Positions 1-64,000 of a stretch of 64,000 nucleotides of DNA are shown piece by piece (positions within the stretch are counted from its first letter, which is position 1; every line of letters starts with the position of its first letter). The notes under the pieces are model-generated. The model was not told the origin of the DNA, made no database searches, and saw only the letters and a list, made by a program, of their open reading frames with translations. The stretch spans positions 124,001 through 188,000 of the forward strand of contig JAADHU010000069.1 in assembly GCA_013151645.1 (NCBI GenBank). The letters run 5' to 3'. The DNA comes from Gammaproteobacteria bacterium. GTDB lineage: Bacteria; Pseudomonadota; Gammaproteobacteria; Steroidobacterales; Woeseiaceae. The position numbers and the translations under genes are program-made.

Positions 1-1
1 G

Positions 2-1570
2 CCGTTCGCGCTGGGTCAGTACGTCGACTTCAAGAATCCTGATACCTACATGATGTACACCTGGCAGGGTGGACTCGGTTTGCCTGACCGCGAGTATTAC
101 TTTGAAGAAGGCGATCGGTCCGACGAGATTCGAGACGCTTACCTCGCACACATTGAAGCGATGTTCGGGATGGCCGGACTGGCTGATGGCGCGAGCGCCG
201 CCAGTATGATCATGGCGCTGGAAACCCGCATGGCGGCCGAGCACCTGAAAAAAGAGCTTACGCGTGACATGGTTGCGCTCTATAACAAGATCCCGCTCAA
301 TGAATTGCCTGACCTCATGCCTGATTTCGCCTGGGACGCTTACCTGGCGGAGGCGGGGGTCGATAACATCGATGGCCTCGTGGTGACGCAGCTCGACCAC
401 ATGAGAGCGCTGGACTCGATCATCCGTGACACGAGTATGGAAGACTGGAAAACCTATCTGACGTGGTCCGTCCTGAATGCGAATGCGAACCTTCTTAACG
501 AAGAAGCTGATCAACAAAATTTCGAGTTTTATTCGAAAACGTTGCAGGGTGTTGAAGAGCAACTACCGAACTGGAAACGTGCAGTAAGTACGGTCAATGC
601 CCATCTCGGCGAGGTCGTCGGCAAGGTCTATGTCGCGCGCCACTTCTCGCCAGAAGCCAAGGCCGGGATGCTGGAACTCGTCCACAACCTGACCAAAGCC
701 TACGAAATCAGCATCAGGGAGCTCGACTGGATGGGAGACGAGACGAAAGCGGAAGCGCTCGACAAGCTCTCGAAATTTACACCGAAAATCGGTTATCCGG
801 ACAAATGGAAGGATTACTCGGCACTCAACATCGAGCCGGATGACCTCGTTGGCAACATTCATCGCTCGGCGTTGTTCGTGTATGAGAGCAATCTCGCCAG
901 GCAGGGGGGTCCCGTCGACAAAAGTGAATGGAATATGACGCCACAGACGGTGAATGCTTACTACAATCCACCCTTGAATGAGATCGTTTTTCCGGCGGCG
1001 ATTTTGCAGCCACCATTTTTCGATTTAAACGCTGAGAATGCCGTGAATTATGGCGGTATTGGGGCGGTCATCGGTCACGAAATCGGTCATGGGTTTGATG
1101 ACAGTGGCAGTACGTTCGACGGTGATGGAGTGTTGCGCAACTGGTGGACGGAAGAAGATAAAATTGAATTTGAAGATCGAACCCGCAAACTTATTGAACA
1201 ATATTCCGCGTTTAAACCGTTCGACGATTTGAACCTGAACGGCGAATTTACGCTCGGCGAAAACATCGGCGATCTCGGTGGATTGACTATCGCGCTGCTG
1301 GCCTACCAATTGTCACTGGCGGGAGAAGAAGCCCCGATCATGGACGGCTATACCGGTCAGCAACGTGTGTTTATCGGCTATGCTCAGGGTTGGCGTGGCA
1401 AGGCTCGTGACGAAGCGCTACGGCACCAGGTCAATACCGATCCACATTCACCGCGTCAGTACCGCGTCAACGGGGTTGTGCGCAACGTCCCCGAATTCTA
1501 TGAGGCGTTCGATATTGCCGCGGATGATGCGCTGTATCTCGCGCCCGGGGAGCGAGTGAAAATCTGGTAG
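2..1570 (+). CDS. M13 family zinc metallopeptidase (5' partial)
   Basis: C-terminal 522 residues of a neprilysin/PepO-like M13 endopeptidase; the reading frame is open to the left edge, so the signal sequence and first part of the protein lie outside the window. The zinc site HEIGH is encoded at 1076-1090, followed by the third-ligand and substrate-binding motif ENIGDLGG at 1259-1282. The family motif NAYYNPPLNEIVFPAAILQP precedes the zinc site. Family members are usually exported or membrane-anchored oligopeptidases. It closely resembles the second M13 gene at 58622-60670, for instance in the shared GLGLPDR-YYF segment and in the ends (APGERVKIW against PADERVVIW), so the two are paralogs. 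The family call is secure; substrate is unknown. Confidence 0.95.
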   Translation, partial: PFALGQYVDFKNPDTYMMYTWQGGLGLPDREYYFEEGDRSDEIRDAYLAHIEAMFGMAGLADGASAASMIMALETRMAAEHLKKELTRDMVALYNKIPLNELPDLMPDFAWDAYLAEAGVDNIDGLVVTQLDHMRALDSIIRDTSMEDWKTYLTWSVLNANANLLNEEADQQNFEFYSKTLQGVEEQLPNWKRAVSTVNAHLGEVVGKVYVARHFSPEAKAGMLELVHNLTKAYEISIRELDWMGDETKAEALDKLSKFTPKIGYPDKWKDYSALNIEPDDLVGNIHRSALFVYESNLARQGGPVDKSEWNMTPQTVNAYYNPPLNEIVFPAAILQPPFFDLNAENAVNYGGIGAVIGHEIGHGFDDSGSTFDGDGVLRNWWTEEDKIEFEDRTRKLIEQYSAFKPFDDLNLNGEFTLGENIGDLGGLTIALLAYQLSLAGEEAPIMDGYTGQQRVFIGYAQGWRGKARDEALRHQVNTDPHSPRQYRVNGVVRNVPEFYEAFDIAADDALYLAPGERVKIW

Positions 1571-1642
1571 CCCCGGGGAACGGCGAATCCAGGGTCGACC
1601 CGCGGAACTGTTAGAACCCTGACCCCCTTTCTGGCGCCGCTG

Positions 1643-1963
1643 TCAGGCGTCCTCCACAACGACGGCGGTGCCGATGGCGAGCAACTCTGCGGCTCCGCCC
1701 ATAATGAAAGAAGTGGTAAATCGGGCGGTGAGAATCGCGTTTGCGCCCAGATCTTGCGCTTCGTTGACCATGCGATCGAGCGCTTGCTCGCGACTTTCGG
1801 CGATCAGTTTCGCGTACTCGTGTATCTCGCCACCGACAATATTACGCAGGCCGGCCATGATATCTTTGCCTACGTGGCGAGCTCGAACGGTATTGCCGCG
1901 CACCAGGCCCAGTGTCTTTACGACTCGCTTGTTCGCGATGCATTCTGTTGTCACAACAATCAT
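1643..1963 (-). CDS. YbjQ/UPF0145 family protein
   Basis: A 106-residue protein of the YbjQ (UPF0145) family. It shows the typical N-terminus ending in TLGLVRGNTVRARH, the central GGEI-EYAKLI-ESREQALDRM helix, and the Gly/Ala-rich end with LGANAI and the TAVVVE tail. These proteins form pentamers and are annotated as heavy-metal-binding-like; no reaction is known. It starts with ATG behind a GGAG ribosome-binding site, 2 nt after the anti-sigma gene stops, so it is the third gene of the sigma/anti-sigma operon and probably part of that regulon. Confidence 0.88.
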   Translation of the reverse strand: MIVVTTECIANKRVVKTLGLVRGNTVRARHVGKDIMAGLRNIVGGEIHEYAKLIAESREQALDRMVNEAQDLGANAILTARFTTSFIMGGAAELLAIGTAVVVEDA

Positions 1964-1965
1964 AA

Positions 1966-2418
1966 TCAGATCTCCACGTCTTTGTATTTGTCAGTTTTTC
2001 GTTCAATCAGTCGTTGCCGTAACACCGAAAAGAAAAGTAGCGCAAGCCCGCCGTAGATGACACTGACGAGCAGTTTTTCACCGATGCCCGTCGACGAACC
2101 AAAAAGAAAGCCGACGACGCCAATTCCCATGGCGATCAATACGCCACCTATCAGCAGCAACCAGCCTATCCCTCGGGTAGTGTTTACTGTCGTGTCATTC
2201 ATCATCTCTCTCCATACATCCTGATTAAAACCACTGAAGCCCGCTTTTCCAATGTTGTCACGCAGCGCGCTCAATTCGACCAGATCATTCCTGCATTGCC
2301 CGCAGTCAGCGCAGTGCACATCGACACGTTGCTGCTGTTGCTGAGTGAGTTCACCGTCCACGTAACCGGACAAAAGCTCGGCGACGTGGCCATTGTTTTT
2401 TCGCTTCTCACTGGTCAT
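1966..2418 (-). CDS. Zinc-finger anti-sigma factor (zf-HC2 type)
   Basis: A 150-residue predicted anti-sigma factor. The N-terminus carries a zinc-binding anti-sigma motif: LLSGYVDGELT, then H-C-x2-C-x2-C spacing at about residues 33-40 (VHCADCGQC). Two hydrophobic segments follow (about 82-104 and 113-132), making it an inner-membrane protein with a cytoplasmic sigma-binding head. Its ATG overlaps the end of the sigma-factor gene by 11 nt, so the two are translationally coupled. This is the usual arrangement in which the anti-sigma holds the ECF sigma until a signal releases it. The signal cannot be read from sequence. Confidence 0.85.
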   Translation of the reverse strand: MTSEKRKNNGHVAELLSGYVDGELTQQQQQRVDVHCADCGQCRNDLVELSALRDNIGKAGFSGFNQDVWREMMNDTTVNTTRGIGWLLLIGGVLIAMGIGVVGFLFGSSTGIGEKLLVSVIYGGLALLFFSVLRQRLIERKTDKYKDVEI

Positions 2419-2902
2419 GACTCTTAAGTACCTCCCTCAGCGCGAGTCTCGCGCGATGCAGTCGGGACATCACCGTGCCTGGCGCGACCTCAATGACGTC
2501 GGCGATCTCTGCGTAGGACAAATCCAGATAATCCCGCAAAATTACGATCTGACGTTGTTCGCTTGAAATAGACGCCAGCGCCTCTTTCAATGCACGATCC
2601 CGGTCGCCGATTTCCGCGGCTTGCTCGGGCGTTGCACTTTTGTCGACCAACCTCTCGACGGGGTCACCGACGGGTCGTCGGCGTCGTAACAAATCCAGGC
2701 AACGGTTGCGCACCACTCGCAAGAACCACGGTTTTAGCGGTCCTTTGTCGATATCATAGGTATCGGGCTTTCCCAGCACTTTAGCAAAGGAATCCTGCAC
2801 GGCATCGGAAGCGTCGTCCGGATTGCCGAGTATCTGGAAAGCCAGCGCATGCGCGCCGCCGCCAAGCGTGATCAGTTCCTGTTTCATTTGGCTCGTATTC
2901 AT
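2408..2902 (-). CDS. ECF-type RNA polymerase sigma factor
   Basis: About 164 residues with the two-domain ECF architecture. Sigma region 2 covers roughly residues 10-75 (AFQILGNPDDASDAVQDSF, then PWFLRVVRNRCLDLLRRRR) and region 4 roughly 105-158 (SSEQRQIVILRDYLDLSYAE, then GTVMSRLHRARLALRE). There is no C-terminal extension. I use the ATG at 2902; an in-frame GTG at 2908 is also possible and matters because the predicted promoter lies so close (see the promoter entry). It is followed by its overlapping anti-sigma gene and a YbjQ gene. Confidence 0.93.
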   Translation of the reverse strand: MNTSQMKQELITLGGGAHALAFQILGNPDDASDAVQDSFAKVLGKPDTYDIDKGPLKPWFLRVVRNRCLDLLRRRRPVGDPVERLVDKSATPEQAAEIGDRDRALKEALASISSEQRQIVILRDYLDLSYAEIADVIEVAPGTVMSRLHRARLALREVLKSHDQ

Positions 2903-2915
2903 AGTCACTAACAGG

Positions 2916-2942
2916 TATACGCAGCAGGACGAATTTTATTCC
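2916..2942 (-). promoter_or_regulatory. Putative ECF sigma autoregulatory promoter
   Basis: On the minus strand, GGAATA (2942-2937) and CGTATA (2921-2916) are separated by 15 nt. An AAT-containing -35 starting GGAA and a CGT-type -10 are typical of ECF-dependent promoters, and these sigmas usually transcribe their own operon. The expected start of transcription, 6-8 nt downstream of the -10, falls at about 2908-2910, almost on the start codon. Confidence 0.5.
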
Positions 2943-3069
2943 CGGGAGCGCGGAGATTTTTTTATCCGCTTCCGTCGGCCTATATCAGCATCGATCATGG
3001 GCTACGGTCTTTTTCGGCGGCGACCCGCAGCCGGAGAATCGCTTCGCCGTGGGCTGATTCCGGGTGTTG

Positions 3070-3492
3070 CTAGGCGGTGGCAACGTTCACAGTCAGATAA
3101 ACCCACATCAGTAACAGTACAGCCCAACTGGCCATATAGACTTGAATTCTCTTGCCAATTCGGTTTCCACCGATATGAACAAACGCGTGCAGCGCTCGAA
3201 GCAAGACATAGAGCCAGGCCAGAGTGAACATCGGCAGTGTTGCGTGATTCGTAATCATCGCGGCGAGACTAACCACATAGAACAATACCGGAGCCTCAAA
3301 GACGTTACTGAAGTGCCTCGATAACTTGATCGTCGACTCCGGCTCAGACTCACCCTGGTACGTTCTGAAATAGGCGGCGCTGATTTTCTGCTCCTTGACG
3401 GCCCGAACTCGACTTCGGAAGAGTTTGACCAGAACAACGGTGGTGAGTATCACCATCGCGAACATCGGGTAGATCAGATTTAGTTCATTCAT
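3070..3492 (-). CDS. MAPEG family membrane protein
   Basis: A 140-residue protein with four hydrophobic segments, the usual size and topology of the MAPEG superfamily (membrane-associated eicosanoid and glutathione metabolism proteins). The NVFEAPVLFYV segment near residue 63 is the classic MAPEG signature, and the RALHAFVHIGGN segment (about 104-115) matches the conserved third helix end. Bacterial members may be glutathione transferases or peroxidases, but the substrate cannot be assigned. It stands alone on the minus strand between the sigma operon and the tRNA gene. Confidence 0.85.
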   Translation of the reverse strand: MNELNLIYPMFAMVILTTVVLVKLFRSRVRAVKEQKISAAYFRTYQGESEPESTIKLSRHFSNVFEAPVLFYVVSLAAMITNHATLPMFTLAWLYVLLRALHAFVHIGGNRIGKRIQVYMASWAVLLLMWVYLTVNVATA

Positions 3493-3608
3493 GATAGCTC
3501 GGGTTAATTGGAGAGTTCAGGAACTGCGGGAGTTTAACCGTTTCTCTGTCGGGTGACCGTGACTCGTCCTGATGTAAGACGGTAGAATCGTCAGCATCGG
3601 CAAACCAT

Positions 3609-3682
3609 GCGGGTGTCGTTCAATGGTAGGACATCAGCTTCCCAAGCTGAGAATGAGGGTTCGATTCCCTTCACCCGCTCCA
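3609..3682 (+). tRNA. tRNA-Gly (anticodon CCC)
   Basis: A 74-nt cloverleaf with the terminal CCA encoded. The acceptor arm is GCGGGTG paired with CACCCGC, the anticodon stem is TCAGC/GCTGA with loop TTCCCAA giving anticodon CCC, and the T arm contains GGTTCGATTCC. It follows the E. coli tRNA-Gly(CCC) sequence closely. No integrase or attachment-site duplication is visible next to it. Confidence 0.95.
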
Positions 3683-3701
3683 GGTTTGTGGCCGTGATTG
3701 C

Positions 3702-4631
3702 CTATTTCGGTTCCAGCTTATCCGTCGTAAACAGGCCTTTAAGCTTGCGGCCAAAGGCGCCGAGCCCCAGCAGCAGGAAAATGCCGAATTTCTTCAGCAG
3801 AACGAGGCCTACTGCAAAAAAACCGGCTTTCGCGGCGAGTTTGCCGGCGACAAGCGCGCCAATGCCGTACGCGGCGACCTTGTCGATACTCGGATCGAAA
3901 TCCGCGTAGCGACCGCCTTCGTTGAATTCCGCCATCGCGAGCACCGTATTGCGGTAGGCGTTGATCTCGCTGAGTTGTGGCGTGGAGGCGATGAACGTCA
4001 TCATAAGCATGCCACGCCGGCCGAGTGCCCGTATTTCGTAATTCAAGGTGGTTTCTTCGGCACCCGCAAAACGCAGTTCTTTGGCCCAATACAACTTCTT
4101 TTGCGTTGCATCGTAGTAGGGCGGTTCAGCCCATCCCAGGAGTTCTATCGCACCATACCCGGCGGCTTCCCGGTCGGCGTTGGAATCAAGCGTGTCTTTC
4201 TGCATACCGACGAGCAGGTCGTCATAGTCAATGTCGACCGCGTCTTCATCCGAGACGTAGCCGTCGTCGACATAGTCAATCGTGACCGCCCATGAGTCGT
4301 AATCCAGCGGCGAATAGCGGCTTGGAAACAGCATGCCGAGCACATCCTGGCCCGGCGGGTTGCCCCAGACGTCGACGAGGACTTTCTCAGCGTCGCCAGG
4401 CCCGAGGAAGTAGAAGTCTCGTGGCACGACGAGCCTGGCCAGGTCATCGCCCAATTGAATATCACCCGACTGTCGATCGAGAGAGTCGACGATTGTTCGC
4501 AGTTGCTCCAGGCGGGCCTGTTCTTCAGCGCTCAACTCATCTGCCGCATTGTCCTGGGCCAGGACGAGCGACGTGTTTAGCGTAAATACGATAACGGCAA
4601 GCGACAAAATCAGTCGTTGGGGTTGACACAT
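3702..4631 (-). CDS. DUF2167 family membrane protein
   Basis: A 309-residue exported membrane protein matching the DUF2167 family. It has a signal peptide (cleavage near VLAQD, residue 26), a large extracytoplasmic domain with the family segments WGNPPGQDVLGMLFP and GWAEPPYYDATQKKLYWAKE, and C-terminal hydrophobic stretches (about 250-295) followed by a basic tail. The ATG at 4631 has a GGGAG site 8 nt upstream. Function is unknown; the family is scattered among Proteobacteria. It is transcribed towards the convergent tRNA gene. Confidence 0.88.
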   Translation of the reverse strand: MCQPQRLILSLAVIVFTLNTSLVLAQDNAADELSAEEQARLEQLRTIVDSLDRQSGDIQLGDDLARLVVPRDFYFLGPGDAEKVLVDVWGNPPGQDVLGMLFPSRYSPLDYDSWAVTIDYVDDGYVSDEDAVDIDYDDLLVGMQKDTLDSNADREAAGYGAIELLGWAEPPYYDATQKKLYWAKELRFAGAEETTLNYEIRALGRRGMLMMTFIASTPQLSEINAYRNTVLAMAEFNEGGRYADFDPSIDKVAAYGIGALVAGKLAAKAGFFAVGLVLLKKFGIFLLLGLGAFGRKLKGLFTTDKLEPK

Positions 4632-4924
4632 AATGACTCCCGGCTAGTCAGTTCTCCCGGGACGTAGCCTAGTCGTTGGGCCAGAGGAATGACAGGAACT
4701 CCATCGGAGTTTGGTCGCGAACTCCCGGATACGGCGTTCGAGTCGGTAGTCAGGCGGACGATCCTGGCGACCGATGCCGCAACCCGATAGCGGCGCACCG
4801 CTTCTCGGTCGGGTCCGCTGTCGTTAGTCGTCCACGGTGACACCAGTGAACCGGTCCGGGTAGTCTTATCTTCGATTTCCGGCTTGAAGATAACCTGGAG
4901 ATACTCGTTGAATCACGACGGCTC
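4632..4924. other. Intergenic region without a convincing gene
   Basis: About 290 nt between the DUF2167 start and the S1/P1 nuclease stop. A 77-codon minus-strand reading frame covers it but resembles no family and overlaps the DUF2167 start. At 4921-4928 there is a GTAGGAGC motif (minus strand) that includes the nuclease stop codon; compare the REP-like repeats near 12.4 kb. Confidence 0.4.
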
Positions 4925-5764
4925 CTACTGTCCCAGCGCCGCGTCGAGCAGGGCGGCCAGGCGTACGCCGGCCTGTTTTAAACGCCATTCGATCGTCTGC
5001 TTGTGGACTGTCAGATAGTGCTCTGAAACGACCAGTTCCCGTTTGCGTTCTCCGTTGTCTATCATCAGGTTATCGGCGCTATACCAGCAGGCGCCTTGTT
5101 GTTGCGTGCAATATTCAGTCGCCGGCGAAATCGTGATCTGATAGGACTCGTTCGCCCAGGTGACGGGCGAATCGAATCGCCAGCGCGCACGTTGCCGATT
5201 GGTGATTTCCTTGCGAAGTTTTGCGGCTATGCGCCCATAATTTTTGCCAATCCGCTGTTCAATAATGTCGGAATCCCAGACGGAGTGAATATTGCCGCCA
5301 TTCAGGTCGTCCCTTTTTGCGATGAAATTGCCACCCCGGTCATCCTGAAAGGAGACGTGCAATGGCTGGTGCAGGTCGCCAACCCAATGTCCCAACAGCT
5401 TCAGTGACAATAGTTTGTACGCATCGGCACTGCTCGCATTGCTCAATAGTTTCGTGTCGGCACGAAGTGCGCTGAACAAGCAGCTATCCGCCATGGGACA
5501 GTCGCTCGTCGTTATCGCGCGGAAACTCCGGGGGACGTTGATGTAATGGTCAATGGCACGAATGCGAGGTGGACCGTCGGCGAACAAACAGGCCTCGGGA
5601 AACGTTGCGAACTGCTGATCGAGGTCAATGAGTCGATCGACCTCCAGCCGCGTCCTGTCGTTCATTTCATCATAGGCGATCTGGCACACAGTCCGGTGGC
5701 CCTCGGCGCCCCAGCCCAGCGCGATGGAGGGGACGATGCAAATAAGGAGTAATATCGCTTTCAT
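4925..5764 (-). CDS. S1/P1 family nuclease
   Basis: About 279 residues of the zinc-dependent S1/P1 nuclease family, secreted enzymes that cut single-stranded DNA or RNA to 5' nucleotides. I start at the ATG at 5764, which gives a clean signal peptide (MKAILLLICIVPSIALG) and a mature N-terminus WGAEGHR; in this family the N-terminal Trp itself binds zinc. The longer frame begins with a TTG. Further family motifs are HYINVPR, LKLLGHWVGDLHQPLHVS (the HxxxD and H ligands) and GGN-HSVWDSDII. The enzyme would act in the periplasm or outside, for nucleic-acid or phosphate scavenging. Confidence 0.92.
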   Translation of the reverse strand: MKAILLLICIVPSIALGWGAEGHRTVCQIAYDEMNDRTRLEVDRLIDLDQQFATFPEACLFADGPPRIRAIDHYINVPRSFRAITTSDCPMADSCLFSALRADTKLLSNASSADAYKLLSLKLLGHWVGDLHQPLHVSFQDDRGGNFIAKRDDLNGGNIHSVWDSDIIEQRIGKNYGRIAAKLRKEITNRQRARWRFDSPVTWANESYQITISPATEYCTQQQGACWYSADNLMIDNGERKRELVVSEHYLTVHKQTIEWRLKQAGVRLAALLDAALGQ

Positions 5765-5792
5765 CAGTAAGCTCACAAATTGATTCGAGGGG

Positions 5793-6134
5793 ATGTGCTT
5801 GGATAATAGCAACTTGAAGAACGTCTATCTGCTACTGGCAATTGTCGGCGCAGTAGTACCGTATTTTTTCTTCCTGCAGCATTTCGATGCGAGTGGCTAC
5901 GCGATATCGGCATTTCTTGCGGCGGTTTTCGCAACTCCAGCCGCTTCGGGCTTCACCGCCGATCTGTTGATCACTTCATTCGTCTTCTGGTTATACATGT
6001 TCAGTCAAAAAGGTCCGTCTCCCGGGCCGTGGCTGTTCGTTGCTTTAAATTTACTCATCGGATTGTCCTGCGCGTTACCCGCGTATTTATTCTGGCGGGA
6101 GCGTAGGCGGGGACAGGAAACACGGCAGGCCTGA
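5793..6134 (+). CDS. DUF2834 family membrane protein
   Basis: A 113-residue small membrane protein with three hydrophobic segments (about 9-28, 56-73, 80-99) and a short basic tail. The order VYLLLAIVGAVVPYFFF, then FTADLLITSFVFWLYMF, then a GPWLFVALNLLIGLSCALPAYLF helix is characteristic of DUF2834. No function is known. It is divergent from the S1/P1 nuclease, whose start lies 28 nt away, so the two promoters must overlap. Confidence 0.8.
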   Translation: MCLDNSNLKNVYLLLAIVGAVVPYFFFLQHFDASGYAISAFLAAVFATPAASGFTADLLITSFVFWLYMFSQKGPSPGPWLFVALNLLIGLSCALPAYLFWRERRRGQETRQA

Positions 6135-6139
6135 TGCCG

Positions 6140-6511
6140 TTAGCAGGCCAGGCAGGCGTCGCGATAGCGCTTGTAAGTGACTCCGGACATGACGAAAAAC
6201 ACGGACGACACTGCGATGGTCAGATAGTCGATATGCGGACGGGTCAACGACAGGTAAATGCCGGTCGTCAGCAGGATAAGACCGAAGAAGAAATAGGTTG
6301 GTACCGACGCGGGCATCGGCGGATTCGTGCCGACGCCCAGGCTTTGTTTTAAACGCTGCTGCAGCTGATGATTTTCCTGTAACTCCCGAGCGCAGTCCGA
6401 ACTGCAGGCGATTCCCGCTCCAGTGTCGTTACAACAATCCGGACAGGTTGCCTTGCCACAGTGCCTGCAAACGGCCACCGCGTGCTTCTCATGGTGCTGG
6501 TAACACTGCAT
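6140..6511 (-). CDS. Zinc-finger membrane protein (B-box-like N-terminus)
   Basis: A 123-residue protein with an N-terminal Cys/His cluster (CYQHHEKHAVAVCRHCGKAT then CPDCC, with a later CSSDC) that resembles a B-box or small treble-clef zinc finger, followed by a coiled hydrophilic stretch and two membrane segments (about 70-88 and 93-110). It begins 3 nt after the TlpA-like gene stops, so it is probably cotranscribed. Many bacterial proteins have this B-box/transmembrane layout; a role in protein interaction is likely but unproven. Confidence 0.7.
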   Translation of the reverse strand: MQCYQHHEKHAVAVCRHCGKATCPDCCNDTGAGIACSSDCARELQENHQLQQRLKQSLGVGTNPPMPASVPTYFFFGLILLTTGIYLSLTRPHIDYLTIAVSSVFFVMSGVTYKRYRDACLAC

Positions 6512-6514
6512 ACG

Positions 6515-7084
6515 TCAATTCTGTTGCTTTGGTGTATAGACATCGGCGATGACCGCATCCAGGCTTTTGCGTATTTCAGCCGCCCAGTAGGGTGCCCTGA
6601 ATGCCGCTTTTCGCCGAATGCCGGTCGCATCGCCTGACCCGGGTAGCTTCAATCTCGGCAGCGAGCGTAGATCGAAACGTATGACACGGTCTTTATCGAG
6701 GATGATGACACCCGGTGTACCGGTAATGCCGTAGTCGCCGGCCTCGATGTCCCCATCCAGCAGGAGAGTGAAGTCGTAGCCGGCGCCCTCGATAACGGCG
6801 ATCGGGTCGCCGTCCTCAAATATGCTGATCGCCAGAATCCTGACGTCGGCGCCGTACTCAAGCCGCATGCTTTGCAAATGTGGCATCAGCGCTTCGCAGT
6901 AAGGACACCAGGTCGCCCAGAAAAACAGCACCGTGGCCTGTTCCCTGACCACGTCGTCCAGATGGACATCGACGCCCTCCGGCGTCGAGAGCGTCCAGTC
7001 GGGCCCCGTGTCTCCGGGTTTGGCCAGAGCGTTCGCCGACAGTGTCAGCGCGAGAACCAGAATTAACAATGATTGGCGAAGCAT
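6515..7084 (-). CDS. TlpA-like periplasmic thioredoxin
   Basis: About 189 residues: signal peptide (MLRQSLLILVLALTLSANALA) and a TlpA/ResA-type thioredoxin fold with the active site WCPYC in FFWATWCPYCEALMPHL and the cis-proline loop TGTPGVIILD. The ATG at 7084 is preceded by AGGAG 5 nt upstream; the longer frame from 7126 would spoil the signal peptide. Such proteins reduce periplasmic disulfides, for example in cytochrome c maturation. The C-terminus contains an extra basic stretch of about 50 residues beyond the fold. It is cotranscribed with the zinc-finger membrane protein. Confidence 0.9.
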   Translation of the reverse strand: MLRQSLLILVLALTLSANALAKPGDTGPDWTLSTPEGVDVHLDDVVREQATVLFFWATWCPYCEALMPHLQSMRLEYGADVRILAISIFEDGDPIAVIEGAGYDFTLLLDGDIEAGDYGITGTPGVIILDKDRVIRFDLRSLPRLKLPGSGDATGIRRKAAFRAPYWAAEIRKSLDAVIADVYTPKQQN

Positions 7085-7235
7085 AAGGCTCCTGTAAGAA
7101 TGTCGTGGAATCCACTCACGCCACATTAGACCGCGGTGGTGTCACCGATATTACAGTGTGTTGGCTGCCCCAGGCGAGCGAAACTCGCATCTCCGGAATT
7201 TTGGTCTATGATGACCGGGAGACTGGAGATTTCGC

Positions 7236-7982
7236 TTGGTTTATCCGCACCGCGATGATCTGCACAAAATCGTCGTCCTGAATCCGAAAGGTGGGAGCGG
7301 GAAGACGACGCTCGCGGTCAATATTGCGAGTTACTTCGCACTGCGGGGGCCAATGCCCACTTTAATCGACTACGATCCGCAGGGCTTTGCCACCGAATGG
7401 TTGCTGCGGCGAGCGACAAATCGACCCGTTATTCATGGCATTGCGCCGCACAAGCGCAGTATTCACGCTACGCGGAGTTGGCAACTTCGCCTGCCGGCCG
7501 AAACCGATACCGTCGTCATCGATACGCCGGCTGCACTGGAAGGGTCTGAATTACACGACCATACCTACGAAGCGAACTGCATTATTGTGCCGATCATGCC
7601 GTCAACCATCGATATTCGTAACGCGGCTAAATTTATCGCAGATCTTTTGCTGCTGGCTCAGATCGAGCGGCATAACCGGACTTTGGCGATCGTTGCCAGC
7701 CGCACGCGGCATAATACTCGCGCACTTAAACAATTGATGCGATTTCTCAGCAGCCTGCGTATACCCATCATTGCTATTCTTCGTGACAGCCAATGTTTCG
7801 TACGTGCCGCAAACGAGGGCATTGGCCTCCATGAGATGCCCGCGTATCAGGTCAGAAAAGATATTGGCCAATTGAACCTGGTTATGCGCTGGATTGAGCA
7901 GTCGCGGCAGAGCAACAGATCGGCACTCGATTCGCCGCCAGTACCGACTGGCTTGCCGTTGCCTGGCAGGCCGTTGCACTGA
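7236..7982 (+). CDS. Orphan ParA/MinD-like ATPase
   Basis: A 248-residue P-loop ATPase of the ParA/MinD (SIMIBI) class. It has the deviant Walker A box KGGSGKTTLA (residues 18-27, with the signature Lys at the first position), the switch DYDPQG (about 45-50) and Walker B region TVVIDTPAA (about 92-100). The start is a TTG with GGAG 6 nt upstream; the nearby ATG codons are out of frame. No ParB, centromere-like repeats or min genes are adjacent, so a cargo-positioning role is inferred only from the family. It precedes the RND pump 1 operon by about 245 nt. Confidence 0.85.
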   Translation: MVYPHRDDLHKIVVLNPKGGSGKTTLAVNIASYFALRGPMPTLIDYDPQGFATEWLLRRATNRPVIHGIAPHKRSIHATRSWQLRLPAETDTVVIDTPAALEGSELHDHTYEANCIIVPIMPSTIDIRNAAKFIADLLLLAQIERHNRTLAIVASRTRHNTRALKQLMRFLSSLRIPIIAILRDSQCFVRAANEGIGLHEMPAYQVRKDIGQLNLVMRWIEQSRQSNRSALDSPPVPTGLPLPGRPLH

Positions 7983-8227
7983 TCGGAGCGGCGTTGCGCC
8001 TGCATCGTCGGTGGTGGCCTTTCCTGTTACGTATGACGTACCGCTGACGCAAATGTGCCGAAATCAGTCGCAAATATGCAACTCAGGCCGGGATTTGCGG
8101 TCGATAATTGCTGCCAACGCGGTATATTGGGCGCCCTGCGGGATGCCCGGCTGGATAGCCGTATTCTTGGCGGGAATAGATCGGGCGAACAAGACTAAAA
8201 GAAAATCACGGAAGGCCAATAACCCAC

Positions 8228-9265
8228 ATGCAACTGTTACGAATATTCACCATTGTGCTGCTACTGTCACCCGCCACCTTACTGGCACAGGGCGGGCCGC
8301 CGGGTGGTCGGCCAATCACGGTAGAAACGCTGGTACTTGAACCGTCCGTTCTCCGTTCTACGATCAAGGCGGTGGGTACTGTGCTTGCCGACGCGTCGGC
8401 GCTGCTTCGCGCTGAAATACCGGGGCAAATCGTAAAACTCCATTTCGAAGACGGCCAGCCGGTCACCCGTGGTGAGCCGCTGTTTTCCATTGAAGCGACC
8501 GTGTTCGAGGCCGAAACCAATGAGGCCAGGGCGAATGCCGAACAAAGCGAAGCAGCGTATACGCGGGCGAAGGAGCTGATTGACGATAAACTGATTTCGG
8601 CCACGGATTTCGACACGGCACGGGCCAACTACAATGTCAGTGTGGCCCGGCTGTTATCCTCACAGGCCAGGCTGGCGAAAACGATCATTCGCGCGCCGTT
8701 CGACGGTTTTGTCGGTCTGCGGCAAATTAATATCGGCGACTACGCCACCATTGGTCAGGAACTGGTTAGTGTTGTTCGTCTCGACCCGCTGCGGGTTGAG
8801 TTTAGCGTGCCGGAGACGCGGCTGGCGCAGATCAAAGCCGGACAGGAGATCAGTGTTACGGTCGGCGCTTATCCGCATGAAGTATTCGAGGGCGTCATCG
8901 TTGCTATCGCACCGCAGATCGATGTGACCGGGCACAGCGTTTCGATTCGGGCGCAGCTGCCAAATCCCGAACTGAAACTGCGGCCCGGGTTGTTTGCACA
9001 GATCGGTATTACGCTCGCCGTGAAAGCCGATGCGCTGATGGCGCCCGAGCAGGCCATCTGGCCGATTGGCCAGACCAAGACGGTGTTTGTCGTCGCCGAT
9101 GGCAAGGCGCTTCAGCGGACTGTTACGACCGGTCAGCGTAAGCCGGGTTGGGTCGAAATCACATCGGGACTTGTCGCCGGTGATGAATTGGTGACGGCGG
9201 GACAGATGAAAATTTTCGGTGGCGCGGCGGTAAAGACGATTCCGGCGACCGGCATCGATAAATAG
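8228..9265 (+). CDS. RND pump 1 periplasmic adaptor (MFP)
   Basis: A 345-residue membrane-fusion protein. The signal peptide ends near LLAQG; the lipoyl halves flank a short alpha-hairpin (about 90-150, EANEAR-type heptads), with RAPFDGFVGLRQINIGDY marking the second lipoyl half and a beta-barrel/MP domain to the end. It bridges the inner-membrane RND pump and an outer-membrane channel. The pump gene follows after 8 nt; no TolC gene is in this operon, so a channel encoded elsewhere is presumably borrowed. Substrate unknown. Confidence 0.92.
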   Translation: MQLLRIFTIVLLLSPATLLAQGGPPGGRPITVETLVLEPSVLRSTIKAVGTVLADASALLRAEIPGQIVKLHFEDGQPVTRGEPLFSIEATVFEAETNEARANAEQSEAAYTRAKELIDDKLISATDFDTARANYNVSVARLLSSQARLAKTIIRAPFDGFVGLRQINIGDYATIGQELVSVVRLDPLRVEFSVPETRLAQIKAGQEISVTVGAYPHEVFEGVIVAIAPQIDVTGHSVSIRAQLPNPELKLRPGLFAQIGITLAVKADALMAPEQAIWPIGQTKTVFVVADGKALQRTVTTGQRKPGWVEITSGLVAGDELVTAGQMKIFGGAAVKTIPATGIDK

Positions 9266-9273
9266 TCGCACCC

Positions 9274-12200
9274 ATGCAGCTGTCGAATATTTCCATACGC
9301 AGACCGGTGCTCGCCACCGTCTTGAATCTGATCATTCTGCTGGTTGGCATCATCAGCTACGATCGATTGTCGGTACGCCTTATTCCGAACGTGGATGTGC
9401 CCATTGTGACGGTGCGCACGTCCTATCCTGGCGCGAACGCGCAGGTGATCGAATCGCAAGTCACCAAACCGATTGAAGACACGCTCTCCGGCATTGAGGG
9501 CATCGAGTTCATCAGTTCGGTAAGTCGTGCAGAACTGAGCCAGGTGACGGTTCGTTTCCTGCTTGATCGCGATGCGGATGCCGCTGCCAGCGATGTACGA
9601 GACCGAGTATCCCAGGCACGTCGCTTTCTGCCGGAAGAAGCCGATGAACCCATTGTGCAAAAGCAGGAAGCGGATGCGCAACCGATCATCTACCTGGCTT
9701 TTTCATCGGACCGTCATACACGCACGGAAATAGCAGATATCGCGACTCGGCTCGTCAAGGATCGTATACAGACGATTCCCGGCGTCGCCCAGGCGAATGT
9801 GTTTGGCAATCGATTTGCGATGCGGGTCTGGCTCGATCCCGATCGCCTCGCCGGTTTTCAGCTGACGCCGCAAGACATTGAAATCGCGCTTCGGGCACAG
9901 AATATCGAAGTACCAGCCGGCCGAGTCGAGGGGGCCGACCGGGAATTTACGGTACTGGCCGAAACTGATCTGCGTGACCCGGAAGAGTTCGCACAAATCA
10001 TCGTCAAGAATACCGCCGATTTCCTGGTTCGCCTGGGTGATGTTGCGCGGGTTGAGATGGGCGCCGACTCGGCTCGATTCAGCGCGCGCTTCAAGAAGCG
10101 AAATGCCGTACCACTCGGAATTATCAAACAGGCTGTTGCGAATCCGCTGGATATCTCCAATGCGTTGAAAATCATGTTGCCGGAAATTACGCGTACGTTA
10201 CCCGAGGGTATGCGCGTCGATTTTGCAAACGACAGTACGGTCTTTATCCAGGAGTCAATCGACGAGGTCTACGTGACGGTAGCGGAATCCGTCATTCTGG
10301 TCATGCTCGTTATTTTCCTGTTCCTGAGAAGCTGGCGGGCAGTGCTGATTCCGCTGGTGACCATTCCAGTGTCGCTCATCGGTGCATTCGCCTTGATGAA
10401 TATGCTCGGTTTTACGATCAATACGCTGTCGCTTCTGGCTATCGTGCTGGCGATTGGTCTGGTGGTTGATGACGCGATCGTCATGCTTGAAAACATCTAC
10501 CGGCATATTGAAAACGGCATGCCACGATATCAGGCCGCGATCAAAGGCAGTTCCGAAATCGGTTTTGCTATTGTGGCGATGACGCTGACGCTTGCTGCTG
10601 TGTATTTGCCATTCGCGTTCGCAACCGGGCGCAGCGGAATGCTGTTTATAGAATTCGCATTGACCCTGGCTGGCGCGGTATTGGTGTCGGGTTTTACCGC
10701 GCTAACCCTGTCGCCAATGATGTGTTCGAAATTGCTGCGTCCGAATGAACAACACGGACGCTTTTATCAATTCGGCGAGCGAGTCTTGAAAGGGCTTGAT
10801 CGCCGCTATCACTCGTCACTGGATCGGGTTTTGCGCGCCCGTTGGCCGACCATAGTCCTGGCAGCGATGATTGTGGCGGGTATGGTCAGTCTGTTTTTGA
10901 CGTTGCCGGAGGAACTGGCACCGAAGGAAGATCAGGGCATCATCATCGCGATCGGTTCGGCCCCGGAAGGATCGACGATCGAGTACACCGATCGATACGC
11001 CCGGCAAATCGAGGAAATCCTGGCATCGATTCCCGAAGCAAACCGCTTTTTTGTCATTGTCGGCTTCAGTGGCGTAACCAGCGTTATCGGTTTTGTCGGT
11101 CTGGAGCCCTGGCAAGACCGCGAGCGTAGCGCGCAGGAAATCGCACAAAGTCTGTTTCCGCGATTCGGCGAGGTTGCCGGACTGAGGGCTTTTCCGATTA
11201 CTCCGCCACCGCTTGGACAGAGAGGATTCGGACAACCCGTTAATTTTGTCGTGCAGTCGACCGGTAGTTGGGCTGAGCTTGATGCGGTGGCGTCAAAGTT
11301 GATCAAGAAAATGGCCGACAACCCGCGATTGACAAATCCGGACTCGGATCTCAAATTGAACAAGCCGGAACTCCGTATCGATGTCAACCGGGAAAAAGTT
11401 GCCGTGGTGGGAGCCAGTGTTGCCACGGTAGGGCGTACGCTTGAGACAATGCTGGGAGGTCGCAACGTCACCCGCTTTAAGATGGGCACCGAGCAATACG
11501 ATGTCATCGTACAAATCGAAGACGCGTCGCGCCGTACACCGGGAGATCTCAGTAACATTTTTGTGCGCGGCGCGAACGGTACGATGATTCAGTTGCAGAA
11601 CCTCGTGACGGTCACAGAGACGGTTGCGGCCAAAGAACTCAATCACTTCAACAAGCTGCGAGCCGCGACGATCAGCGCGGGATTGGCGCCCGGGTATTCC
11701 ATGGGTGAGGCGCTGAAATGGATGGAGTCTGCATTGCGTGAAATCGAACCGGATGCGCTTTATGACTTGTCGGGCCAGTCGCGGGAATTCCGGGCCTCTG
11801 CCTCGAGCGCATTCGTCCTGATGGCGCTGGCGTTGGTGTTTATTTATCTCGTTTTATCGGCCCAGTTCGAAAGTTTCATGGACCCGTTGATTATTCTGGT
11901 CGCGGTTCCTCTGGCCCTGTTCGGTGCGTTCTTGTGTCTGGCGGCGCTCAATGCAGGCAACGCACTCGGCTGGTGGTCGCAAACCGGTTCGTGGAATATT
12001 TTCACCCAGATTGGCGCGGTGACGCTGGTCGGTCTTATTTCGAAACACGGTATTCTCATCGTCGAATTTGCCAATCAATTGCGTGAACAGGGAATGGCTA
12101 AACGTGATGCCGTATTGCAGTCCGCATCGCTGCGTCTTCGTCCCATTCTGATGACAACCGGTGCAATGGTTTTGGGCGCGGTACCACTGGCGTTTGCGAC

Positions 12201-12345
12201 CGGCGCCGGCGCGGAAGCGCGGCACCAACTGGGCTGGGTCGTTGCCGGGGGGATGAGCTTCGGCACATTGTTTACGTTGTTCGTGGTTCCGGTAGTTTAC
12301 CTGTTCCTCTCGGGCAAACATCGTGGGCCGGAGGTGGACGCTTAA
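9274..12345 (+). CDS. RND pump 1 inner-membrane transporter (HAE1 type)
   Basis: A 1023-residue proton-driven efflux transporter, full length for the AcrB/MexK-like HAE1 family, with twelve membrane helices and two large periplasmic loops (about 30-330 and 550-860). It starts with the family N-terminus (ISIRRPVLATVLNL) and has the intact proton-relay pair in helix 4 (GLVVDDAIVMLENI, about 396-409). Helix 10-11 contain the usual GLISKHGILIVEFAN. It works as a trimer with the upstream adaptor and an outer-membrane channel. Likely substrates are hydrophobic or amphipathic compounds, but this is family knowledge only. Confidence 0.95.
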   Translation: MQLSNISIRRPVLATVLNLIILLVGIISYDRLSVRLIPNVDVPIVTVRTSYPGANAQVIESQVTKPIEDTLSGIEGIEFISSVSRAELSQVTVRFLLDRDADAAASDVRDRVSQARRFLPEEADEPIVQKQEADAQPIIYLAFSSDRHTRTEIADIATRLVKDRIQTIPGVAQANVFGNRFAMRVWLDPDRLAGFQLTPQDIEIALRAQNIEVPAGRVEGADREFTVLAETDLRDPEEFAQIIVKNTADFLVRLGDVARVEMGADSARFSARFKKRNAVPLGIIKQAVANPLDISNALKIMLPEITRTLPEGMRVDFANDSTVFIQESIDEVYVTVAESVILVMLVIFLFLRSWRAVLIPLVTIPVSLIGAFALMNMLGFTINTLSLLAIVLAIGLVVDDAIVMLENIYRHIENGMPRYQAAIKGSSEIGFAIVAMTLTLAAVYLPFAFATGRSGMLFIEFALTLAGAVLVSGFTALTLSPMMCSKLLRPNEQHGRFYQFGERVLKGLDRRYHSSLDRVLRARWPTIVLAAMIVAGMVSLFLTLPEELAPKEDQGIIIAIGSAPEGSTIEYTDRYARQIEEILASIPEANRFFVIVGFSGVTSVIGFVGLEPWQDRERSAQEIAQSLFPRFGEVAGLRAFPITPPPLGQRGFGQPVNFVVQSTGSWAELDAVASKLIKKMADNPRLTNPDSDLKLNKPELRIDVNREKVAVVGASVATVGRTLETMLGGRNVTRFKMGTEQYDVIVQIEDASRRTPGDLSNIFVRGANGTMIQLQNLVTVTETVAAKELNHFNKLRAATISAGLAPGYSMGEALKWMESALREIEPDALYDLSGQSREFRASASSAFVLMALALVFIYLVLSAQFESFMDPLIILVAVPLALFGAFLCLAALNAGNALGWWSQTGSWNIFTQIGAVTLVGLISKHGILIVEFANQLREQGMAKRDAVLQSASLRLRPILMTTGAMVLGAVPLAFATGAGAEARHQLGWVVAGGMSFGTLFTLFVVPVVYLFLSGKHRGPEVDA

Positions 12346-12348
12346 CCA

Positions 12349-12508
12349 GGTCGCGCCTCAGGTGACGCTCCTGCTGCTTTTCTATTGGCACGTTTGTTTG
12401 AACGTTGCCTGACGCGCGATCGAGGTCGGAGGGTCGCGCCTCAGGTGACGCTCCTACTGTGTTTCTTTTGGCGCTTTTGCAAGAGCGTGTCCTGACGCAC
12501 GACCAACC
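12349..12508. repeat. Two tandem copies of an about 83-bp REP-like unit
   Basis: Two imperfect copies, 12349-12431 and 12432-12508, each beginning GGTCGCGCCTCAGGTGACGC and then CTCCTRCTG, and each ending with CCTGACGC plus GAYC. Read on the minus strand the core of copy 2 is GTAGGAGC (12457-12450), the type of GTAG head seen in bacterial REP elements. The block fills the space between the convergent RND pump 1 and dioxygenase genes. Confidence 0.65.
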
Positions 12509-12534
12509 ATCGTTGGGTCCCCACTGACGGGCAA

Positions 12535-13344
12535 TCAGCGCAACTCAATAAACGGAAACCAGTCTTCTCTGAGTCGCTGCCCTGCTTGCATACCGTGACC
12601 GGGGTAGGGCGGTGAGGTCGGGCCCGCACGATCGACGTAGCGAGCGTCATCGCCAACAAAACGCAATGACAACGCCCGCCTGTTTTCTGTGCCGAGATTT
12701 CCGCGCGCTCCGTGTACCGTTTTGTAGTCAAAGGCAATCGCATCCCCGGGTTGCATCGGCCATTCGACTATTGAGTACTTCTCCGGTTCCGCGTCGGGAT
12801 CGGGAACGGGTTGATACTCGTGCGTGTCAGGATAGAAGTTTTTTTCTGATAACCAGCGGGTCGGCAGAACGGGTTTTTGCCATTTGTGCGATCCTGCGAT
12901 CAAGCGGAGCGTCGACTTGTCGACAGGGTCAACGGGAATCCAGAAGCTGACTGTCTGTGCACCGTCCACGAAATAATAGGGCGCATCCTGATGCCAGGGA
13001 GTCGCTCTTGCGGTACCGGCCTCTTTGACAAGCACATGATCATGGAAGATCTGTACCCGTTCAGATTGCATGAGTACGGCGGCAGTTTTCGCCGCGACTG
13101 AATCGAATATGAGTTCTTCGAATTCGGGGATGCGAGTCCAGTTGCAATAGTCATCGAAGAATCGTCCTGTCTCGGCAGGACGGGTGTTTTCGGCCGCGCC
13201 GGGGCCCGGTTCGCGCATGTTGCGCTCGATGCCGGCGGCAATGGTCTCTACCCAGTCACTAAAAAGACCGGGCAAAAAGATGGCTCCGTCTTTTTGGTAG
13301 GTGGCTATTTGCTGCCTGGTTATTCGCGTGGCCGGGTTGGCCAT
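12535..13344 (-). CDS. Phytanoyl-CoA dioxygenase family Fe(II)/2-oxoglutarate oxygenase
   Basis: A 269-residue PhyH-family oxygenase. The facial triad can be seen: HxD in ATPWHQDAPYYF (about residues 137-148) and the distal His in AFDYKTVHGARGN (about 209-221), with a downstream Arg in RRALSLRFVGDDARY to bind 2-oxoglutarate. The family hydroxylates small molecules ranging from ectoine to phytanoyl-CoA; nothing here selects a substrate. It lies downstream of the TonB receptor on the same strand but is separated from it by a strong terminator, so it probably has its own promoter. Confidence 0.88.
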   Translation of the reverse strand: MANPATRITRQQIATYQKDGAIFLPGLFSDWVETIAAGIERNMREPGPGAAENTRPAETGRFFDDYCNWTRIPEFEELIFDSVAAKTAAVLMQSERVQIFHDHVLVKEAGTARATPWHQDAPYYFVDGAQTVSFWIPVDPVDKSTLRLIAGSHKWQKPVLPTRWLSEKNFYPDTHEYQPVPDPDAEPEKYSIVEWPMQPGDAIAFDYKTVHGARGNLGTENRRALSLRFVGDDARYVDRAGPTSPPYPGHGMQAGQRLREDWFPFIELR

Positions 13345-13361
13345 GAGCCGTACTCCTGATC

Positions 13362-13390
13362 AAAAAAAACGGGCCCCGAAGGGCCCGTTT
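13362..13390 (-). terminator. Rho-independent terminator of the TonB receptor gene
   Basis: Perfect 10-bp stem AAACGGGCCC/GGGCCCGTTT with a 4-nt loop (13367-13390), followed on the minus strand by eight T (A-run 13362-13369). It lies 33 nt after the receptor stop codon. Confidence 0.9.
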
Positions 13391-13422
13391 GTCTGACTCT
13401 GCGTCGGAACGATTGTCCGCGA

Positions 13423-15954
13423 CTAAAAACGTTTGGTTAGCGTCACGCCATACGTTCTCGGCTCATTGGGATAGCCGCTAAAACTACCGGCCTGTGCGAC
13501 CGAGGGGAATGCGCTCAACAGGTAATTGTCGTTGTTGATATTGCGACCCCAAAGCATTGCTTCAAATCCATTTTCCCACTCAAAACCGATGCTCGCGTTG
13601 AAGGTGCTGACTTTTCGCGAGGCAACTGATGAAGCAACGTTTTCAACAATCGGAACGTTATCATCGTATACGTACTCTGCGCGAACAAAGCCCGAACCGC
13701 TACTTCCAAACTCGAAGCTGTAGATGCCCGACAAGTTCATGCTCCACTTGCTCACGCCGGCAACATCCTGGCCACTCAAATCAACCGGGCCGCCAACGCC
13801 ACTGGCATTCGGGAATGAATCGTAGACCGCGTCCAGGTATGTTCCGGCGAAAGACAAGCGCAATGAATCGATTGGCGCCACAGTTGCATCCCACTCGAAC
13901 CCGGTCGTCGATTGTTTGCCGGCGTTCGCGAGGACAAAACCTGTGCCGAGAAACAGATTGGACTGGAAGCCCTTGATACTCTGGTCAAATATGGCGACGT
14001 TCAGAGTCGCTCTGTCCCAGCGTGTCTTGAGTCCGATTTCGTAGACTGTTGCTTCCTCCGGCCCGGCGAGGCGTGTGCCTGCATTCAGATTGTTCAAGCC
14101 CAGTCCCGCGTTGTTAATCGCGCCAAGGTCGGCCGCGAATGGACGTGAATCACGTGACAGATTCCACGATGTCGCCTTGAATCCGGTGGCCGCGCCGATG
14201 TAGATGTTGGTGCTGTCGGTGGCGTCAAAAGCCAATCGCGCTGTCCAGGTAATCTTGTCGTCCGCTGAGCGTCCGTTTTCAACCGCGTTCGGGAAATTCA
14301 GGAATTGCGGCATGAACTGCAATGGCTGCAATCCCAAAAGCGCGTTACAGGCAGGCGGTGGATTGGCCGCCGAGCACTGGACGGGAGCCAGCGCAGCGGC
14401 TGTGGCGGTTGCAATAGCCGTAGCGGTGGGAACGTCCGCGCCGCCGGCAATCGCCTGTTGGAATACGCCCGCGAAGATGAACCCGCCGCCGACGGCTTCG
14501 AGGTCAAGATCGGAGAATACATCGGTAACAACCATATTTGCCGACGTGTCTTTTTCGTCGTCCGTGTAGTTAGCACCCAAGGTCAGCGTTGTGCGGTCGT
14601 CCATCATGTGAATGTCGACCTGGCCAAATATTGAAATAGCCTGGTTGTCCTGGGTAAACATTTCAAAACGGCCCTGGCCTTCGGCAAAGAAAGTTCCCTG
14701 CGGTACACCGATGCCGCCCTCAATTTGGTTGAGTACTGAGTTGCCCGGTATGCCTCCGGTAAGAATGTCGGCGTAATTTCGGAAATCGGCGCCGTAAGTG
14801 AGAACGCTTTCGACATCCACTTCTTCGTCGAAAAAGAATCCGCCGACCATCCAGTCAACGGCACCCTGGCCGGACGATGTGAGACGCAACTCCTGGGTAA
14901 ACGTATCAATGTTCGTATCGCCGGAGTTCGGGTCAATCAGGCGCGCGCTGGTGAAGTCGACGTCGCCATTTTCAAACCTGCTCTGATTTCGATACGACGT
15001 GATTGACGTTAACGTCATCGTTTCGAAGTCGTAGTCAGCTTGCAGGGAAACGCCGCTGTTTTCGATCTTGTTGGTCGGCTGGAAGTCGAAATACTGTGCC
15101 CGCGCGAACGGCGATTCAGGAAGGATCTGGCCGCCGATGGCCTGGATAGCACCGCCGGTTGGGCCGTTGACGAGGTTTGCGACGCCACAACAGGCTTCGT
15201 CGATTTCGTCATAGTCGGCGATAAAGCGGAATTCCAGATTGTCGCTCGGTTGAAACAGCAGTTGCCCGCGAAGACCGAAGCGATCAATTTCATTGAGTTT
15301 CGAGCCGTTGGTCAGATTGGTGAAATAGCCGTCGCGTTTGTTGGTACTACCCGACAAGCTGAAAGCAACGGTGTCTGACAGAGGGCCGCTGATATCGCCC
15401 TTCGCGATCACCTGGTTAAAATCGCCGACCGTGAGTGAGGCGGAACCGCCGAAGGCGTCCATATCAGGTTTGGCCGTAATCACGCTGATGACGCCTGCAG
15501 AGGCATTCTTGCCAAACAAGGTACTCTGCGGACCGCGCAAAACCTCGATGCGTTCCAGATTGGGTAAATCAGCCAGTGCTGAAGCCGAGCGTGATCGATA
15601 GACGCCGTCAACGAATACACCGACCGATGGTTCGATACCGGCGTTGTTTGCGCCATTGCCAAATCCGCGAATAACGAAGTTCGTGTTACCGGTTTGCTGC
15701 AATTGCGTTACGCGTAGTGAGGGAACAACCGATTGCAAATCCTTAATGTCACGGATTTGTGCTTTAGCCAGAGTTTCAGAAGTGACCACGGACACGGCAA
15801 TAGGGACTTCCTGCAGGGTCTGGGCACGTTTCGATGCGGTAACGACAATTTCTTCGATCGGGCTGACGGACGATTCGTCCTGTGCCAGCACGGGCATAGT
15901 GAATGAAGCGGCAATCATTGCTGATATACCCATCAATACGGGTCTCTTTAACAT
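13423..15954 (-). CDS. TonB-dependent outer-membrane receptor
   Basis: About 843 residues. I start at the ATG at 15954, which gives a signal peptide ending VLAQD; an upstream in-frame start would add 16 residues. A TonB box (EEIVVTA) follows, then the plug domain with VPIAVSVVTSE, DLQSVVPSLRV, FVIRGFGN and ERIEVLRGPQSTLFGKNAS, and a beta-barrel ending in the expected aromatic (TYGVTLTKRF). It is most like the broad carbohydrate/aromatic/steroid uptake receptors of marine proteobacteria rather than a siderophore receptor, but the substrate is not readable. A Val/Ala/Thr-rich low-complexity insertion lies near residues 500-530. Confidence 0.94.
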   Translation of the reverse strand: MLKRPVLMGISAMIAASFTMPVLAQDESSVSPIEEIVVTASKRAQTLQEVPIAVSVVTSETLAKAQIRDIKDLQSVVPSLRVTQLQQTGNTNFVIRGFGNGANNAGIEPSVGVFVDGVYRSRSASALADLPNLERIEVLRGPQSTLFGKNASAGVISVITAKPDMDAFGGSASLTVGDFNQVIAKGDISGPLSDTVAFSLSGSTNKRDGYFTNLTNGSKLNEIDRFGLRGQLLFQPSDNLEFRFIADYDEIDEACCGVANLVNGPTGGAIQAIGGQILPESPFARAQYFDFQPTNKIENSGVSLQADYDFETMTLTSITSYRNQSRFENGDVDFTSARLIDPNSGDTNIDTFTQELRLTSSGQGAVDWMVGGFFFDEEVDVESVLTYGADFRNYADILTGGIPGNSVLNQIEGGIGVPQGTFFAEGQGRFEMFTQDNQAISIFGQVDIHMMDDRTTLTLGANYTDDEKDTSANMVVTDVFSDLDLEAVGGGFIFAGVFQQAIAGGADVPTATAIATATAAALAPVQCSAANPPPACNALLGLQPLQFMPQFLNFPNAVENGRSADDKITWTARLAFDATDSTNIYIGAATGFKATSWNLSRDSRPFAADLGAINNAGLGLNNLNAGTRLAGPEEATVYEIGLKTRWDRATLNVAIFDQSIKGFQSNLFLGTGFVLANAGKQSTTGFEWDATVAPIDSLRLSFAGTYLDAVYDSFPNASGVGGPVDLSGQDVAGVSKWSMNLSGIYSFEFGSSGSGFVRAEYVYDDNVPIVENVASSVASRKVSTFNASIGFEWENGFEAMLWGRNINNDNYLLSAFPSVAQAGSFSGYPNEPRTYGVTLTKRF

Positions 15955-16242
15955 TGGGGTCCCCCACCGGTGATTTGAACGAAATTCGATATAGAACGGC
16001 AAGATATGCCATCTTCTTCATGTAATCAACTGCGTAGGCGGGACTCGCGAGCCAATTCGTGACACCTCCCGCCGTAAATAACGTCAGATTGGTGGTATGT
16101 AAGCGTCAGGGCAGTTGGCGCAACGGCGGGCGGTGTGCCGTTGTGTTGGTTGGGTACAACAAAAAATGCGGGGCGTTGCAGAATATGTCCAGTGGTGCGC
16201 GGGAGCGTTTCTCTACTTTCGCCACGACCTCGTGCGAGTCGC
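15955..16242. other. Intergenic region upstream of the TonB receptor
   Basis: About 290 nt between the NhaC-type gene stop and the TonB receptor start. It should hold the receptor promoter, but I cannot pick out a convincing -35/-10 pair, a hairpin terminator or a small gene. Confidence 0.35.
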
Positions 16243-17763
16243 TCAGGTCTTGTGGTTTGCTTGTGGTATGAGTCCGGCACCGAACAATCGCATGGTCACC
16301 GTCATGGCGACGAACAGGATCAACATGGCGACGAGCAACACATACGGCGTCTGATAAAGTCCGGCCATCCAGTACGCCAGTAGTGTGACCAAACCGGTGA
16401 TCGCGGCATACGCACCTTGCGAAGTCACATGATCGAGATGATTGCAGTCTGCGCCGACGGAGGCCAGCACGGTCGTATCCGATATGGGTGAGACGTGATC
16501 GCCCATCAAACCACCGCTTAGCACGGCCGCAATCGTCAGGTACATGGACGCCCCCAATTCGAATCCTACCGGTATCGCAATCGCCATCAAAATGGCAAAC
16601 GTTCCATAGGACGACCCGGTCGACAGGGAAATAATCGCACCCAAAACGAAAACAATCATCGGAAAGTACATCGGCGCGACCGAATCGCTGATAAGCGAGG
16701 CGACATAGTCTGCGGTATGCAGATCTTTCGTGACCGAGCTCAAAGACCATGCGAGAAGCAAAACAATGGAGATATAAACCAGTTTCTCCGCGCCCTCGAT
16801 AAAAACGCCCATTGACTCCGTATAGGACATCGACTTGTAGCGCCGCATCATTTCCATGCAGGTCAGGGAAGCGGCCAGGTAGGCGATATCAAGTGATGAC
16901 CGAATGTGCGTTCCGGTAATACCGTCGTGGGTCGCATGCCAGCTGATTAGTCCCGCGACCAGCAATAGCATGACACTTAATGGATAGAGGAAAATGCCCA
17001 GGCGATCGTCTGAAGCCGTTGTTGTGGATGCCGGTTCTGATGCTTCGATAACGTCAGTCACGGCTTCCCTTTCGGCGAGGAAACGTGCCTGCATTCGTTT
17101 CATCGGGCCGTAGTCTCTTTTCGTGAAAATAACGATTGGCACCGTAGTCAGTGCAAGAAAGGCGTAGAACTGATAGGGAATGACCTTGATCAATACAGCA
17201 AAAGCGTTTTCCGTCAAACCGACTTCGGCGTAGGATTTTTCAATGAGGGACATGATGTAGGCCCCCCAGCCGATGAACGGAATAAGGATGCTGATCGGCG
17301 ACGAAGTTGTGTCGAGGATATAGGCGAGTTTTTCCCGGCAAAGATTGAATTTATCGAATACAGAACGATACAGCGGGCCGATGATAAGGCTGTTTCCGGA
17401 ATCCGTGAAAAATATGGCGAGTCCGGACAACCAGGCTAGCACCTGCGCTTTCGCCGGCGTCGACACAATGGCGGTCATCTTGCCGGCGAATGCTTTCGCG
17501 CCCCCGGATATCTCGAGCAGCCTGACGAAACCACCGATGATCATGATGGTGACGATGACCTGGGCCTGGGTACCGTTGGAAATCTCTGCCAGCAGCTGAT
17601 TCTCGATGGAATCCAGGATGGCATTGAAGGGATTGAAGTTGGTGATAATCAGTGAGCCGCACAGGATGCCGAAAGTCAGCGCAAGAATGACATTCCTGCT
17701 ATAGATCGCCAGTGCAATAGTGAGCAATGGTGGAACGATGGATAGAAAGCCGTATTCCTGCAT
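16243..17763 (-). CDS. NhaC family Na+/H+ antiporter-like transporter
   Basis: About 506 residues with 11-12 membrane segments, matching the NhaC family (family segments GGFVRLLEISGGAKAFAG, FFTDSGNSLIIGPLYR, FIGWGAYIMS, STGSSYGTFAI and GDHVSPISDTTVLAS). I start at the ATG at 17763 (MQEYGFLSI); the frame is open for 50 more codons into the upstream gap, but that stretch is not membrane-like. It follows an FAD-dependent D-amino-acid dehydrogenase-like gene on the same strand, so the physiological substrate may be an amino or organic acid exchanged for Na+ or H+ rather than Na+ homeostasis alone; that is inference. Confidence 0.9.
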   Translation of the reverse strand: MQEYGFLSIVPPLLTIALAIYSRNVILALTFGILCGSLIITNFNPFNAILDSIENQLLAEISNGTQAQVIVTIMIIGGFVRLLEISGGAKAFAGKMTAIVSTPAKAQVLAWLSGLAIFFTDSGNSLIIGPLYRSVFDKFNLCREKLAYILDTTSSPISILIPFIGWGAYIMSLIEKSYAEVGLTENAFAVLIKVIPYQFYAFLALTTVPIVIFTKRDYGPMKRMQARFLAEREAVTDVIEASEPASTTTASDDRLGIFLYPLSVMLLLVAGLISWHATHDGITGTHIRSSLDIAYLAASLTCMEMMRRYKSMSYTESMGVFIEGAEKLVYISIVLLLAWSLSSVTKDLHTADYVASLISDSVAPMYFPMIVFVLGAIISLSTGSSYGTFAILMAIAIPVGFELGASMYLTIAAVLSGGLMGDHVSPISDTTVLASVGADCNHLDHVTSQGAYAAITGLVTLLAYWMAGLYQTPYVLLVAMLILFVAMTVTMRLFGAGLIPQANHKT

Positions 17764-17845
17764 TCTTATACTTGTTGTTGATGCGACCGAAAAGAGCATA
17801 ACACGCGGCTCCGGAACACGTCGCGGCGTGGCGGTGCCCGACGGA

Positions 17846-19087
17846 TCAGAAGCGACTGGCTTTGTAAGGCTCGAGATCGATGCCGGGATCTCTTCCGGCG
17901 ATAAGGTCCGCAATGATCAGACCTGTCACTGGTCCCAACGTAATCCCCAGATGTTGATGACCAAACGCATATAAGACGTTTTGGCTGGCCGACGCGAATC
18001 CGAGCACGGGTAACGAATCGGGTAACGAAGGTCGGCAGCCCATCCACACAGACGATTCCGCCGCGTCAATGCCCGGCAGCATCCGCCGGGCGGTCGGCAG
18101 CAGACTTCGTACGCGCCGGTAGTCAGGAGCAGCGTCAAGGCCGGCGAATTCAATTTGCGTGGTCAGGCGCAGACCTTGTTCCATGGGCGAAAGGACGAAG
18201 GAAGAATCGCCGTTAAACACCGGGCGGGTTAGCAGGTTGCGGGTGTCGGTGGACAGCATGAGGTGATAGCCTCGTTCCGTGTCCAGCGAGACTTTATCGC
18301 CGAGTTGCTGGCACAACGGTTTAGACCACGCTCCCGTCGCGACAACGACCTTGTCGAATGAGGTCGAGCCGTCCGGGTTCGATAGCCGGACCGAATCGTC
18401 CTCAACACGAATGGAATGCACGTCGAATTGCCGGTAGGTGCCACCACGGCTCTGTAGCAGGTCGACCATGCTACGAACCATCTGGTCGGGATTGGAGAGC
18501 CACAGGCTATCGCTCTGATAGATGCCGCGCTCGAATATCGGTGCGAGCTGCGGTTCCAGGTCCTGAATGTCGGCGGCTGTCAGAATTTCGTAAGGCGTAC
18601 CGTTATCGTCCATTAAGGCACGTGCATTTGTTGTCGCCGCGAAAGATTGTTCGGTTTCGTAAACCTTGATCCAGCCGCCACTTTCCAACAGACGGCCGAG
18701 TTGCGTACTTTTCGTGAGTTGTTTCCAGCTATCGATCGCCCGATTCGTCAAAGCATGCAGGTGACGTGCATTCCGCAAGACGTTGGAACGGCGGCTCTCA
18801 GCCGCAAAGCGGATCAACCATGGCAGGATTTTCATAAAATAGGCGGGTCGAACGGACAATGCTGATAGCGGCCGAGCGAGCATTCGAAGTCCATCCCGAA
18901 CGATGCCCGGCATCGCTGTTGGTGCGCAGGACCCGTTGACGATCAAGCCGGCGTTACCGAACGAGGCGCCGGCGCAGGGTTCCTGGCGATCGAGGAGAGT
19001 GACTCGGTGTCCGTCCTGTTGCAGTGCCAGCGCGGTGGACGCGCCGATAATGCCGGCTCCGATAATGGCGATGGATTGGTCAGACAA
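17846..19087 (-). CDS. FAD-dependent D-amino acid dehydrogenase-like oxidoreductase
   Basis: About 413 residues of the DAO/DadA family. The N-terminal dinucleotide-binding motif is IAIIGAGIIGAS, followed by ALALQQDGHRVTLLDRQEPC and the DadA-like SFGNAGLI; C-terminal features are MGCRPSLPDSLPVLG and AFGHQHLGITLGPVTG, which close the FAD site. No ATG is available: I take a TTG at 19087, just ahead of the Rossmann strand; another in-frame TTG at 19153 would add 22 residues. The product would deaminate D-amino acids or oxidise a related imino acid such as D-hydroxyproline. It is followed by the NhaC-type transporter. Confidence 0.87.
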   Translation of the reverse strand: MSDQSIAIIGAGIIGASTALALQQDGHRVTLLDRQEPCAGASFGNAGLIVNGSCAPTAMPGIVRDGLRMLARPLSALSVRPAYFMKILPWLIRFAAESRRSNVLRNARHLHALTNRAIDSWKQLTKSTQLGRLLESGGWIKVYETEQSFAATTNARALMDDNGTPYEILTAADIQDLEPQLAPIFERGIYQSDSLWLSNPDQMVRSMVDLLQSRGGTYRQFDVHSIRVEDDSVRLSNPDGSTSFDKVVVATGAWSKPLCQQLGDKVSLDTERGYHLMLSTDTRNLLTRPVFNGDSSFVLSPMEQGLRLTTQIEFAGLDAAPDYRRVRSLLPTARRMLPGIDAAESSVWMGCRPSLPDSLPVLGFASASQNVLYAFGHQHLGITLGPVTGLIIADLIAGRDPGIDLEPYKASRF

Positions 19088-19195
19088 GTTGACGACTTGC
19101 TCTTGTTTGTTGCGCTGAAAGCGAACTCTATGCCATGCAGGATTAAGCCGCAATCCGCAGCTTGGTGGTGTATACCTGTGTGAACTGAGCGGGCA

Positions 19196-19450
19196 TCAAT
19201 TCAGGAAGTCGCGTTGTCCCGGTTGCCAGTGCGTCAGATTTATTTGCGCAGAGCCAACGCCAATTGAGCGGACCCATTTTGCGGCTGCATCGAGCGTGAC
19301 CCAAGACTTGATTTTGCCTTTTTGGGTTTCGGCGGTTATGGCGCCGTTTGGTGTGTTGGCCTCGATATGGAAGCGGGCGCCATGCCCGATGATACGAATT
19401 TTCTTCACGGCGCCTGCAGCAACCATGGCTCTCAACATCTTTTCATTCAT
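19196..19450 (-). CDS. ParC-like partition-associated small protein
   Basis: An 84-residue protein resembling those annotated as ParC family partition-associated proteins, with the N-terminal MNEKMLRAMVAAGAVKKIRI and a C-terminal TLDAAAKWVRSIGVG segment. Function is not established. Its start overlaps the end of the upstream RHH gene by 8 nt, so they form a coupled pair. The pair layout (RHH regulator plus small effector) could also suit a toxin-antitoxin-type module; no toxin fold is evident. Confidence 0.65.
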   Translation of the reverse strand: MNEKMLRAMVAAGAVKKIRIIGHGARFHIEANTPNGAITAETQKGKIKSWVTLDAAAKWVRSIGVGSAQINLTHWQPGQRDFLN

Positions 19451-19637
19451 CAGATTTTCCTTGAAATAACCCGCTTTGTTGCGAAATTTGAATACCCGTG
19501 TCGTTGCAATGTCGACGGATCAGCATTTCCACCATGTTTGCCACGCTGCGGTGCTCCTGATCGGCGGCAATACGAATACCTTCCTTGACGCTGGGATCGA
19601 TACGGAGATTCAAGGTGGCGGTTTTGATTTTGGGCAT
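19443..19637 (-). CDS. Ribbon-helix-helix DNA-binding protein
   Basis: A 64-residue RHH/CopG-like protein: TATLNLRIDPSVKEGIRIAA (strand and helix 1) then HRSVANMVEMLIRRH (helix 2, with the ANMVE pattern). Small RHH proteins bind DNA as dimers and usually repress their own operon. The partner gene overlaps its 3' end. A direct repeat that could be its operator lies just upstream (19658-19674). Confidence 0.82.
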   Translation of the reverse strand: MPKIKTATLNLRIDPSVKEGIRIAADQEHRSVANMVEMLIRRHCNDTGIQISQQSGLFQGKSDE

Positions 19638-19657
19638 ATCATTGTTAGTAATACAAA

Positions 19658-19674
19658 GTAACGTTAATGTAACG
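19658..19674. promoter_or_regulatory. Putative RHH operator (two GTAACG boxes, 11-bp spacing)
   Basis: GTAACG occurs at 19658-19663 and 19669-19674, exactly one helical turn apart, 21 bp upstream of the RHH start codon. Such spacing suits cooperative binding of RHH dimers. The AT-rich surroundings probably contain the promoter. Confidence 0.35.
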
Positions 19675-19871
19675 CATTATGCTTCAATTGTCTACCTAAA
19701 GTATTCATTGGCTTAAGCCGATAATCGCTTGATATCCAAAAAGATTGGTGCTGGAAACTGCCCTGACGAGCCTCTCCGACGGTTGCCTAAGGTCGATCAA
19801 ACCGCCTCCGTTGACCCCAACCCGGAATTCCCGCAGCATCCCGCAACCTTCTCCATGATCGAGTTCTTCTA

Positions 19872-20582
19872 ATTTCCACCAAAGACAAAAAACGAACGAG
19901 ACGCCTGCAATGGATTCTTGCGGCCGGTATCGGTGTGCTCGTCGTGCTAGTGCTGCTCACGTTACCGCTGGTCGAGTGGCTCGATAGCGCGATCGAGTGG
20001 AACAGGGACAATCCGCGATTGGGTGCCGGCATCTATTTTGCGGCTTGCATCGTCGGATCTGTCTTCTTCTTGCCCGGTTCCTGGCTTGCCATGACGGCGG
20101 GCTATTTGTATGGCTTGCCGCTGGGCATCGTGATGGCTGCCATTGGCGGCGCGCTAGGTGCCTATGCCGCTTTCCTCAATAGCCGAACATTCGCGCGTGC
20201 ATGGGCGTTTTCCAGGCTGGAAGGTCATCCGCGTCTGCAAGCGCTCGACAAAGCGCTCTTCGAACAGTCGTTCGTAATAGTCCTGTTGACACGCCTGGCA
20301 GTGGTAATTCCGTACAATGTGCTGAACTACCTCTACGGAGTCACCGGCGTCAAGAAAGTGCCGTATGCGACGGCCTCGGCGCTCGGACTCATTCCGGTTA
20401 TGGCTTTGTGGGCCTACGTCGGCGCACTAGCCGGTAATTTCAACGAAATTCTCTCCGGCAATCTCGAAACGGGAATGGCCGGGCGGGTCATGTTCTTCGT
20501 CGGATTGCTTGCCATAATTGTCGTGGTAGTCGTTGTTCATCGCACGGCAAGCCGCGTGCTCAAAGAGCGGCTGGGAGAATGA
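19872..20582 (+). CDS. TVP38/TMEM64 (VTT/DedA-like) membrane protein
   Basis: About 236 residues with a VTT domain: FLPGSWLAMTAGYLYGLPLG, then GAYAAFLNSRTFARAW, LTRLAVVIPYNVLNYLYGVT and a final membrane helix. The first standard start (GTG at 19935) would begin inside the first membrane segment. The frame is open upstream to 19815 without ATG, GTG or TTG, and encodes a natural-looking basic N-terminus (STKDKKRTRRLQW) directly after an ATT at 19872 that has GAG 8 nt upstream. I therefore propose ATT initiation, with 19935 as the alternative. Its stop overlaps the rarD start (ATGA). Confidence 0.75.
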   Translation: MSTKDKKRTRRLQWILAAGIGVLVVLVLLTLPLVEWLDSAIEWNRDNPRLGAGIYFAACIVGSVFFLPGSWLAMTAGYLYGLPLGIVMAAIGGALGAYAAFLNSRTFARAWAFSRLEGHPRLQALDKALFEQSFVIVLLTRLAVVIPYNVLNYLYGVTGVKKVPYATASALGLIPVMALWAYVGALAGNFNEILSGNLETGMAGRVMFFVGLLAIIVVVVVVHRTASRVLKERLGE

Positions 20583-21469
20583 CGACCGCGCATGAGTCGG
20601 ACGACGAGAAGCTGCGCAATGGACTGATCTCTGCGCTGATTGCCTATTTCATCTGGGGCTTCCTGCCGGTTTACTTCAAGATAGTGCAAACGGTTCCTGC
20701 ACTGGAGATGCTGGCGTACCGCATCGTTTGGGCGGTGCCATTTGGTGCGATTATTGTGCTGTATCGACGCCAGTTCCCGGAAGTAAAACGGGCACTAACG
20801 CATCCGAGGACACTACTCTTTCTGCTGCTGTCGGCGGCCTTCGTTTCCGTGAACTGGTTTTTGTATATCGTCACCATTCAACGCAACGAGGTTTTCCAGG
20901 CGAGTCTCGGGTATTACATCAATCCACTAATGTACGTGCTGGTCGGTGTCGTTTTTCTCGGCGAGAAACTAAGGCGCTTCCAGGCGATCGCTGTTTTTCT
21001 GGCCGCGACGGGCGTCGCCGTGCTGACTATAAGCAGCGGTCAGTTTCCATGGATCGCGATCACGCTTGCAATTTCATTTACCGTTTATGGCGTCATACGC
21101 AAGCAAATTGTTGTTGGAGCAATTGCAGGTCTCTTCATAGAGACACTTTTCATCGTTCCGTTTGCGATTGTCTATATTGCGTGGTTATCCGGTGCCCAGG
21201 TATCGGCGATGACATCGGCGGGCCATTCGATGGTGCTCCTGATCGCCCTGTCGGGGCCGCTGACCGTGCTGCCGCTGCTCTTTTTCGCGCTTGCCGCCCG
21301 GCGTTTGCCGTTGACGACGCTCGGAATGATGCAGTTCCTGGCGCCAACGCTAAATTTCGGCGTGGCCGTGTACTATGGAGAAGTACTGACTGCGGCGCAC
21401 ATGGTTTGTTTCGCCTTCATTTGGGTTGCGATCAGTCTGTTCGTTTTCGATGCCTGGCGCAGGACGTAG
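20579..21469 (+). CDS. rarD: RarD-type EamA family transporter
   Basis: A 296-residue, ten-helix drug/metabolite transporter of the EamA superfamily, RarD branch: NGLISALIAYFIWGFLPVYF at the N-terminus, then SVNWFLYIVTIQRNEVFQAS and LGYYINPLMYVLVG, which are characteristic of RarD. The physiological substrate is unknown; the name comes from a chloramphenicol-sensitivity phenotype. The start overlaps the stop of the VTT gene by 4 nt (ATGA), so the two are coupled. Confidence 0.92.
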   Translation: MTTAHESDDEKLRNGLISALIAYFIWGFLPVYFKIVQTVPALEMLAYRIVWAVPFGAIIVLYRRQFPEVKRALTHPRTLLFLLLSAAFVSVNWFLYIVTIQRNEVFQASLGYYINPLMYVLVGVVFLGEKLRRFQAIAVFLAATGVAVLTISSGQFPWIAITLAISFTVYGVIRKQIVVGAIAGLFIETLFIVPFAIVYIAWLSGAQVSAMTSAGHSMVLLIALSGPLTVLPLLFFALAARRLPLTTLGMMQFLAPTLNFGVAVYYGEVLTAAHMVCFAFIWVAISLFVFDAWRRT

Positions 21470-21583
21470 AGCAAGTTTCGGGAAGATGTATTAAATAAAC
21501 AGCCCCCGAACACGAACTAACTCGTTTCAAATGATTCCAAGATTTTCAAACGGCACCGAACAATAGAGTTAAGGGTCATTCTC

Positions 21584-22750
21584 ATGCGTCGCAAGACTAA
21601 ACGTTATTTGTTGATTGTGTTCATATTTTCGATTGCAATCGCAGCCTGGCTTGGGCTGAGCATGATGAAGCCTCCCCCTGAGAAAAAGGAAACCGTCAAG
21701 GTCGATCTACTGGTCGATGTTATGCCACTGACGATCGAAACCGTTAGTTTGACGGTCGCGAGTCAGGGGACGGTTCGCCCGCGTACTGAAACGATATTGA
21801 GCGCCGAGGTTTCGGGTTCGATTGTCAGTATTTCCCGAAAATTCGTTCCCGGCGGCGTGTTTGGCAAGAACGAGGTGCTGATGCGCATCGACCCGACCAA
21901 CTACATAGTCGCCGTCGATCAGGCGGAGGCGTTGCTTGAGCAACGTCAGATCGAATATGACGGTGCAGCCAAACTGCGCCGTCAGGGTTATCGTGCTGAA
22001 TCCGAGTACGCATCCGCCGCCGCCGCGTTAGCGTCGGCGAAAGCAGAACTTGTTCGGGCCCGCCGCAACCTGGAGCGAACCTATATCCGCTTGCCGTACG
22101 ACGGCATGGTGCGCACGAAGGAAACGGAGCTGGGACAATACGTGAATGTGGGCAGTCGCGTGGGCGTCGTGTTTGCAACGGATGAAGCCGAAATACGTTT
22201 GCCGTTGACCGATAGCGATCTTGCGTTTGTCGACTTGCCGGATGCCGGTGAAATGTCGGAGACGGGTGCTGTTTATGGACCGAAAGTCACGCTGACCGCG
22301 GTGCAAAAGGGCCAGACGATGGTCTGGTACGGCCGTATCGTGCGGAGCGAAGGCGTTGTTGACGAGAAAACACGCGTCACCTATGCCGTTGTACGTATCG
22401 AGGATCCTTATCAAATGTCGGCCGCTGCATCGGCTGCACCGCCGTTGCCGATGGGTACGTTTGTCGCTGCGACGATCGAAGGCAAGAGTATGCAGAATGT
22501 CCTGCGCATACCGCGCTCGGCGTTACGCGGTAACGGTCAGGTTATTGTCGTAGACGACAACAGTCTCGTACAGATTCGCAGCGTCGATATCCTCAGGGCG
22601 GACGCGGACTACGCGTACCTGCTTGGCGGTGCCGTTGAGGGTGAGCGCCTTTGTCTTACGGCGATTGAAAACCCCATCAATGGCATGCGCGTGCGGACAA
22701 GCGATGAGCATGACGATCGGGCGATCACCGCAAGTGGCGTTGACGGTTAG
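21584..22750 (+). CDS. RND pump 2 periplasmic adaptor (MFP)
   Basis: A 388-residue adaptor anchored by an N-terminal membrane helix (about residues 7-26, no cleavage site obvious). Lipoyl half 1 is in SQGTVRPRTETILSAEVSGS; a short alpha-hairpin follows (about 105-160) and lipoyl half 2 is YIRLPYDGMVRTKETELGQY. The ATG has AAGGG upstream. Paired with the pump gene that begins 6 nt downstream. No outer-membrane channel is encoded next to it. Confidence 0.92.
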   Translation: MRRKTKRYLLIVFIFSIAIAAWLGLSMMKPPPEKKETVKVDLLVDVMPLTIETVSLTVASQGTVRPRTETILSAEVSGSIVSISRKFVPGGVFGKNEVLMRIDPTNYIVAVDQAEALLEQRQIEYDGAAKLRRQGYRAESEYASAAAALASAKAELVRARRNLERTYIRLPYDGMVRTKETELGQYVNVGSRVGVVFATDEAEIRLPLTDSDLAFVDLPDAGEMSETGAVYGPKVTLTAVQKGQTMVWYGRIVRSEGVVDEKTRVTYAVVRIEDPYQMSAAASAAPPLPMGTFVAATIEGKSMQNVLRIPRSALRGNGQVIVVDDNSLVQIRSVDILRADADYAYLLGGAVEGERLCLTAIENPINGMRVRTSDEHDDRAITASGVDG

Positions 22751-22756
22751 TCCGGC

Positions 22757-25700
22757 ATGAACCCGGTCGGAAGCACCAACGAAAAGGGCATCATCGCCTG
22801 GTTTGCGAGCAACCATGTCGCTGCAAACCTGTTAATGCTGATGATTGTCGCGTTCGGTATCGTTTCCGGTTTCACGTTGCGAAAGCAAACAACACCCGAT
22901 TTCGAACTCAATATTGTCCAGGTCATCGTGCCGTATCCGGGTGCCGCACCGCAGGAAGTGGAAGAGGGTGTCGTCATCAAGATAGAGGAGGCCATTCAGG
23001 ATATCGATGGCATTGTCGAAATCAACTCGAGTGCACGTGAGGGCGTGGGTACCGTAACAGCTGAGGTCGCAACTGATGCGGATATCAACGAAGTACTGAG
23101 CGAGATAAAGACACGCGTCGATGCAATATCGACATTCCCCGGGTTGACGGAAAAACCGGTCATCGTCAAAACCGAAGTTCCCATTCACGTCTTGTTCCTG
23201 TCAATTTACGGGGATATGGATGCGTACGCCCGCAAGGCGCTGGCACAAAAGATTCGTGAGGAGCTGATGGCCATGCCGGCGGTCAACCAGGTCGAACTGC
23301 TGGGAGATCGCGACTATGAAATCAGTGTCCAGGTATCCGAACATGTACTGAGACAGTACGGACTGACGATGAGCGAAGTGTCACAGGCAATTCGCGATTC
23401 GTCGGTCGATCTGCCTGGGGGTACGCTGAAAACGCAAGGCGGTGACATCCTGCTGCGAACGGAGGGTCAGGTATACACCGGACTTGAATACGCGGACCTG
23501 GTCTTGCGCACACTGCCGGATGGCACCCGACTCACACTCGGCGATATTGCCACCATCGACGATGGTTTTGTCGAGACCGATGGCTACAGTCGCTTTGATG
23601 GCAAGCCGACGGCAATATTGCGCGTCCTGGCGGGCGGGCAGCAGAACGAACTCAGTACCGCCCGTGACGTTCGCCAATACATTGAAAAGCGTGCCGAAAC
23701 ACTGCCTGAAGGCATCAAGATGGATGTCTGGATTGATCGCTCGCACTACCTGCAGGGCCGGCTGGACATGATGATGAAAAACATGTTTCAGGGTGCTCTG
23801 CTGGTGTTCATTATTCTATCGCTGTTCCTGCGCCTGAAGGTGGCCGTTTGGGTCATCATCGGTATTCCGATTACGTTTTTTGGCGCACTGTGGTTAATGC
23901 CGCTGGGGCCGTGGCCGGTGACGATCAACATGATCAGCCTGTTCGGTTTTATTCTGGTTTTGGGTATCGTGGTGGACGATGCAATTATCATAGCTGAAAG
24001 TGTTTACACCCAGATTCGCGCCGATGGCCATTCACTTGATAACGTTGTCAAAGGCGCCCGCAAGGTTGCGGTGCCCGCCACGTTCGGAGTGCTGACGACG
24101 ATTGCAGCCTTCGCGCCAATGCTGTTCGTTGGTGGCATTTTCGGGCCCTTCTTTGTCGCTATGTCGATGGTCGTCATACTGTGCCTGATGTTTTCGTTGA
24201 TTGAATCGAAATGTATCCTCCCGGCGCATCTTGTGCACACGAACATGAAGCCCGTTGATGACGCGTTGATTTTCATGCCGTATGGAGAGATGCGCTGGTG
24301 GCAGCGTGTGCCGCGATTTTTCCAGAGAGTCAGTCGCCGCGTGCAGCGTGGTCTGCGCTATTTCGTGGAACACAAATACAAGCCACTACTGGAAAAGGCG
24401 GTCGATAATCGAGGTGTAACGTTTACCGGTTTTGCGGCTATTCTCATTGTGACGATGGGTCTGTTGAACAGCGGTACGGTACGGACGGTGTTGATACCCG
24501 AAGTGCCAAGCGACTTTATTCTTGTCAACCTCGTCATGCAAAATGGCACCGCTCCAGAGGTTCGTGATGTCGCCCTGGACCGACTTGAACAGGCTGCGCT
24601 GGATATCAACGATGCGTGGATTGTCCAATATCCGGATGACGACAGGCCGATAAACCACATGGGCGTCTTTACTGACGGTGACATTGGCGGCACGATATTT
24701 GCTGAAATGCCGATGACGGAAGATCGGCCGTTGGACGGCGACGATATCGAAATCATGTGGCGCGAACGCGTGGGTGAAATCGCCGGGGTAAAGGAGCTGA
24801 CCTTTTCAGGCGGCAACGGAATCGGTGGCGGCGTTCCGTTAAGTTTCAATTTGACCGGCACAAACTATGAAGTTCTGGAGAAGGCCGCACGGGAACTCGA
24901 ACTTGAGTTGCAGGGATACGAGGGCGTCTTTGATATTCGAAATTCATTGAGTTCCGGCGGAGACGAAATCAGTCTCTCCATCAAACCGGAAGCCGAAGCG
25001 CTCGGGCTGACGATATCCTCCCTTGGGCGACAGGTGCGGCAGGCCTTTTACGGCGAGGAAGCACAGCGCATTCAACGTGGCAAGGACGAGCTCAAGGTGA
25101 TGGTACGGTACCCGAAGGAGGATCGTCGTTCTATTTCCAACCTCGAGAACATGCGCATCCGTACGCCCGCGGGTGATGAAGTGCCGTTTGCATCGGTTGC
25201 AGACGTCAGTTTTGGCAAAGCTTATTCAAGCATTTCACGGCAAAACCGGAAAAGAGTTGTGACGGTTTCCGCGGACCTCGACCCGGAAATAGTCGAGCCC
25301 GGCGAGGTCATCAAAGTGATCTCGGAAGACTACATGCCAAAACTATTGTCCCGCTACTCGGGCGTAAGTTACGGACTGGAGGGTTCGAGCCGGGAACTGG
25401 AGGATCTCGTTGTTAATCTGACGATGGCATCGATAGCCGCAATATTTCTGATATATGCTTTGATCGCAGTTCCGTTACGTTCTTATACACAGCCGCTGGT
25501 GATCATGTCCGTCATTCCGTTCGGGCTCATCGGCGCCGTCCTGGGGCACGTTATTATGAATAAGGCGATCAGCATGTTTTCGTTATTCGGCCTTATTGCT
25601 CTGGCAGGCGTCGTCGTCAATGACAGTCTGGTCATGGTGGACTTCATCAACAAGGCACGTCAGCAAGGCGTCGCGTTGAGACGAGCGGTTATACAATCGG

Positions 25701-25975
25701 GCACTGAGCGATTTCGCGCCATCATTCTTACTTCGCTGACGACGGCCGTGGGATTGATGCCAATCATGCTTGAAAAAAGCGTGCAGGCGCAGTTCGTCAT
25801 TCCTATGGCGATCTCAATGTCTTTCGGCATTATTTTCGCGACCGTCATTACTTTGTTCCTGATTCCATCACTGTACATGTTGCAGATCGATTTCGGTCTC
25901 TGGCTGCGCGACATGGGGAATTTGCTACTAGGCCGGGATGCAGTATCGCGACCGGACGATTTGACGTCGGTTTGA
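22757..25975 (+). CDS. RND pump 2 inner-membrane transporter
   Basis: A 1072-residue RND permease with twelve helices and both porter loops. Helix 4 keeps the proton-relay Asp pair (GIVVDDAIIIAESV). The N-terminal helix is preceded by a longer than usual hydrophilic stretch (GSTNEKGIIAWFASNHVAAN) typical of the AcrB-like subgroup that lacks multidrug characterisation. A further loop enlargement near residues 495-540 is rich in Arg. It forms a two-gene unit with its adaptor, and differs clearly from pumps 1 and 3, so it is not a recent duplicate. Confidence 0.94.
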   Translation: MNPVGSTNEKGIIAWFASNHVAANLLMLMIVAFGIVSGFTLRKQTTPDFELNIVQVIVPYPGAAPQEVEEGVVIKIEEAIQDIDGIVEINSSAREGVGTVTAEVATDADINEVLSEIKTRVDAISTFPGLTEKPVIVKTEVPIHVLFLSIYGDMDAYARKALAQKIREELMAMPAVNQVELLGDRDYEISVQVSEHVLRQYGLTMSEVSQAIRDSSVDLPGGTLKTQGGDILLRTEGQVYTGLEYADLVLRTLPDGTRLTLGDIATIDDGFVETDGYSRFDGKPTAILRVLAGGQQNELSTARDVRQYIEKRAETLPEGIKMDVWIDRSHYLQGRLDMMMKNMFQGALLVFIILSLFLRLKVAVWVIIGIPITFFGALWLMPLGPWPVTINMISLFGFILVLGIVVDDAIIIAESVYTQIRADGHSLDNVVKGARKVAVPATFGVLTTIAAFAPMLFVGGIFGPFFVAMSMVVILCLMFSLIESKCILPAHLVHTNMKPVDDALIFMPYGEMRWWQRVPRFFQRVSRRVQRGLRYFVEHKYKPLLEKAVDNRGVTFTGFAAILIVTMGLLNSGTVRTVLIPEVPSDFILVNLVMQNGTAPEVRDVALDRLEQAALDINDAWIVQYPDDDRPINHMGVFTDGDIGGTIFAEMPMTEDRPLDGDDIEIMWRERVGEIAGVKELTFSGGNGIGGGVPLSFNLTGTNYEVLEKAARELELELQGYEGVFDIRNSLSSGGDEISLSIKPEAEALGLTISSLGRQVRQAFYGEEAQRIQRGKDELKVMVRYPKEDRRSISNLENMRIRTPAGDEVPFASVADVSFGKAYSSISRQNRKRVVTVSADLDPEIVEPGEVIKVISEDYMPKLLSRYSGVSYGLEGSSRELEDLVVNLTMASIAAIFLIYALIAVPLRSYTQPLVIMSVIPFGLIGAVLGHVIMNKAISMFSLFGLIALAGVVVNDSLVMVDFINKARQQGVALRRAVIQSGTERFRAIILTSLTTAVGLMPIMLEKSVQAQFVIPMAISMSFGIIFATVITLFLIPSLYMLQIDFGLWLRDMGNLLLGRDAVSRPDDLTSV

Positions 25976-26069
25976 AGCCGGGTGATTCCCGGAACGTAGA
26001 CGACACTCGGCGAACAGCTCATGAAAAATCAGGGGACGGACCTAAGCGGCCCGACCCCCGAGACGATAC

Positions 26070-26519
26070 TCAGTCCACGGATATCTTGACGGTCTTCTCC
26101 GCGGCTTCTTTTATCTTCGGAATGGTGACCTTCAAAACACCGTTCCTGGACTTCGCGGAAATCCTGGATGGGTCCGCGTCTGAAGGCAGCGCGAAATTCC
26201 TCGAGAATCGGCCGTACATGCTTTCTATGCGATGCTGCGTTTCCGTTTCCTCGTCTTTTTCGAAGCGGCGCTCACCGCTGATGCTCAGTATGCCGTTTTC
26301 GACAGTAACCTCCACGTCGTCTTTTTCAACTTCCGGCAATGTCGTCTTGATGACATAGCTTTTCGGGGTTTCACTGATGTCAGCACTTGGACGCCAGTCG
26401 AAGCCTTTGCTTTTTAACGCGCTCTCTTCTCCGTTCAGCGTGAAACCGCTCGGTTGGTGATAGTAGCGGTCAAGAAAACCTTCCATTTCACGAAAGGGTG
26501 TCCAGTTTACTATGTTCAT
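26070..26519 (-). CDS. Hsp20/alpha-crystallin small heat-shock protein
   Basis: About 149 residues. The alpha-crystallin domain spans roughly 40-140: WRPSADISETPKSYVIKTTL, then LSISGERRF, AFRNFALPSD-like strand, and the closing NGVLKVTIPK. The N-terminal arm begins MNIVNWTPFREMEGFLDR. The ATG at 26519 follows a GAGGA site; the frame could begin further upstream but without a ribosome-binding site. The protein is an ATP-independent holdase that keeps unfolding proteins soluble. No sigma-32 promoter or ROSE-type thermometer could be identified with confidence. Confidence 0.94.
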   Translation of the reverse strand: MNIVNWTPFREMEGFLDRYYHQPSGFTLNGEESALKSKGFDWRPSADISETPKSYVIKTTLPEVEKDDVEVTVENGILSISGERRFEKDEETETQHRIESMYGRFSRNFALPSDADPSRISAKSRNGVLKVTIPKIKEAAEKTVKISVD

Positions 26520-26717
26520 GATTGCGTCCTCAGGCAGTTCGTAACAATTGCCCGGCTCCAACGGCCGGGTGAAGTTATCGTGGTGCCGTCCGGACCGGTT
26601 CCGTATCCGTATTTGTCACAACTTGATAGCCGCAAGAATGTCACCATATAGACCGACCGGTTCTTTAGCGAACGGTGCGGCAATGGCATTTGGGCGAATA
26701 GAGTCGGAATCGCGGCC

Positions 26718-26748
26718 AAAAAAAAAGGCCGGGCAAAAGCCCGGCCTT
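26718..26748 (-). terminator. Rho-independent terminator of the EF-G2 gene
   Basis: Perfect 10-bp stem AAGGCCGGGC/GCCCGGCCTT with a 4-A loop on the plus strand (26725-26748), followed on the minus strand by a T-run (A 26718-26726). It lies 28 nt after the EF-G2 stop. Confidence 0.9.
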
Positions 26749-26775
26749 CAGGAAGTTACTCCAGAACAATCAGCG

Positions 26776-28860
26776 TCACTTGGCCGCTTTGCGTTCTCTC
26801 GTCTCTTTGATGACTTCTTCGGCGACGTTGTTCGGGCACGGAGCGTAGTGCGAGAACTCCATACCAAACTGTCCGCGTCCGGAGGTCATGGTACGTAGAT
26901 CGCCAATATAGCCGAACATATCAGCCAGCGGTGCTGCGGCCCGAACGCGCGTGCCGGTCGGCCCGGTATCCTGAGATTTGATCATGCCGCGGCGGCGATT
27001 CAAATCGCCGATGACGTCACCGACGTGATCGTCAGGCGTGAAAACATCGACCTGCATGATCGGCTCGAGAAGCTGCGGCGACGCCTTGGGAATCGACTGG
27101 CGGTAGGCAGCACGAGTAGCCTGCTCAAAGGCCATCGCGGATGAGTCGACGGCATGGAAAGCGCCGTCCATCAACTTGAAAGTGATGTCGAGGAGCGGGA
27201 AGCCAGCCAGCGTGCCCTCGCTCATGCACAGACCGAATGCTTTCTCAATGGCCGACCAGTATTCGCGTGGCACGTTACCGCCGGTAACGAGCGATTCAAA
27301 CGTGTAACCACTGTTCTTCTCGCCCGGTTCGATGATGTAGTCGATCTTTGCGAACTGGCCCGCACCACCGGTCTGCTTCTTGTGCGTATAACTGTCTTTC
27401 ACTTCCTGGGTGATGGTTTCACGGTAGGCAACCTGGGGTTTTCCAACCTCCACGTCCACATTATGTGTCCGCCGCAGAATGTCGACCTTGATATCCAGAT
27501 GCAGCTCACCCATGCCCTTGATCAGGGTTTCACCCGAATCATCGTCCGTGGCAACGTGGAAAGACGGGTCTTCCTGAACCATTTTGTTGAGTGCGACACC
27601 CATCTTTTCCGTACCGGCCTTGTCTTTCGGTGAAATCGCGATCGAGATCACGGGCTCCGGAAATACCATCGGCTCCAGGGTGGCTGGATTGTTAGGGTCG
27701 GTCAGGGTATGACCGGTTCGCGTATTCTTCATGCCGAGCAGGGCGACGATATCGCCTGCCTGAGCCGAATCCAGCTCTTTGCGTTCGTCCGCGTGCATTT
27801 CGACAATGCGGCCAATTCGTTCTGTTTTACCGGTAAAGGTATTCAGTACGGTGTCGCCCTTTTTCAGGGAGCCCGAATAGATTCGCGTAAAGGTCAGCGC
27901 GCCGTAACGGTCATCCATGATCTTGAACGCGAGCGCACGTAGCGGCCGCTCGGGATCAACGATGGCGGTGCCGCCGGTCTCGTTGCCTTCCAGGTCGATT
28001 TCGGGCTGTGGGGTGACTTCTGTCGGGTTCGGCAGGTAGTCAACTACTGCATTAAGAATATTCTGTATACCTTTGTTTTTAAAGGCAGATCCACAATAAG
28101 TTGGGAAGAAATCAAGATTGATTGTGCCCTTGCGGATACACCGCTTGAGGTCGTCGATCGACGGTTCTTCGCCCTCGAGATAGGCCTCCAGGATGGTATC
28201 GTCCTGCTCTACCGCGCCCTCGATGAGTTTCTCGCGCCATTCTTCGATCAGGTCCGCCATGTCTTCCGGTGGATCGCCGATTTCGTATTTAGCCGGATCG
28301 CCCGAGTCGTCCCAGACCCACGCTTTGCGTGTCAGGAGATCGACAACGCCAACGAAATCGTCTTCGATGCCGATGGGAAGTTGCATAACCAAAGCGTTCG
28401 CGCCAAGCACGTCCTTGATTTGTCCAACCACGCGCAGGAAATCGGCACCGATTCGGTCAAGTTTGTTAACGAAAATGATGCGTGCGACTTCCGACTCATT
28501 CGCGTAACGCCAGTTGGTCTCAGACTGCGGCTCAACACCGCCGGAGCCACAAAATACGCCGACGCCGCCGTCGAGCACCTTGAGAGACCGATACACTTCG
28601 ATCGTGAAATCCACGTGTCCCGGTGTATCGATGATGTTCAGGCGGTGGTTATCCCACTCGCAGCTGGTTGCGGCCGACTGGATGGTGATACCGCGTTCCT
28701 GCTCCTGGTCCATGAAGTCGGTGGTCGCCGCACCATCGTGCACCTCACCAATCTTGTGAATCTTGCCAGTGAGCTTGAGGAAACGTTCAGTGGTCGTCGT
28801 CTTGCCCGCATCCACGTGGGCAAAGATACCTATGTTTCGGTATACGCTAAGGTCTGTCAT
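26776..28860 (-). CDS. Elongation factor G, EF-G2-type paralog
   Basis: A 694-residue translational GTPase with all five EF-G domains. G1 is [15 protein letters not shown]2 RGITIQSA, G3 DTPGHVDF and G4 NKLD; the C-terminus has [13 protein letters not shown]. Residues such as [20 protein letters not shown] match the second EF-G of Vibrio and Shewanella rather than the str-operon protein. No rpsL, rpsG or tufA is nearby, so the main fusA must be elsewhere. Paralogs of this type can act in ribosome recycling or stress; which applies here is unknown. Its own terminator follows. Confidence 0.92.
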
Positions 28861-29396
28861 GTCTGCTCTTCAGTTCTGTCGTGTAAATTTCAATAGCTGC
28901 CCGCTGTGCGCGGCATCCGTTGCTAGCCTCCCGGAAGAAGCAGCACGGGGCCTGACGAACAAGGTGGCGGCGTGCGTGTCGGTACCGATTCGGTGTAACG
29001 TTATCCGGGCAGTCCCGGTTTGATCGGCTATCGGGCGCGCATGATATCAGCGTAAAGGGCGGTAAACCACCGATTTAGCGGAAAAAATCAGTGCTTTGAG
29101 ATCGATCGCAAGGAGGCTGTCAGGATTGGCCCGACGAGGAGCCCGCGATGCTCGTTCTGGCGTGGATTCGCGGCGCGTTAGGGCCGGGTCAGTGTCCACT
29201 GGTACTCGGTGGCTGCATTGGCTTGCGCGGCGGCGAAGTTCGATGCGCGCCTGATCAAGTGACGTGGCAAGGCTGGCCTCTTTCGCGCCGCCATCAGGCG
29301 CAACACCTGCATCCACTGCGGTTGAAGCGATACTCCATTGGGACTACGGTTCTGCTTATTGTCCGGTCGTACGGGCGGCCGATAACAGGGGGAGAT
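28861..29396. other. Long intergenic region between EF-G2 and the aminotransferase
   Basis: About 535 nt. It contains the divergent promoters of EF-G2 and the aminotransferase. Several short reading frames on both strands cross it, including an N-terminal extension of the aminotransferase from 29148, but none resembles a family or has a ribosome-binding site I trust. I see no RNA structure of a known class. Confidence 0.4.
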
Positions 29397-30530
29397 ATGG
29401 GACAGTTCACCAGGCGCCAGATCCTGTTGAGTGGTGGCGCACTACTCAGTACCACCTGTGTGCCGGGTCTGGCACGCGGCGCGTCGTCTGCCGGCATCGT
29501 CCGACCGCAGCGCATGATTCGTGCGGACAAGAATGAGAATCCATATGGCCCGTCCAGGGTGGCGTTGCAGGCCATCAATGAAGCGATGGACCTCACCAAC
29601 AAGTATGGCGTCGGGCATCGACGAGAACTGGTGCAGCTGGTCGCCGATATAAACGAGGTGCCGGCGGATCATGTGATTCTCTCTGCCGGGTCGGGCGAAA
29701 TACTGAAGACCGGCGGGCTGATGGCCAGTTGGGACAAAGGTTCGATCGTCTGTGCGGACCCGACCTACCACGACCTGGTTCGGTACGCCGGCCGCGCCGG
29801 TTCTGACATAATTCGAGTCCCGGTAGACGAGAATATGGCCGGTGATCTAGGCGCAATTCGCAAAGCCATTCGATCCGATACAGTCATGGTCTATCTCGTC
29901 AATCCGAACAACCCGACACCGACGATATTCGACCGCGACGAACTACGGGATTTTGTTCTCGAGGTTTCCAAAGACCGTATAGTATTTGTTGACGAAGCGT
30001 ATTTTGAGTACGTCGAGGACCCGCGTTACGGAACGTTGATCGATCTTGTCGCTCAAGGTCATAAGAACATTATCGTCGCTAGAACTGCTTCGAAGATTCA
30101 TGGGCTCGCCGGGCTGCGCGTTGGTTTCGGCTTCGCGCATCCCGATCACATTCAGAAGATCAGAGAACTTAAAACCGGCGTAAACAATGTTCTTGGCATC
30201 GAGGCTGCTTACGCGAGTTACCAGGACATGGAATTTCAGGATTTTGCGCGCCGAAAAAACCGTGAGTCCATGGCGATCGTCGAAGCAATGTTCGAGGAAC
30301 TTGGTCTTCGATACGTCAAGTCGCCGACCAACTTTACGTTCTTCGAAACCGGCATCCCCGTCGAGGAACTCAATGCTGAGCTGAGAGAGCATGGCATCCT
30401 GTCCGGCAGGCCGTTTCCACCGTTTACGACCTGGTCCCGAGTCAGCATGGCGCGGCCGGAAGAAATGCGCTATTACGTGCAAACCTTCAAGAAACTGTTT
30501 GCCAGTCGTATCATGGATTCAGCGGCGTAA
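29397..30530 (+). CDS. Tat-exported histidinol-phosphate aminotransferase-like PLP enzyme
   Basis: A 377-residue fold-type I aminotransferase of the HisC family (ADKNENPYGPS at the start of the fold, NPNNPT substrate/PLP motif, SKIHGLAGLRVGF with the PLP lysine, and a C-terminal Arg in TWSRVSMARPEE). The N-terminus is a twin-arginine signal: TRRQILLSGGALL then AGLARGAS-type cleavage region. The ATG at 29397 has GGGGGAG upstream. There are no his genes nearby. A PLP enzyme exported folded by Tat is unusual, since histidine synthesis is cytoplasmic, so a periplasmic amino-acid or amine substrate is more likely. Confidence 0.88.
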   Translation: MGQFTRRQILLSGGALLSTTCVPGLARGASSAGIVRPQRMIRADKNENPYGPSRVALQAINEAMDLTNKYGVGHRRELVQLVADINEVPADHVILSAGSGEILKTGGLMASWDKGSIVCADPTYHDLVRYAGRAGSDIIRVPVDENMAGDLGAIRKAIRSDTVMVYLVNPNNPTPTIFDRDELRDFVLEVSKDRIVFVDEAYFEYVEDPRYGTLIDLVAQGHKNIIVARTASKIHGLAGLRVGFGFAHPDHIQKIRELKTGVNNVLGIEAAYASYQDMEFQDFARRKNRESMAIVEAMFEELGLRYVKSPTNFTFFETGIPVEELNAELREHGILSGRPFPPFTTWSRVSMARPEEMRYYVQTFKKLFASRIMDSAA

Positions 30531-31202
30531 GATCGCCCACCAGCGAGCAATGTTCAATAGGCTCATCAAAGATACCGATACATAGGTAAAAGCGGCCGCG
30601 CGCAGTATTTTCCGCGCGTGTGCTTTGTCCGTTCGGTGCAAGATATTGTTTTTCTCCAGCATTGGCAGGGCACGTGCGAAACTGGCGTCGATTTCCGTGG
30701 GCAAGGTGACGAAATGAACCAGCGTCGCGGATCCCAGTGTCAGCAGGCCGCCGACAAACATCAGAATGCCCAACCCCGGTACCCGGGTCAGCATGCCGAT
30801 AAACGGCGATACCATGAGAATTCCCGCGCCCAGTTTTTCGACTTTTTGAGAGGCCTTGACCAGATGGCTGCGCAACCTCAGCGGCGCGTATCCCTCGTGA
30901 TCCTGCATCGCATGACCTACCTCATGCGCCGCCACCGTAATCGCAGTCAATGAGCGGCCTGAAAACTTGTCGGGTGTCAGCCGGACAGCCTTGTCCTGCG
31001 GATCGTAGTGATCGCCATCCTTCGTTTCCTCTACCTTAACGTTCTGCAGGCCGTATTCGTTCAACAAATGACGCGCCAGGTCCGCACCCGTGCCGGAATA
31101 TCGATCATCGGGTTCGGCATACTTCGCCAGTACGCGACGCACCCAGAGCCCCGGAAGGAAAACGAGCGAGAGGATAACGATGGCGATGAATAACACGGGC
31201 AT
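30519..31202 (-). CDS. YugP-type neutral zinc metallopeptidase
   Basis: A 227-residue integral membrane metallopeptidase of the Peptidase_MA-like Zn peptidase 2 (YugP) family. The zinc motif is AAHEVGHAMQD (about 93-103), preceded by the family segment HYDPQDKAVRLTP and a GLQNVKVEET N-terminal domain; membrane segments are at about 3-18, 127-148, 150-170 and 200-220. Its last 12 nt overlap the end of the aminotransferase gene on the other strand, so the two are convergent. Substrate unknown; the site faces the membrane and suggests envelope quality control. Confidence 0.88.
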   Translation of the reverse strand: MPVLFIAIVILSLVFLPGLWVRRVLAKYAEPDDRYSGTGADLARHLLNEYGLQNVKVEETKDGDHYDPQDKAVRLTPDKFSGRSLTAITVAAHEVGHAMQDHEGYAPLRLRSHLVKASQKVEKLGAGILMVSPFIGMLTRVPGLGILMFVGGLLTLGSATLVHFVTLPTEIDASFARALPMLEKNNILHRTDKAHARKILRAAAFTYVSVSLMSLLNIARWWAILRR

Positions 31203-31337
31203 GCCGCCATAGTAGCCCGAGCGCAGCAGGAAATGGCAAAACCGTGGATGCTACCCGGCTGGTTTTTTATCGTGGTTCCGGTTTCCTGCGGCAGGGTGTT
31301 ATCGTAGGGCGCTGTTATTGGAAACCGGGTAACGCAC

Positions 31338-33110
31338 GTGACAGCCGATCAGATTATTCTTTTTTCAATTCTGTTTTTTGTGTTTGTATTTCTGGTCTGG
31401 GGACGGTGGCGTTACGATCTGGTGGCATTCGTCGCCTTGCTGATCTCGGTGCTTACGGGCGTTGTACCGACCAGTGAAGCGTTTTCGGGCTTCGGCCATC
31501 CCGCGACTATTATTATCGCGATTGTGCTCATCGCCAGCCGTGGTTTGTGGAACTCGGGCGCGGTTGAGCTGCTCGCGCGCGTATTCATCGACAAGTCGCG
31601 CAAACTCGCCTCGCATATCGCGATCATGTCGACGTTGGCGGCCGCATTGTCGGCCATCATGAACAATGTCGCCGCATTGGCGTTGTTGATGCCGCTGGAT
31701 TTACAGGCAGCGGCAAAGGCCAAGCGAAGTCCGTCATTGTCGCTCATGCCGCTTTCGTTCGCCTCAATTCTGGGCGGGATGATTACCTTGATCGGTACGC
31801 CGCCGAATATCGTCATCGCGGAATTTCGAAACGACGTGCTGGGCGCACCGTACAAGATGTTTGATTTCGCACCGGTCGGACTTGCCTGTGCGGCTGTGGG
31901 CGTGGCCTATGTCACGCTGATCGGCTGGCGTTTACTACCGTTGGAGCGATTCAAAAAGAGCGGCGGTAGCGAATTATTCAATCTGGCGGACTATGTCGCT
32001 GAGCTCAAAGTATCGGCCGGCTCGAACATCATCGGTAAACAGGTAGCGGAGCTGGATGCCGATGCGGAAGAAAGTGACGTGGAGATTCTGGGTTTGATTC
32101 GCAAAGGTCTGCGGCTGCCTGGCCTGGCGAGAAGAATCGAGATCAAGGCCGGCGATATCCTCGTTGTAGAGGCTAACCCCGAAGGGATCGATGAACTTCT
32201 CGGTAGCATGAACCTTGAGTACGTCGGTTCGGGAATCAAAGCGCTCAAGGACGAACATCTGACGTTGAACGAAATTGTGGTACCGGAGGCGTCACGGCTA
32301 ATCGGTCGTTCAACGTCATCGATTCGCCTCCTGTATCGCTATGGCGTAGCACTGGTGGGAGTTTCCAGGCAGGGCAAGCGTTTCCGCGAGCACGTGCGGC
32401 AACTCGAAATTCGCGCCGGTGACGTGCTGCTATTGCTTGGGCCCGAGGAACGACTAACCGACGTGATTGCGCGGCTGGGCTTTCTGCAATTAAAGGACAG
32501 AGGGCAGAAGGTCATTCAACGTGACAAGGCCTGGCTTGCGGTCGGCATTTTTGCGGCTGCAATTGCCGTCGCGAGCAGTGGTTTCGTGTATCTGCCCATC
32601 GCGCTGGGTCTGGCGGTGGCACTTTATGTATTGCTGGATATCGTGCCTATTCGTACCGTCTACGATTCAGTGGAGTGGCCGGTCATCATTCTGTTGGGCG
32701 CCATGATCCCGATCGGCGGCGCATTACAGGATACCGGTGGTACGGCGTTGATCGCCGAGGGCATTGTGTCATTGTCAGAGGGTGCCTCGCCGGTGGTAGT
32801 CCTGACGTTGCTCATTGTAGTAACGATGTCCTTGTCGGACGTGATGAACAACACCGCGACCGCGGTCATTGCGGCGCCGATCGCGATTGAGATTGCGACC
32901 CGGCTTAATGTCAGTCCGGACCCGTTTCTAATGGGCGTCGCCGTCGCCGCCTCCTGCGCTTTCCTGACGCCGATCGGCCACAAGAACAACACTTTGATTA
33001 TGGGGCCCGGCGGTTATCGATTTGGCGATTACTGGCGCATGGGTTTACCGTTGGAGATTCTCGTTATCGTGGTTGCAGTGCCCATGATCGTCTGGGTATG
33101 GCCGCTCTAG
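31338..33110 (+). CDS. SLC13-type permease with paired TrkA-C domains
   Basis: A 590-residue transporter. Membrane helices fill residues 1-195 and 395-590, with two TrkA-C (RCK_C) domains between them (about 205-290 and 295-380). The family motif is seen twice: NNVAALALLMP and, in the second half, MNNTATAVIAAPIA, with ITLIGTPPNIVIAEF. This layout matches divalent-anion (DASS/ArsB-NhaD superfamily) permeases of the YfbS type, which take up sulfate, phosphate or dicarboxylates with Na+. The start is a GTG at 31338. A sulfate or sulfur-anion substrate would suit the sulfite-oxidising genes a few kb away but is unproven. Confidence 0.9.
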   Translation: MTADQIILFSILFFVFVFLVWGRWRYDLVAFVALLISVLTGVVPTSEAFSGFGHPATIIIAIVLIASRGLWNSGAVELLARVFIDKSRKLASHIAIMSTLAAALSAIMNNVAALALLMPLDLQAAAKAKRSPSLSLMPLSFASILGGMITLIGTPPNIVIAEFRNDVLGAPYKMFDFAPVGLACAAVGVAYVTLIGWRLLPLERFKKSGGSELFNLADYVAELKVSAGSNIIGKQVAELDADAEESDVEILGLIRKGLRLPGLARRIEIKAGDILVVEANPEGIDELLGSMNLEYVGSGIKALKDEHLTLNEIVVPEASRLIGRSTSSIRLLYRYGVALVGVSRQGKRFREHVRQLEIRAGDVLLLLGPEERLTDVIARLGFLQLKDRGQKVIQRDKAWLAVGIFAAAIAVASSGFVYLPIALGLAVALYVLLDIVPIRTVYDSVEWPVIILLGAMIPIGGALQDTGGTALIAEGIVSLSEGASPVVVLTLLIVVTMSLSDVMNNTATAVIAAPIAIEIATRLNVSPDPFLMGVAVAASCAFLTPIGHKNNTLIMGPGGYRFGDYWRMGLPLEILVIVVAVPMIVWVWPL

Positions 33111-33357
33111 CCCGGACTATGTAAAACGCCTGTCGCAAAACACATGACTTTTCGTCAGAAACTGACACACCCTGTTGTCACTGACACTTCCCCGGATCGC
33201 CTGCGGCCTATTCAAGCACCGCGAATCTAAAGGGTTAGCGAATCTATTCGATGTTTTTCCTCAGATTGGCACAGGCCTTGCACTCTGAAAAAGCAGCAGA
33301 CAACAGAACAATTTCTGATGTCACTAACGGAAATGTTGCTTTGAGCGTGGAGGTGTT
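33111..33357. other. Intergenic region, no gene seen
   Basis: About 250 nt before the 79-residue hypothetical gene. It contains several short TGTC/GACA repeats (33140-33190, such as AACTGACACACCC and CACTGACACTTCC) but no clear promoter or hairpin. Confidence 0.3.
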
Positions 33358-33597
33358 ATGGACAACGACAGGAAAACGATTCTGGACTGGACGGAGAGTG
33401 AGGTTGCGCTGAAGTACGGTGAAAAACGGCATGTGCGTTACAAGGTGTACAAGTCCGGGAACCGGGTTTACCAGGAGATTCGCGATGTGGACGACTCACC
33501 GATCCACGTTCTGGAACTGCCCCAGGGGATGGCGCTTGAGAAGAGCAGTTACGAAGTCTTGCTGCGTTATGTTCTTTTGGACGTCGTCAATGCGTGA
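33358..33597 (+). CDS. Small hypothetical protein (79 aa)
   Basis: A 79-residue soluble protein starting with ATG behind a GGAGG site (spacing about 6 nt). It is acidic-basic mixed, with predicted strand content (HVRYKVYKSGNRVYQEIRDV, SPIHVLELPQG), no membrane segment and no Cys cluster. I do not recognise the family. The strong ribosome-binding site and coding-like composition argue for a real gene. It ends 10 nt before the convergent two-helix membrane protein gene. Confidence 0.6.
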   Translation: MDNDRKTILDWTESEVALKYGEKRHVRYKVYKSGNRVYQEIRDVDDSPIHVLELPQGMALEKSSYEVLLRYVLLDVVNA

Positions 33598-33606
33598 TGA
33601 AACGTT

Positions 33607-34350
33607 TTAGTCGAACTTGCTCAGTATGAGGGCAGTACCGTCGGAGCATTCTTCGCGCGTGATAACGCCGGTTTCGGCAAGTCGGTAGTGCGCCTGCATT
33701 TCGGCACGCAAATAACGCACGTCATGCGCGCCACTGTTTGCGCAGGCCTGTTCGATCGCTTCGCGGACATGGGCCGCCATTTTGCGGGCCGGGTGAAAGC
33801 AACCGATAGAGCCGGATAAAGTGAAGACATCGGTCTTGCCGCTCGCGGTACAGAATATATGCATGATCTTGCTGCGATAGACGAAAACGGCAAATCCCAG
33901 CACGCTCAGGAACGACAATGTCAGCGCGACGGGCGCGGCATACTGAGAGATTTTCGATGCAGGCAGGAGAGCGCCCGCGAGGAGTGCAAGAATGGCGAGA
34001 GAGAAAGCGGAGCATAGCCAGGCAATCGCAATTCGTTTAACCATGATCGGTTCAGGATCGATGAAGCGCAGTTCCAGAATATGTTCTTTGAGCAGTTTCT
34101 TTTTGCTGCCCTCGCGAATCTTCAGGAAACCTTCTTCATAGTACGTGATTTCGGTGGTCGTGCGCTGGATATGGTTGTGGAGATACTCGCGTTCGCGAAC
34201 CAGCTTGGGTTCGTCCACTGGCTCGTCAGACTCGTCCTCGATGACGATATGTTCTGTGGTGAGGTCGTGGAATCTCGAATCTACCGATTCGGAAAAGCCG
34301 CTGTGGCGTGTCGTTTTCTGTGAATTTTGTGTTGCATCACTCAACGACAT
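33607..34350 (-). CDS. Hypothetical membrane protein with N-terminal acidic region
   Basis: About 247 residues, no family recognised. The order is: acidic, disordered-looking N-terminus (residues 1-60, EDESDEPVDEPK); a soluble segment that ends TTEITYYEEGFLKIREGSKK; two close membrane helices (about 109-130 and 137-158); then a cytoplasmic C-terminal domain with one Cys in IFCTASGK and SIGCFHPARK. I start at the ATG at 34350 since the only earlier start is TTG. It is divergent from the DUF2235 gene, with which it may share a promoter region. Confidence 0.7.
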   Translation of the reverse strand: MSLSDATQNSQKTTRHSGFSESVDSRFHDLTTEHIVIEDESDEPVDEPKLVREREYLHNHIQRTTTEITYYEEGFLKIREGSKKKLLKEHILELRFIDPEPIMVKRIAIAWLCSAFSLAILALLAGALLPASKISQYAAPVALTLSFLSVLGFAVFVYRSKIMHIFCTASGKTDVFTLSGSIGCFHPARKMAAHVREAIEQACANSGAHDVRYLRAEMQAHYRLAETGVITREECSDGTALILSKFD

Positions 34351-34515
34351 GTTCAATACCTGTTTTATAAAACGATTCGTTTCCCGTACGGGCTAATCTA
34401 CTCGCTGCCCGAATTGATCGCCGTGAATGGCATCACATTCTGTCGCCATTTGGCGTCACAGACTATGTTAAAAAGAACATCGGGATCGTCAGTGCAAATG
34501 AAGAGAGGCGGTATT

Positions 34516-35550
34516 ATGGCCAGAAATATTGTGGTGTTTTCCGATGGAACCGGACAAGAAGGCGGCAAAGGGAGCAACTCGAATGTCTACAAGCTTTTTA
34601 ACATGGTCGAGAATCGCACCGACAAACAGGTGACATTCTATGATCGCGGGCTTGGCACCGGTTGGCGAAAACTTTCCGGCCAGGTGGCCGGGATGGGGAT
34701 TTCCAGGAACATCAAGGAATGCTATCGATTCATTTTCGATGAGTATCGCGCTGGTGATCAGGTTTATCTTTTTGGCTTCAGCCGAGGTGCGACAACGGTG
34801 CGCAGCTTGTCGAGTTTCATTCACTTGTTCGGCGTCTTGCCAAAATCGCGCCCGGAACTGATCGATCAAGCCTACCGAATCTATAGAATCAGTGATCGCC
34901 AGAAGCGCGACAGGCGCGCAGCGGCCTTTGTCGCGAAACACCACACGATGTGGTGCAGGATACGCTTTCTGGGTGCGTGGGATACAGTGGCGGCACTCGG
35001 TATTCCCGTCAAAGCGCTGAATGCCATCATCAATGCCGTGCCATTTTTTCGTTACGATTTTCAGGATCTCCGTCTGAGCGAGAGCGTCGAGCACGCGCGA
35101 CATGCTTTGGCGATCGACGATGAACGGGAGATTTTTCACCCGGTAATCTGGGCGCCGGATCTGCACGACCATCAAACGCTGGATCAGGTGTGGTTTTGTG
35201 GCGTACATACGGATATTGGTGGTGGTTACCCGGAACAGGGTTTGTCGGATATAGCACTGGAGTGGATGCGTGATGAGGCGGTCCGTTTCGGACTGCGTAT
35301 ATTCCCAGGTCAAAAGGTGACCCTGAGTCCGAACCCTGACGGCGTTATGCATGACTCACGGGCAAAAGGCGCTGCACCGCTTTATCGGAAAAGGATTCGA
35401 AGCTGGGATGTCGACAAAAACGGTGCGCCGGTCGTGCACGAAAGTGTCCTTCTTCGCACGCTCAGCGCTAAAGACAATAATGCGACGACCGGGTACTCGC
35501 CCTGGATTCTGAAACGGGATTACAATATTCGCTACGCGCGGGAGGAGTAA
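34516..35550 (+). CDS. DUF2235 (T6SS Tle1-like) alpha/beta hydrolase
   Basis: About 344 residues of DUF2235, an alpha/beta-hydrolase family that includes type VI secretion phospholipase effectors and fungal relatives. Features: NIVVFSDGTGQEGGKGSNSN at the N-terminus, then DQVYLFGFSRGATTVRSLSS with the nucleophile elbow GFSRG, and HTDIGGGYPE near residue 230. The ATG at 34516 has GAGAGG upstream; the frame extends 63 codons further but without a signal or family match. No vgrG, PAAR, hcp or immunity gene is nearby, so an effector role is not supported by context and a housekeeping lipase or esterase is as likely. Confidence 0.85.
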   Translation: MARNIVVFSDGTGQEGGKGSNSNVYKLFNMVENRTDKQVTFYDRGLGTGWRKLSGQVAGMGISRNIKECYRFIFDEYRAGDQVYLFGFSRGATTVRSLSSFIHLFGVLPKSRPELIDQAYRIYRISDRQKRDRRAAAFVAKHHTMWCRIRFLGAWDTVAALGIPVKALNAIINAVPFFRYDFQDLRLSESVEHARHALAIDDEREIFHPVIWAPDLHDHQTLDQVWFCGVHTDIGGGYPEQGLSDIALEWMRDEAVRFGLRIFPGQKVTLSPNPDGVMHDSRAKGAAPLYRKRIRSWDVDKNGAPVVHESVLLRTLSAKDNNATTGYSPWILKRDYNIRYAREE

Positions 35551-35595
35551 GCGTGTAGGGTAAGTCACCGGGGCAGTTTCAATTTGCGGGGGGGT

Positions 35596-36741
35596 ATGGG
35601 TCACAAGAGAAAGCAGGATATTGAAACCACCATTGCGCAGGGCATGCACTTCATTGACCCGGTGACGGGCGCGGTGATTCCGCCGCTGCAACCATCAACG
35701 ACATTTGCGCGTGATGAAAACTACCAACTCGTTGCGTCACAGCACAGCTATGGTCGGGATGACAATCCGAGTTTCGGTACCGCCGAACGGATGCTCATGC
35801 GGCTGGAAGGTGGCGAGGACGCGCTGTTATTCAGCTCAGGCATGGCTGCTGCAATGGCGGTCATACAGGCATTGAAGCCGGGCGACCATATCGTCGCTCC
35901 CGCCGTCATGTACTGGGGACTACGCAACTGGCTGACGGACTTTTGCGCGAACTGGGGGCTCGGTATCGATCTTTTCGTCTCCTCGGATGCCGATGATATT
36001 GCTCGCAAGATCAAGAAAGGCGAAACCCGTATTGTCTGGATTGAAACACCCTGTAATCCGACCTGGGATGTGATCGATATTGCCCGGGCCGTGAACATTG
36101 CGCACGAGGCCGGCGCGATCGTCGTAGCAGATTCTACGGTTGCCACGCCGGTGTTGACTCGACCCATCGAGCTCGGTGCCGATATCGTCATGCATTCAGC
36201 GACCAAGTATTTGAACGGTCATGGCGACGTAGTAGCGGGCGCGCTCGTGTGTGCGAGGAAGAACGAACTATGGGATCGAATTCGAGCCGTGCGGGCGGCA
36301 GGAGGGGCCATTCCCGGCACGTTCGAAGCGTGGCTGTTGCAGCGGGGCATGCGCACGCTGTTTTTACGCGTCCGGCGAGCGAGCGAATCCGCGTTGCGAA
36401 TTGCGCGACATTTCGAAGGCCATGAGAAACTGGAGGCCGTGCTGTATCCGGGGCTTGAGTCCCATCCGGGGCATGCCATTGCGGCTCGGCAAATGCAGGG
36501 CGGATTCGGAGGAATGCTATCGTTGCGCGTCAGGGGTGGCGAAAAGGCCGCGCTGGACGTCGTCCGTAAATGTTCGGTGTTCGTGCGAGCTACATCGCTG
36601 GGCGGGGTAGAAAGCCTGATTGAACATCGTTACTCCATCGAGGGTGCGGACAGTCCGATTCCAAAAGATCTGTTACGACTTTCGATCGGCATTGAAAATG
36701 TGACCGATCTGATCGATGACCTGCAGCAGGCGCTCGCGTAA
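35596..36741 (+). CDS. Cys/Met metabolism PLP enzyme (cystathionine beta-lyase/methionine gamma-lyase type)
   Basis: A 381-residue fold-type I PLP lyase. Visible motifs: PLQPSTTFARD, SYGRDDNPSFGTAERML, ALLFSSGMAAAMAVI, VWIETPCNPTWDVIDI, the PLP lysine in MHSATKYLNGHGDV, and GGVESLIEHR near the C-terminus. The ATG at 35596 is preferred over an upstream TTG. Family members cleave or form C-S bonds in cystathionine, methionine or cysteine; which one is not decided by sequence here. The next gene is a sulfite dehydrogenase, so release of sulfur from amino acids followed by sulfite oxidation is an attractive link. Confidence 0.88.
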   Translation: MGHKRKQDIETTIAQGMHFIDPVTGAVIPPLQPSTTFARDENYQLVASQHSYGRDDNPSFGTAERMLMRLEGGEDALLFSSGMAAAMAVIQALKPGDHIVAPAVMYWGLRNWLTDFCANWGLGIDLFVSSDADDIARKIKKGETRIVWIETPCNPTWDVIDIARAVNIAHEAGAIVVADSTVATPVLTRPIELGADIVMHSATKYLNGHGDVVAGALVCARKNELWDRIRAVRAAGGAIPGTFEAWLLQRGMRTLFLRVRRASESALRIARHFEGHEKLEAVLYPGLESHPGHAIAARQMQGGFGGMLSLRVRGGEKAALDVVRKCSVFVRATSLGGVESLIEHRYSIEGADSPIPKDLLRLSIGIENVTDLIDDLQQALA

Positions 36742-36774
36742 ACTTGTGAAAAAATAGTTCGGGAGAGGTTATCG

Positions 36775-38034
36775 ATGGGTCGAGATGAGCGGGACTTCGA
36801 GGTTGCCGCCGGCAACGGTTTGATGGACAGGCGATTTTTTCTTCAGGCGGGGGTTGCCTCCAGCGGACTGTTGATGACGGCAACCGCTGCAGCGAAAGAG
36901 CGTTCGCCCTGGATGAATCGACCGGGTTCGGCCCTGAGCGAAAGCGGCGCACCATCGACGTTTGAAGCGCATGTCAAGCGCGTGAATGTCAGTCCTCGTA
37001 TGGGGACGACCGGTTCCGGGTCCTCACGAACACCCATCGAACACCTTGATGGCATTATCACACCCAGTCGATTGCACTTTGAGCGGCATCATAGTGGCAT
37101 CCCCGAGATCGATCCCGATCAACATCGTCTTGTTATTCACGGGCTGGTGGATCGGCCGCTGTCATTCGATATGGAATCGCTTGCACGTTATCCCACCGTA
37201 TCGCGCATACAGTTTCTCGAATGTTCGGGAAACAGTGGCGGCATGATTGCGCCAACGCCGATGCAGGGTTCCGCCAGCCAGATTCATGGCCTTGTTTCGG
37301 CCAGTGAATGGGGCGGTGTTCCATTGCGGCTATTGCTCGAAGAGGCCGGTGTCAAAGCGACGGCAAAATGGCTTGTTGCCGATGGTGCCGATGCGGCGGT
37401 AATGGCGCGCAGCGTGCCGCTGGACAAGATTCTGGACGATGCCATCGTTGCCTTGTACCAGAACGGCGAGCGCTTGCGCCCGTCGAACGGCTATCCAATG
37501 CGTCTCTTCCTGCCTGGCTGGGAGGGGAACATGTCGATTAAGTGGTTACGTTCCATCCGGGTCACGGCGACACCCGGAATGACGAAAGACGAAACTTCCA
37601 AGTACTCCGACCTGGGTGATGACGGCATCGCGACGCTGTTTTCGTTTCCGATGGGCGTTAAATCGGTCATCACCAGTCCGTCGCCCGGATTAACGCTCGG
37701 CGCGCCGGGGATGTATCAGATATCGGGTATCGCCTGGTCCGGCTCCGGGAAAATTCGTCGTGTGGAAATTTCCACTGATGGCGGCAAGAGTTGGGCGGAC
37801 GCGGCACTTGATCGACACGTGTTGTCCAAGTGCCTGACGCGCTTTCGCAGTGCGTGGCGCTGGGATGGCGGTAGCGCACTTCTCAAGAGTCGCGCAACCG
37901 ATGAGGATGGCAACGTACAGCCGACACGGGACGTTGTCATGAAAAACAGGGCCAGCAATTCGTTCTATCATTTTAACGGCATTCAGGCGTGGCAGATCGA
38001 CAGGGAAGGGAGCGCAAGCAATGTCTATGCATAA
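36775..38034 (+). CDS. soxC: Sulfite dehydrogenase, molybdopterin subunit (SoxC/SorA-like)
   Basis: A 419-residue sulfite oxidase-family enzyme with an N-terminal Tat signal (MDRRFFLQAGVASSG). The molybdenum-ligand cysteine is in RIQFLECSGNSGG (about residues 142-154), and the C-terminal dimerisation domain begins near residue 300 (SGIAWSGSGKIRRVEISTDG). It would oxidise sulfite to sulfate in the periplasm, passing electrons to the cytochrome encoded next. The start codon has GGGAGAGG upstream. The following cytochrome gene overlaps by 14 nt. The rest of the sox cluster (soxXYZAB) is absent, so this is a stand-alone SorAB/SoxCD-like system. Confidence 0.88.
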   Translation: MGRDERDFEVAAGNGLMDRRFFLQAGVASSGLLMTATAAAKERSPWMNRPGSALSESGAPSTFEAHVKRVNVSPRMGTTGSGSSRTPIEHLDGIITPSRLHFERHHSGIPEIDPDQHRLVIHGLVDRPLSFDMESLARYPTVSRIQFLECSGNSGGMIAPTPMQGSASQIHGLVSASEWGGVPLRLLLEEAGVKATAKWLVADGADAAVMARSVPLDKILDDAIVALYQNGERLRPSNGYPMRLFLPGWEGNMSIKWLRSIRVTATPGMTKDETSKYSDLGDDGIATLFSFPMGVKSVITSPSPGLTLGAPGMYQISGIAWSGSGKIRRVEISTDGGKSWADAALDRHVLSKCLTRFRSAWRWDGGSALLKSRATDEDGNVQPTRDVVMKNRASNSFYHFNGIQAWQIDREGSASNVYA

Positions 38035-38545
38035 ACTGGTGCTGGTCGCCTCGATGGCCTGCTGCAGCACAACGGCGATGGGCGATGACGGTCCGCGTCT
38101 GGGCAGGTCAATTGACGACGCGACCGTGGCTGCGATCGATTTTGTGGTACTGCCAAATGGCGAGGGCTTGCCGGCGGGCTCGGGCGATTCCGTGCAGGGT
38201 GAAAAAATCTATGTTAAAGAGTGTGTTAGCTGTCACGGGGCGAGCGGTCAAGGCGGCATCGGCGACGCGCTAGTGGGTGGGCAGGGCACGCTTGCGAGCG
38301 ATTCGCCGGTCAGGACTGTGGGTAGCTACTGGCCCTACGCAACGACGTTGTTTGACTATATTCGACGCGCAATGCCCTATTCGAAGCCTGGAAGCCTGAC
38401 CGATAGCGACGTTTACGCGCTGACCGCGTATATCCTGTTTCTGAACGGTATCGTTGCTGAAAAGGACGTCATGATGGCGGACACGCTCGCGAAGGTGCAT
38501 ATGCCCAATCAGGACAACTTTGTCTGGGCTTACAGGCCGAAGTAG
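38021..38545 (+). CDS. Cytochrome c subunit of sulfite dehydrogenase (SoxD/SorB-like)
   Basis: A 174-residue exported monohaem cytochrome c. Signal peptide to about residue 21 (TTAMGDD), haem site CVSCH in KECVSCHGASGQGG, and a Met axial ligand likely in RAMPYSKPGSL. It overlaps the molybdenum subunit gene by 14 nt. SoxD is normally a larger dihaem protein; this one is single-haem, more like SorB or the C-terminal half of SoxD. It carries electrons from sulfite to the respiratory chain. Confidence 0.88.
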   Translation: MSMHKLVLVASMACCSTTAMGDDGPRLGRSIDDATVAAIDFVVLPNGEGLPAGSGDSVQGEKIYVKECVSCHGASGQGGIGDALVGGQGTLASDSPVRTVGSYWPYATTLFDYIRRAMPYSKPGSLTDSDVYALTAYILFLNGIVAEKDVMMADTLAKVHMPNQDNFVWAYRPK

Positions 38546-38676
38546 AGGCGTCCGACACGGCCACTGGTCGCCCGCGACGATGCTGATGTCGCTGTGAAAT
38601 GTGACCTGGCTCAGGCATTTTAGAAAAATAAGTTGTTAGGCTATGCCTGACGTACGAGCGAAGTTGGAAAAGTTCG

Positions 38677-38958
38677 ATGAAACCCGAAATAATAATAGCA
38701 GATAATGAATTGCCGCCCGAAGTCGTCAAGGCAATCACGCAGGGCCGCAAGATCGAAGCGATCAAGCTACTGCGAGAGGCAACGGGACTCGGTCTTGCCA
38801 ATGCCAAAGTGCTCGTTGATCGAGCCGCACTGCGCTACGCGCAGTTGAATCCAAATGCCAGAGCGATGACACAAGAAAGCAATACCGGCCGACTCGTGGG
38901 CGTGATGCTGGTGCTGGCCGTGGTTTTCGCGATTTACCGGTTCGGCATTGCGGTCTGA
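38677..38958 (+). CDS. L7/L12 C-terminal-domain-like membrane protein
   Basis: A 93-residue protein in which residues 20-50 (GRKIEAIKLLREATGLGLAN then AKVLV) closely follow the C-terminal domain of ribosomal protein L7/L12, the surface that normally binds translation factors. Instead of a ribosome-binding N-terminus it has a single membrane segment at the C-terminus (about 71-88). The start is an ATG with GGAAAAG upstream. Function is unknown; proteins of this build are called ribosomal protein L7/L12-like in other Proteobacteria. Confidence 0.75.
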   Translation: MKPEIIIADNELPPEVVKAITQGRKIEAIKLLREATGLGLANAKVLVDRAALRYAQLNPNARAMTQESNTGRLVGVMLVLAVVFAIYRFGIAV

Positions 38959-39060
38959 CCGAGCTGTAATTTTTCACCGACTGCAGGTCCACCAAACGCT
39001 ACGATTCCCGCTCGATCCGGGTATTATAGAGCAGTGTCCAATCCGAACAGGGGGAAAACG

Positions 39061-39399
39061 ATGAGCGCCGATGAGCAGCCACGCGATCACGCGGAAGTGC
39101 CTGAAGAGACAGCAAGTGCCGATAGCGAACTGGAACAGAATATCAAGTCGCGATCAACCTGGGTGCGGCTGATCTTTATGCTGGCGATCTCACTCGTCTA
39201 CGCCGTCTCCCGACCGGTCGTGTTTGCGGTCATCGTAACGCAGTTCTTGTGGGTGCTTTTTAGCGGAGACACCAACAAGCAACTGGCCCGTTTCGGTCAC
39301 TCGCTGGCGCTCTACACCTGCGAAATCATCGATTTCATGACCTATAACAGTGAGGCGAAACCTTTTCCTTTTGACACCGACTGGCCATCAGGCGACTAG
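39061..39399 (+). CDS. DUF4389 family membrane protein
   Basis: A 112-residue protein with a charged N-terminus and one or two membrane helices (about 35-52 and 57-70), ending TYNSEAKPFPFDTDWPSGD. The segment FGHSLALYTCEIIDFMTYNS and the terminal PFPFDTDWP are the family signature. The ATG at 39061 follows GGGGGAAAA. Function is unknown. A direct repeat covers its 3' end (see the repeat entry). Confidence 0.85.
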   Translation: MSADEQPRDHAEVPEETASADSELEQNIKSRSTWVRLIFMLAISLVYAVSRPVVFAVIVTQFLWVLFSGDTNKQLARFGHSLALYTCEIIDFMTYNSEAKPFPFDTDWPSGD

Positions 39400-39448
39400 C
39401 ACGCCGGCAAGTATCCGTTTGACACCGACTGGCCATCAGGCGACTAGC
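39370..39448. repeat. 31-bp perfect direct repeat at convergent gene ends
   Basis: Identical 31-bp copies at 39370-39400 and 39418-39448 (offset 48 bp; they begin TTTGACACCGACTGGC and end CAGGCGACTAGC), with further similarity after each copy. Copy 1 holds the DUF4389 stop codon, copy 2 the stop of the convergent M20 peptidase gene (CTA on the plus strand). It looks like a local tandem duplication. Confidence 0.9.
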
Positions 39449-40862
39449 GGCCGGCGAGTTCGTGAATCACAACTTGCCAGTGTTCCAGTGCGTCAAAGAA
39501 TGACTCCACCCGAACTCGCTCGTTGAGTCCGTGCGCGAAGGAATCTTCCGAACGGCCGAAGATGGCGATAGATCCGTACGTCGGAATTCCGCTTAACCGC
39601 AATGTTCGCCCGTCGGTCGCGCCTGTGGACATACTTGGAATGATGGGAATATCCGGATAGGTCGCATGTACCGCCTTGCTGATGGCGTCGATGACGTCTT
39701 CACGCAATGCGGAAGCCGGTGCCGAGTCCGGGTTGCCAATCATGGCCACTTCGACGTCCTTATCGTCAATTATTTCCTGCAACCTGGTGTGTACTTCCGC
39801 AATAGCGATGCCGGGAAATATTCGGCAGTTGATGTTCGCTTTGGCGGTTTGCGGCAATGCGTTCACGGCGTGACCCGCATCGAGCATGGTCGCCACGCAG
39901 GTCGTTCGGGTGACACCCACATGGCTGGGATAGCTGGCCAGTATCGCTGCGGCATCTTCGTCATCCGGATTTCTGGAAAAGGCCAGCATTGCGTCGCCGA
40001 TTTCGCCGGACTCGGCTTCGGATCGCAATTCGAAATATTTCTGCGTAATGTCGTTGTAACGTACCGGAAAACTGTATGCCTGGACTTTCTTGAGTGCGTC
40101 AGCAAGCCTGTATATAGCATTGTCGGCCTGCGGTCGCGAGCTGTGTCCGCCCGGATTACGTACGATCAGTTCGAAGTCCACGTAGGTTTTTTCCGCGGCT
40201 TGTAACTGGTAAGCGATCGGTGTGAAATCGGTGTCGAGTGCACCGCCGCCGGCATCGGCATTAATTGCGAACTCGGCATCGATCAGATCGCGGTGGGAGG
40301 CCACGAGGTCTCTGATCGTCGCCATTGCCGTTTCCTCATCACCTGAAAAGGCGATAATCAGATCCCGGGTCGGCATGAATCCTTCCGATTTCAGGCGCAA
40401 GAAGGCCGCCGTCAGCAAGGTTGTGCCGGATTTGTCGTCCGAGGTTCCCCGGCCGAAGAAATAGCCGTCTTCCTCAATCAATGTGAATGGATCGCGCACC
40501 CAGTCTTGCCGTAGCGCACCCACTACGTCCATATGTCCGGCAAACAAAATGGGTTTTTTGCCCGCGCTTCCGTCACCGCGATAGCGCACGACCAGCGACG
40601 CCGTTTCCTCACCGCCCGGAGGTTGAAACAGAAGCACATGGATGTCCTCATCATCGAAGCCGCCGTCACGGAACCGGTCGGCAAGATAATGCGCCATTGT
40701 CGGCACCATGTGATGACCCGCGGAGGTATTCATCGCGATGGTGTCGCGATAGATGGTCAGTGCCTGACGCTGATAGGGCTTGGTGTAGTTGTCGCTTAGC
40801 GACTGGGCCTGCGCAATGCCTGCTGTGGCAAGGCCGGTCAGCAATAGAAGAATGCGTGTCAT
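39444..40862 (-). CDS. M20 family metallopeptidase, exported
   Basis: About 472 residues: signal peptide (MTRILLLLTGLATAGIAQAQ) and an M20 peptidase. Metal and catalytic residues can be placed: GHMDVVGA, GTSDDKSG, the general base in SGDEETA, NADAGG, and the C-terminal ligand His in SFAHGLNER. A dimerisation lid domain (about 200-320) contains NPGGHSSRP. Such enzymes hydrolyse dipeptides or N-acyl amino acids. The ATG at 40862 is chosen because it starts the signal peptide; the frame extends 16 codons upstream. It opens a minus-strand group of peptide and amino-acid hydrolases. Confidence 0.92.
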   Translation of the reverse strand: MTRILLLLTGLATAGIAQAQSLSDNYTKPYQRQALTIYRDTIAMNTSAGHHMVPTMAHYLADRFRDGGFDDEDIHVLLFQPPGGEETASLVVRYRGDGSAGKKPILFAGHMDVVGALRQDWVRDPFTLIEEDGYFFGRGTSDDKSGTTLLTAAFLRLKSEGFMPTRDLIIAFSGDEETAMATIRDLVASHRDLIDAEFAINADAGGGALDTDFTPIAYQLQAAEKTYVDFELIVRNPGGHSSRPQADNAIYRLADALKKVQAYSFPVRYNDITQKYFELRSEAESGEIGDAMLAFSRNPDDEDAAAILASYPSHVGVTRTTCVATMLDAGHAVNALPQTAKANINCRIFPGIAIAEVHTRLQEIIDDKDVEVAMIGNPDSAPASALREDVIDAISKAVHATYPDIPIIPSMSTGATDGRTLRLSGIPTYGSIAIFGRSEDSFAHGLNERVRVESFFDALEHWQVVIHELAGR

Positions 40863-41016
40863 GGATGTTTCCCCGGAATGTTGGGTGGAGCAGGTGAGCT
40901 GATGGGCCAATGTTGATCGATTATAGGCGAGTGTTTTGTTTAGCGGAATGGAATGCCGGCAAATGCGGTCATCGAGCGGCCGTTATTTTCCGGGCAACAC
41001 GCCCTGTACCGTCGAG

Positions 41017-41032
41017 TAGGTAGTTCTACCTA
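41017..41032. promoter_or_regulatory. Perfect 16-bp dyad TAGGTAG-TT-CTACCTA
   Basis: A perfect inverted repeat with 7-bp arms and a 2-bp centre, in the divergent intergenic region between the M20 peptidase start (40862) and the 40-aa membrane ORF (41103). It has the size and symmetry of a dimeric regulator operator. The regulator is not identified. Confidence 0.45.
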
Positions 41033-41102
41033 TTACCTGGTCGCCTGTTTTCACCTCAAATGTACTTGCTTACGGGCGACTTTGAGCGCCAAACCATTCT
41101 TC

Positions 41103-41225
41103 ATGAAAAAGGTGGACGTTGTGGCTGATATAGTGATTTCGATTTCTCAGGTCCTGGGCGCGGTGGCGGTCCTGGCCATCGGTGCCACCCTGCTTGGTAT
41201 TGCGCTGGGCAAAATTCGCGTCTGA
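41103..41225 (+). CDS. Small membrane protein (40 aa), putative
   Basis: A 40-codon reading frame starting ATGAAAAAGGT and encoding KKVDVVADIVISISQVLG then AVAVLAIGATLLGIAL, i.e. one membrane helix with basic ends. No family recognised and no strong ribosome-binding site, but composition and a dyad upstream make a real gene plausible. Confidence 0.35.
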   Translation: MKKVDVVADIVISISQVLGAVAVLAIGATLLGIALGKIRV

Positions 41226-41241
41226 CGATTCTTGCCGTCAT

Positions 41242-42966
41242 CTATTGCGGCGGACCCGCATTGTAAGGCCAGCCGGACCAACCTGGTCCGCGCACGACTT
41301 TCCCCGGTAGCGCGCCGGTGTGCTCGCCGTTAGCAAGCACTTGCTCCCCGTTGACAAAAACGTGCAGTACGCCTGTTGAGTATTGGTGCGGCTCCGAAAA
41401 CGTCGCCACATCGCCGACGGTCGCCGGGTCGAAAATAACGATATCGGCGTAGTAACCCTCAGACAGCTGTCCGCGTTCACGGATGCCGGTATTGAACGCG
41501 GGCAGGGATGTCATGCGTCGTACTGCCTCGGTCAGGCTCATTGTCCGCTCTTCCCGCACGTACTTGCCCAGTACGCGGGCAAAGTTTCCGTAGGCACGCG
41601 GGTGTACGTTGGATTGTAGAAACACGCCTTGTGTCGCCGGTGTGCTCGCGTCGGAACCGAAGCTGACCCAGGGCTGAGCCGCTTTGCTTCGGACATTGTA
41701 TTCGGACATCAGGAAAAAAGCCGAATCCACACGACTGTCATCCTCGATGACCAGATCGATGGCGGTTTCAGCAGGATCGGTACCGCGCTCTTCGGCAACT
41801 TCGAGCAATGTCTTGCCGATCAGGCCCCGCAATTCCGGGTTGTGGAAGCCGAGCAGCACGATGCCTTCCGGTCCGGCCTGCACATAGAAGTTTTCCCAGT
41901 CCACATCCGGGTCGCGCATTTCGAGCACGACCCGAGCCCGGACTTGCGGGTCCCTGAGGCGTTCCACCCAGGCATCGTGTCCGCCTTCCTGTACCCAGGT
42001 TGGCATTGTTGCATCCAGGCCGGTCGCGCCCGCTGTGTAGGAATACATGTCCGCTGAAATTCTCAAGCCCGCGGCCCTCGCCGATTCGATGAGCGAAAAG
42101 ACGTTCTGCAGCTTGTGCCAATTCGATTTGCCGGCCGCTTTCAAATGGTATATTTCCGCCGGAGCACCGGTGATGCTGGCAATCTTGATCAGTTCCTGGA
42201 CCGCTTCCTCCAGCCGATTGCCCTCGGAACGCAAATGCGATATGTAGGCGCCACCGAATTCCGCCGCCGCACTAACCAGTGCAATCAGTTCAGCGGTGTC
42301 CGCAAAGCCTGCCGGCGCGTAGATAAGTGACGAGCCAACGCCGAGTGCCCCCTCGCGCATCGCAACGCGGACAAGTTCCTGCATGCGGGCAAGTTCTTCC
42401 GGTGCCGCACGCCGGTTGTCGTAGCCCAGCTCATGTATGCGTATTGTTGTGGCACCAACGTAGGATGCGACATTCGGCGATATTCCCTTATCGGTAAGAT
42501 GCTCAAGGTATTCATTCAATGTCGTCCACACGATATCGAATTTGATATCGCCTTGCCGTTCGAGTATCTCGGCCTTCATGCGCGCATTCAGCGGGCCCAT
42601 CGATGAGCCTTCGCCCATTACTTCGAGCGTCACACCTTGTTTGATGTCGCTCATTGCTCGGCCGTCCTCAATGAGTGATTGGTTCGCCCAGGACAGCATG
42701 TTGATGAAACCCGGCGATACCGCTTTGCCCCTTGCATCGATTTCCAGCGTTCCCGTTTGTTCGCTGAGATCGCCGATTGCGGCGATGCGTTCGCCGTCAA
42801 TGGCAACGTCATTCACAAAGGGTTTGTTGCCGAGCCCGTCATACACCGTGCCGCCGCGAATAATGACATCGTAATCAGGAACAATCTGAGGCTCTCGTGA
42901 GCAGGCGGTAAGGCCAACGGCAATCAGCACGGCGGTGAGAAGCCCGGGAATACTGCGTCTTTTCAT
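41242..42966 (-). CDS. D-aminoacylase-like amidohydrolase lipoprotein
   Basis: About 574 residues with a lipoprotein signal (IAVGLTACS, Cys near residue 22). It belongs to the N-acyl-D-amino-acid deacylase branch of the amidohydrolases: DVIIRGGTVYDGLGNKPF, the His motifs AYISHLRSEG and AEIYHLKAAG, and the C-terminal WVSFGSDASTP with the catalytic Asp. The expected HxH after strand 1 is replaced by PGFINMLSWANQS, and the bridging Cys by Glu (LEVMGEGSS). I start at the ATG at 42966. It sits between two peptidase genes, pointing to turnover of N-acyl or D-containing peptides in the periplasm. Confidence 0.88.
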   Translation of the reverse strand: MKRRSIPGLLTAVLIAVGLTACSREPQIVPDYDVIIRGGTVYDGLGNKPFVNDVAIDGERIAAIGDLSEQTGTLEIDARGKAVSPGFINMLSWANQSLIEDGRAMSDIKQGVTLEVMGEGSSMGPLNARMKAEILERQGDIKFDIVWTTLNEYLEHLTDKGISPNVASYVGATTIRIHELGYDNRRAAPEELARMQELVRVAMREGALGVGSSLIYAPAGFADTAELIALVSAAAEFGGAYISHLRSEGNRLEEAVQELIKIASITGAPAEIYHLKAAGKSNWHKLQNVFSLIESARAAGLRISADMYSYTAGATGLDATMPTWVQEGGHDAWVERLRDPQVRARVVLEMRDPDVDWENFYVQAGPEGIVLLGFHNPELRGLIGKTLLEVAEERGTDPAETAIDLVIEDDSRVDSAFFLMSEYNVRSKAAQPWVSFGSDASTPATQGVFLQSNVHPRAYGNFARVLGKYVREERTMSLTEAVRRMTSLPAFNTGIRERGQLSEGYYADIVIFDPATVGDVATFSEPHQYSTGVLHVFVNGEQVLANGEHTGALPGKVVRGPGWSGWPYNAGPPQ

Positions 42967-43002
42967 GGCGATTTCAATCCACGCTGCAAACATACGGCGG
43001 GG

Positions 43003-44250
43003 CTAATCGGCAGCGGCTTCAATGGCACGCCAAACGCGGAGCAGGTTTCCGCCAAGAATCTTCCTGATGTCCTGCTCACTGTAGCCGCGCTGCAACAAAC
43101 CGTGCACGAGATTGGGGTAGCTGGAAACATCTTTTAGTCCGATCGGCAAACTATCGCCGACGCCGTCGTAGTCTGTGCCAATGCCCACGTGATCCGCGCT
43201 GCCTGTCAGCTCAACGACATGATCGAAGTGATCGAGCGTTTGCGAGAGCGTTGCGTAAGGATAAGGGCCGTGTCCAGCAGCGTATTGCTCATCAAAACGG
43301 GCTCGTAATTCATCGTTGCCCTCCTGGCCGGTCTCCTCAAGATACGCGTCCCAGGCCTCGCCGCGATCATTGCCGTAGTCGTGAGCTTCCTGGCTGATGA
43401 ATGCGGAGCCATAGTTAATCATGATGACACCACCGTTTTCCGCCAGACGCTTAATCATGTCATCGGACATGTTTCGTTCCCAGCCTTCGGTGAAGTACCG
43501 CGCGGATGAATGCGATGCAATGGCGGGTGCTGTCGCGATTTCCATTACCTGCCAAAAAGCGTCGTCAGAGACATGGCTGATATCGACTATCATGCCAAGG
43601 CGGTTCATTTCCTTGACCACTTGCACGCCGAATGCACTCAATCCACCGTGCGCCTTGTTCTCGTCATAAGAAGAATCGGAAATGATATTGGAGAGTGAAT
43701 GAGCAAGTGTGATGTATCGAATGCCACGATCGAAGAAGTACTCGACATTGGCTAGATCGCCGGCTATCGGTGAGCCGTTTTCCATGCCCATCGGCAGCGA
43801 AATGAGTCCCGCCGCAAATTGCGCTTGCACATCGTCCGGCGTTCGTGCGAGGGCAAATTTGTCGGGCGCGGTCGCGACGATTCGTTCTACCACGGCAATG
43901 AGTTCTTCCGCTCTTGCTTTCGACGTACCTTCCGCCTCCAGGCTCGCCGGCGTGTAGATCGACATGAAGGGCGCATTCAGCCCCCCCGCGACCGCTCGGG
44001 GATAATCGAAGTTGCCGCCTTCCGTGGCTACCGACACATCCTCCCATTTGTCGGCAATGCGGTAGGGCACATCAATATGGCTATCGACAATGATCGCCGA
44101 GTGAGCGATCTCAATTGCCCGCGCCATCAGGTCGACCGGCGCATCCGCTGTTTCCGCAGCGCTTTGCGCGGTCGCGGCCTGATTACTCTGTGGTCCGCAG
44201 GCGTACAGGGCGAGCGTAGACAGAAGGAGAATGGTGAGGCGAGTCGGCAT
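43003..44250 (-). CDS. Membrane dipeptidase (M19) lipoprotein
   Basis: About 415 residues of the renal-dipeptidase family. Lipoprotein signal LALYACGPQ; metal site DSHIDVPYR, bridging Glu in GMENGSPI, His in TLAHSLSN and DISHVSDDAFW, and Asp in GIGTDYDGVGDSLP. M19 enzymes cleave dipeptides, often accepting a D-residue at the C-terminal side, which suits the neighbouring D-aminoacylase-like gene. The ATG at 44250 begins the lipoprotein signal; upstream codons are discarded. It is 36 nt downstream of nothing but the intergenic gap before the decarboxylase, so the four genes could share one transcript. Confidence 0.92.
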   Translation of the reverse strand: MPTRLTILLLSTLALYACGPQSNQAATAQSAAETADAPVDLMARAIEIAHSAIIVDSHIDVPYRIADKWEDVSVATEGGNFDYPRAVAGGLNAPFMSIYTPASLEAEGTSKARAEELIAVVERIVATAPDKFALARTPDDVQAQFAAGLISLPMGMENGSPIAGDLANVEYFFDRGIRYITLAHSLSNIISDSSYDENKAHGGLSAFGVQVVKEMNRLGMIVDISHVSDDAFWQVMEIATAPAIASHSSARYFTEGWERNMSDDMIKRLAENGGVIMINYGSAFISQEAHDYGNDRGEAWDAYLEETGQEGNDELRARFDEQYAAGHGPYPYATLSQTLDHFDHVVELTGSADHVGIGTDYDGVGDSLPIGLKDVSSYPNLVHGLLQRGYSEQDIRKILGGNLLRVWRAIEAAAD

Positions 44251-44383
44251 GGCGTTCCCTGCGATATTGGGGGTATGGGGGGGAGAGTATAGGGAAAAGG
44301 GGCGTCGGATTCGATGGCTTGCGGTCGGGGTGTTGCGAGCGGCGCTACAGAGCGGCTGCCTGCAACCGTGATCCGGGTCAGGT

Positions 44384-45862
44384 CTATAGTTCGTCACCGA
44401 TGTTCACGACGCCCTCGACGAGCGCATCGAAGTCTGAGCGTCGGCTGCGATGGTTGCAGATGGCGACACGGATAGAGAACCTGCCGTTCACTGTGGTGGC
44501 AGAAGGCGCAGCGATGCCGCGTTCCTGAACGAGTAACAGGATCTCGGCATTGAGCGCGTCCAGCTCCTGGTCGGATTTTCCCGCCCGGGTATAGCGAAAA
44601 TTTACTATGTTCATTGCGGTGGGTGCGAGCAATTCGAGTTGCGGGTGTGCGATCACCCGATCGTTAAGGTACTTCGCCTGTTGTATATTCTGTTCGATCT
44701 GTTCGCCGTAGCGTTCGACACCCTCCGTTTTCAATGCCATCCACGGTCGCAGGGCGCGAAAGGAGCGTGATAGTTGCACGCCGTATTCGGAAAAGTTAAG
44801 CGGTCCGGAAGCGAGACCTCGTGCGGCCGGGCGCAGATAGGATGGCAGGACGGAAAAGGTTTCCTTGTGCGGCTTGTCTCCGCGGATCAGGGTGCAACCG
44901 CAGTCGTATTGAACGTACAGCCATTTGTGCAAATCGAAGGCCAGTGAATCCGCTCGTTCCATGCCCTCGACCAAATGCCGGGACGCCGCAGACAGCTTCG
45001 CGAAACCGCCAAACGCAGCATCTACGTGCAACCACATGTCTTCGCTTTCTGCCAGATCGGCCATTGCGTTGAGCGGATCTGTCGCGCCGGTGTTGACCGT
45101 ACCGGCCGTGGCAATAATACATGCGGGGAGGTGACCCGCTTTCCGGTCATCGGCAATCGCTATTTCAAGCGCCGCAAGATCGATGGTGAAATCGTCCAGA
45201 ACCGGAATCATGCGCAGGGATTCGGTGCCGAGTCCCAGCAGTTCGATACCCTTTCTTATGGACGAGTGACCCTCGATCGAACTGTAGTAAATCAGACGAG
45301 GATGGTTGTTCGTGTCGATGCCTTTGTCGCGTACGTCATACGGCGCGATGTGCGTTCGTGCTACCGCGAGTCCTACCAGGTTGGCCATCGACCCGCCGCT
45401 GACGAGGAGACCGCTCGCATCCGCCGGGTAATCGAACATGGATTTCAGCCAGTCAAGCAACTGCAGTTCGACGTGTGACGACGCGACTTCATCCATGCCC
45501 AGCGACGCGGAGTTCATGGTGGATATAAGCATGTCTGCAATCAGTTGAGTGGGCGTGCCGGTGCCACCGACCCAACTCCAGAAGCGCGGATGAATGTTAT
45601 TCGTAGGATAAGGGAGAATGTGCGCGCGAACGTCAGCATAAACCTCGTCCCGCGGCGATGGCTTCATGGGCAATGGCTCTGCCAGGAGTGATTTAGTGGC
45701 GTCCGGTAGCGGTTGCCATGCGGGTCTTTCGCCGACTGATTGCAGAAAATCGACCATGTCGTCCAGTGCGCGATGACCTAAACTTCTCAGATCCTCCCAG
45801 CTATCCGGGTCGAGTGATCGTTCGTCGTGGGTCGGCTTTGTATCGGCAGAATCAGAACGCAT
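44384..45862 (-). CDS. Group II PLP-dependent amino-acid decarboxylase
   Basis: A 492-residue aromatic-L-amino-acid decarboxylase-like enzyme. Motifs: FWSWVGGTGTPTQLIADML, VSGGSMANLVGLAVART, WLHVDAAFGGFAKL, and the PLP-lysine segment DLHKWLYVQYDCGC. No signal peptide, so it is cytoplasmic, unlike the three hydrolases downstream. Substrates of the family include tyrosine, tryptophan, glutamate and diaminobutyrate; this cannot be narrowed from sequence. The start is ATG 45862; a further 167 in-frame codons overlap the divergent pump operon and are not coding. It is divergent from RND pump 3. Confidence 0.92.
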   Translation of the reverse strand: MRSDSADTKPTHDERSLDPDSWEDLRSLGHRALDDMVDFLQSVGERPAWQPLPDATKSLLAEPLPMKPSPRDEVYADVRAHILPYPTNNIHPRFWSWVGGTGTPTQLIADMLISTMNSASLGMDEVASSHVELQLLDWLKSMFDYPADASGLLVSGGSMANLVGLAVARTHIAPYDVRDKGIDTNNHPRLIYYSSIEGHSSIRKGIELLGLGTESLRMIPVLDDFTIDLAALEIAIADDRKAGHLPACIIATAGTVNTGATDPLNAMADLAESEDMWLHVDAAFGGFAKLSAASRHLVEGMERADSLAFDLHKWLYVQYDCGCTLIRGDKPHKETFSVLPSYLRPAARGLASGPLNFSEYGVQLSRSFRALRPWMALKTEGVERYGEQIEQNIQQAKYLNDRVIAHPQLELLAPTAMNIVNFRYTRAGKSDQELDALNAEILLLVQERGIAAPSATTVNGRFSIRVAICNHRSRRSDFDALVEGVVNIGDEL

Positions 45863-46031
45863 GGAAGACCTCACATTGATTGGTTGACCGGGTGGACTGA
45901 TGCAATAAGCGTTGTTGCCCGCTCGGTACAATACACAGTTTGTTGTGCGCTGAATATGCTCACCTGCGCACCGCGAATCGGTTACTATGCGCGACGCGCC
46001 GTGCCGAATAATTCCTGCCTCGGAGTCCTGT

Positions 46032-48407
46032 GTGCCCCTGCCAGCTGATACGCCTTCCAGAACTTTTCTCGCCACCCTCCTGACGGTTGTGATCGGTTTG
46101 TGCTTCCAGAGTTCCGTCGCGCAAACCGTCGACCGCAAGCCAGGAGTTGGCGTCGCCATCCTGTATGACGGTGAATCGGAGCGCATGGCGGATCGGCAGC
46201 AAAAATACATTGATGAATTGCTGACGCTGGTATCAAGTGAATTTGATGTCCGCATCGAGGTGTTTCGTGGCAACTGGACCCGGGAGAGTATCGAGCAGGC
46301 GATGGCAGATGCGTATGCCGCACCGGAAATCGATATGTTGCTGGTAACGGGTTTCGTTGCCAATCAGATTGCGGCGGCAAAAGGCAGCTATCCGAAACCG
46401 ACATTCTTGCCTACGATCGTCGATACCGGGCTGTTACCCGTCGCTGCCGTGGTGGGTTCTTCCGGCATACCCAATCTGAATTATCTCGCGGCGTATGCGG
46501 ATTTTTCCAACGATCTCGACATCCTGACGCGGATAGTGCCTTACAAGAAACTTGTCTTGTTCGTGGATAAGGAGCTTGCGTCTGCAATACCGGAATTGAG
46601 AGAGCGGGCCTACGCCGCCAGCGCGGCGAAAGGCGTCGAGCTGATCGTCATAATGCACGACGGCATCGATCACGCACTAATGAAACGTATTCCCACCGAC
46701 ACCGACGCCATTTTTGTGTCCGGTTTGCCGCGAATGCCAAACGAAAAATTCGACCTGCTTATTGATTCCATCAATGATGCCGAGCTGCCCAGTTACAGCT
46801 TCATCGGCGGTACCGATGTTGAACGGGGTCTACTAGCGACGAACAATGAACCCCGCGACCTCAATCGGCAGGCGCGGTTAAATGCACTTAATATGCAGGC
46901 GGTCATGCTCGGTGAACGCGCTGAGGATCAACCGGTGGCATCGCCCAACAAGCCCCGGCTGACCATTAATATGGCGACGGCCCGCCGGATCGGACTAAGC
47001 CCGAGTTTCGATATCATGTCGGAGGCGACGCTGCTCAATCAGGAGCGGACGGTATCGGGGCAGGCGTACGGGCTGGTTGAAATAGCCAGAGAGGCTATCG
47101 CGAAAAACAGGGATTTGCAGGTTGAACGTTTCGGTTTGCTGGCGGGTACGGAAGAAATTGCGCGCGCCCGGGCGAGATTGTTACCGCAACTCGATGCGGG
47201 CCTCGGCACGACGACACGCCGGGTGACGCCTTCGGTCAGCGCCGGTTTTCTGGCCGAGAGGACGGCCGACGGATCGCTCAAACTCAATCAGCTGATCTAC
47301 TCGGATTCAGCAATGGCCGCATTGGCGATACAAAAATCGTTGCAACGCGATCGCGAGAAAATTCTGCATGAATTCAGGCTTGACGTTATTCAGGCGGCTA
47401 CGACGGCGTACTACCAGGCTTTGAACACGCGGGCACAACTGGCCGTGGAGGAGTCCAACCTCAACGTGACCCGCACGAACCGGGAGTTGGCCCGGGACCG
47501 GGTGCGGGTTGGCAGTTCGACGCCCGCCGATATCTATCGCTGGGATGCGGAGGTTGCGCGGGCTCAAATCCGTTTGCTGAACGCGCAAGCAGAGGTGGCT
47601 AAAACCTGGACATCGCTTACGCGAATTCTGCATCGCTCGCAGAATGACCGCTTCGCGCTCCGGGACGCGACCTTCAATGAGCCGTTCGTTATTACACGTC
47701 GTGAATTCGATACACTGATCAGCAGCCCTGCGGACTACGAAAGATTCTCGGCGTTTATGATCAACCGGGGGCTTGAGCAGGCACCCGAACTCGCGCAGAT
47801 CGATGCGCGGCTGGCGGCGAAACGACGAGAGCTTGTGAGTGAAAAGCGCTCGTACTGGCTACCGGAGTTCAGCATTGGTGGTCAGTATACGAGCAATCTC
47901 AATCAATCGGGCGCTGGTCCGGGCACGTTCTCCGGAGAGGGTCTGAATGACTGGAGTGTCGGCGTGCAGGCAACCCTGCCGCTGTTTACCGGTGGCTTGC
48001 GTAAGGCAAACGTCTCGCGGGCGAGTTTTGAGCTGCGCCAGCTTGAGGCATTTCGGTCCTCGACCGCGGAGCGCGTGGAAGAAGAGATTCGCGATCGCCT
48101 GAGCGATGCACAGGCCGGGTATGGACGAATCGATTTGAGCGTTGCGGCGGCAGAGGCGACGCGCAAGAATTTTGAGCTGGTTTCGGATGCTTACGCCCGT
48201 GGTACGGTGTCGATTATCGATTTGCTCGACGCGCAGGACGCGAGCCTCGATGCGAGCGGGGCATTGATTGATTCGCATCATCAGTTCCTGATCACCATCA
48301 TGGCGTTACAACGTTCGGTCGGTGGTTTCGATTACCTGTTGCCAGCCGGCGAACGGCAGGCGCTGGCCAATGAACTACGCGCTCACCTGAGAGGCAGGCA
48401 GGAATGA
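46032..48407 (+). CDS. TolC-type outer-membrane channel with N-terminal ABC_sub_bind-like domain
   Basis: About 791 residues, nearly twice the usual 430-480 of an outer-membrane factor. Signal peptide to about residue 31 (SSVAQ); an ABC_sub_bind-like periplasmic domain at about 35-310 (GVGVAILYDGESERMADRQ, VTGFVANQIAAAK, NLNYLAAYADFSNDLDIL, YKKLVLFVDKEL); then two TolC repeats at about 345-780 (VEIAREAIAKNRDLQVERFG, FRLDVIQAATTAYYQAL, LIYSD, NDWSVGVQATLPLFTGG, RGTVSIIDLLDAQDA). I prefer the GTG at 46032 (GGAG 6 nt upstream) over ATG 45987. The adaptor gene overlaps by 4 nt (ATGA), completing a tripartite RND system. Confidence 0.88.
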   Translation: MPLPADTPSRTFLATLLTVVIGLCFQSSVAQTVDRKPGVGVAILYDGESERMADRQQKYIDELLTLVSSEFDVRIEVFRGNWTRESIEQAMADAYAAPEIDMLLVTGFVANQIAAAKGSYPKPTFLPTIVDTGLLPVAAVVGSSGIPNLNYLAAYADFSNDLDILTRIVPYKKLVLFVDKELASAIPELRERAYAASAAKGVELIVIMHDGIDHALMKRIPTDTDAIFVSGLPRMPNEKFDLLIDSINDAELPSYSFIGGTDVERGLLATNNEPRDLNRQARLNALNMQAVMLGERAEDQPVASPNKPRLTINMATARRIGLSPSFDIMSEATLLNQERTVSGQAYGLVEIAREAIAKNRDLQVERFGLLAGTEEIARARARLLPQLDAGLGTTTRRVTPSVSAGFLAERTADGSLKLNQLIYSDSAMAALAIQKSLQRDREKILHEFRLDVIQAATTAYYQALNTRAQLAVEESNLNVTRTNRELARDRVRVGSSTPADIYRWDAEVARAQIRLLNAQAEVAKTWTSLTRILHRSQNDRFALRDATFNEPFVITRREFDTLISSPADYERFSAFMINRGLEQAPELAQIDARLAAKRRELVSEKRSYWLPEFSIGGQYTSNLNQSGAGPGTFSGEGLNDWSVGVQATLPLFTGGLRKANVSRASFELRQLEAFRSSTAERVEEEIRDRLSDAQAGYGRIDLSVAAAEATRKNFELVSDAYARGTVSIIDLLDAQDASLDASGALIDSHHQFLITIMALQRSVGGFDYLLPAGERQALANELRAHLRGRQE

Positions 48408-49498
48408 AACGAATACCCATAACCATAACGGTCATTCTCCTGACGACTCTGAGCAGTCTCTCATCCTGTAGCCCCGACGATCCACTCGTCAAAGAGCGAC
48501 TGCGACCGGTCCGCTATCTCATGGTGACCGACGAGAGCCTGGTACGTGACCGCAATTTTACGGGTCTGTCCAAATCGAGCCGCGAATCGCGGTTGAGTTT
48601 CAAGGTGTCAGGAACAGTCACCAGCGTACCGGTACAAATCGGTCAGCGTCTTGGTGCCGGCGATCTGATCGCTCAACTGGACGCGGCAAGTTACTCGTTG
48701 CAGACACAGCAGGCGCAAGCCGCACTGGTTGAGGCGCGCGCCAATGAACGCAACGCAGATGCCAACTATGAGCGGACGAAGGGATTGTATGCCAATGAGA
48801 ACGCCTCTTTAAACGACCTGGATCAGGCACGCGCTCAGGCCGAGGCGGTGCGCGCCCAGGTTTTGGCTACCAGCAAGGCGCTGGAGATCGCACGCCTGAA
48901 TGAGTCGTATACCCGACTCGTGGCCGCGGATGAGTGTTCGATTTCATCCATCGATGCGGAGGTCAACGAAAATGTATCGGCCGGGCAGCAGGTTATCTCC
49001 ATCAGTTGCGGCGATGAATTCGAAGTTACGCTGGATTTGTCAGAAAGCGTCATTGGCAATGTCCAGGTTGGTACGCCGGTCTCGATTACCTTTGCAGCGA
49101 TAGCGGATACGGTCTTCACCGGCAGGGTATCGGAGGTGGCGGTTTCATCGTCGGGCAACCAATCGGTATTTCCCGTGGTGATAGAGATTGTCGAAAAGAA
49201 TCCGGCGCTCCGCTCTGGCCTGGCGGCTGACGTCACCTTCCAGTTTGGAACTCCCGCGGAGGAAAACGGTATCGTGGTGCCGGTTGCTGCCGTCATGCGA
49301 GGTCCGGCAGGTACCTATGTATTCATCGCGGAGCACGATGGTGCCGAAGGTCAGGCAGTGGTTGTCCGACGGGCGGTAGTGCTCGGGGAGTTGAGCCAGT
49401 CAGGCATCGAAATACTGGACGGACTGTCGCCGGGCGACCGCGTGATTACGGCGGGTTTGTCCGTCATTCGTGAAGGTCAGCATGTTCTTATTCCCTGA
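48404..49498 (+). CDS. RND pump 3 periplasmic adaptor (MFP), lipoprotein
   Basis: A 364-residue adaptor with a lipoprotein signal (LLTTLSSLSSCSPDD, Cys near residue 23). Lipoyl half 1 is LSFKVSGTVTSVPVQIGQRL, the hairpin about 85-150 and lipoyl half 2 YTRLVAADECSISSIDAEVN, in which an unusual Cys occurs. The beta-barrel includes VGTPVSITFAAIADTVFTGR. It overlaps the channel gene upstream by 4 nt and precedes the pump gene by 18 nt, so all three parts of the machine are made together. Confidence 0.92.
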   Translation: MKRIPITITVILLTTLSSLSSCSPDDPLVKERLRPVRYLMVTDESLVRDRNFTGLSKSSRESRLSFKVSGTVTSVPVQIGQRLGAGDLIAQLDAASYSLQTQQAQAALVEARANERNADANYERTKGLYANENASLNDLDQARAQAEAVRAQVLATSKALEIARLNESYTRLVAADECSISSIDAEVNENVSAGQQVISISCGDEFEVTLDLSESVIGNVQVGTPVSITFAAIADTVFTGRVSEVAVSSSGNQSVFPVVIEIVEKNPALRSGLAADVTFQFGTPAEENGIVVPVAAVMRGPAGTYVFIAEHDGAEGQAVVVRRAVVLGELSQSGIEILDGLSPGDRVITAGLSVIREGQHVLIP

Positions 49499-49516
49499 CC
49501 GCTAACGACTATCCCG

Positions 49517-52500
49517 ATGGACATAACTCGCACCGCAATCGAAAAGAATCGCGTTACGATCACCGTCGTTGCCCTGGTGATCGTCTCCGGGATTCTTGCG
49601 TTTCAAGATTTGCCGAAAGCACAGGACCCGGGTTTTATCGTGCGTACCGCGGTGATTACGACCCGGTTTCCGGGCGCCAGCCCCGAGCGGGTGGAGCAAC
49701 TGGTCACGGACAAAATCGAGGAAAAAGTCCAGGAGATGCCGGAAATCGATAGCATCATTAGCGAATCTCGGACGGGCATCTCGATCATCAATGTCAATTT
49801 CAAGGAAAGTTACAAAATAATGCGGCCGATTTTCGACGATATGCGGCGCAAAGTAGAGTCGATTGTTGCAGACCTCCCGCAGGGCGCACTAACGCCCGAG
49901 GTCAATGACGAATTCGGCGATGTCTTCGGCAGTGTCTACACGCTGGCAGGCGACGGTTTCTCTTACGCAGAATTGAAAACTGTCGCCGATGAATTGCGGG
50001 ATATCCTCCTCAAAGAGCCGGACATTGCCAAAGTTAATATTCACGGGGCACAGCAGGAAGTGATCTTCGTTGAATACAGTAATTCACGATTGTCGGAGTT
50101 GGGCCTCTCTCCGCAACAATTGTCGGCAGCATTGGCTGGCGTCAATATCCTTTCTTCGGGCGGAGCAATCATCAGCGGCCGCGAAAGAATCACCCTTGAA
50201 CCGAGCGGCAATTTCGAGTCCGTCGAAGATTTGCGGCAGACAGTGATTGAATTGCCCGGTGGCGCACTCGTCTATCTGCAGGATATCGTCGACATTCATC
50301 GGGGTTACAAGGACCCGGCACGCAGTGTCGCGCGAGCGAACGGGCAGCCGACTCTCGCGTTGGCAATTTCCATGCGCGAAGGCGGTAACGTGCTTAGTCT
50401 CGGCCAACGACTCAATGAGCTAATGCCGGAACTGGTCGCACGATATCCGTGGGGAGTCGAGATTGAGCAGGTTTGGTTTGAGGCAGATCTCGTGAGTACC
50501 AATGTAAACAATTTTACGAAGAGTCTCCTTCAAGCCATTGTAATTGTAATCATTGTTATGATCGCATTTCTTGGTTTGAGAACCGGTCTTGTGGTCGGAA
50601 CACTGATTCCAACGACCATGATCGGGTCCTTTTTCATTATGCATCTGGTCGATATAAGCGTTAACCAGATTTCACTGGCGGCATTGATTATTTCGCTCGG
50701 TTTGCTCGTAGACAATGCCATCGTGGTCGTGGAATCCATTCTCGTTCGACGGGAGCAGGGCGCGAGTCCGATTGAAGCGGCCATAGCTTCGGGCAAGGAA
50801 CTCAGGACCCCGCTACTCATTTCGTCGCTGACGACGGCTGTCGCCTTCATGCCGATTGCCCTGGCCAAATCGGCGGTCGGGGAATACACCTCCGACATTT
50901 TCTACGTGGTGGGTATCGCATTGCTGCTTTCCTGGCTCTTCGCCATGACCTTCATCCCGTTGATCTCAACGTTCACGCTCAAAGTGAAGTCGGAACGATC
51001 CTCGGCCGGCGAGGAGTTTTCGAGTCGATGGTATCGCTACTATCGAACCTTGCTACATGCTTCTTTGCGTTGTCCGTATCGTTTTCTCTCCGTTATCGTC
51101 GCCTTGTTTGCACTGGCTATCGTCGGCATGGGCATTGTCCGCCAGGAATTTATTGCGCCGTCAGAGGATCCGGTTTTTTCGGCGAAACTGGAAATGCCAC
51201 TTGGGACATCGATCGAAGCGAGCCAGGAAATTCTTGACAGTGTCGATGGTTTCATCAGAGATACTTATCTGACGCCTGCCGCAGGCGTTGCGAAAGTCCG
51301 AAACTGGCTGACGTTCATTGGAGAAGGTGGGCCGCGCTTCCAGTTGAGCCTCAATCCACCCAATCCAAACCCGGCCAATACTTTCGTGATAGTGAACACG
51401 ACTGCAGGCGAGTATGTCGACGAAGTCATGTCCGGACTCAAGAATTACGTGCGGGAAAATCACCCCGACCTTTCTGCGCAGGTCTCGCGACTCGAAAACG
51501 GGCCACCCGTGGGCTACCCGATTATCGTACGGTTGTCCGGGCAGGAGGTAGACCAGCTCTATACATTGGCAGACGAAGTGAGTCAGTTCCTGTATACGAC
51601 TTCTGGCGTCTCGTCAGCAAAAAACAGTTGGGGGCTGCAAACGAAAAAACTGTTGGTAAAGGTGAACCAGGAACTTGCGCGCAGAGCAGGCGTAAGCAGC
51701 GAAGATGTTGCCTATTCTCTCAACGCCGGATTGACGGGCATCGATTTGACCCAGTTCCGCGAAGGCGACGAATTGATCCCGGTGACTTTGCGCACTCTGG
51801 CCGCCGACCGACAGGATTTCAGCAAACTCGACGGATTGAGCGTGTACTCGCAAAGCTCACAGAGAGGCATTCCGTTGAAACAGGTGGCCGACGTGGAACT
51901 GGCTTTCGAGCCGGGCATTATTGAACGCCGTGATCGGGAGCGAACACTCTCGCTTAAGGTGCAAATAGAGTCGGCGACCACGGCGACCGAAGTGATGAAG
52001 GAACTCGGGCCCTGGCTCGATATGCGTCAACAGGCATGGCCCGCCGGATACCGTTACGCGATCGGTGGCGAGGTGGAAGAGTCGGGAGATGCGAGCGCGT
52101 CCATTGCCGCGGGTCTGCCAATGGCAGGCATGTTGATTCTCCTGCTGCTGGTCGGCCAGTTCAACTCGTTGCGGCGACCCGTCATTATTCTTGCGACGAT
52201 CCCGCTGGGGTTGATCGGCGTCACATTCGGTCTGTTGGTGGTCGATTCCGCGTTCGGGTTTTTCACCATACTGGGGCTGATTTCGCTGTCCGGAATTATC
52301 ATCAACAACGCGATCGTTCTCCTCGATCGCATTGCGATTGAAATCAACGAATTTGGTCGCAGCGAATGGGACGCGATTCAACAAGCGTGTCAGCAACGTC
52401 TCAGGCCCATTCTCTTGACCACAGCGACCACGGTCCTTGGGATGATGCCGCTATTGTGGGGCGGTTCTGCAATGTTCAGACCGATGGCCATTACGATAAT

Positions 52501-52603
52501 GTTCGGGCTGGCGTTTGCTACGGCCCTTACCTTGCTGGTGGTGCCAGTGCTGTACTCACTGTTCTTCCGCGTTGCCGTTCAGCCCGTTCGAGCGACACGT
52601 TAA
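49517..52603 (+). CDS. RND pump 3 inner-membrane transporter
   Basis: A 1028-residue RND permease with twelve helices. N-terminus AIEKNRVTITVVALVIVSGI; helix 4 motif ISLGLLVDNAIVVVES carries Asp-Asn where AcrB has Asp-Asp. Helix 10-11 has ILGLISLSGIIINNAIVLLDR, again with Asn. Porter loops are present (FPGASPERVEQLVTDKIE). This subgroup is distinct from pumps 1 and 2 and is not obviously a metal exporter. It completes the operon with the fused channel and the lipoprotein adaptor. Confidence 0.93.
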   Translation: MDITRTAIEKNRVTITVVALVIVSGILAFQDLPKAQDPGFIVRTAVITTRFPGASPERVEQLVTDKIEEKVQEMPEIDSIISESRTGISIINVNFKESYKIMRPIFDDMRRKVESIVADLPQGALTPEVNDEFGDVFGSVYTLAGDGFSYAELKTVADELRDILLKEPDIAKVNIHGAQQEVIFVEYSNSRLSELGLSPQQLSAALAGVNILSSGGAIISGRERITLEPSGNFESVEDLRQTVIELPGGALVYLQDIVDIHRGYKDPARSVARANGQPTLALAISMREGGNVLSLGQRLNELMPELVARYPWGVEIEQVWFEADLVSTNVNNFTKSLLQAIVIVIIVMIAFLGLRTGLVVGTLIPTTMIGSFFIMHLVDISVNQISLAALIISLGLLVDNAIVVVESILVRREQGASPIEAAIASGKELRTPLLISSLTTAVAFMPIALAKSAVGEYTSDIFYVVGIALLLSWLFAMTFIPLISTFTLKVKSERSSAGEEFSSRWYRYYRTLLHASLRCPYRFLSVIVALFALAIVGMGIVRQEFIAPSEDPVFSAKLEMPLGTSIEASQEILDSVDGFIRDTYLTPAAGVAKVRNWLTFIGEGGPRFQLSLNPPNPNPANTFVIVNTTAGEYVDEVMSGLKNYVRENHPDLSAQVSRLENGPPVGYPIIVRLSGQEVDQLYTLADEVSQFLYTTSGVSSAKNSWGLQTKKLLVKVNQELARRAGVSSEDVAYSLNAGLTGIDLTQFREGDELIPVTLRTLAADRQDFSKLDGLSVYSQSSQRGIPLKQVADVELAFEPGIIERRDRERTLSLKVQIESATTATEVMKELGPWLDMRQQAWPAGYRYAIGGEVEESGDASASIAAGLPMAGMLILLLLVGQFNSLRRPVIILATIPLGLIGVTFGLLVVDSAFGFFTILGLISLSGIIINNAIVLLDRIAIEINEFGRSEWDAIQQACQQRLRPILLTTATTVLGMMPLLWGGSAMFRPMAITIMFGLAFATALTLLVVPVLYSLFFRVAVQPVRATR

Positions 52604-52705
52604 GGTCATACTTGCCATGGCGCGGCGCCGGAATCGGGCGCGGCCGGCTCCATGCGTGGAGTAAGTCGGCGTAATAGATTGATTATAAAATAGTTTTTAT
52701 CTTAT

Positions 52706-52734
52706 TTGACGGCAGTCCGCATAGATATCATAAT
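52706..52734 (+). promoter_or_regulatory. Sigma-70-like promoter of the SPFH/Arc operon
   Basis: TTGACG (52706-52711) and CATAAT (52729-52734) separated by exactly 17 nt; both hexamers are close to consensus. The start of transcription is expected near 52741, followed by an AAGGA ribosome-binding site (52756-52760) and the ATG at 52768. Confidence 0.6.
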
Positions 52735-52752
52735 GATATCATTCTGATAGAA
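52723..52752. promoter_or_regulatory. Operator: three TGATATCA-like boxes at 11-bp spacing
   Basis: AGATATCA (52723), TGATATCA (52734, a perfect palindrome) and TGATAGAA (52745) repeat with a period of exactly 11 bp; the first two form a perfect dyad GATATCAT-A-ATGATATC (52724-52740). They overlap the -10 element, as expected for a repressor site. The Arc-type protein encoded downstream (53661) is the obvious candidate. Confidence 0.55.
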
Positions 52753-52767
52753 AACAAGGAACCCGTC

Positions 52768-53637
52768 ATGATTCGTGAAATTGAGAAGAAGGTACCCTCT
52801 GGTTACGGAATGATCGTGCTGCTGCTGGTGGCACAATTGTTGTCTTTCTACGCTGTATTCCTGGCCATCAGGGCTCAATCCGGCGCCGGTGTCATTGCGG
52901 CTATCGTTCTTTCTGTGTTCGTCCTGGTGATGTGGGCTGGCCTGTTCCTGGTGAATCCAAACGAAGCCAAGGTCTTACAGCTTTTCGGCAAGTATGTCGG
53001 TACCGCCCGTGAGTCCGGTTTGCGCTGGGCCAATCCGTTTTTCCAGAAAAGCAAAGTCTCCACACGCGTGAGAAACTTCGAGAGCAGCAAGCTCAAGGTG
53101 AACGATTCACGCGGCAGTCCAATCGAAATTGCCGCCGTTGTGGTCTGGAAGGTATTCGATACCGCCGAGGCGATGTTCGAAGTGGACGACTACGAGGAGT
53201 ATGTGAATATTCAAAGCGAATCGGCGCTTCGCAACCTGTCAACAACGTATCCCTATGAGCCACACGAGGGTGAGGGGACGGCATTGCGCAGCCATCCAGT
53301 CGAGATCGCGAATGCATTGCGTAAAGAGATCCAGGACAGGCTCGAGGCGGCCGGCATCAGTGTGATCGAGGCCCGCATTAGTCATCTTGCTTATGCGCCC
53401 GAGATCGCCAGTGCGATGTTACGACGTCAGCAGGCGTCGGCGATCATCGCAGCGCGGACACAGATCGTCAGCGGAGCGGTCAGCATGGTCAAAATGGCGC
53501 TCTCGCAACTGAAAAAGGAAGCGATCATCGATCTTGATGAAGAACGCAAAGCCGCGATGATCAGCAACCTGCTGGTCGTCCTGTGCAGTGACGAGGCGGC
53601 ACAGCCGGTCGTCAATACGGGTACTTTGTATACCTGA
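52768..53637 (+). CDS. SPFH/Band-7 domain membrane protein
   Basis: A 289-residue SPFH protein. Two N-terminal membrane helices (about 14-34 and 38-60) lead into the SPFH domain: VNPNEAKVLQLFGKYVGTAR, GLRWANPF, NFESSKLKVNDSRGSPIEIA, then VRNL-type strand SESALRNLSTTYPYE and GISVIEARISHLAYAPEIAS. The C-terminal coiled part runs to residue 289 (RRQQASAIIAARTQIVSGAV). Such proteins form membrane-bound scaffolds for proteases or stress responses. It is followed 23 nt later by a small Arc-like gene, a conserved pairing. Confidence 0.93.
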   Translation: MIREIEKKVPSGYGMIVLLLVAQLLSFYAVFLAIRAQSGAGVIAAIVLSVFVLVMWAGLFLVNPNEAKVLQLFGKYVGTARESGLRWANPFFQKSKVSTRVRNFESSKLKVNDSRGSPIEIAAVVVWKVFDTAEAMFEVDDYEEYVNIQSESALRNLSTTYPYEPHEGEGTALRSHPVEIANALRKEIQDRLEAAGISVIEARISHLAYAPEIASAMLRRQQASAIIAARTQIVSGAVSMVKMALSQLKKEAIIDLDEERKAAMISNLLVVLCSDEAAQPVVNTGTLYT

Positions 53638-53660
53638 TCGATGTAATTACGGACTGAATA

Positions 53661-53837
53661 ATGAGTTCTCGTAAAGCATTCGCGCTGCGAATCGATGAGA
53701 AAATCCTGACGGCCATGCAGCGGTGGGCGAACGATGATCTGCGCAGCCTCAATGCGCAGATCGAGTTCGTTTTGCGTGAAGCTTTGCGCACGCAAGGTAG
53801 ATTGACTCCGCCTGGTGAGCAACGGCAGGGCGACTAA
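53661..53837 (+). CDS. Arc-family ribbon-helix-helix repressor (58 aa)
   Basis: A 58-residue protein: SRKAFALRIDEKILTAMQRW, then ANDDLRSLNAQIEFVLREAL, ending PPGEQRQGD. The FALRID strand and the RSLNAQIEFVLR helix match Arc/Mnt-type RHH proteins. It begins 23 nt after the SPFH stop and would be translated from the same message. By analogy with Arc, it binds DNA as a dimer of dimers; three TGATATCA-like boxes spaced 11 bp apart upstream of the operon are its likely target. Confidence 0.8.
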   Translation: MSSRKAFALRIDEKILTAMQRWANDDLRSLNAQIEFVLREALRTQGRLTPPGEQRQGD

Positions 53838-53874
53838 CAGCGAAGACGACCGGCAGTGCTGTTATGCTGGGCCA

Positions 53875-53997
53875 ATGAACCTTTTAATGCTCATCATCAT
53901 ATTCTTGGCGCTGTGTGTGGCGGGCGCCATCGCCTATATCGCCTGGTCATTCACGCCCAAGAACCCGGCAACAAAAGAGCCGGACGACGCTCCGTAG
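53875..53997 (+). CDS. Small membrane protein (40 aa), putative
   Basis: A 40-codon frame (start MNLLMLIIIFLALC, end NPATKEPDDAP) with a single membrane helix and a hydrophilic, Pro-rich tail, directly downstream of the Arc gene on the same strand. No family recognised; the topology and position make it a reasonable third member of the SPFH/Arc unit, but it could be chance. Confidence 0.4.
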   Translation: MNLLMLIIIFLALCVAGAIAYIAWSFTPKNPATKEPDDAP

Positions 53998-54065
53998 AAT
54001 CGGCGAAATGCCACGACACTGATCTTGATCGCGGCGATGAGCCGCTCTCACGCCAACCGTTCGAG

Positions 54066-55871
54066 TTACTTATGCCCGCGGCTGGAGCGACCGTGACCGC
54101 TCGAATTCCGGCCACTGCTTTTTGCCGAACCTTTTGAACTGAATCCGGAGCGGGGCCTCGCCGAGGAACGCGGTGCCGATGAGTGGGAGGAAGAAGCTCG
54201 TCGCGACTGGCGTGGCGGGCTTGCTTGTCGACTGACGGTTTCTCGTCTCGGCTGGGAGTGCGCCGTCGACTGACGGGACCCTGAGTTGCCGCGCGCTGGC
54301 GCGAAACGGCGGGTTTGTGCCGAACCGGATGCGGCGGCGGGCCGACGTGTAGTGTGCCGGGTCGTCCGCTGCGCATTGTTGGCCGCGAACGTTGATCGAT
54401 TCGTTGGCGTTGTCCGGGCTGAGGTGTTTGCTCGTCGACCCTGGTGCGCCGTGGTGTTCGCGCGTGACCGGCTGGCGCTGGATTCCCTCGCACGAAAGCG
54501 AACTGCGTTGCGGCTGTTGTTCGTCGTGTTAGCACGCGCGGTGTTGGTTCGACGGCTAGATTGCCTGTTCGAGCTGTTCGCAGAGCGTTGCAGGCGAGGT
54601 GCGACCGAACCGGTATAGGTATGGTTGCTTCGCTGCCTGAATTGCACGGCCGGGCGGGGTGCCGAGGCACGCGGAGACACACTGGCGTTGCGATTCGAAT
54701 GTTGATTCGACGGAGCGAATCGACTGCCAGAGCGATTGTTCGACGAGTGTGAGCCGTCGTTTCGTCGCCCACGATTCGTGGACGTCGTCGAGCGCGTCGA
54801 ATGCGTGTTGCGATTGTAAGCCAGGCCGTCCGTGCGCCCGTCACGATACGCGCCGCGCGAATTCGAGTGCCTGGCGCCGCTGTAATAGTTGCTGCGTGCT
54901 AGCTGGTGCCCGGGACGGGCGCCGCCATGACGGCGGGGGCGCCAGTAGTCGCCGTAGCGATTGTAGTCGCGCGCGCCGTTGTGGCCGATGCCGCCGTAAT
55001 AATTGTTGTACGCGTGGATGGACGGTCGGCGCCAATAGTTGTTGCCAAAGTAGTATGAGCGACCATAGTACGGATGCCCGTAGTAACTGTTGTGGTAGAC
55101 GTTCAGGTAGTCGTTCGTCCAGCCGATGGAGAAAGCCGTCGTCACACCCCAAAAGTACCCGGAGCCAAACGAATAATCGGCGGCGTACGGGTAGTAGTAG
55201 AGGGGATACGGCCGCGGGTAGTAATTGTAAACCGGACGCGCCGAATAAGTGACCACCCGTGCCGGCTCGTAATAAGGCACGTAGATGACATCTTCCTGTA
55301 CCGGATCAATTTCGATGATTCCATCATTGTTTGAGACCGTTTGATATTTGTCGGTCTTGAGATTGCCGGCGGCATAGGCACGATCGCGAAACGTCTCAAC
55401 GGCCGCAATCACATCGTTTTGCTGCGCAACCACGGCTTCGCCGAGCTTCCAGGTCCAGTCAAGGTCGTCGTTCAGCAGGTTGACGACTTCGGGGTAGTTC
55501 AGCAGGGCAACGATGGATTCGTCCCAATCGTCGTCGGGCTGTAGTGTCTTGTCCGCAGCGAAGCGTTCCAGGTAGCGAGCTGCCTGGACGATCTGTAGCG
55601 GAAACGTCGAGGCGGGCAATACGACGGCCAGAAGGTCATCCGGATACAGTGCGACCGGGCCCACCAGCTGCTCAAGCTCGGCGGCCGGGAGTAAAACGAT
55701 CTCGGGGGTTTCGCGCGCCGCATCGCTGTCGCTATTGCCCATGGCTGCGACGGGATTGCCGTTGTCGTCGACCGGCACCTGGGCGCTCGCCGAGCCCGCG
55801 GCCAGCAGCCCCAGGGCCCCCAGCAGGACCACATATTGTTTGACCTTAATGTGCATCGATTCGCTGTTCAT
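54066..55871 (-). CDS. DUF3300 family exported protein with long Arg/Ser-rich tail
   Basis: About 601 residues. Signal peptide (LLAAGSASAQ), then the DUF3300 core at about 40-225: VGPVALYPDDLLAVVLPAST, NYPEVVNLLNDDLDWTWKLG, GNLKTDKYQTV and VYVPYYEPARVV-like strand. A Tyr/Pro/Gly-rich linker follows (NYYPRPYPLYYYPYA), and the last 290 residues are a strongly basic, low-complexity Arg/Ser/Asn/Thr sequence with many SRxxS and NTxR runs. DUF3300 has no known function; it is secreted or periplasmic. The ATG at 55871 follows GGGAGAC. Confidence 0.85.
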   Translation of the reverse strand: MNSESMHIKVKQYVVLLGALGLLAAGSASAQVPVDDNGNPVAAMGNSDSDAARETPEIVLLPAAELEQLVGPVALYPDDLLAVVLPASTFPLQIVQAARYLERFAADKTLQPDDDWDESIVALLNYPEVVNLLNDDLDWTWKLGEAVVAQQNDVIAAVETFRDRAYAAGNLKTDKYQTVSNNDGIIEIDPVQEDVIYVPYYEPARVVTYSARPVYNYYPRPYPLYYYPYAADYSFGSGYFWGVTTAFSIGWTNDYLNVYHNSYYGHPYYGRSYYFGNNYWRRPSIHAYNNYYGGIGHNGARDYNRYGDYWRPRRHGGARPGHQLARSNYYSGARHSNSRGAYRDGRTDGLAYNRNTHSTRSTTSTNRGRRNDGSHSSNNRSGSRFAPSNQHSNRNASVSPRASAPRPAVQFRQRSNHTYTGSVAPRLQRSANSSNRQSSRRTNTARANTTNNSRNAVRFRARESSASRSRANTTAHQGRRANTSARTTPTNRSTFAANNAQRTTRHTTRRPAAASGSAQTRRFAPARGNSGSRQSTAHSQPRRETVSRQASPPRQSRRASSSHSSAPRSSARPRSGFSSKGSAKSSGRNSSGHGRSSRGHK

Positions 55872-56360
55872 AACAGTCTCCCGGCTCTCGCGCCGATTTC
55901 GCGCGGTTTCAGTCATCGTGGGACCTAATCTACTCCCATGAACCTGAACCCCTGCTTAACCCGCAAAACGGCCGTTTTCGCGTATTCGGCTTGAACGGCG
56001 TTCTGAGCTGCATTATGGAACTTTTTCGTCCTCTCAGGCGTGCTAGTTAACAGGATACGGAATATGCAACCGGGGATGCAGGAATGCGTGCAGGCGAGAC
56101 AAATCAAAGGCTTTTGGCAGCGGCGAGTTGCGGCGCTCTGGCGGGTCCTGGCGGTGAACTGGAGTTGCTGCAGCCTGAGGATGCGGGCGGCTACGACCCT
56201 TATAACAGCAGCGGGCGCTTTCCGTGCCTGCAACGCGCAACGGCGACGTCGCCTTTGCTCAATGAGTCGTCACTGGTTGATAAATAGCTTGACCGAACGC
56301 GGTGGTTAGGCCCGTCAATGGTTCTGCCGGGCCTGCGACAGGGAAAGCTGCACGGCAATC
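55872..56360. other. Intergenic region (489 nt)
   Basis: It lies between the divergent DUF3300 and convergent NTF2-like genes. Besides the possible 67-aa ORF at 56084-56287 I see no gene, repeat or hairpin terminator. Codon use in that ORF is compatible with the neighbours. Confidence 0.4.
56084..56287 (+). CDS. Possible small protein (67 aa)
   Basis: Starts ATGCGTGCAGG behind CGGGGA (7 nt). It encodes a hydrophilic sequence containing LLQPEDAGGYDPYNSSGRF and no membrane helix or signal. No family recognised. It is the only plausible coding frame in this 490-nt gap, and its codon choices look native, but evidence is thin. Confidence 0.3.
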   Translation: MRAGETNQRLLAAASCGALAGPGGELELLQPEDAGGYDPYNSSGRFPCLQRATATSPLLNESSLVDK

Positions 56361-56819
56361 CTATTCGTGGTCCGCGCCGCCGTGCCAGGCAATGAACTTC
56401 CACTGGCCGTCAGAGCGGACCAGGATATCGGTATATCGTCCTTGCTCCGTCCTGACTTTTTCGCCTTTGGCTCTGCTCGCACTGCTGTACAAATAGTGCG
56501 CCACGGCCATGTCACCGTGCACGATGATGGACAGCGGGTAGAGCTCATGTTCCAGCATGTCTGTCTGCTTCGAGGAAAAAATATTCCACAATCGCGTCGA
56601 GCCTTTGTCGCGAGGTGCCGGCGAGTCTTTTTCCCAACCGACGAAGTCAGCTGACAGCAATTCGTCAATCCATTTTGAATCACCGCGTTGTTCAGCTTGC
56701 CAGGAACGTTCGATAACCGACCAGACAGCAGAGTCATCTGACGTCTGTGCGTCGCTGTTGCCAACCAAGAGCAGGCTAATGCCCAGCAGAAGTGTGGAGA
56801 GAATGGCCTTGCTTTTCAT
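56361..56819 (-). CDS. Exported NTF2-like (SnoaL-type) protein
   Basis: About 152 residues with a signal peptide (AILSTLLLGISLLLVGNSDA) and an NTF2-like fold: WSVIERSWQAEQRGDSKWID then LLSADFVGWEKDSP, and YTDILVRSDGQWKFIAWHGG at the C-terminus. Such domains are enzymes or binding modules; active-site residues cannot be assigned. The ATG at 56819 has AAGGGA upstream; the frame continues 23 codons further but without a signal. It is a lone gene. Confidence 0.78.
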   Translation of the reverse strand: MKSKAILSTLLLGISLLLVGNSDAQTSDDSAVWSVIERSWQAEQRGDSKWIDELLSADFVGWEKDSPAPRDKGSTRLWNIFSSKQTDMLEHELYPLSIIVHGDMAVAHYLYSSASRAKGEKVRTEQGRYTDILVRSDGQWKFIAWHGGADHE

Positions 56820-56928
56820 CGATCTGTCCCTTAACTGACCGCGCGTGCAATAACGACTGCTCAGTGTAGACCTATCGCCCCGGCTCAATACATGTCCGAA
56901 GTCACAAAATTCAACGAAAACAAGCGTT

Positions 56929-57591
56929 TCACTTCAACAGAATGCGACGCAGCTCGGTCTCGATTGCCGCCAGTGACGGTTCCGGCCGCGACTCGGACGG
57001 AAATGCGCCATACAAAACCTGCAGGCGCTCGACGGAAAGGTAATCCGGGTGATGGATTTCGGCGATGATGGCGTAATTGATGCTTTCGTCGCCACGTTGC
57101 AGTTGGAAGCGGTAGACGTGCATCGCGATTTCGGCCGGCAGCGCGATACCCATCAGTTTGGCAATCAGGCTCGCGTCCCTGGTCGCCGTTATGGAACTCA
57201 ATTGCAGGTTTATCTTGTGAATGGTCCAGCCATTTTTCTTGAATACCTCGCCGATGGAACCACCGGCGGCAACAAGCTGGTGCTCCGTGGCTATCGCCGC
57301 ATTCAATGAATCGTCGAAAAGCACCAGTGCAAGGGTGCGAGTAACCCTTCGTTCGCCGTCCAGGCTGTACAAGTTGCTGACGCGTTTTGACGCTGAGTTC
57401 TCGAGCACCTCGATGCCGTAGCTGCCAAAGTCGCGTTCGATACGCTCGCTGTTTAATAGCGGCTGAGCACAGGCACTCAGCAAGATAGCGCTGAGGAGCA
57501 GGCAGGTGCCGGTTCGTAATAATCGAGGGCGGCTCCCGCGGCGAAAACCGAGATGGCCAGAGTGATACCTGGGTGGTGATTCTAATTGCAA
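56929..57591 (-). CDS. Hypothetical lipoprotein (220 aa)
   Basis: A 220-residue putative lipoprotein: signal LLLSAILLSACAQPLL with the lipobox Cys at about residue 41. The first 25 residues are basic and the start is a TTG with AAGG upstream, so the true start may be later. After the lipobox the protein is soluble, with NLYSLDGERRVTRTLALVLF and LLQVLYGAFPSES. No family recognised. It probably sits in the outer membrane facing the periplasm. Confidence 0.65.
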   Translation of the reverse strand: MQLESPPRYHSGHLGFRRGSRPRLLRTGTCLLLSAILLSACAQPLLNSERIERDFGSYGIEVLENSASKRVSNLYSLDGERRVTRTLALVLFDDSLNAAIATEHQLVAAGGSIGEVFKKNGWTIHKINLQLSSITATRDASLIAKLMGIALPAEIAMHVYRFQLQRGDESINYAIIAEIHHPDYLSVERLQVLYGAFPSESRPEPSLAAIETELRRILLK

Positions 57592-57717
57592 AATAAACCT
57601 TATTAAACAGATAGGTAACGACTATTCATCAAGTGAAATCTGCCTGTAGCCGAAGTGGCCACGAACGATTTATACTGGGAGTGTCTGAGAATTTCCAGTT
57701 TTTGCAGGTAGGATCCG

Positions 57718-58080
57718 ATGTCGACTGAAATAGCTTGTTACCGTTGTGGTGCCTCACTGACCTCGCTGTCGCTGCCCCTGTCACGGCAGGATGTCTGCCC
57801 GTCTTGCGCGGTGTATTTGCACGTCTGCAAGATGTGTGTCTCGTTCGATACGAACGTCGCCGAGCACTGCCGTGAAGATGATGCGGACACCGTGACCGAA
57901 AAGGAACGCGCCAATTTTTGCGAATGGTTCCAGCCTGCATCGAATTCATTCGATGAAAAACGGGCCGCCGAGGATCGGCACTCGAGGGACCGTCTTGAGG
58001 CACTCTTCTCCGCTGAAGCCGGCAATTCGGCGAAGGGTGCCGATCCTGCGGTTAGTGCCGCGGAGAAACTGTTCAAGTAG
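57718..58080 (+). CDS. Small zinc-ribbon protein
   Basis: A 120-residue protein with two CxxC pairs near the N-terminus (CYRCGASL and CPSC, later VCKMC), consistent with one or two zinc ribbons, followed by a charged, largely disordered C-terminal half (EKRAAEDRHSRDRLEALFSA). No family assigned with certainty. The ATG has AGG at -8. It precedes the 136-aa exported protein by 41 nt, so the two may be cotranscribed. Confidence 0.6.
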   Translation: MSTEIACYRCGASLTSLSLPLSRQDVCPSCAVYLHVCKMCVSFDTNVAEHCREDDADTVTEKERANFCEWFQPASNSFDEKRAAEDRHSRDRLEALFSAEAGNSAKGADPAVSAAEKLFK

Positions 58081-58121
58081 CATGTCTGTCAAACGCTGTT
58101 GGAGTCCGGAGGGGCGAAAGA

Positions 58122-58532
58122 TTGAACCATAAAGTGGGTAGAATCGTTTTTGCGTTCGCCATTGGTATCGCCCTGGCACTGTACGGCTATGATCGTGTGA
58201 CCGATCCATTGCCTCGCCAACAGCGGATCGAGGAGGAAGCGGTGGTGTCTCTGGCGCGAGACATTCTCAAGAGTTTTATCGCCCCTGACTCGACGTTGCA
58301 GTTCGTCGACCCCCTGCGACCCGATCGCAAAATTGGCAAGGTCTACATTTACCCGACCGAAGACGGGTGGGAGGTTTCCGGCCATTATCGCCGCCGCGAG
58401 CAGGATCCCTGGCACCCGTGGCTTATGAGTGTGGATGCTTCCATGCGCCTGCAATCATTGTTAGTCAGGGACGAGAATCCGCAACTTGTTGCACGAGCTT
58501 CGGCTGATCCACGATTTAGCGCGGAGCCGTAA
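58122..58532 (+). CDS. Small anchored hypothetical protein (136 aa)
   Basis: A 136-residue protein with one N-terminal membrane helix (VGRIVFAFAIGIALALYGY) and a soluble domain containing IGKVYIYPTEDGWEVSGHYR and RREQDPWHPW. The start is a TTG behind GGAGGGG. The helix may be a signal anchor or an uncleaved signal. No family recognised; cotranscription with the zinc-ribbon gene is likely. Confidence 0.6.
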   Translation: MNHKVGRIVFAFAIGIALALYGYDRVTDPLPRQQRIEEEAVVSLARDILKSFIAPDSTLQFVDPLRPDRKIGKVYIYPTEDGWEVSGHYRRREQDPWHPWLMSVDASMRLQSLLVRDENPQLVARASADPRFSAEP

Positions 58533-58621
58533 TTAACGCCGCAGCCCATCGATCAGCCCAGCCCGTACCATCCGCGGTGCCGCAACGACTGAGCCGGCTT
58601 ACGCTACCGTTTTGACGGGGA

Positions 58622-60670
58622 CTATCGCCAGATTACGACGCGTTCGTCTGCCGGCAGATAGTGCGCATCGCCTTCATTCACATCGAACGTTTCATAAAAC
58701 TCGTTGATGTTGGGAACGACACCATTCACCCGATAGTAGGCCGGGGAGTGTGGGTCGTTCTTGACCCGTAGTTCAACGACTTCATCGCGATATTTTGCAC
58801 GCCAGACCTGTGCCATACCGAGAAAGAATCGTTCTTTGCCGGTCATGCCGTCAATGATGGGTGATTCTTCGCCGGCGAGTGACATTTCGTAGGCTCGTAG
58901 CGCGATCGATGCACCACCGAGATCGCCAATGTTTTCGCCGAGCGTCAACTTGCCGTTGACGAATAAACCCGGCAGGGGTTCAAATGCATTGTATTGCTCT
59001 ACGAGCATGTTGGTTCGTTCCTCGAACCGGCTTCGATCCTCGTCCGTCCACCAGTTTGCCAGGTTGCCATCACCGTCATATTTGCTGCCCTGGTCGTCAA
59101 ATCCATGGCCGATTTCGTGGCCAATGACGAGACCGATCGCGCCATAATTACGCGCATCTTCTGCGTCAAACACGAAAAAAGGCGGTTGCAAAATGGCCGC
59201 AGGAAAGACGATCTGGTTCATCGGCGGATTGTAATAAGCGTTTACCTGTTGCGGCGCCATAAACCACTCGGCTCGATCAATGGGGCTGCCGAGCTTGTCG
59301 ACTTGCCGGTAGTGATTGAATGTCCGGGCACGCCGAATATTGCCAACCAGTTCTTCCGCGGAAACTTGCAGTGCCGAGTAATCACGCCACTGGTCGGGGT
59401 AGCCGATCATGGGGGTGAACTTGGACAGTTTATCGAGTGCCTTGAGCTTCGTTTCGTCACTCATCCACTCAAGATTCTTAATGGACTCTTCATAGGCAAG
59501 AACGAGATTGTTGACCATTGTCATCATTCTTGTCTTGGCTTCAGCCGGGAAATGTTTTTCGACATACAACTGTCCCAGCAATTCGCCCATGCTGCGGTTG
59601 ACCGCATTGATGGCACGTTTCCATCGCGGTCGTTGTTCTTCGCTGCCGCGCAGTGTCTTGCTGTAGAAATCGAAGTTGGTGTCGACAAAATTCTGTGACA
59701 GAACATTGGCGTAGCTGTTCAGGACCTGCAGGCGGAGATATTCTTTCCAGGTGTCGACCGGTACCGTCGGAAACAATTCATTGAAGCCCGTCACAAACGA
59801 TGGTTGGCTGACGATCAAATAGTCTTGTTCACCGGTTCCCACGCCGTTAAAGAACACCTTGGTATCGAAGTTCGAAAGCATTGTGGCGAGTTCTTCACCG
59901 CTTACCTTGTTGTATCGCTTGATCGGATCACGATTGTCGACCTTGTCCCAGTGGTACGCGGCGATTTGTGTTTCGACGGCCATGATACGTTCGGCCGCCG
60001 CGGTTGCATCGGCATAGCCTGACAAGCTCAGAAGGTCGGCAATGAACCGGACGTACTTGCCGCGCAACTCCGTGCCTCGCTCCGATTCATCGAAATAATA
60101 GTTGCGATCCGGCAGGCCGAGCCCGGATTGCACGGTGATCACGATGTAATGATCGGGGCTCTTAACATCCTGACCAACCCGGAAATTGAACGGGCTATCG
60201 ATCCCGAGCTCGTTTTTCGAGGCGAAAAAGCCGACGACGTCCGCGTGAGTTTTGACAGCGTCAATGTCCGCAAGAAGATCGGCGACCGGCGTTATGCCGA
60301 GTTCATTGACGCGATCCATGTCAATATAGGCGTTATAAAAATCGCCGATTTTCGCTGCTTTGGCATCGTCACTGGAATCTGCAACGTCCTGGATAATGGT
60401 TTGCAGCTGATCCAGGCCTGCCTCGTTAAGCATTTGAAAGGATCCCCAGCCGGACTGGTCCGCCGGAATCGCCGTCTCATTGATCCATGTGCCGTTGGCA
60501 TAGGCGAAAAAATCATCCTGTGGTCGGATGCTGAGATCCATTCCCGCCCGATCGATGCCGGAATTCAGTGGTTTTGTCGGAGCATCGGTTTGTCCGTCAG
60601 CGGGCGAATTGGTCTGGCTGCAGCCAAACAGCAGAAAGCCGGTGGCAAGGTAAGCGAAACGCTTGTTCAT
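58622..60670 (-). CDS. M13 family zinc metallopeptidase, lipoprotein
   Basis: A complete 682-residue M13 peptidase. The lipoprotein signal is AYLATGFLLFGCSQTNS (Cys at about 17). Zinc ligands His518, His522 (HEIGH) and the third ligand region ENIGDLGG with Glu579; the family C-terminus EFYETFDVNEGDAHYLPADE. It starts MNKRFAYLATG. This is a paralog of the gene at the left edge of the window; full-length comparison should tell whether both share the same lipoprotein anchor. It would degrade peptides in the periplasm or at the outer membrane. Confidence 0.95.
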   Translation of the reverse strand: MNKRFAYLATGFLLFGCSQTNSPADGQTDAPTKPLNSGIDRAGMDLSIRPQDDFFAYANGTWINETAIPADQSGWGSFQMLNEAGLDQLQTIIQDVADSSDDAKAAKIGDFYNAYIDMDRVNELGITPVADLLADIDAVKTHADVVGFFASKNELGIDSPFNFRVGQDVKSPDHYIVITVQSGLGLPDRNYYFDESERGTELRGKYVRFIADLLSLSGYADATAAAERIMAVETQIAAYHWDKVDNRDPIKRYNKVSGEELATMLSNFDTKVFFNGVGTGEQDYLIVSQPSFVTGFNELFPTVPVDTWKEYLRLQVLNSYANVLSQNFVDTNFDFYSKTLRGSEEQRPRWKRAINAVNRSMGELLGQLYVEKHFPAEAKTRMMTMVNNLVLAYEESIKNLEWMSDETKLKALDKLSKFTPMIGYPDQWRDYSALQVSAEELVGNIRRARTFNHYRQVDKLGSPIDRAEWFMAPQQVNAYYNPPMNQIVFPAAILQPPFFVFDAEDARNYGAIGLVIGHEIGHGFDDQGSKYDGDGNLANWWTDEDRSRFEERTNMLVEQYNAFEPLPGLFVNGKLTLGENIGDLGGASIALRAYEMSLAGEESPIIDGMTGKERFFLGMAQVWRAKYRDEVVELRVKNDPHSPAYYRVNGVVPNINEFYETFDVNEGDAHYLPADERVVIWR

Positions 60671-60852
60671 TGGATAGTCCAGGTTGATTGTGAAGTCACT
60701 GCGGCGCCGCGGTGTGGTCGATGTTCATGAGACCCGTGGGCGCAAGATCAGTTCGCGAAATCGCGGCTACCTGCAACACCGTAACGAGGCGCACACACTA
60801 GCAGAATATCCGCGCTGGTCAATTGTCGCGAAGGGACTTTGAACGGGTTGTT

Positions 60853-62007
60853 CTAGCGCTCGGCAGCGGCGAGCAACTCGCTCTCGGTTTCTATCCCGGC
60901 GTAATAAATCCATATGTTTTCTTCGCCGGTCAGCAACTCGATATATTTCGGGTGGACGAACAGTGTTTCGCGGCCGGATTTGTATTCGCGCAGTATGCCA
61001 ATGTCGCAGAGTTGCTTGAGGTAGACCGACGCCGTCTGCCGTTTGGCAATACCGGTGTCAACCAGGTTGCTGATGCGGCAATACGGCTGTTTGAACAGCG
61101 CCTCGACCAGTTCCCAGGAGTATGTCTTTGGCAATTTTTCCTGCACGAATTGACTGGTGTGCTGCATCAGTTCGCGAATGGCCTTGATCTTGTCCGTCGT
61201 CCAGATGCAGGTTTCCTCGACGCCTTTTAACATGAAGAGAATCCACTCGCCCCAGGCTTGATTGCGCGTCACTTCGAGTAGCAGGCGGTAGTAGTCGCCC
61301 TTGTGTTCAATAATATGGCGGCTCAGGTACAGAATCGGGGAGTCCAGCAAACCCTGGTCGACCAGGAAGAGAATGTTCAGGATACGACCGGTGCGCCCGT
61401 TGCCGTCGGCGAACGGATGTATGGCCTCAAACTGGTAGTGCTGAATGGCCATCCGCACGAGCGGATCCAGCGTCTTGTTCTCATGCATGAACTGCTGCCA
61501 GTTATCCAGCTTTTCCTGAATGAGTGCCTGCCCCTGAGGGGGCGTATAGATAAGCTCTCCACTTATGCGGTTTTGCAATTTCGTCCCAGAATCAGCACGC
61601 AAATCAAGCTCGATATCTTTGATAGTGCTACAAATTTGAATGGCCATATCGGTGCTTAACATGCGGCGCCGAACCATTTTGCTGCCTTCAAAAAGCGCGC
61701 TGCGGTAGCGCAGGGCCTCCTTGGTGGCGGCGTCGGCTTTGTCCTCGGCGATATCGGCGAATTCGAACAACTTGTCGGTGGTGGTGACGATGTTTTCGAT
61801 TTCGGAACTGGCGCGAGCTTCCAGCAGGGGCAGGGCATTCACCAAAACGGCGGCATTGGGAATCAGTTCTGCCGCTTGCTTGAGCTCGGCCAGCGCCACG
61901 CGGGCATCAATGCATTTTTTCAGAATTTCCGTTGTTTCGATCAATTCCATCGGCGGGGGCAACAACGGCAGGGCGTTGTAGGGAAGTTTTGGATCAAAAT
62001 CAGTCAT
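60853..62007 (-). CDS. Fic family AMPylase with C-terminal winged helix
   Basis: A 384-residue Fic protein. The Fic motif HPFADGNGRTGR is at residues 197-208. A class II inhibitory helix precedes it, with the (S/T)xxxE(G/N) motif as SSEIEN (67-72), so the enzyme should be auto-inhibited. The C-terminus (about 298-370: FKQPYCRISNLVDTGIAKRQ then TASVYLKQLCDIGILREYKS) reads as a winged helix-turn-helix DNA-binding domain, as in the Shewanella Fic protein of this architecture. Targets are unknown. The start codon is 32 bp from a periodic dyad array (62039-62263), a plausible binding site for its own winged helix. Confidence 0.92.
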   Translation of the reverse strand: MTDFDPKLPYNALPLLPPPMELIETTEILKKCIDARVALAELKQAAELIPNAAVLVNALPLLEARASSEIENIVTTTDKLFEFADIAEDKADAATKEALRYRSALFEGSKMVRRRMLSTDMAIQICSTIKDIELDLRADSGTKLQNRISGELIYTPPQGQALIQEKLDNWQQFMHENKTLDPLVRMAIQHYQFEAIHPFADGNGRTGRILNILFLVDQGLLDSPILYLSRHIIEHKGDYYRLLLEVTRNQAWGEWILFMLKGVEETCIWTTDKIKAIRELMQHTSQFVQEKLPKTYSWELVEALFKQPYCRISNLVDTGIAKRQTASVYLKQLCDIGILREYKSGRETLFVHPKYIELLTGEENIWIYYAGIETESELLAAAER

Positions 62008-62038
62008 TCAGGGTTCCTCTGCCCGATTGGCTCAAGCG

Positions 62039-62263
62039 GTCGCCGGGATCGACACGTTCTCACGATATGTCGATAAAAGGAGTAAAATTCGACACATCAC
62101 TCGAACAGGTCGATCATACCGACACGAATCGTCAATATGTCGATAAAAAGACCTTTTATCGACATATACGGCCAATGTGTCGATGCGATCAACAAATTTG
62201 AACCTTATGTCGAAGAAAAGACCGTTTATCGACATGTTTGCAGTATAGGTCGATCGCATCGAC
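62039..62263. repeat. Seven-dyad array, 35-bp centre spacing (70-bp tandem unit)
   Basis: Inverted repeats of the half-site GTCGA/TCGAC occur with centres at 62046, 62081, 62116, 62151, 62186, 62221 and 62256, exactly 35 bp apart. Two types alternate: short dyads (about 15 bp: GTCGA-N5-TCGAC, centres 62046, 62116, 62186, 62256) and long dyads (about 25 bp plus A/T flanks, centres 62081, 62151, 62221). The central one has perfect 14-bp arms around 5 nt (62135-62148 with 62154-62167, core TGTCGATAAAA). Thus a 70-bp unit is repeated about three times. Between the units the sequence diverges, so the dyads are what is conserved. It fills the space between fic and the sulfatase gene. Confidence 0.9.
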
Positions 62264-62325
62264 CGGTGAGTGATGCAGTTCAATATTGGGACAAACGGTA
62301 TTCGAAGTGTGTTATCAATACCGCC

Positions 62326-63609
62326 ATGAGCTTATTTCACCGCATCGTGCTCCTGCTGGTCGCCGTCGTTGCGATGGGCCCGCCGCCGGCCCTGGCTGAA
62401 AGTCAGCCAAACATTGTGCTGATTCTGTCCGATTACATGGGTTATCACGACAGTGAGCCGTATGGCGCCACCGACGTACGTACGCCGCAGCTGAGCCGTC
62501 TCGCGTCCGAGGGTATCAGGATGACAAACTTCTATGCCGCTGCGCCGGTATGCGGGCCTGCACGGGCGGCCCTTTATACCGGCCAGTACCCGGCCAGGGT
62601 CGGTTTCGAGACAAATATTCGTTCGGCAGCGGATGGCTTGAGTTCCTCAATCCCTTCGTTGCCGCGATGGTTTCACGATGCGGGATATCGCACGGCACTG
62701 TTCGGCAAGTGGCATCTGGGCTCTGCGCCTGACTTCACCCCCAATGCCCACGGTTTTGATGAGTTTTTCGGCCACCATCAATGGACGATCGGTTACTACA
62801 ACCACCAAACCGAGCAGGGAGAGCCGGGCCTGTATGAAAATGACCACTTGGTAGAGCGTGACGGTTACCTGACGGATTTGCTGACCGACGCCGCCGTGGA
62901 TTTTATCGGCCGCAACCAGGATCGCCCGTTTTTCCTGACCCTGTCCTATAACGCCGCGTTGCCACCCTATCAGCCGCCGGGGTTGCCCGAGTCCGCATGG
63001 GATGATGGCTGGGATGTGAACAAGGCCACCCGTGAGGACTACGTGAGCATGGTGGAGCGCATGGACGAGGGCATCGGCGAAGTCCTCGATGCTCTCGACG
63101 AACATGAACTCACCGAAAAGACGCTGGTCATTTATCTCTACGATCACGGTGGCCGACACCTGGTGAATTCCGCGCCCTTGTTCCACGGATTTGCAACCCT
63201 TTGGGAGGGCGGGATTCGTATCCCGCTGATCATGCGTTTGCCCGGCCGAATCGCCGCGAATGCGGTCTCGGAATCACCGGGTATTGCGATGGATATCACC
63301 GCGACGATTCTCGACGTCGCCGGAATCGAGGCCGGTCGCGGTGCAATTGACGGTATCAGCCTGCTGCGCGCGACGGCCGACCCAGCGGTGAGACCGCTTT
63401 ACTGGCGCGCGAATCTTTACAACTTCGGCGAACAACGAGCCATTCGTGATGGCCGTTACAAGTATCTCGAAGACGGCAACACGCAATTCCTGTTTGATAT
63501 TGACGACGACAGCGGTGAACGGAACAATATTTTCGCGCAATACCCGGGCGAAGTGAATCGACTACGAGCGTTGCTCGGGGATTGGGAAGACAGTCTGCCG
63601 AACGATTAA
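62326..63609 (+). CDS. Exported sulfatase (arylsulfatase family)
   Basis: About 427 residues. Signal peptide (IVLLLVAVVAMGPPPALA) then the sulfatase fold: formylglycine site CGPARAALYTG in AAPVCGPARAALYTGQYPAR, lysine/histidine motif FGKWHLGS, and a C-terminal LYDHGGRH. The first metal motif is SDYMGYHD where DDxGYGD is usual. The Cys-type motif requires a formylglycine-generating enzyme or radical anSME elsewhere in the genome. Substrate sulfates of polysaccharides or glycosides are likely. The start is ATG 62326; the frame continues upstream across the dyad array but that part is not coding. Confidence 0.9.
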   Translation: MSLFHRIVLLLVAVVAMGPPPALAESQPNIVLILSDYMGYHDSEPYGATDVRTPQLSRLASEGIRMTNFYAAAPVCGPARAALYTGQYPARVGFETNIRSAADGLSSSIPSLPRWFHDAGYRTALFGKWHLGSAPDFTPNAHGFDEFFGHHQWTIGYYNHQTEQGEPGLYENDHLVERDGYLTDLLTDAAVDFIGRNQDRPFFLTLSYNAALPPYQPPGLPESAWDDGWDVNKATREDYVSMVERMDEGIGEVLDALDEHELTEKTLVIYLYDHGGRHLVNSAPLFHGFATLWEGGIRIPLIMRLPGRIAANAVSESPGIAMDITATILDVAGIEAGRGAIDGISLLRATADPAVRPLYWRANLYNFGEQRAIRDGRYKYLEDGNTQFLFDIDDDSGERNNIFAQYPGEVNRLRALLGDWEDSLPND

Positions 63610-63708
63610 TGTCTTGCGCGCAAAGTGACGCCGCGGCGGCTGGCGAGGTGACACTTATCGGTTGAAGCTCTATGCTCGTGTCATGGTGCGCTATGCCCGG
63701 GAGACGAA

Positions 63709-64000
63709 ATGACTGTCCGACCCATTATTGTGCTGGCCTTGCTGCCTTTCGTGCTACTGGCCTGTGGTGGCGGAGGCGCGCCGACGACGCCGAACCCGTT
63801 GCCGCCCCCTGTTCCGCCGCCACCACCGCCTGCGCCGAACGCGGCAGTTCAGCCGGTCTTCACGCAGGTTTCTTTCACGTTTCCACTTGCGATGCTGCAG
63901 GCACCCGGCGATGTCAGTCTTTGGTATATCGTCGAGCAGCGAGGCGTTGTCCGTATGTTTGATAACGATGCGAACGTGGTCTCAAGTAGCGTGTATCTCG
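63709..64000 (+). CDS. PQQ-type sugar dehydrogenase lipoprotein (3' partial)
   Basis: Begins MTVRPIIVLALLPFVLLACG, a lipoprotein signal with Cys at about residue 19, followed by a Gly-rich and then Pro-rich linker and the first beta-propeller strand with GDVSLWYIVEQRGVVRMF. The last part matches the opening of soluble PQQ-dependent glucose/sorbosone-dehydrogenase-like proteins. The gene runs off the window at 64000; only about 97 residues are visible. It would oxidise sugars or other substrates in the periplasm. Confidence 0.75.
   Translation, partial: MTVRPIIVLALLPFVLLACGGGGAPTTPNPLPPPVPPPPPPAPNAAVQPVFTQVSFTFPLAMLQAPGDVSLWYIVEQRGVVRMFDNDANVVSSSVYL

What the first reader, a model, noticed from the sequence alone, without database searches (positions are those of the whole stretch)
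62039..62263. Seven dyads spaced exactly 35 bp apart between fic and the sulfatase gene
Inverted GTCGA/TCGAC repeats are centred every 35 bp, with two dyad types alternating so that a 70-bp unit recurs about three times; the inter-dyad sequence is not conserved, so the dyads themselves are under selection. The central dyad has perfect 14-bp arms. The adjacent Fic protein has both an inhibitory helix and a C-terminal winged helix, so the array could be its autoregulatory operator, one winged helix per half-site, with looping or filament-like binding favoured by the strict period. Alternatives: a recombination or mobile-element array, or hairpins acting at the RNA level.
Basis: partly seen in the sequence, partly recalled or inferred. 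Interest (0 to 1): 0.85.

Follow-up and report, generated by a model that had tools for sequence, protein, structure and literature searches.

The report
Operator ladder controlling a Fic toxin
In front of a gene for a cell-stopping, phage-defence-type enzyme (SoFic) lies a ruler-straight row of mirror-image DNA sites, and the same kind of row stands in front of this gene in distantly related bacteria including E. coli, so it is very probably where the enzyme's own DNA-binding domain sits to keep its gene switched off.

Summary
In detail: seven dyads centred at 62046, 62081, 62116, 62151, 62186, 62221 and 62256, exactly 35 bp apart, alternating long "A" (half-site cores 20 bp apart) and short "B" (10 bp apart) dyads. 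Half-sites lie on a 10-bp lattice (20-20-20-10 = 70 bp). The neighbouring gene is a SoFic. All 40 orthologous loci fetched from named assemblies have at least two A dyads upstream. In the family, 21 of 21 genomes with a fic orthologue have the ladder pattern and 0 of 16 others do. Of 21 distant SoFic genes (other gammaproteobacteria, alphaproteobacteria, E. coli), 18 have opposed sites exactly 20 or 10 bp apart. In a sister Fic clade with another recognition helix, 11 of 27 loci have TGTATAG instead of TGTCGA dyads at the same 20-21 bp. Inner arms of A dyads show no excess complementarity, arguing against RNA hairpins. A conserved TATACT sits on the lattice. Best explanation: a multi-site operator through which the SoFic winged helix represses its own gene, as CccR does with one inverted repeat. 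Direct binding is untested.

The parts
62039..62263 (.). Ladder of seven dyads (B-A-B-A-B-A-B), 70-bp unit, 14 half-site slots on a 10-bp lattice; proposed SoFic operator array
   Evidence: conservation
62039..62053 (.). B dyad (GTCGC/TCGAC), fic-proximal end of the array
62069..62093 (.). A dyad, half-site cores 20 bp apart
62109..62123 (.). B dyad (GTCGA/CCGAC)
62135..62167 (.). central A dyad with 14-bp perfect arms
62179..62193 (.). B dyad (GTCGA/TCAAC)
62209..62233 (.). A dyad, first after the TATACT box in the direction of fic
62249..62263 (.). B dyad just upstream of the TATACT box, at the fic-distal end
62242..62247 (-). TATACT, candidate -10 element of the fic promoter; would give a 5' leader of roughly 225-230 nt that contains most of the array
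   Evidence: read from sequence; present in 47 of 48 other close upstream regions (one of them, L065, only at the far edge of the 450 bp), in 40 of 48 exactly as TCGACnTATACT
62270..62273 (-). TCAC of a second conserved block, 23-26 bp upstream of TATACT; does not look like a standard -35 box
   Evidence: 40 loci; position in the window read from sequence
60853..62007 (-). fic: 384-aa SoFic-type protein adenylyltransferase (Fic_N + Fic + SoFic-like_C winged helix)

Best explanation
The ladder is a multi-site operator for the SoFic protein encoded next to it. A SoFic dimer puts the winged helix of each subunit on one TGTCGA(AT-rich) half-site; the 20-bp inverted A dyad is the basic dimer site, and the weaker 10-bp B dyads and repeated A dyads let several dimers line up on the same lattice. 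Because the ladder covers the candidate promoter box and the leader that follows, bound SoFic shuts off its own transcription. That keeps a toxic AMP-transferase very low until an event such as phage infection relieves repression. Shown here: the ladder, its lattice, its tie to fic, its spread over alpha- and gammaproteobacteria, and the difference of half-site between Fic clades at constant spacing. Inferred: that Fic is the binder, that the effect is repression, that A is the dimer site, and the phage trigger.
For: The neighbour is a SoFic orthologue: NCBIfam equivalog 594 bits against a 550 cut-off, PADLOC SoFic E 9e-123, SoFic PDB entries E down to 2e-147, C-terminal PF21248 winged helix. 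Presence tracks fic in the window's family: 21 of 21 genomes with an orthologue (in two of them, G002 and G010, its reading frame is broken) against 0 of 16 others, 15 with no match and one with a fragment. The gene on the other side differs: sulfatase here, M20 peptidase, FTHFS or GSDH in seven of nine other loci scanned. The lattice is rigid: 339 same-orientation pairs at 70 bp against 11 at 71 in 49 loci. With TATACT as the anchor and no condition on the half-sites, 45 of 47 loci have exact cores in each slot of the first A dyad, and none after a shift of +3 or -3 bp. In 21 distant loci a matrix trained on the close group finds 94 sites against 3.5 expected; 18 of 21 have opposed sites at exactly 20 or 10 bp. 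The sister clade has TGTATAG dyads at 20-21 bp in 11 of 27 loci, at offsets where at most 0.02 loci are expected, and a different recognition helix. Precedent: CccR represses its own promoter through an inverted repeat (PMC9755527, passages). Wild-type EcSofic could not be cloned behind a single lac operator but could behind three (PMC12249575, results section), so tight control matters.
Against: No binding or expression was measured. CbFic2, another Fic-HTH protein, binds random DNA with high affinity, and its authors say that DNA binding by SoFic had not been demonstrated (PMC10628234, passages). CccR half-sites are 36 bp apart start to start, not 20 (computed from its AGATAATCAT-N26-ATGATAATCT footprint). 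The B dyads at 10 bp do not fit one dimer spanning 20 bp, so the pairing of half-sites is unresolved. 16 of 27 loci tested with the sister-clade motif show no dyad of that type. Of the 21 distant loci, L087 has no site (its match starts near residue 81, so its 5' end may be wrong) and L085 only weak ones, two of them 70 bp apart. One ladder-like set in G055 has no detectable fic beside it. Seven weaker A-like places elsewhere in this genome (2 mismatches or fewer) exceed the reversed-pattern control of 1. In five of six alphaproteobacterial plasmid loci an integrase or recombinase gene lies near fic.
Confidence: 0.8

Rival explanations
1. The array is mainly a parking and control platform for the SoFic protein: bound dimers are held in an inactive or deAMPylating state, and release from DNA arms the toxin. 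Transcriptional repression is secondary.
For: CbFic2 activity changes on DNA binding (PMC10628234, passages). The CTD controls EcSofic toxicity (PMC12249575). 2 to 5 A dyads per locus in 48 loci are many for simple repression.
Against: The ladder coincides with a conserved promoter-like box, as expected for transcription control; some sister-clade loci show a single dyad (L120, L121).
Confidence: 0.2
2. A different DNA-binding protein, such as a host regulator, binds the ladder and controls fic.
For: Direct binding of SoFic is not shown; seven weak A-like sites exist elsewhere in the genome; one ladder-like set without fic in G055.
Against: The ladder occurs with fic on plasmids and chromosomes of alpha- and gammaproteobacteria, and the half-site type is clustered on the Fic tree. 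One shared external regulator would have to be present everywhere and change with Fic.
Confidence: 0.1
3. The dyads act as RNA hairpins in the fic leader.
For: Most of the array lies downstream of the candidate -10 box; the leader folds with z = -4.96, 0 of 200 shuffles as good.
Against: Inner arms of 134 A dyads are no more complementary than arms dealt out at random (0.464 against 0.491); only two Rfam matches, both miRNA families far below their gathering scores. Any inverted repeats give a good fold score.
Confidence: 0.04
4. A mobile repeat or recombination site array.
For: Tandem inverted sites. In alphaproteobacterial plasmids a recombinase gene follows fic (L111, L114, L116) or an integrase gene lies upstream (L110, L113); L112 has no annotation. 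IS1 transposase genes lie within the E. coli stretch L117 and a mobH relaxase gene in L118.
Against: 4 of 5 ladder matches in the genome are this array. No recombinase or integrase is annotated in the stretches around fic in Cedecea or the three E. coli strains, and none was found among nine neighbour ORFs scanned in the window's relatives.
Confidence: 0.02

Closest known systems
CccR of Yersinia pseudotuberculosis (class II Fic with C-terminal HTH, PDB 7XUX), autorepressor; PMC9755527
   Same: Fic toxin with inhibitory helix and C-terminal HTH; inverted repeats in its own promoter; dimer binding; negative autoregulation shown by the authors (passages)
   Different: CccR has one pair of AGATAATCAT half-sites with a 26-bp spacer; here TGTCGA-type half-sites at 20 and 10 bp form a ladder of seven dyads. 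CccR (7xux) matches this protein only weakly (E 4.6e-7), and its dimer is reported to be arranged differently from the SoFic dimer 3eqx
SoFic / EcSofic single-gene anti-phage defence (PADLOC SoFic; PMC12249575; PDB 3eqx, 9vjc, 9tch)
   Same: The same protein family; the same kind of ladder lies upstream of the three E. coli fic genes of this family that I inspected
   Different: In PMC12249575 the terms 'DNA binding', 'HTH' and 'winged' do not occur in the main text; it proposes a small antitoxin AS1 downstream
CbFic2 of Coxiella burnetii, Fic with C-terminal wHTH whose activity responds to DNA (PMC10628234)
   Same: Fic plus wHTH; DNA binding coupled to enzyme state
   Different: Studied with random DNA; no specific operator reported in the passages seen
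Type II toxin-antitoxin operators with repeated sites (general knowledge, recalled)
   Same: Autorepression of a toxin gene through palindromic sites
   Different: Here toxin and DNA-binding domain are one polypeptide

Membership tests
SoFic (NCBIfam NF046030, PADLOC SoFic) | whole-protein score above the curated equivalog cut-off | tested here: met
   594.4 bits against 550; PADLOC SoFic 408 bits
SoFic (NCBIfam NF046030, PADLOC SoFic) | Fic_N + Fic + SoFic-like C-terminal winged helix | tested here: met
   PF13784, PF02661 and PF21248 above cut-offs
SoFic (NCBIfam NF046030, PADLOC SoFic) | catalytic motif HxFx(D/E)GNGRxxR and N-terminal inhibitory helix (S/T)xxxE(G/N) | tested here: met
   HPFADGNGRTGR and SSEIEN read from the translation; motif definitions from PMC9755527
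SoFic (NCBIfam NF046030, PADLOC SoFic) | anti-phage activity | not testable with these tools
   experiment
Autorepressing Fic-wHTH (CccR type) | inverted repeats in the promoter region of the protein's own gene | tested here: met
   the promoter itself is a candidate only
Autorepressing Fic-wHTH (CccR type) | binding of the HTH domain to these repeats (EMSA, footprint) | not testable with these tools
   only indirect: half-site differs with Fic clade
Autorepressing Fic-wHTH (CccR type) | repression of its own promoter | not testable with these tools
   experiment
Autorepressing Fic-wHTH (CccR type) | a single pair of half-sites with a 26-bp spacer | tested here: not met
   20/20/20/10 lattice, seven dyads; so it may work like CccR but is not the same operator type
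Structured RNA leader | pairing kept by compensatory change | tested here: not met
   no excess complementarity in 134 A dyads
Mobile or dispersed repeat | many copies away from fic in the genome | tested here: not met
   4 of 5 ladder matches are this array; 27-mer with up to 3 mismatches only here

The most novel reading that the evidence does not exclude
The ladder is a DNA scaffold on which SoFic dimers assemble into an ordered, helically phased filament that both silences the gene and holds the toxin in a safe state: a single-protein toxin whose antitoxin is its own operator DNA. Disturbance of that DNA or of the filament during phage infection would release protein and transcription together.
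Probability: 0.17. Interest if true: 0.87.

Novelty: new variant of a known kind. Interest (0 to 1): 0.66.

Why it matters
SoFic is an anti-phage gene found in many bacteria; 278 of 5426 complete E. coli genomes have a relative of the Cedecea gene at 60-80% DNA identity. How it is kept quiet and what its winged helix is for is open: in 2023 its DNA binding was stated to be undemonstrated (PMC10628234). A conserved, clade-specific operator gives an immediate test, predicts the binding sequence, ties the winged helix to gene control, and gives two half-site classes with which to work out recognition. The rigid 10-bp lattice suggests ordered multi-dimer binding, which would be unusual for a toxin operator.

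Tried and rejected
RNA hairpins: disfavoured on lack of excess complementarity, although the leader folds well. Mobile repeat: rejected. Recombination site: considered because of integrase or recombinase genes near fic in five of six alphaproteobacterial plasmid loci, rejected because none is annotated by the Cedecea and E. coli genes and none was among nine neighbours scanned. Loose dyad counts were uninformative because the core is common. A general search for inverted 6-mers in the sister clade was noisy, with mild peaks at 18, 20 and 22; the specific TGTATAG test was clean, but that motif was chosen after looking at the sequences. The logos are conditioned on exact cores; the slot counts without that condition are. 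The TGTCGA labels of 33 rows on the tree were given by group membership on the strength, not by a blind call; 13 of the 49 close loci were used; the tool warns of long branches (L104). L104 was counted among the 27 loci but falls outside the 26-row sister clade on the tree. A standard -35 box could not be identified. A GTTCA half-site class (offset 19) in L142, L143 and L144 was seen but may be terminator-like. Neighbour ORFs were the longest within 1300 bp, not always the adjacent gene; 9 of 20 were scanned. Rows dropped: of 97 loci with fic, L027 for short upstream sequence; duplicates reduced 96 to 79, of which 49 are at 70% identity or more, 11 at 54-70% and 19 below. Papers: PMC9755527 (passages and one section), PMC12249575 (outline, passages, results section), PMC10628234 (passages), PMC3667792 (passages); the others only as search listings. 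Literature searches whose listings showed no report of such an array; subscription papers and preprints are not covered.

Full report
OBSERVATION. The array is real. Dyad centres lie at 62046, 62081, 62116, 62151, 62186, 62221 and 62256, exactly 35 bp apart. The order is B-A-B-A-B-A-B, where A has its GTCGA and TCGAC cores 20 bp apart and B has them 10 bp apart. The central A dyad has 14-bp perfect arms. The stretch 62020-62290 has 11 exact half-sites (shuffle mean 1.9, maximum 9 in 5000 shuffles) and 6 exact 70-bp same-orientation pairs (mean 0.007, maximum 2). The cores by themselves are common in the genome, so only the ladder is informative.

THE GENE. The ORF at 60853-62007 (-) is SoFic: NCBIfam equivalog above its cut-off, PADLOC SoFic, Fic_N, Fic and SoFic-like_C domains, and SoFic structures as best PDB matches. 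The gene on the other side is a sulfatase. The window lies in a 3.96-Mb assembly, and the named assemblies with the closest fic genes are Woeseiaceae and other gammaproteobacterial or proteobacterial bins.

CONSERVATION CLOSE BY. Forty orthologous loci from named assemblies (76-92% identity) were examined. All 40 have at least two A dyads in the upstream 450 bp (sequences); after removal of duplicates, 49 of 49 upstream regions of genes at 70% identity or more do, the window's included. In 60 related genomes (this one included) the ladder pattern GTCGA-N15-16-TCGAC-N13-16-GTCGA was compared with the presence of fic. In the window's family, 21 of 21 genomes with a SoFic orthologue at 75% identity or more have it; in two of these, G002 and G010, the fic frame is broken. 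None of the 16 others has it (15 with no match, G035 with only a fic fragment). Among the 23 other genomes of the order, 10 have a match. Two of these (G044, G057) carry a SoFic orthologue of about 74%. Of the other eight I looked at two: G055 has a ladder-like set on the lattice (cores at 1764, 1784, 1804 and 1814 of L105), G040 has cores 20, 19 and 19 bp apart that I did not follow. In G035 the fic fragments still have three cores on the lattice beside them (2274, 2294 and 2304 of L146), but no site scores 9 bits or more: gene and ladder look decayed together. The gene beyond the ladder varies: of nine neighbour ORFs scanned, three are M20 peptidases, two formate-tetrahydrofolate ligases, two glucose/sorbosone dehydrogenases, one a regulator-domain protein and one has no family match.

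LATTICE. In 49 distinct upstream regions (at least 70% Fic identity) core distances pile up at few values: f-r 20 (134 pairs) and 10 (116), r-f 20 (227), same orientation 70 (339, against 11 at 71), and their sums; small side peaks one base off come partly from GTCGAC, which counts as both cores. The unit is therefore 20 + 20 + 20 + 10 = 70 bp. Positions between the half-sites and their flanks carry almost no information (about 0.03-0.25 bits), so their length is kept while their sequence is not. With TATACT as the only anchor (47 of 49 regions), slot occupancy by exact cores is 45 and 45 of 47 for the first A dyad, 39 and 38 of 47 for the next B dyad, and 41 of 47 and 41 of 46 for the second A dyad. 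With a 3-bp shift these fall to 0. A half-sites carry more flanking information than B half-sites.

CONSERVATION FAR AWAY. A matrix trained on these loci was applied to 21 other SoFic genes: 11 from other gammaproteobacteria at 54-61% identity, 6 alphaproteobacterial plasmid genes, one Cedecea plasmid gene and 3 E. coli genes. It finds 94 sites against 3.5 expected, with pairs at f-r 20 (17), r-f 20 (20), f-r 10 (5) and f-r 50 (17). Twenty of 21 loci have at least two sites, and 18 of 21 have opposed sites at exactly 20 or 10 bp. The exceptions are L087 (no site), L085 (weak sites, two 70 bp apart) and L117, whose same-orientation sites are 70 bp apart and which shows 20-bp pairs with a relaxed half-site. 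With that relaxed half-site the neighbouring distances in the E. coli and Cedecea ladders are multiples of 10 bp, except one of 91 in L117 and a stray site 246 bp away in L115; the flank of the last half-site reaches the fic start codon. A relative of the Cedecea gene occurs in 278 of 5426 complete E. coli genomes; only three were inspected for the ladder.

COVARIATION WITH FIC. In the sister clade (about 42-46% identical to the window protein) the recognition-helix region reads for example SRLTATKYL instead of AKRQTASVYL, with variation inside both groups. Of 27 loci tested, 11 hold TGTATAG dyads (up to one mismatch per half) at f-r or r-f offsets of 20-21, where at most 0.02 loci are expected; 16 do not. 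On a tree of 61 proteins a branch with 100/99 support separates 26 of these 27 (L104 falls elsewhere, on a long branch) from the rest, and the half-site labels are strongly clustered (the TGTCGA labels were assigned by group). So the spacing is shared and the sequence read differs with the clade, which is what a fixed dimer with a changed recognition helix would give. Because some of these loci hold a single f-r dyad (L120 and L121), the A dyad is probably the basic dimer site.

PROMOTER. TATACT is present in 47 of 48 other close upstream regions (in L065 only at the far edge), in 40 of 48 exactly as TCGACnTATACT. In the window it lies at 62242-62247 on the fic strand. If it is the -10 box, a B dyad lies just upstream of it, an A dyad covers the start region, and the rest of the ladder lies in a leader of about 230 nt. 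A second conserved block with TCAC lies 23-26 bp upstream of it; it is not a normal -35 box and is unexplained.

NOT RNA, NOT MOBILE. Inner arms of 134 A dyads are no more complementary than shuffled ones (0.464 against 0.491; 94.5% of shuffles reach the observed value). The leader does fold well (z -4.96), but inverted repeats guarantee that. In this genome 4 of 5 ladder matches are this array. A looser A-dyad pattern finds its three dyads and seven weaker places, against 1 for the reversed control, so additional weak targets are not excluded. Integrase or recombinase genes near fic in five of six alphaproteobacterial plasmid loci are a point for a recombination role that the other loci do not share.

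MECHANISM. Shown: a conserved, phased operator-like ladder tied to fic. Inferred: SoFic dimers (EcSofic is a dimer through helix alpha-1, PMC12249575) bind A dyads with one winged helix per half-site about two helical turns apart, fill the ladder, and repress fic. CccR gives the precedent: its HTH part binds an inverted repeat in its promoter, is footprinted there, and represses (PMC9755527). Wild-type EcSofic could not be cloned behind a single lac operator but could behind three, which shows why tight control would be selected. How half-sites pair in B dyads, whether dimers contact each other, and what relieves repression are open.

NOVELTY. Autorepression by a Fic-HTH protein is known from CccR. 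The ladder form, its lattice, its spread over alpha- and gammaproteobacterial SoFic genes, and the two half-site classes were not found in print in the searches made, which cover only open-licence papers.

Noticed in passing
L105 (G055:C19), 1764-1818: A ladder-like A plus B dyad set on the lattice with no detectable fic in the 4-kb stretch; about 250 bp on an XRE-type and then a HipA-like gene follow (named by eye and recall, no family search). Could be a relic of a lost fic or an independent use.
   Followed up: partly
L146 (G035:C63:191000-195500), 2083-2308: Fic remnant (two short fragments) with three lattice cores left beside it: gene and ladder look decayed together.
   Followed up: partly
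L142, L143, L144 upstream of fic: Sister-clade Fic genes with GTTCA...TGAAC dyads at offset 19: a possible third half-site class, or terminator-like hairpins.
   Followed up: partly
L110, L111, L113, L114, L116: In alphaproteobacterial plasmids SoFic has a recombinase-family gene directly downstream (L111, L114, L116) or an integrase gene upstream (L110, L113), and plasmid replication or partitioning genes near in four of the five.
   Followed up: no
window 62264-62281: Conserved block including TCAC, 23-26 bp upstream of TATACT in close orthologues: an unknown promoter or activator element.
   Followed up: partly
L117 (E. coli AVS0750) upstream of fic: The ladder in this E. coli strain extends to about -376, longer than in L118 and L119 (about -165): unit number varies within the species.
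   Followed up: no
G000:C51:68497-68525: Best A-like dyad outside the array (1 mismatch to the degenerate pattern): a possible second target of SoFic.
   Followed up: no
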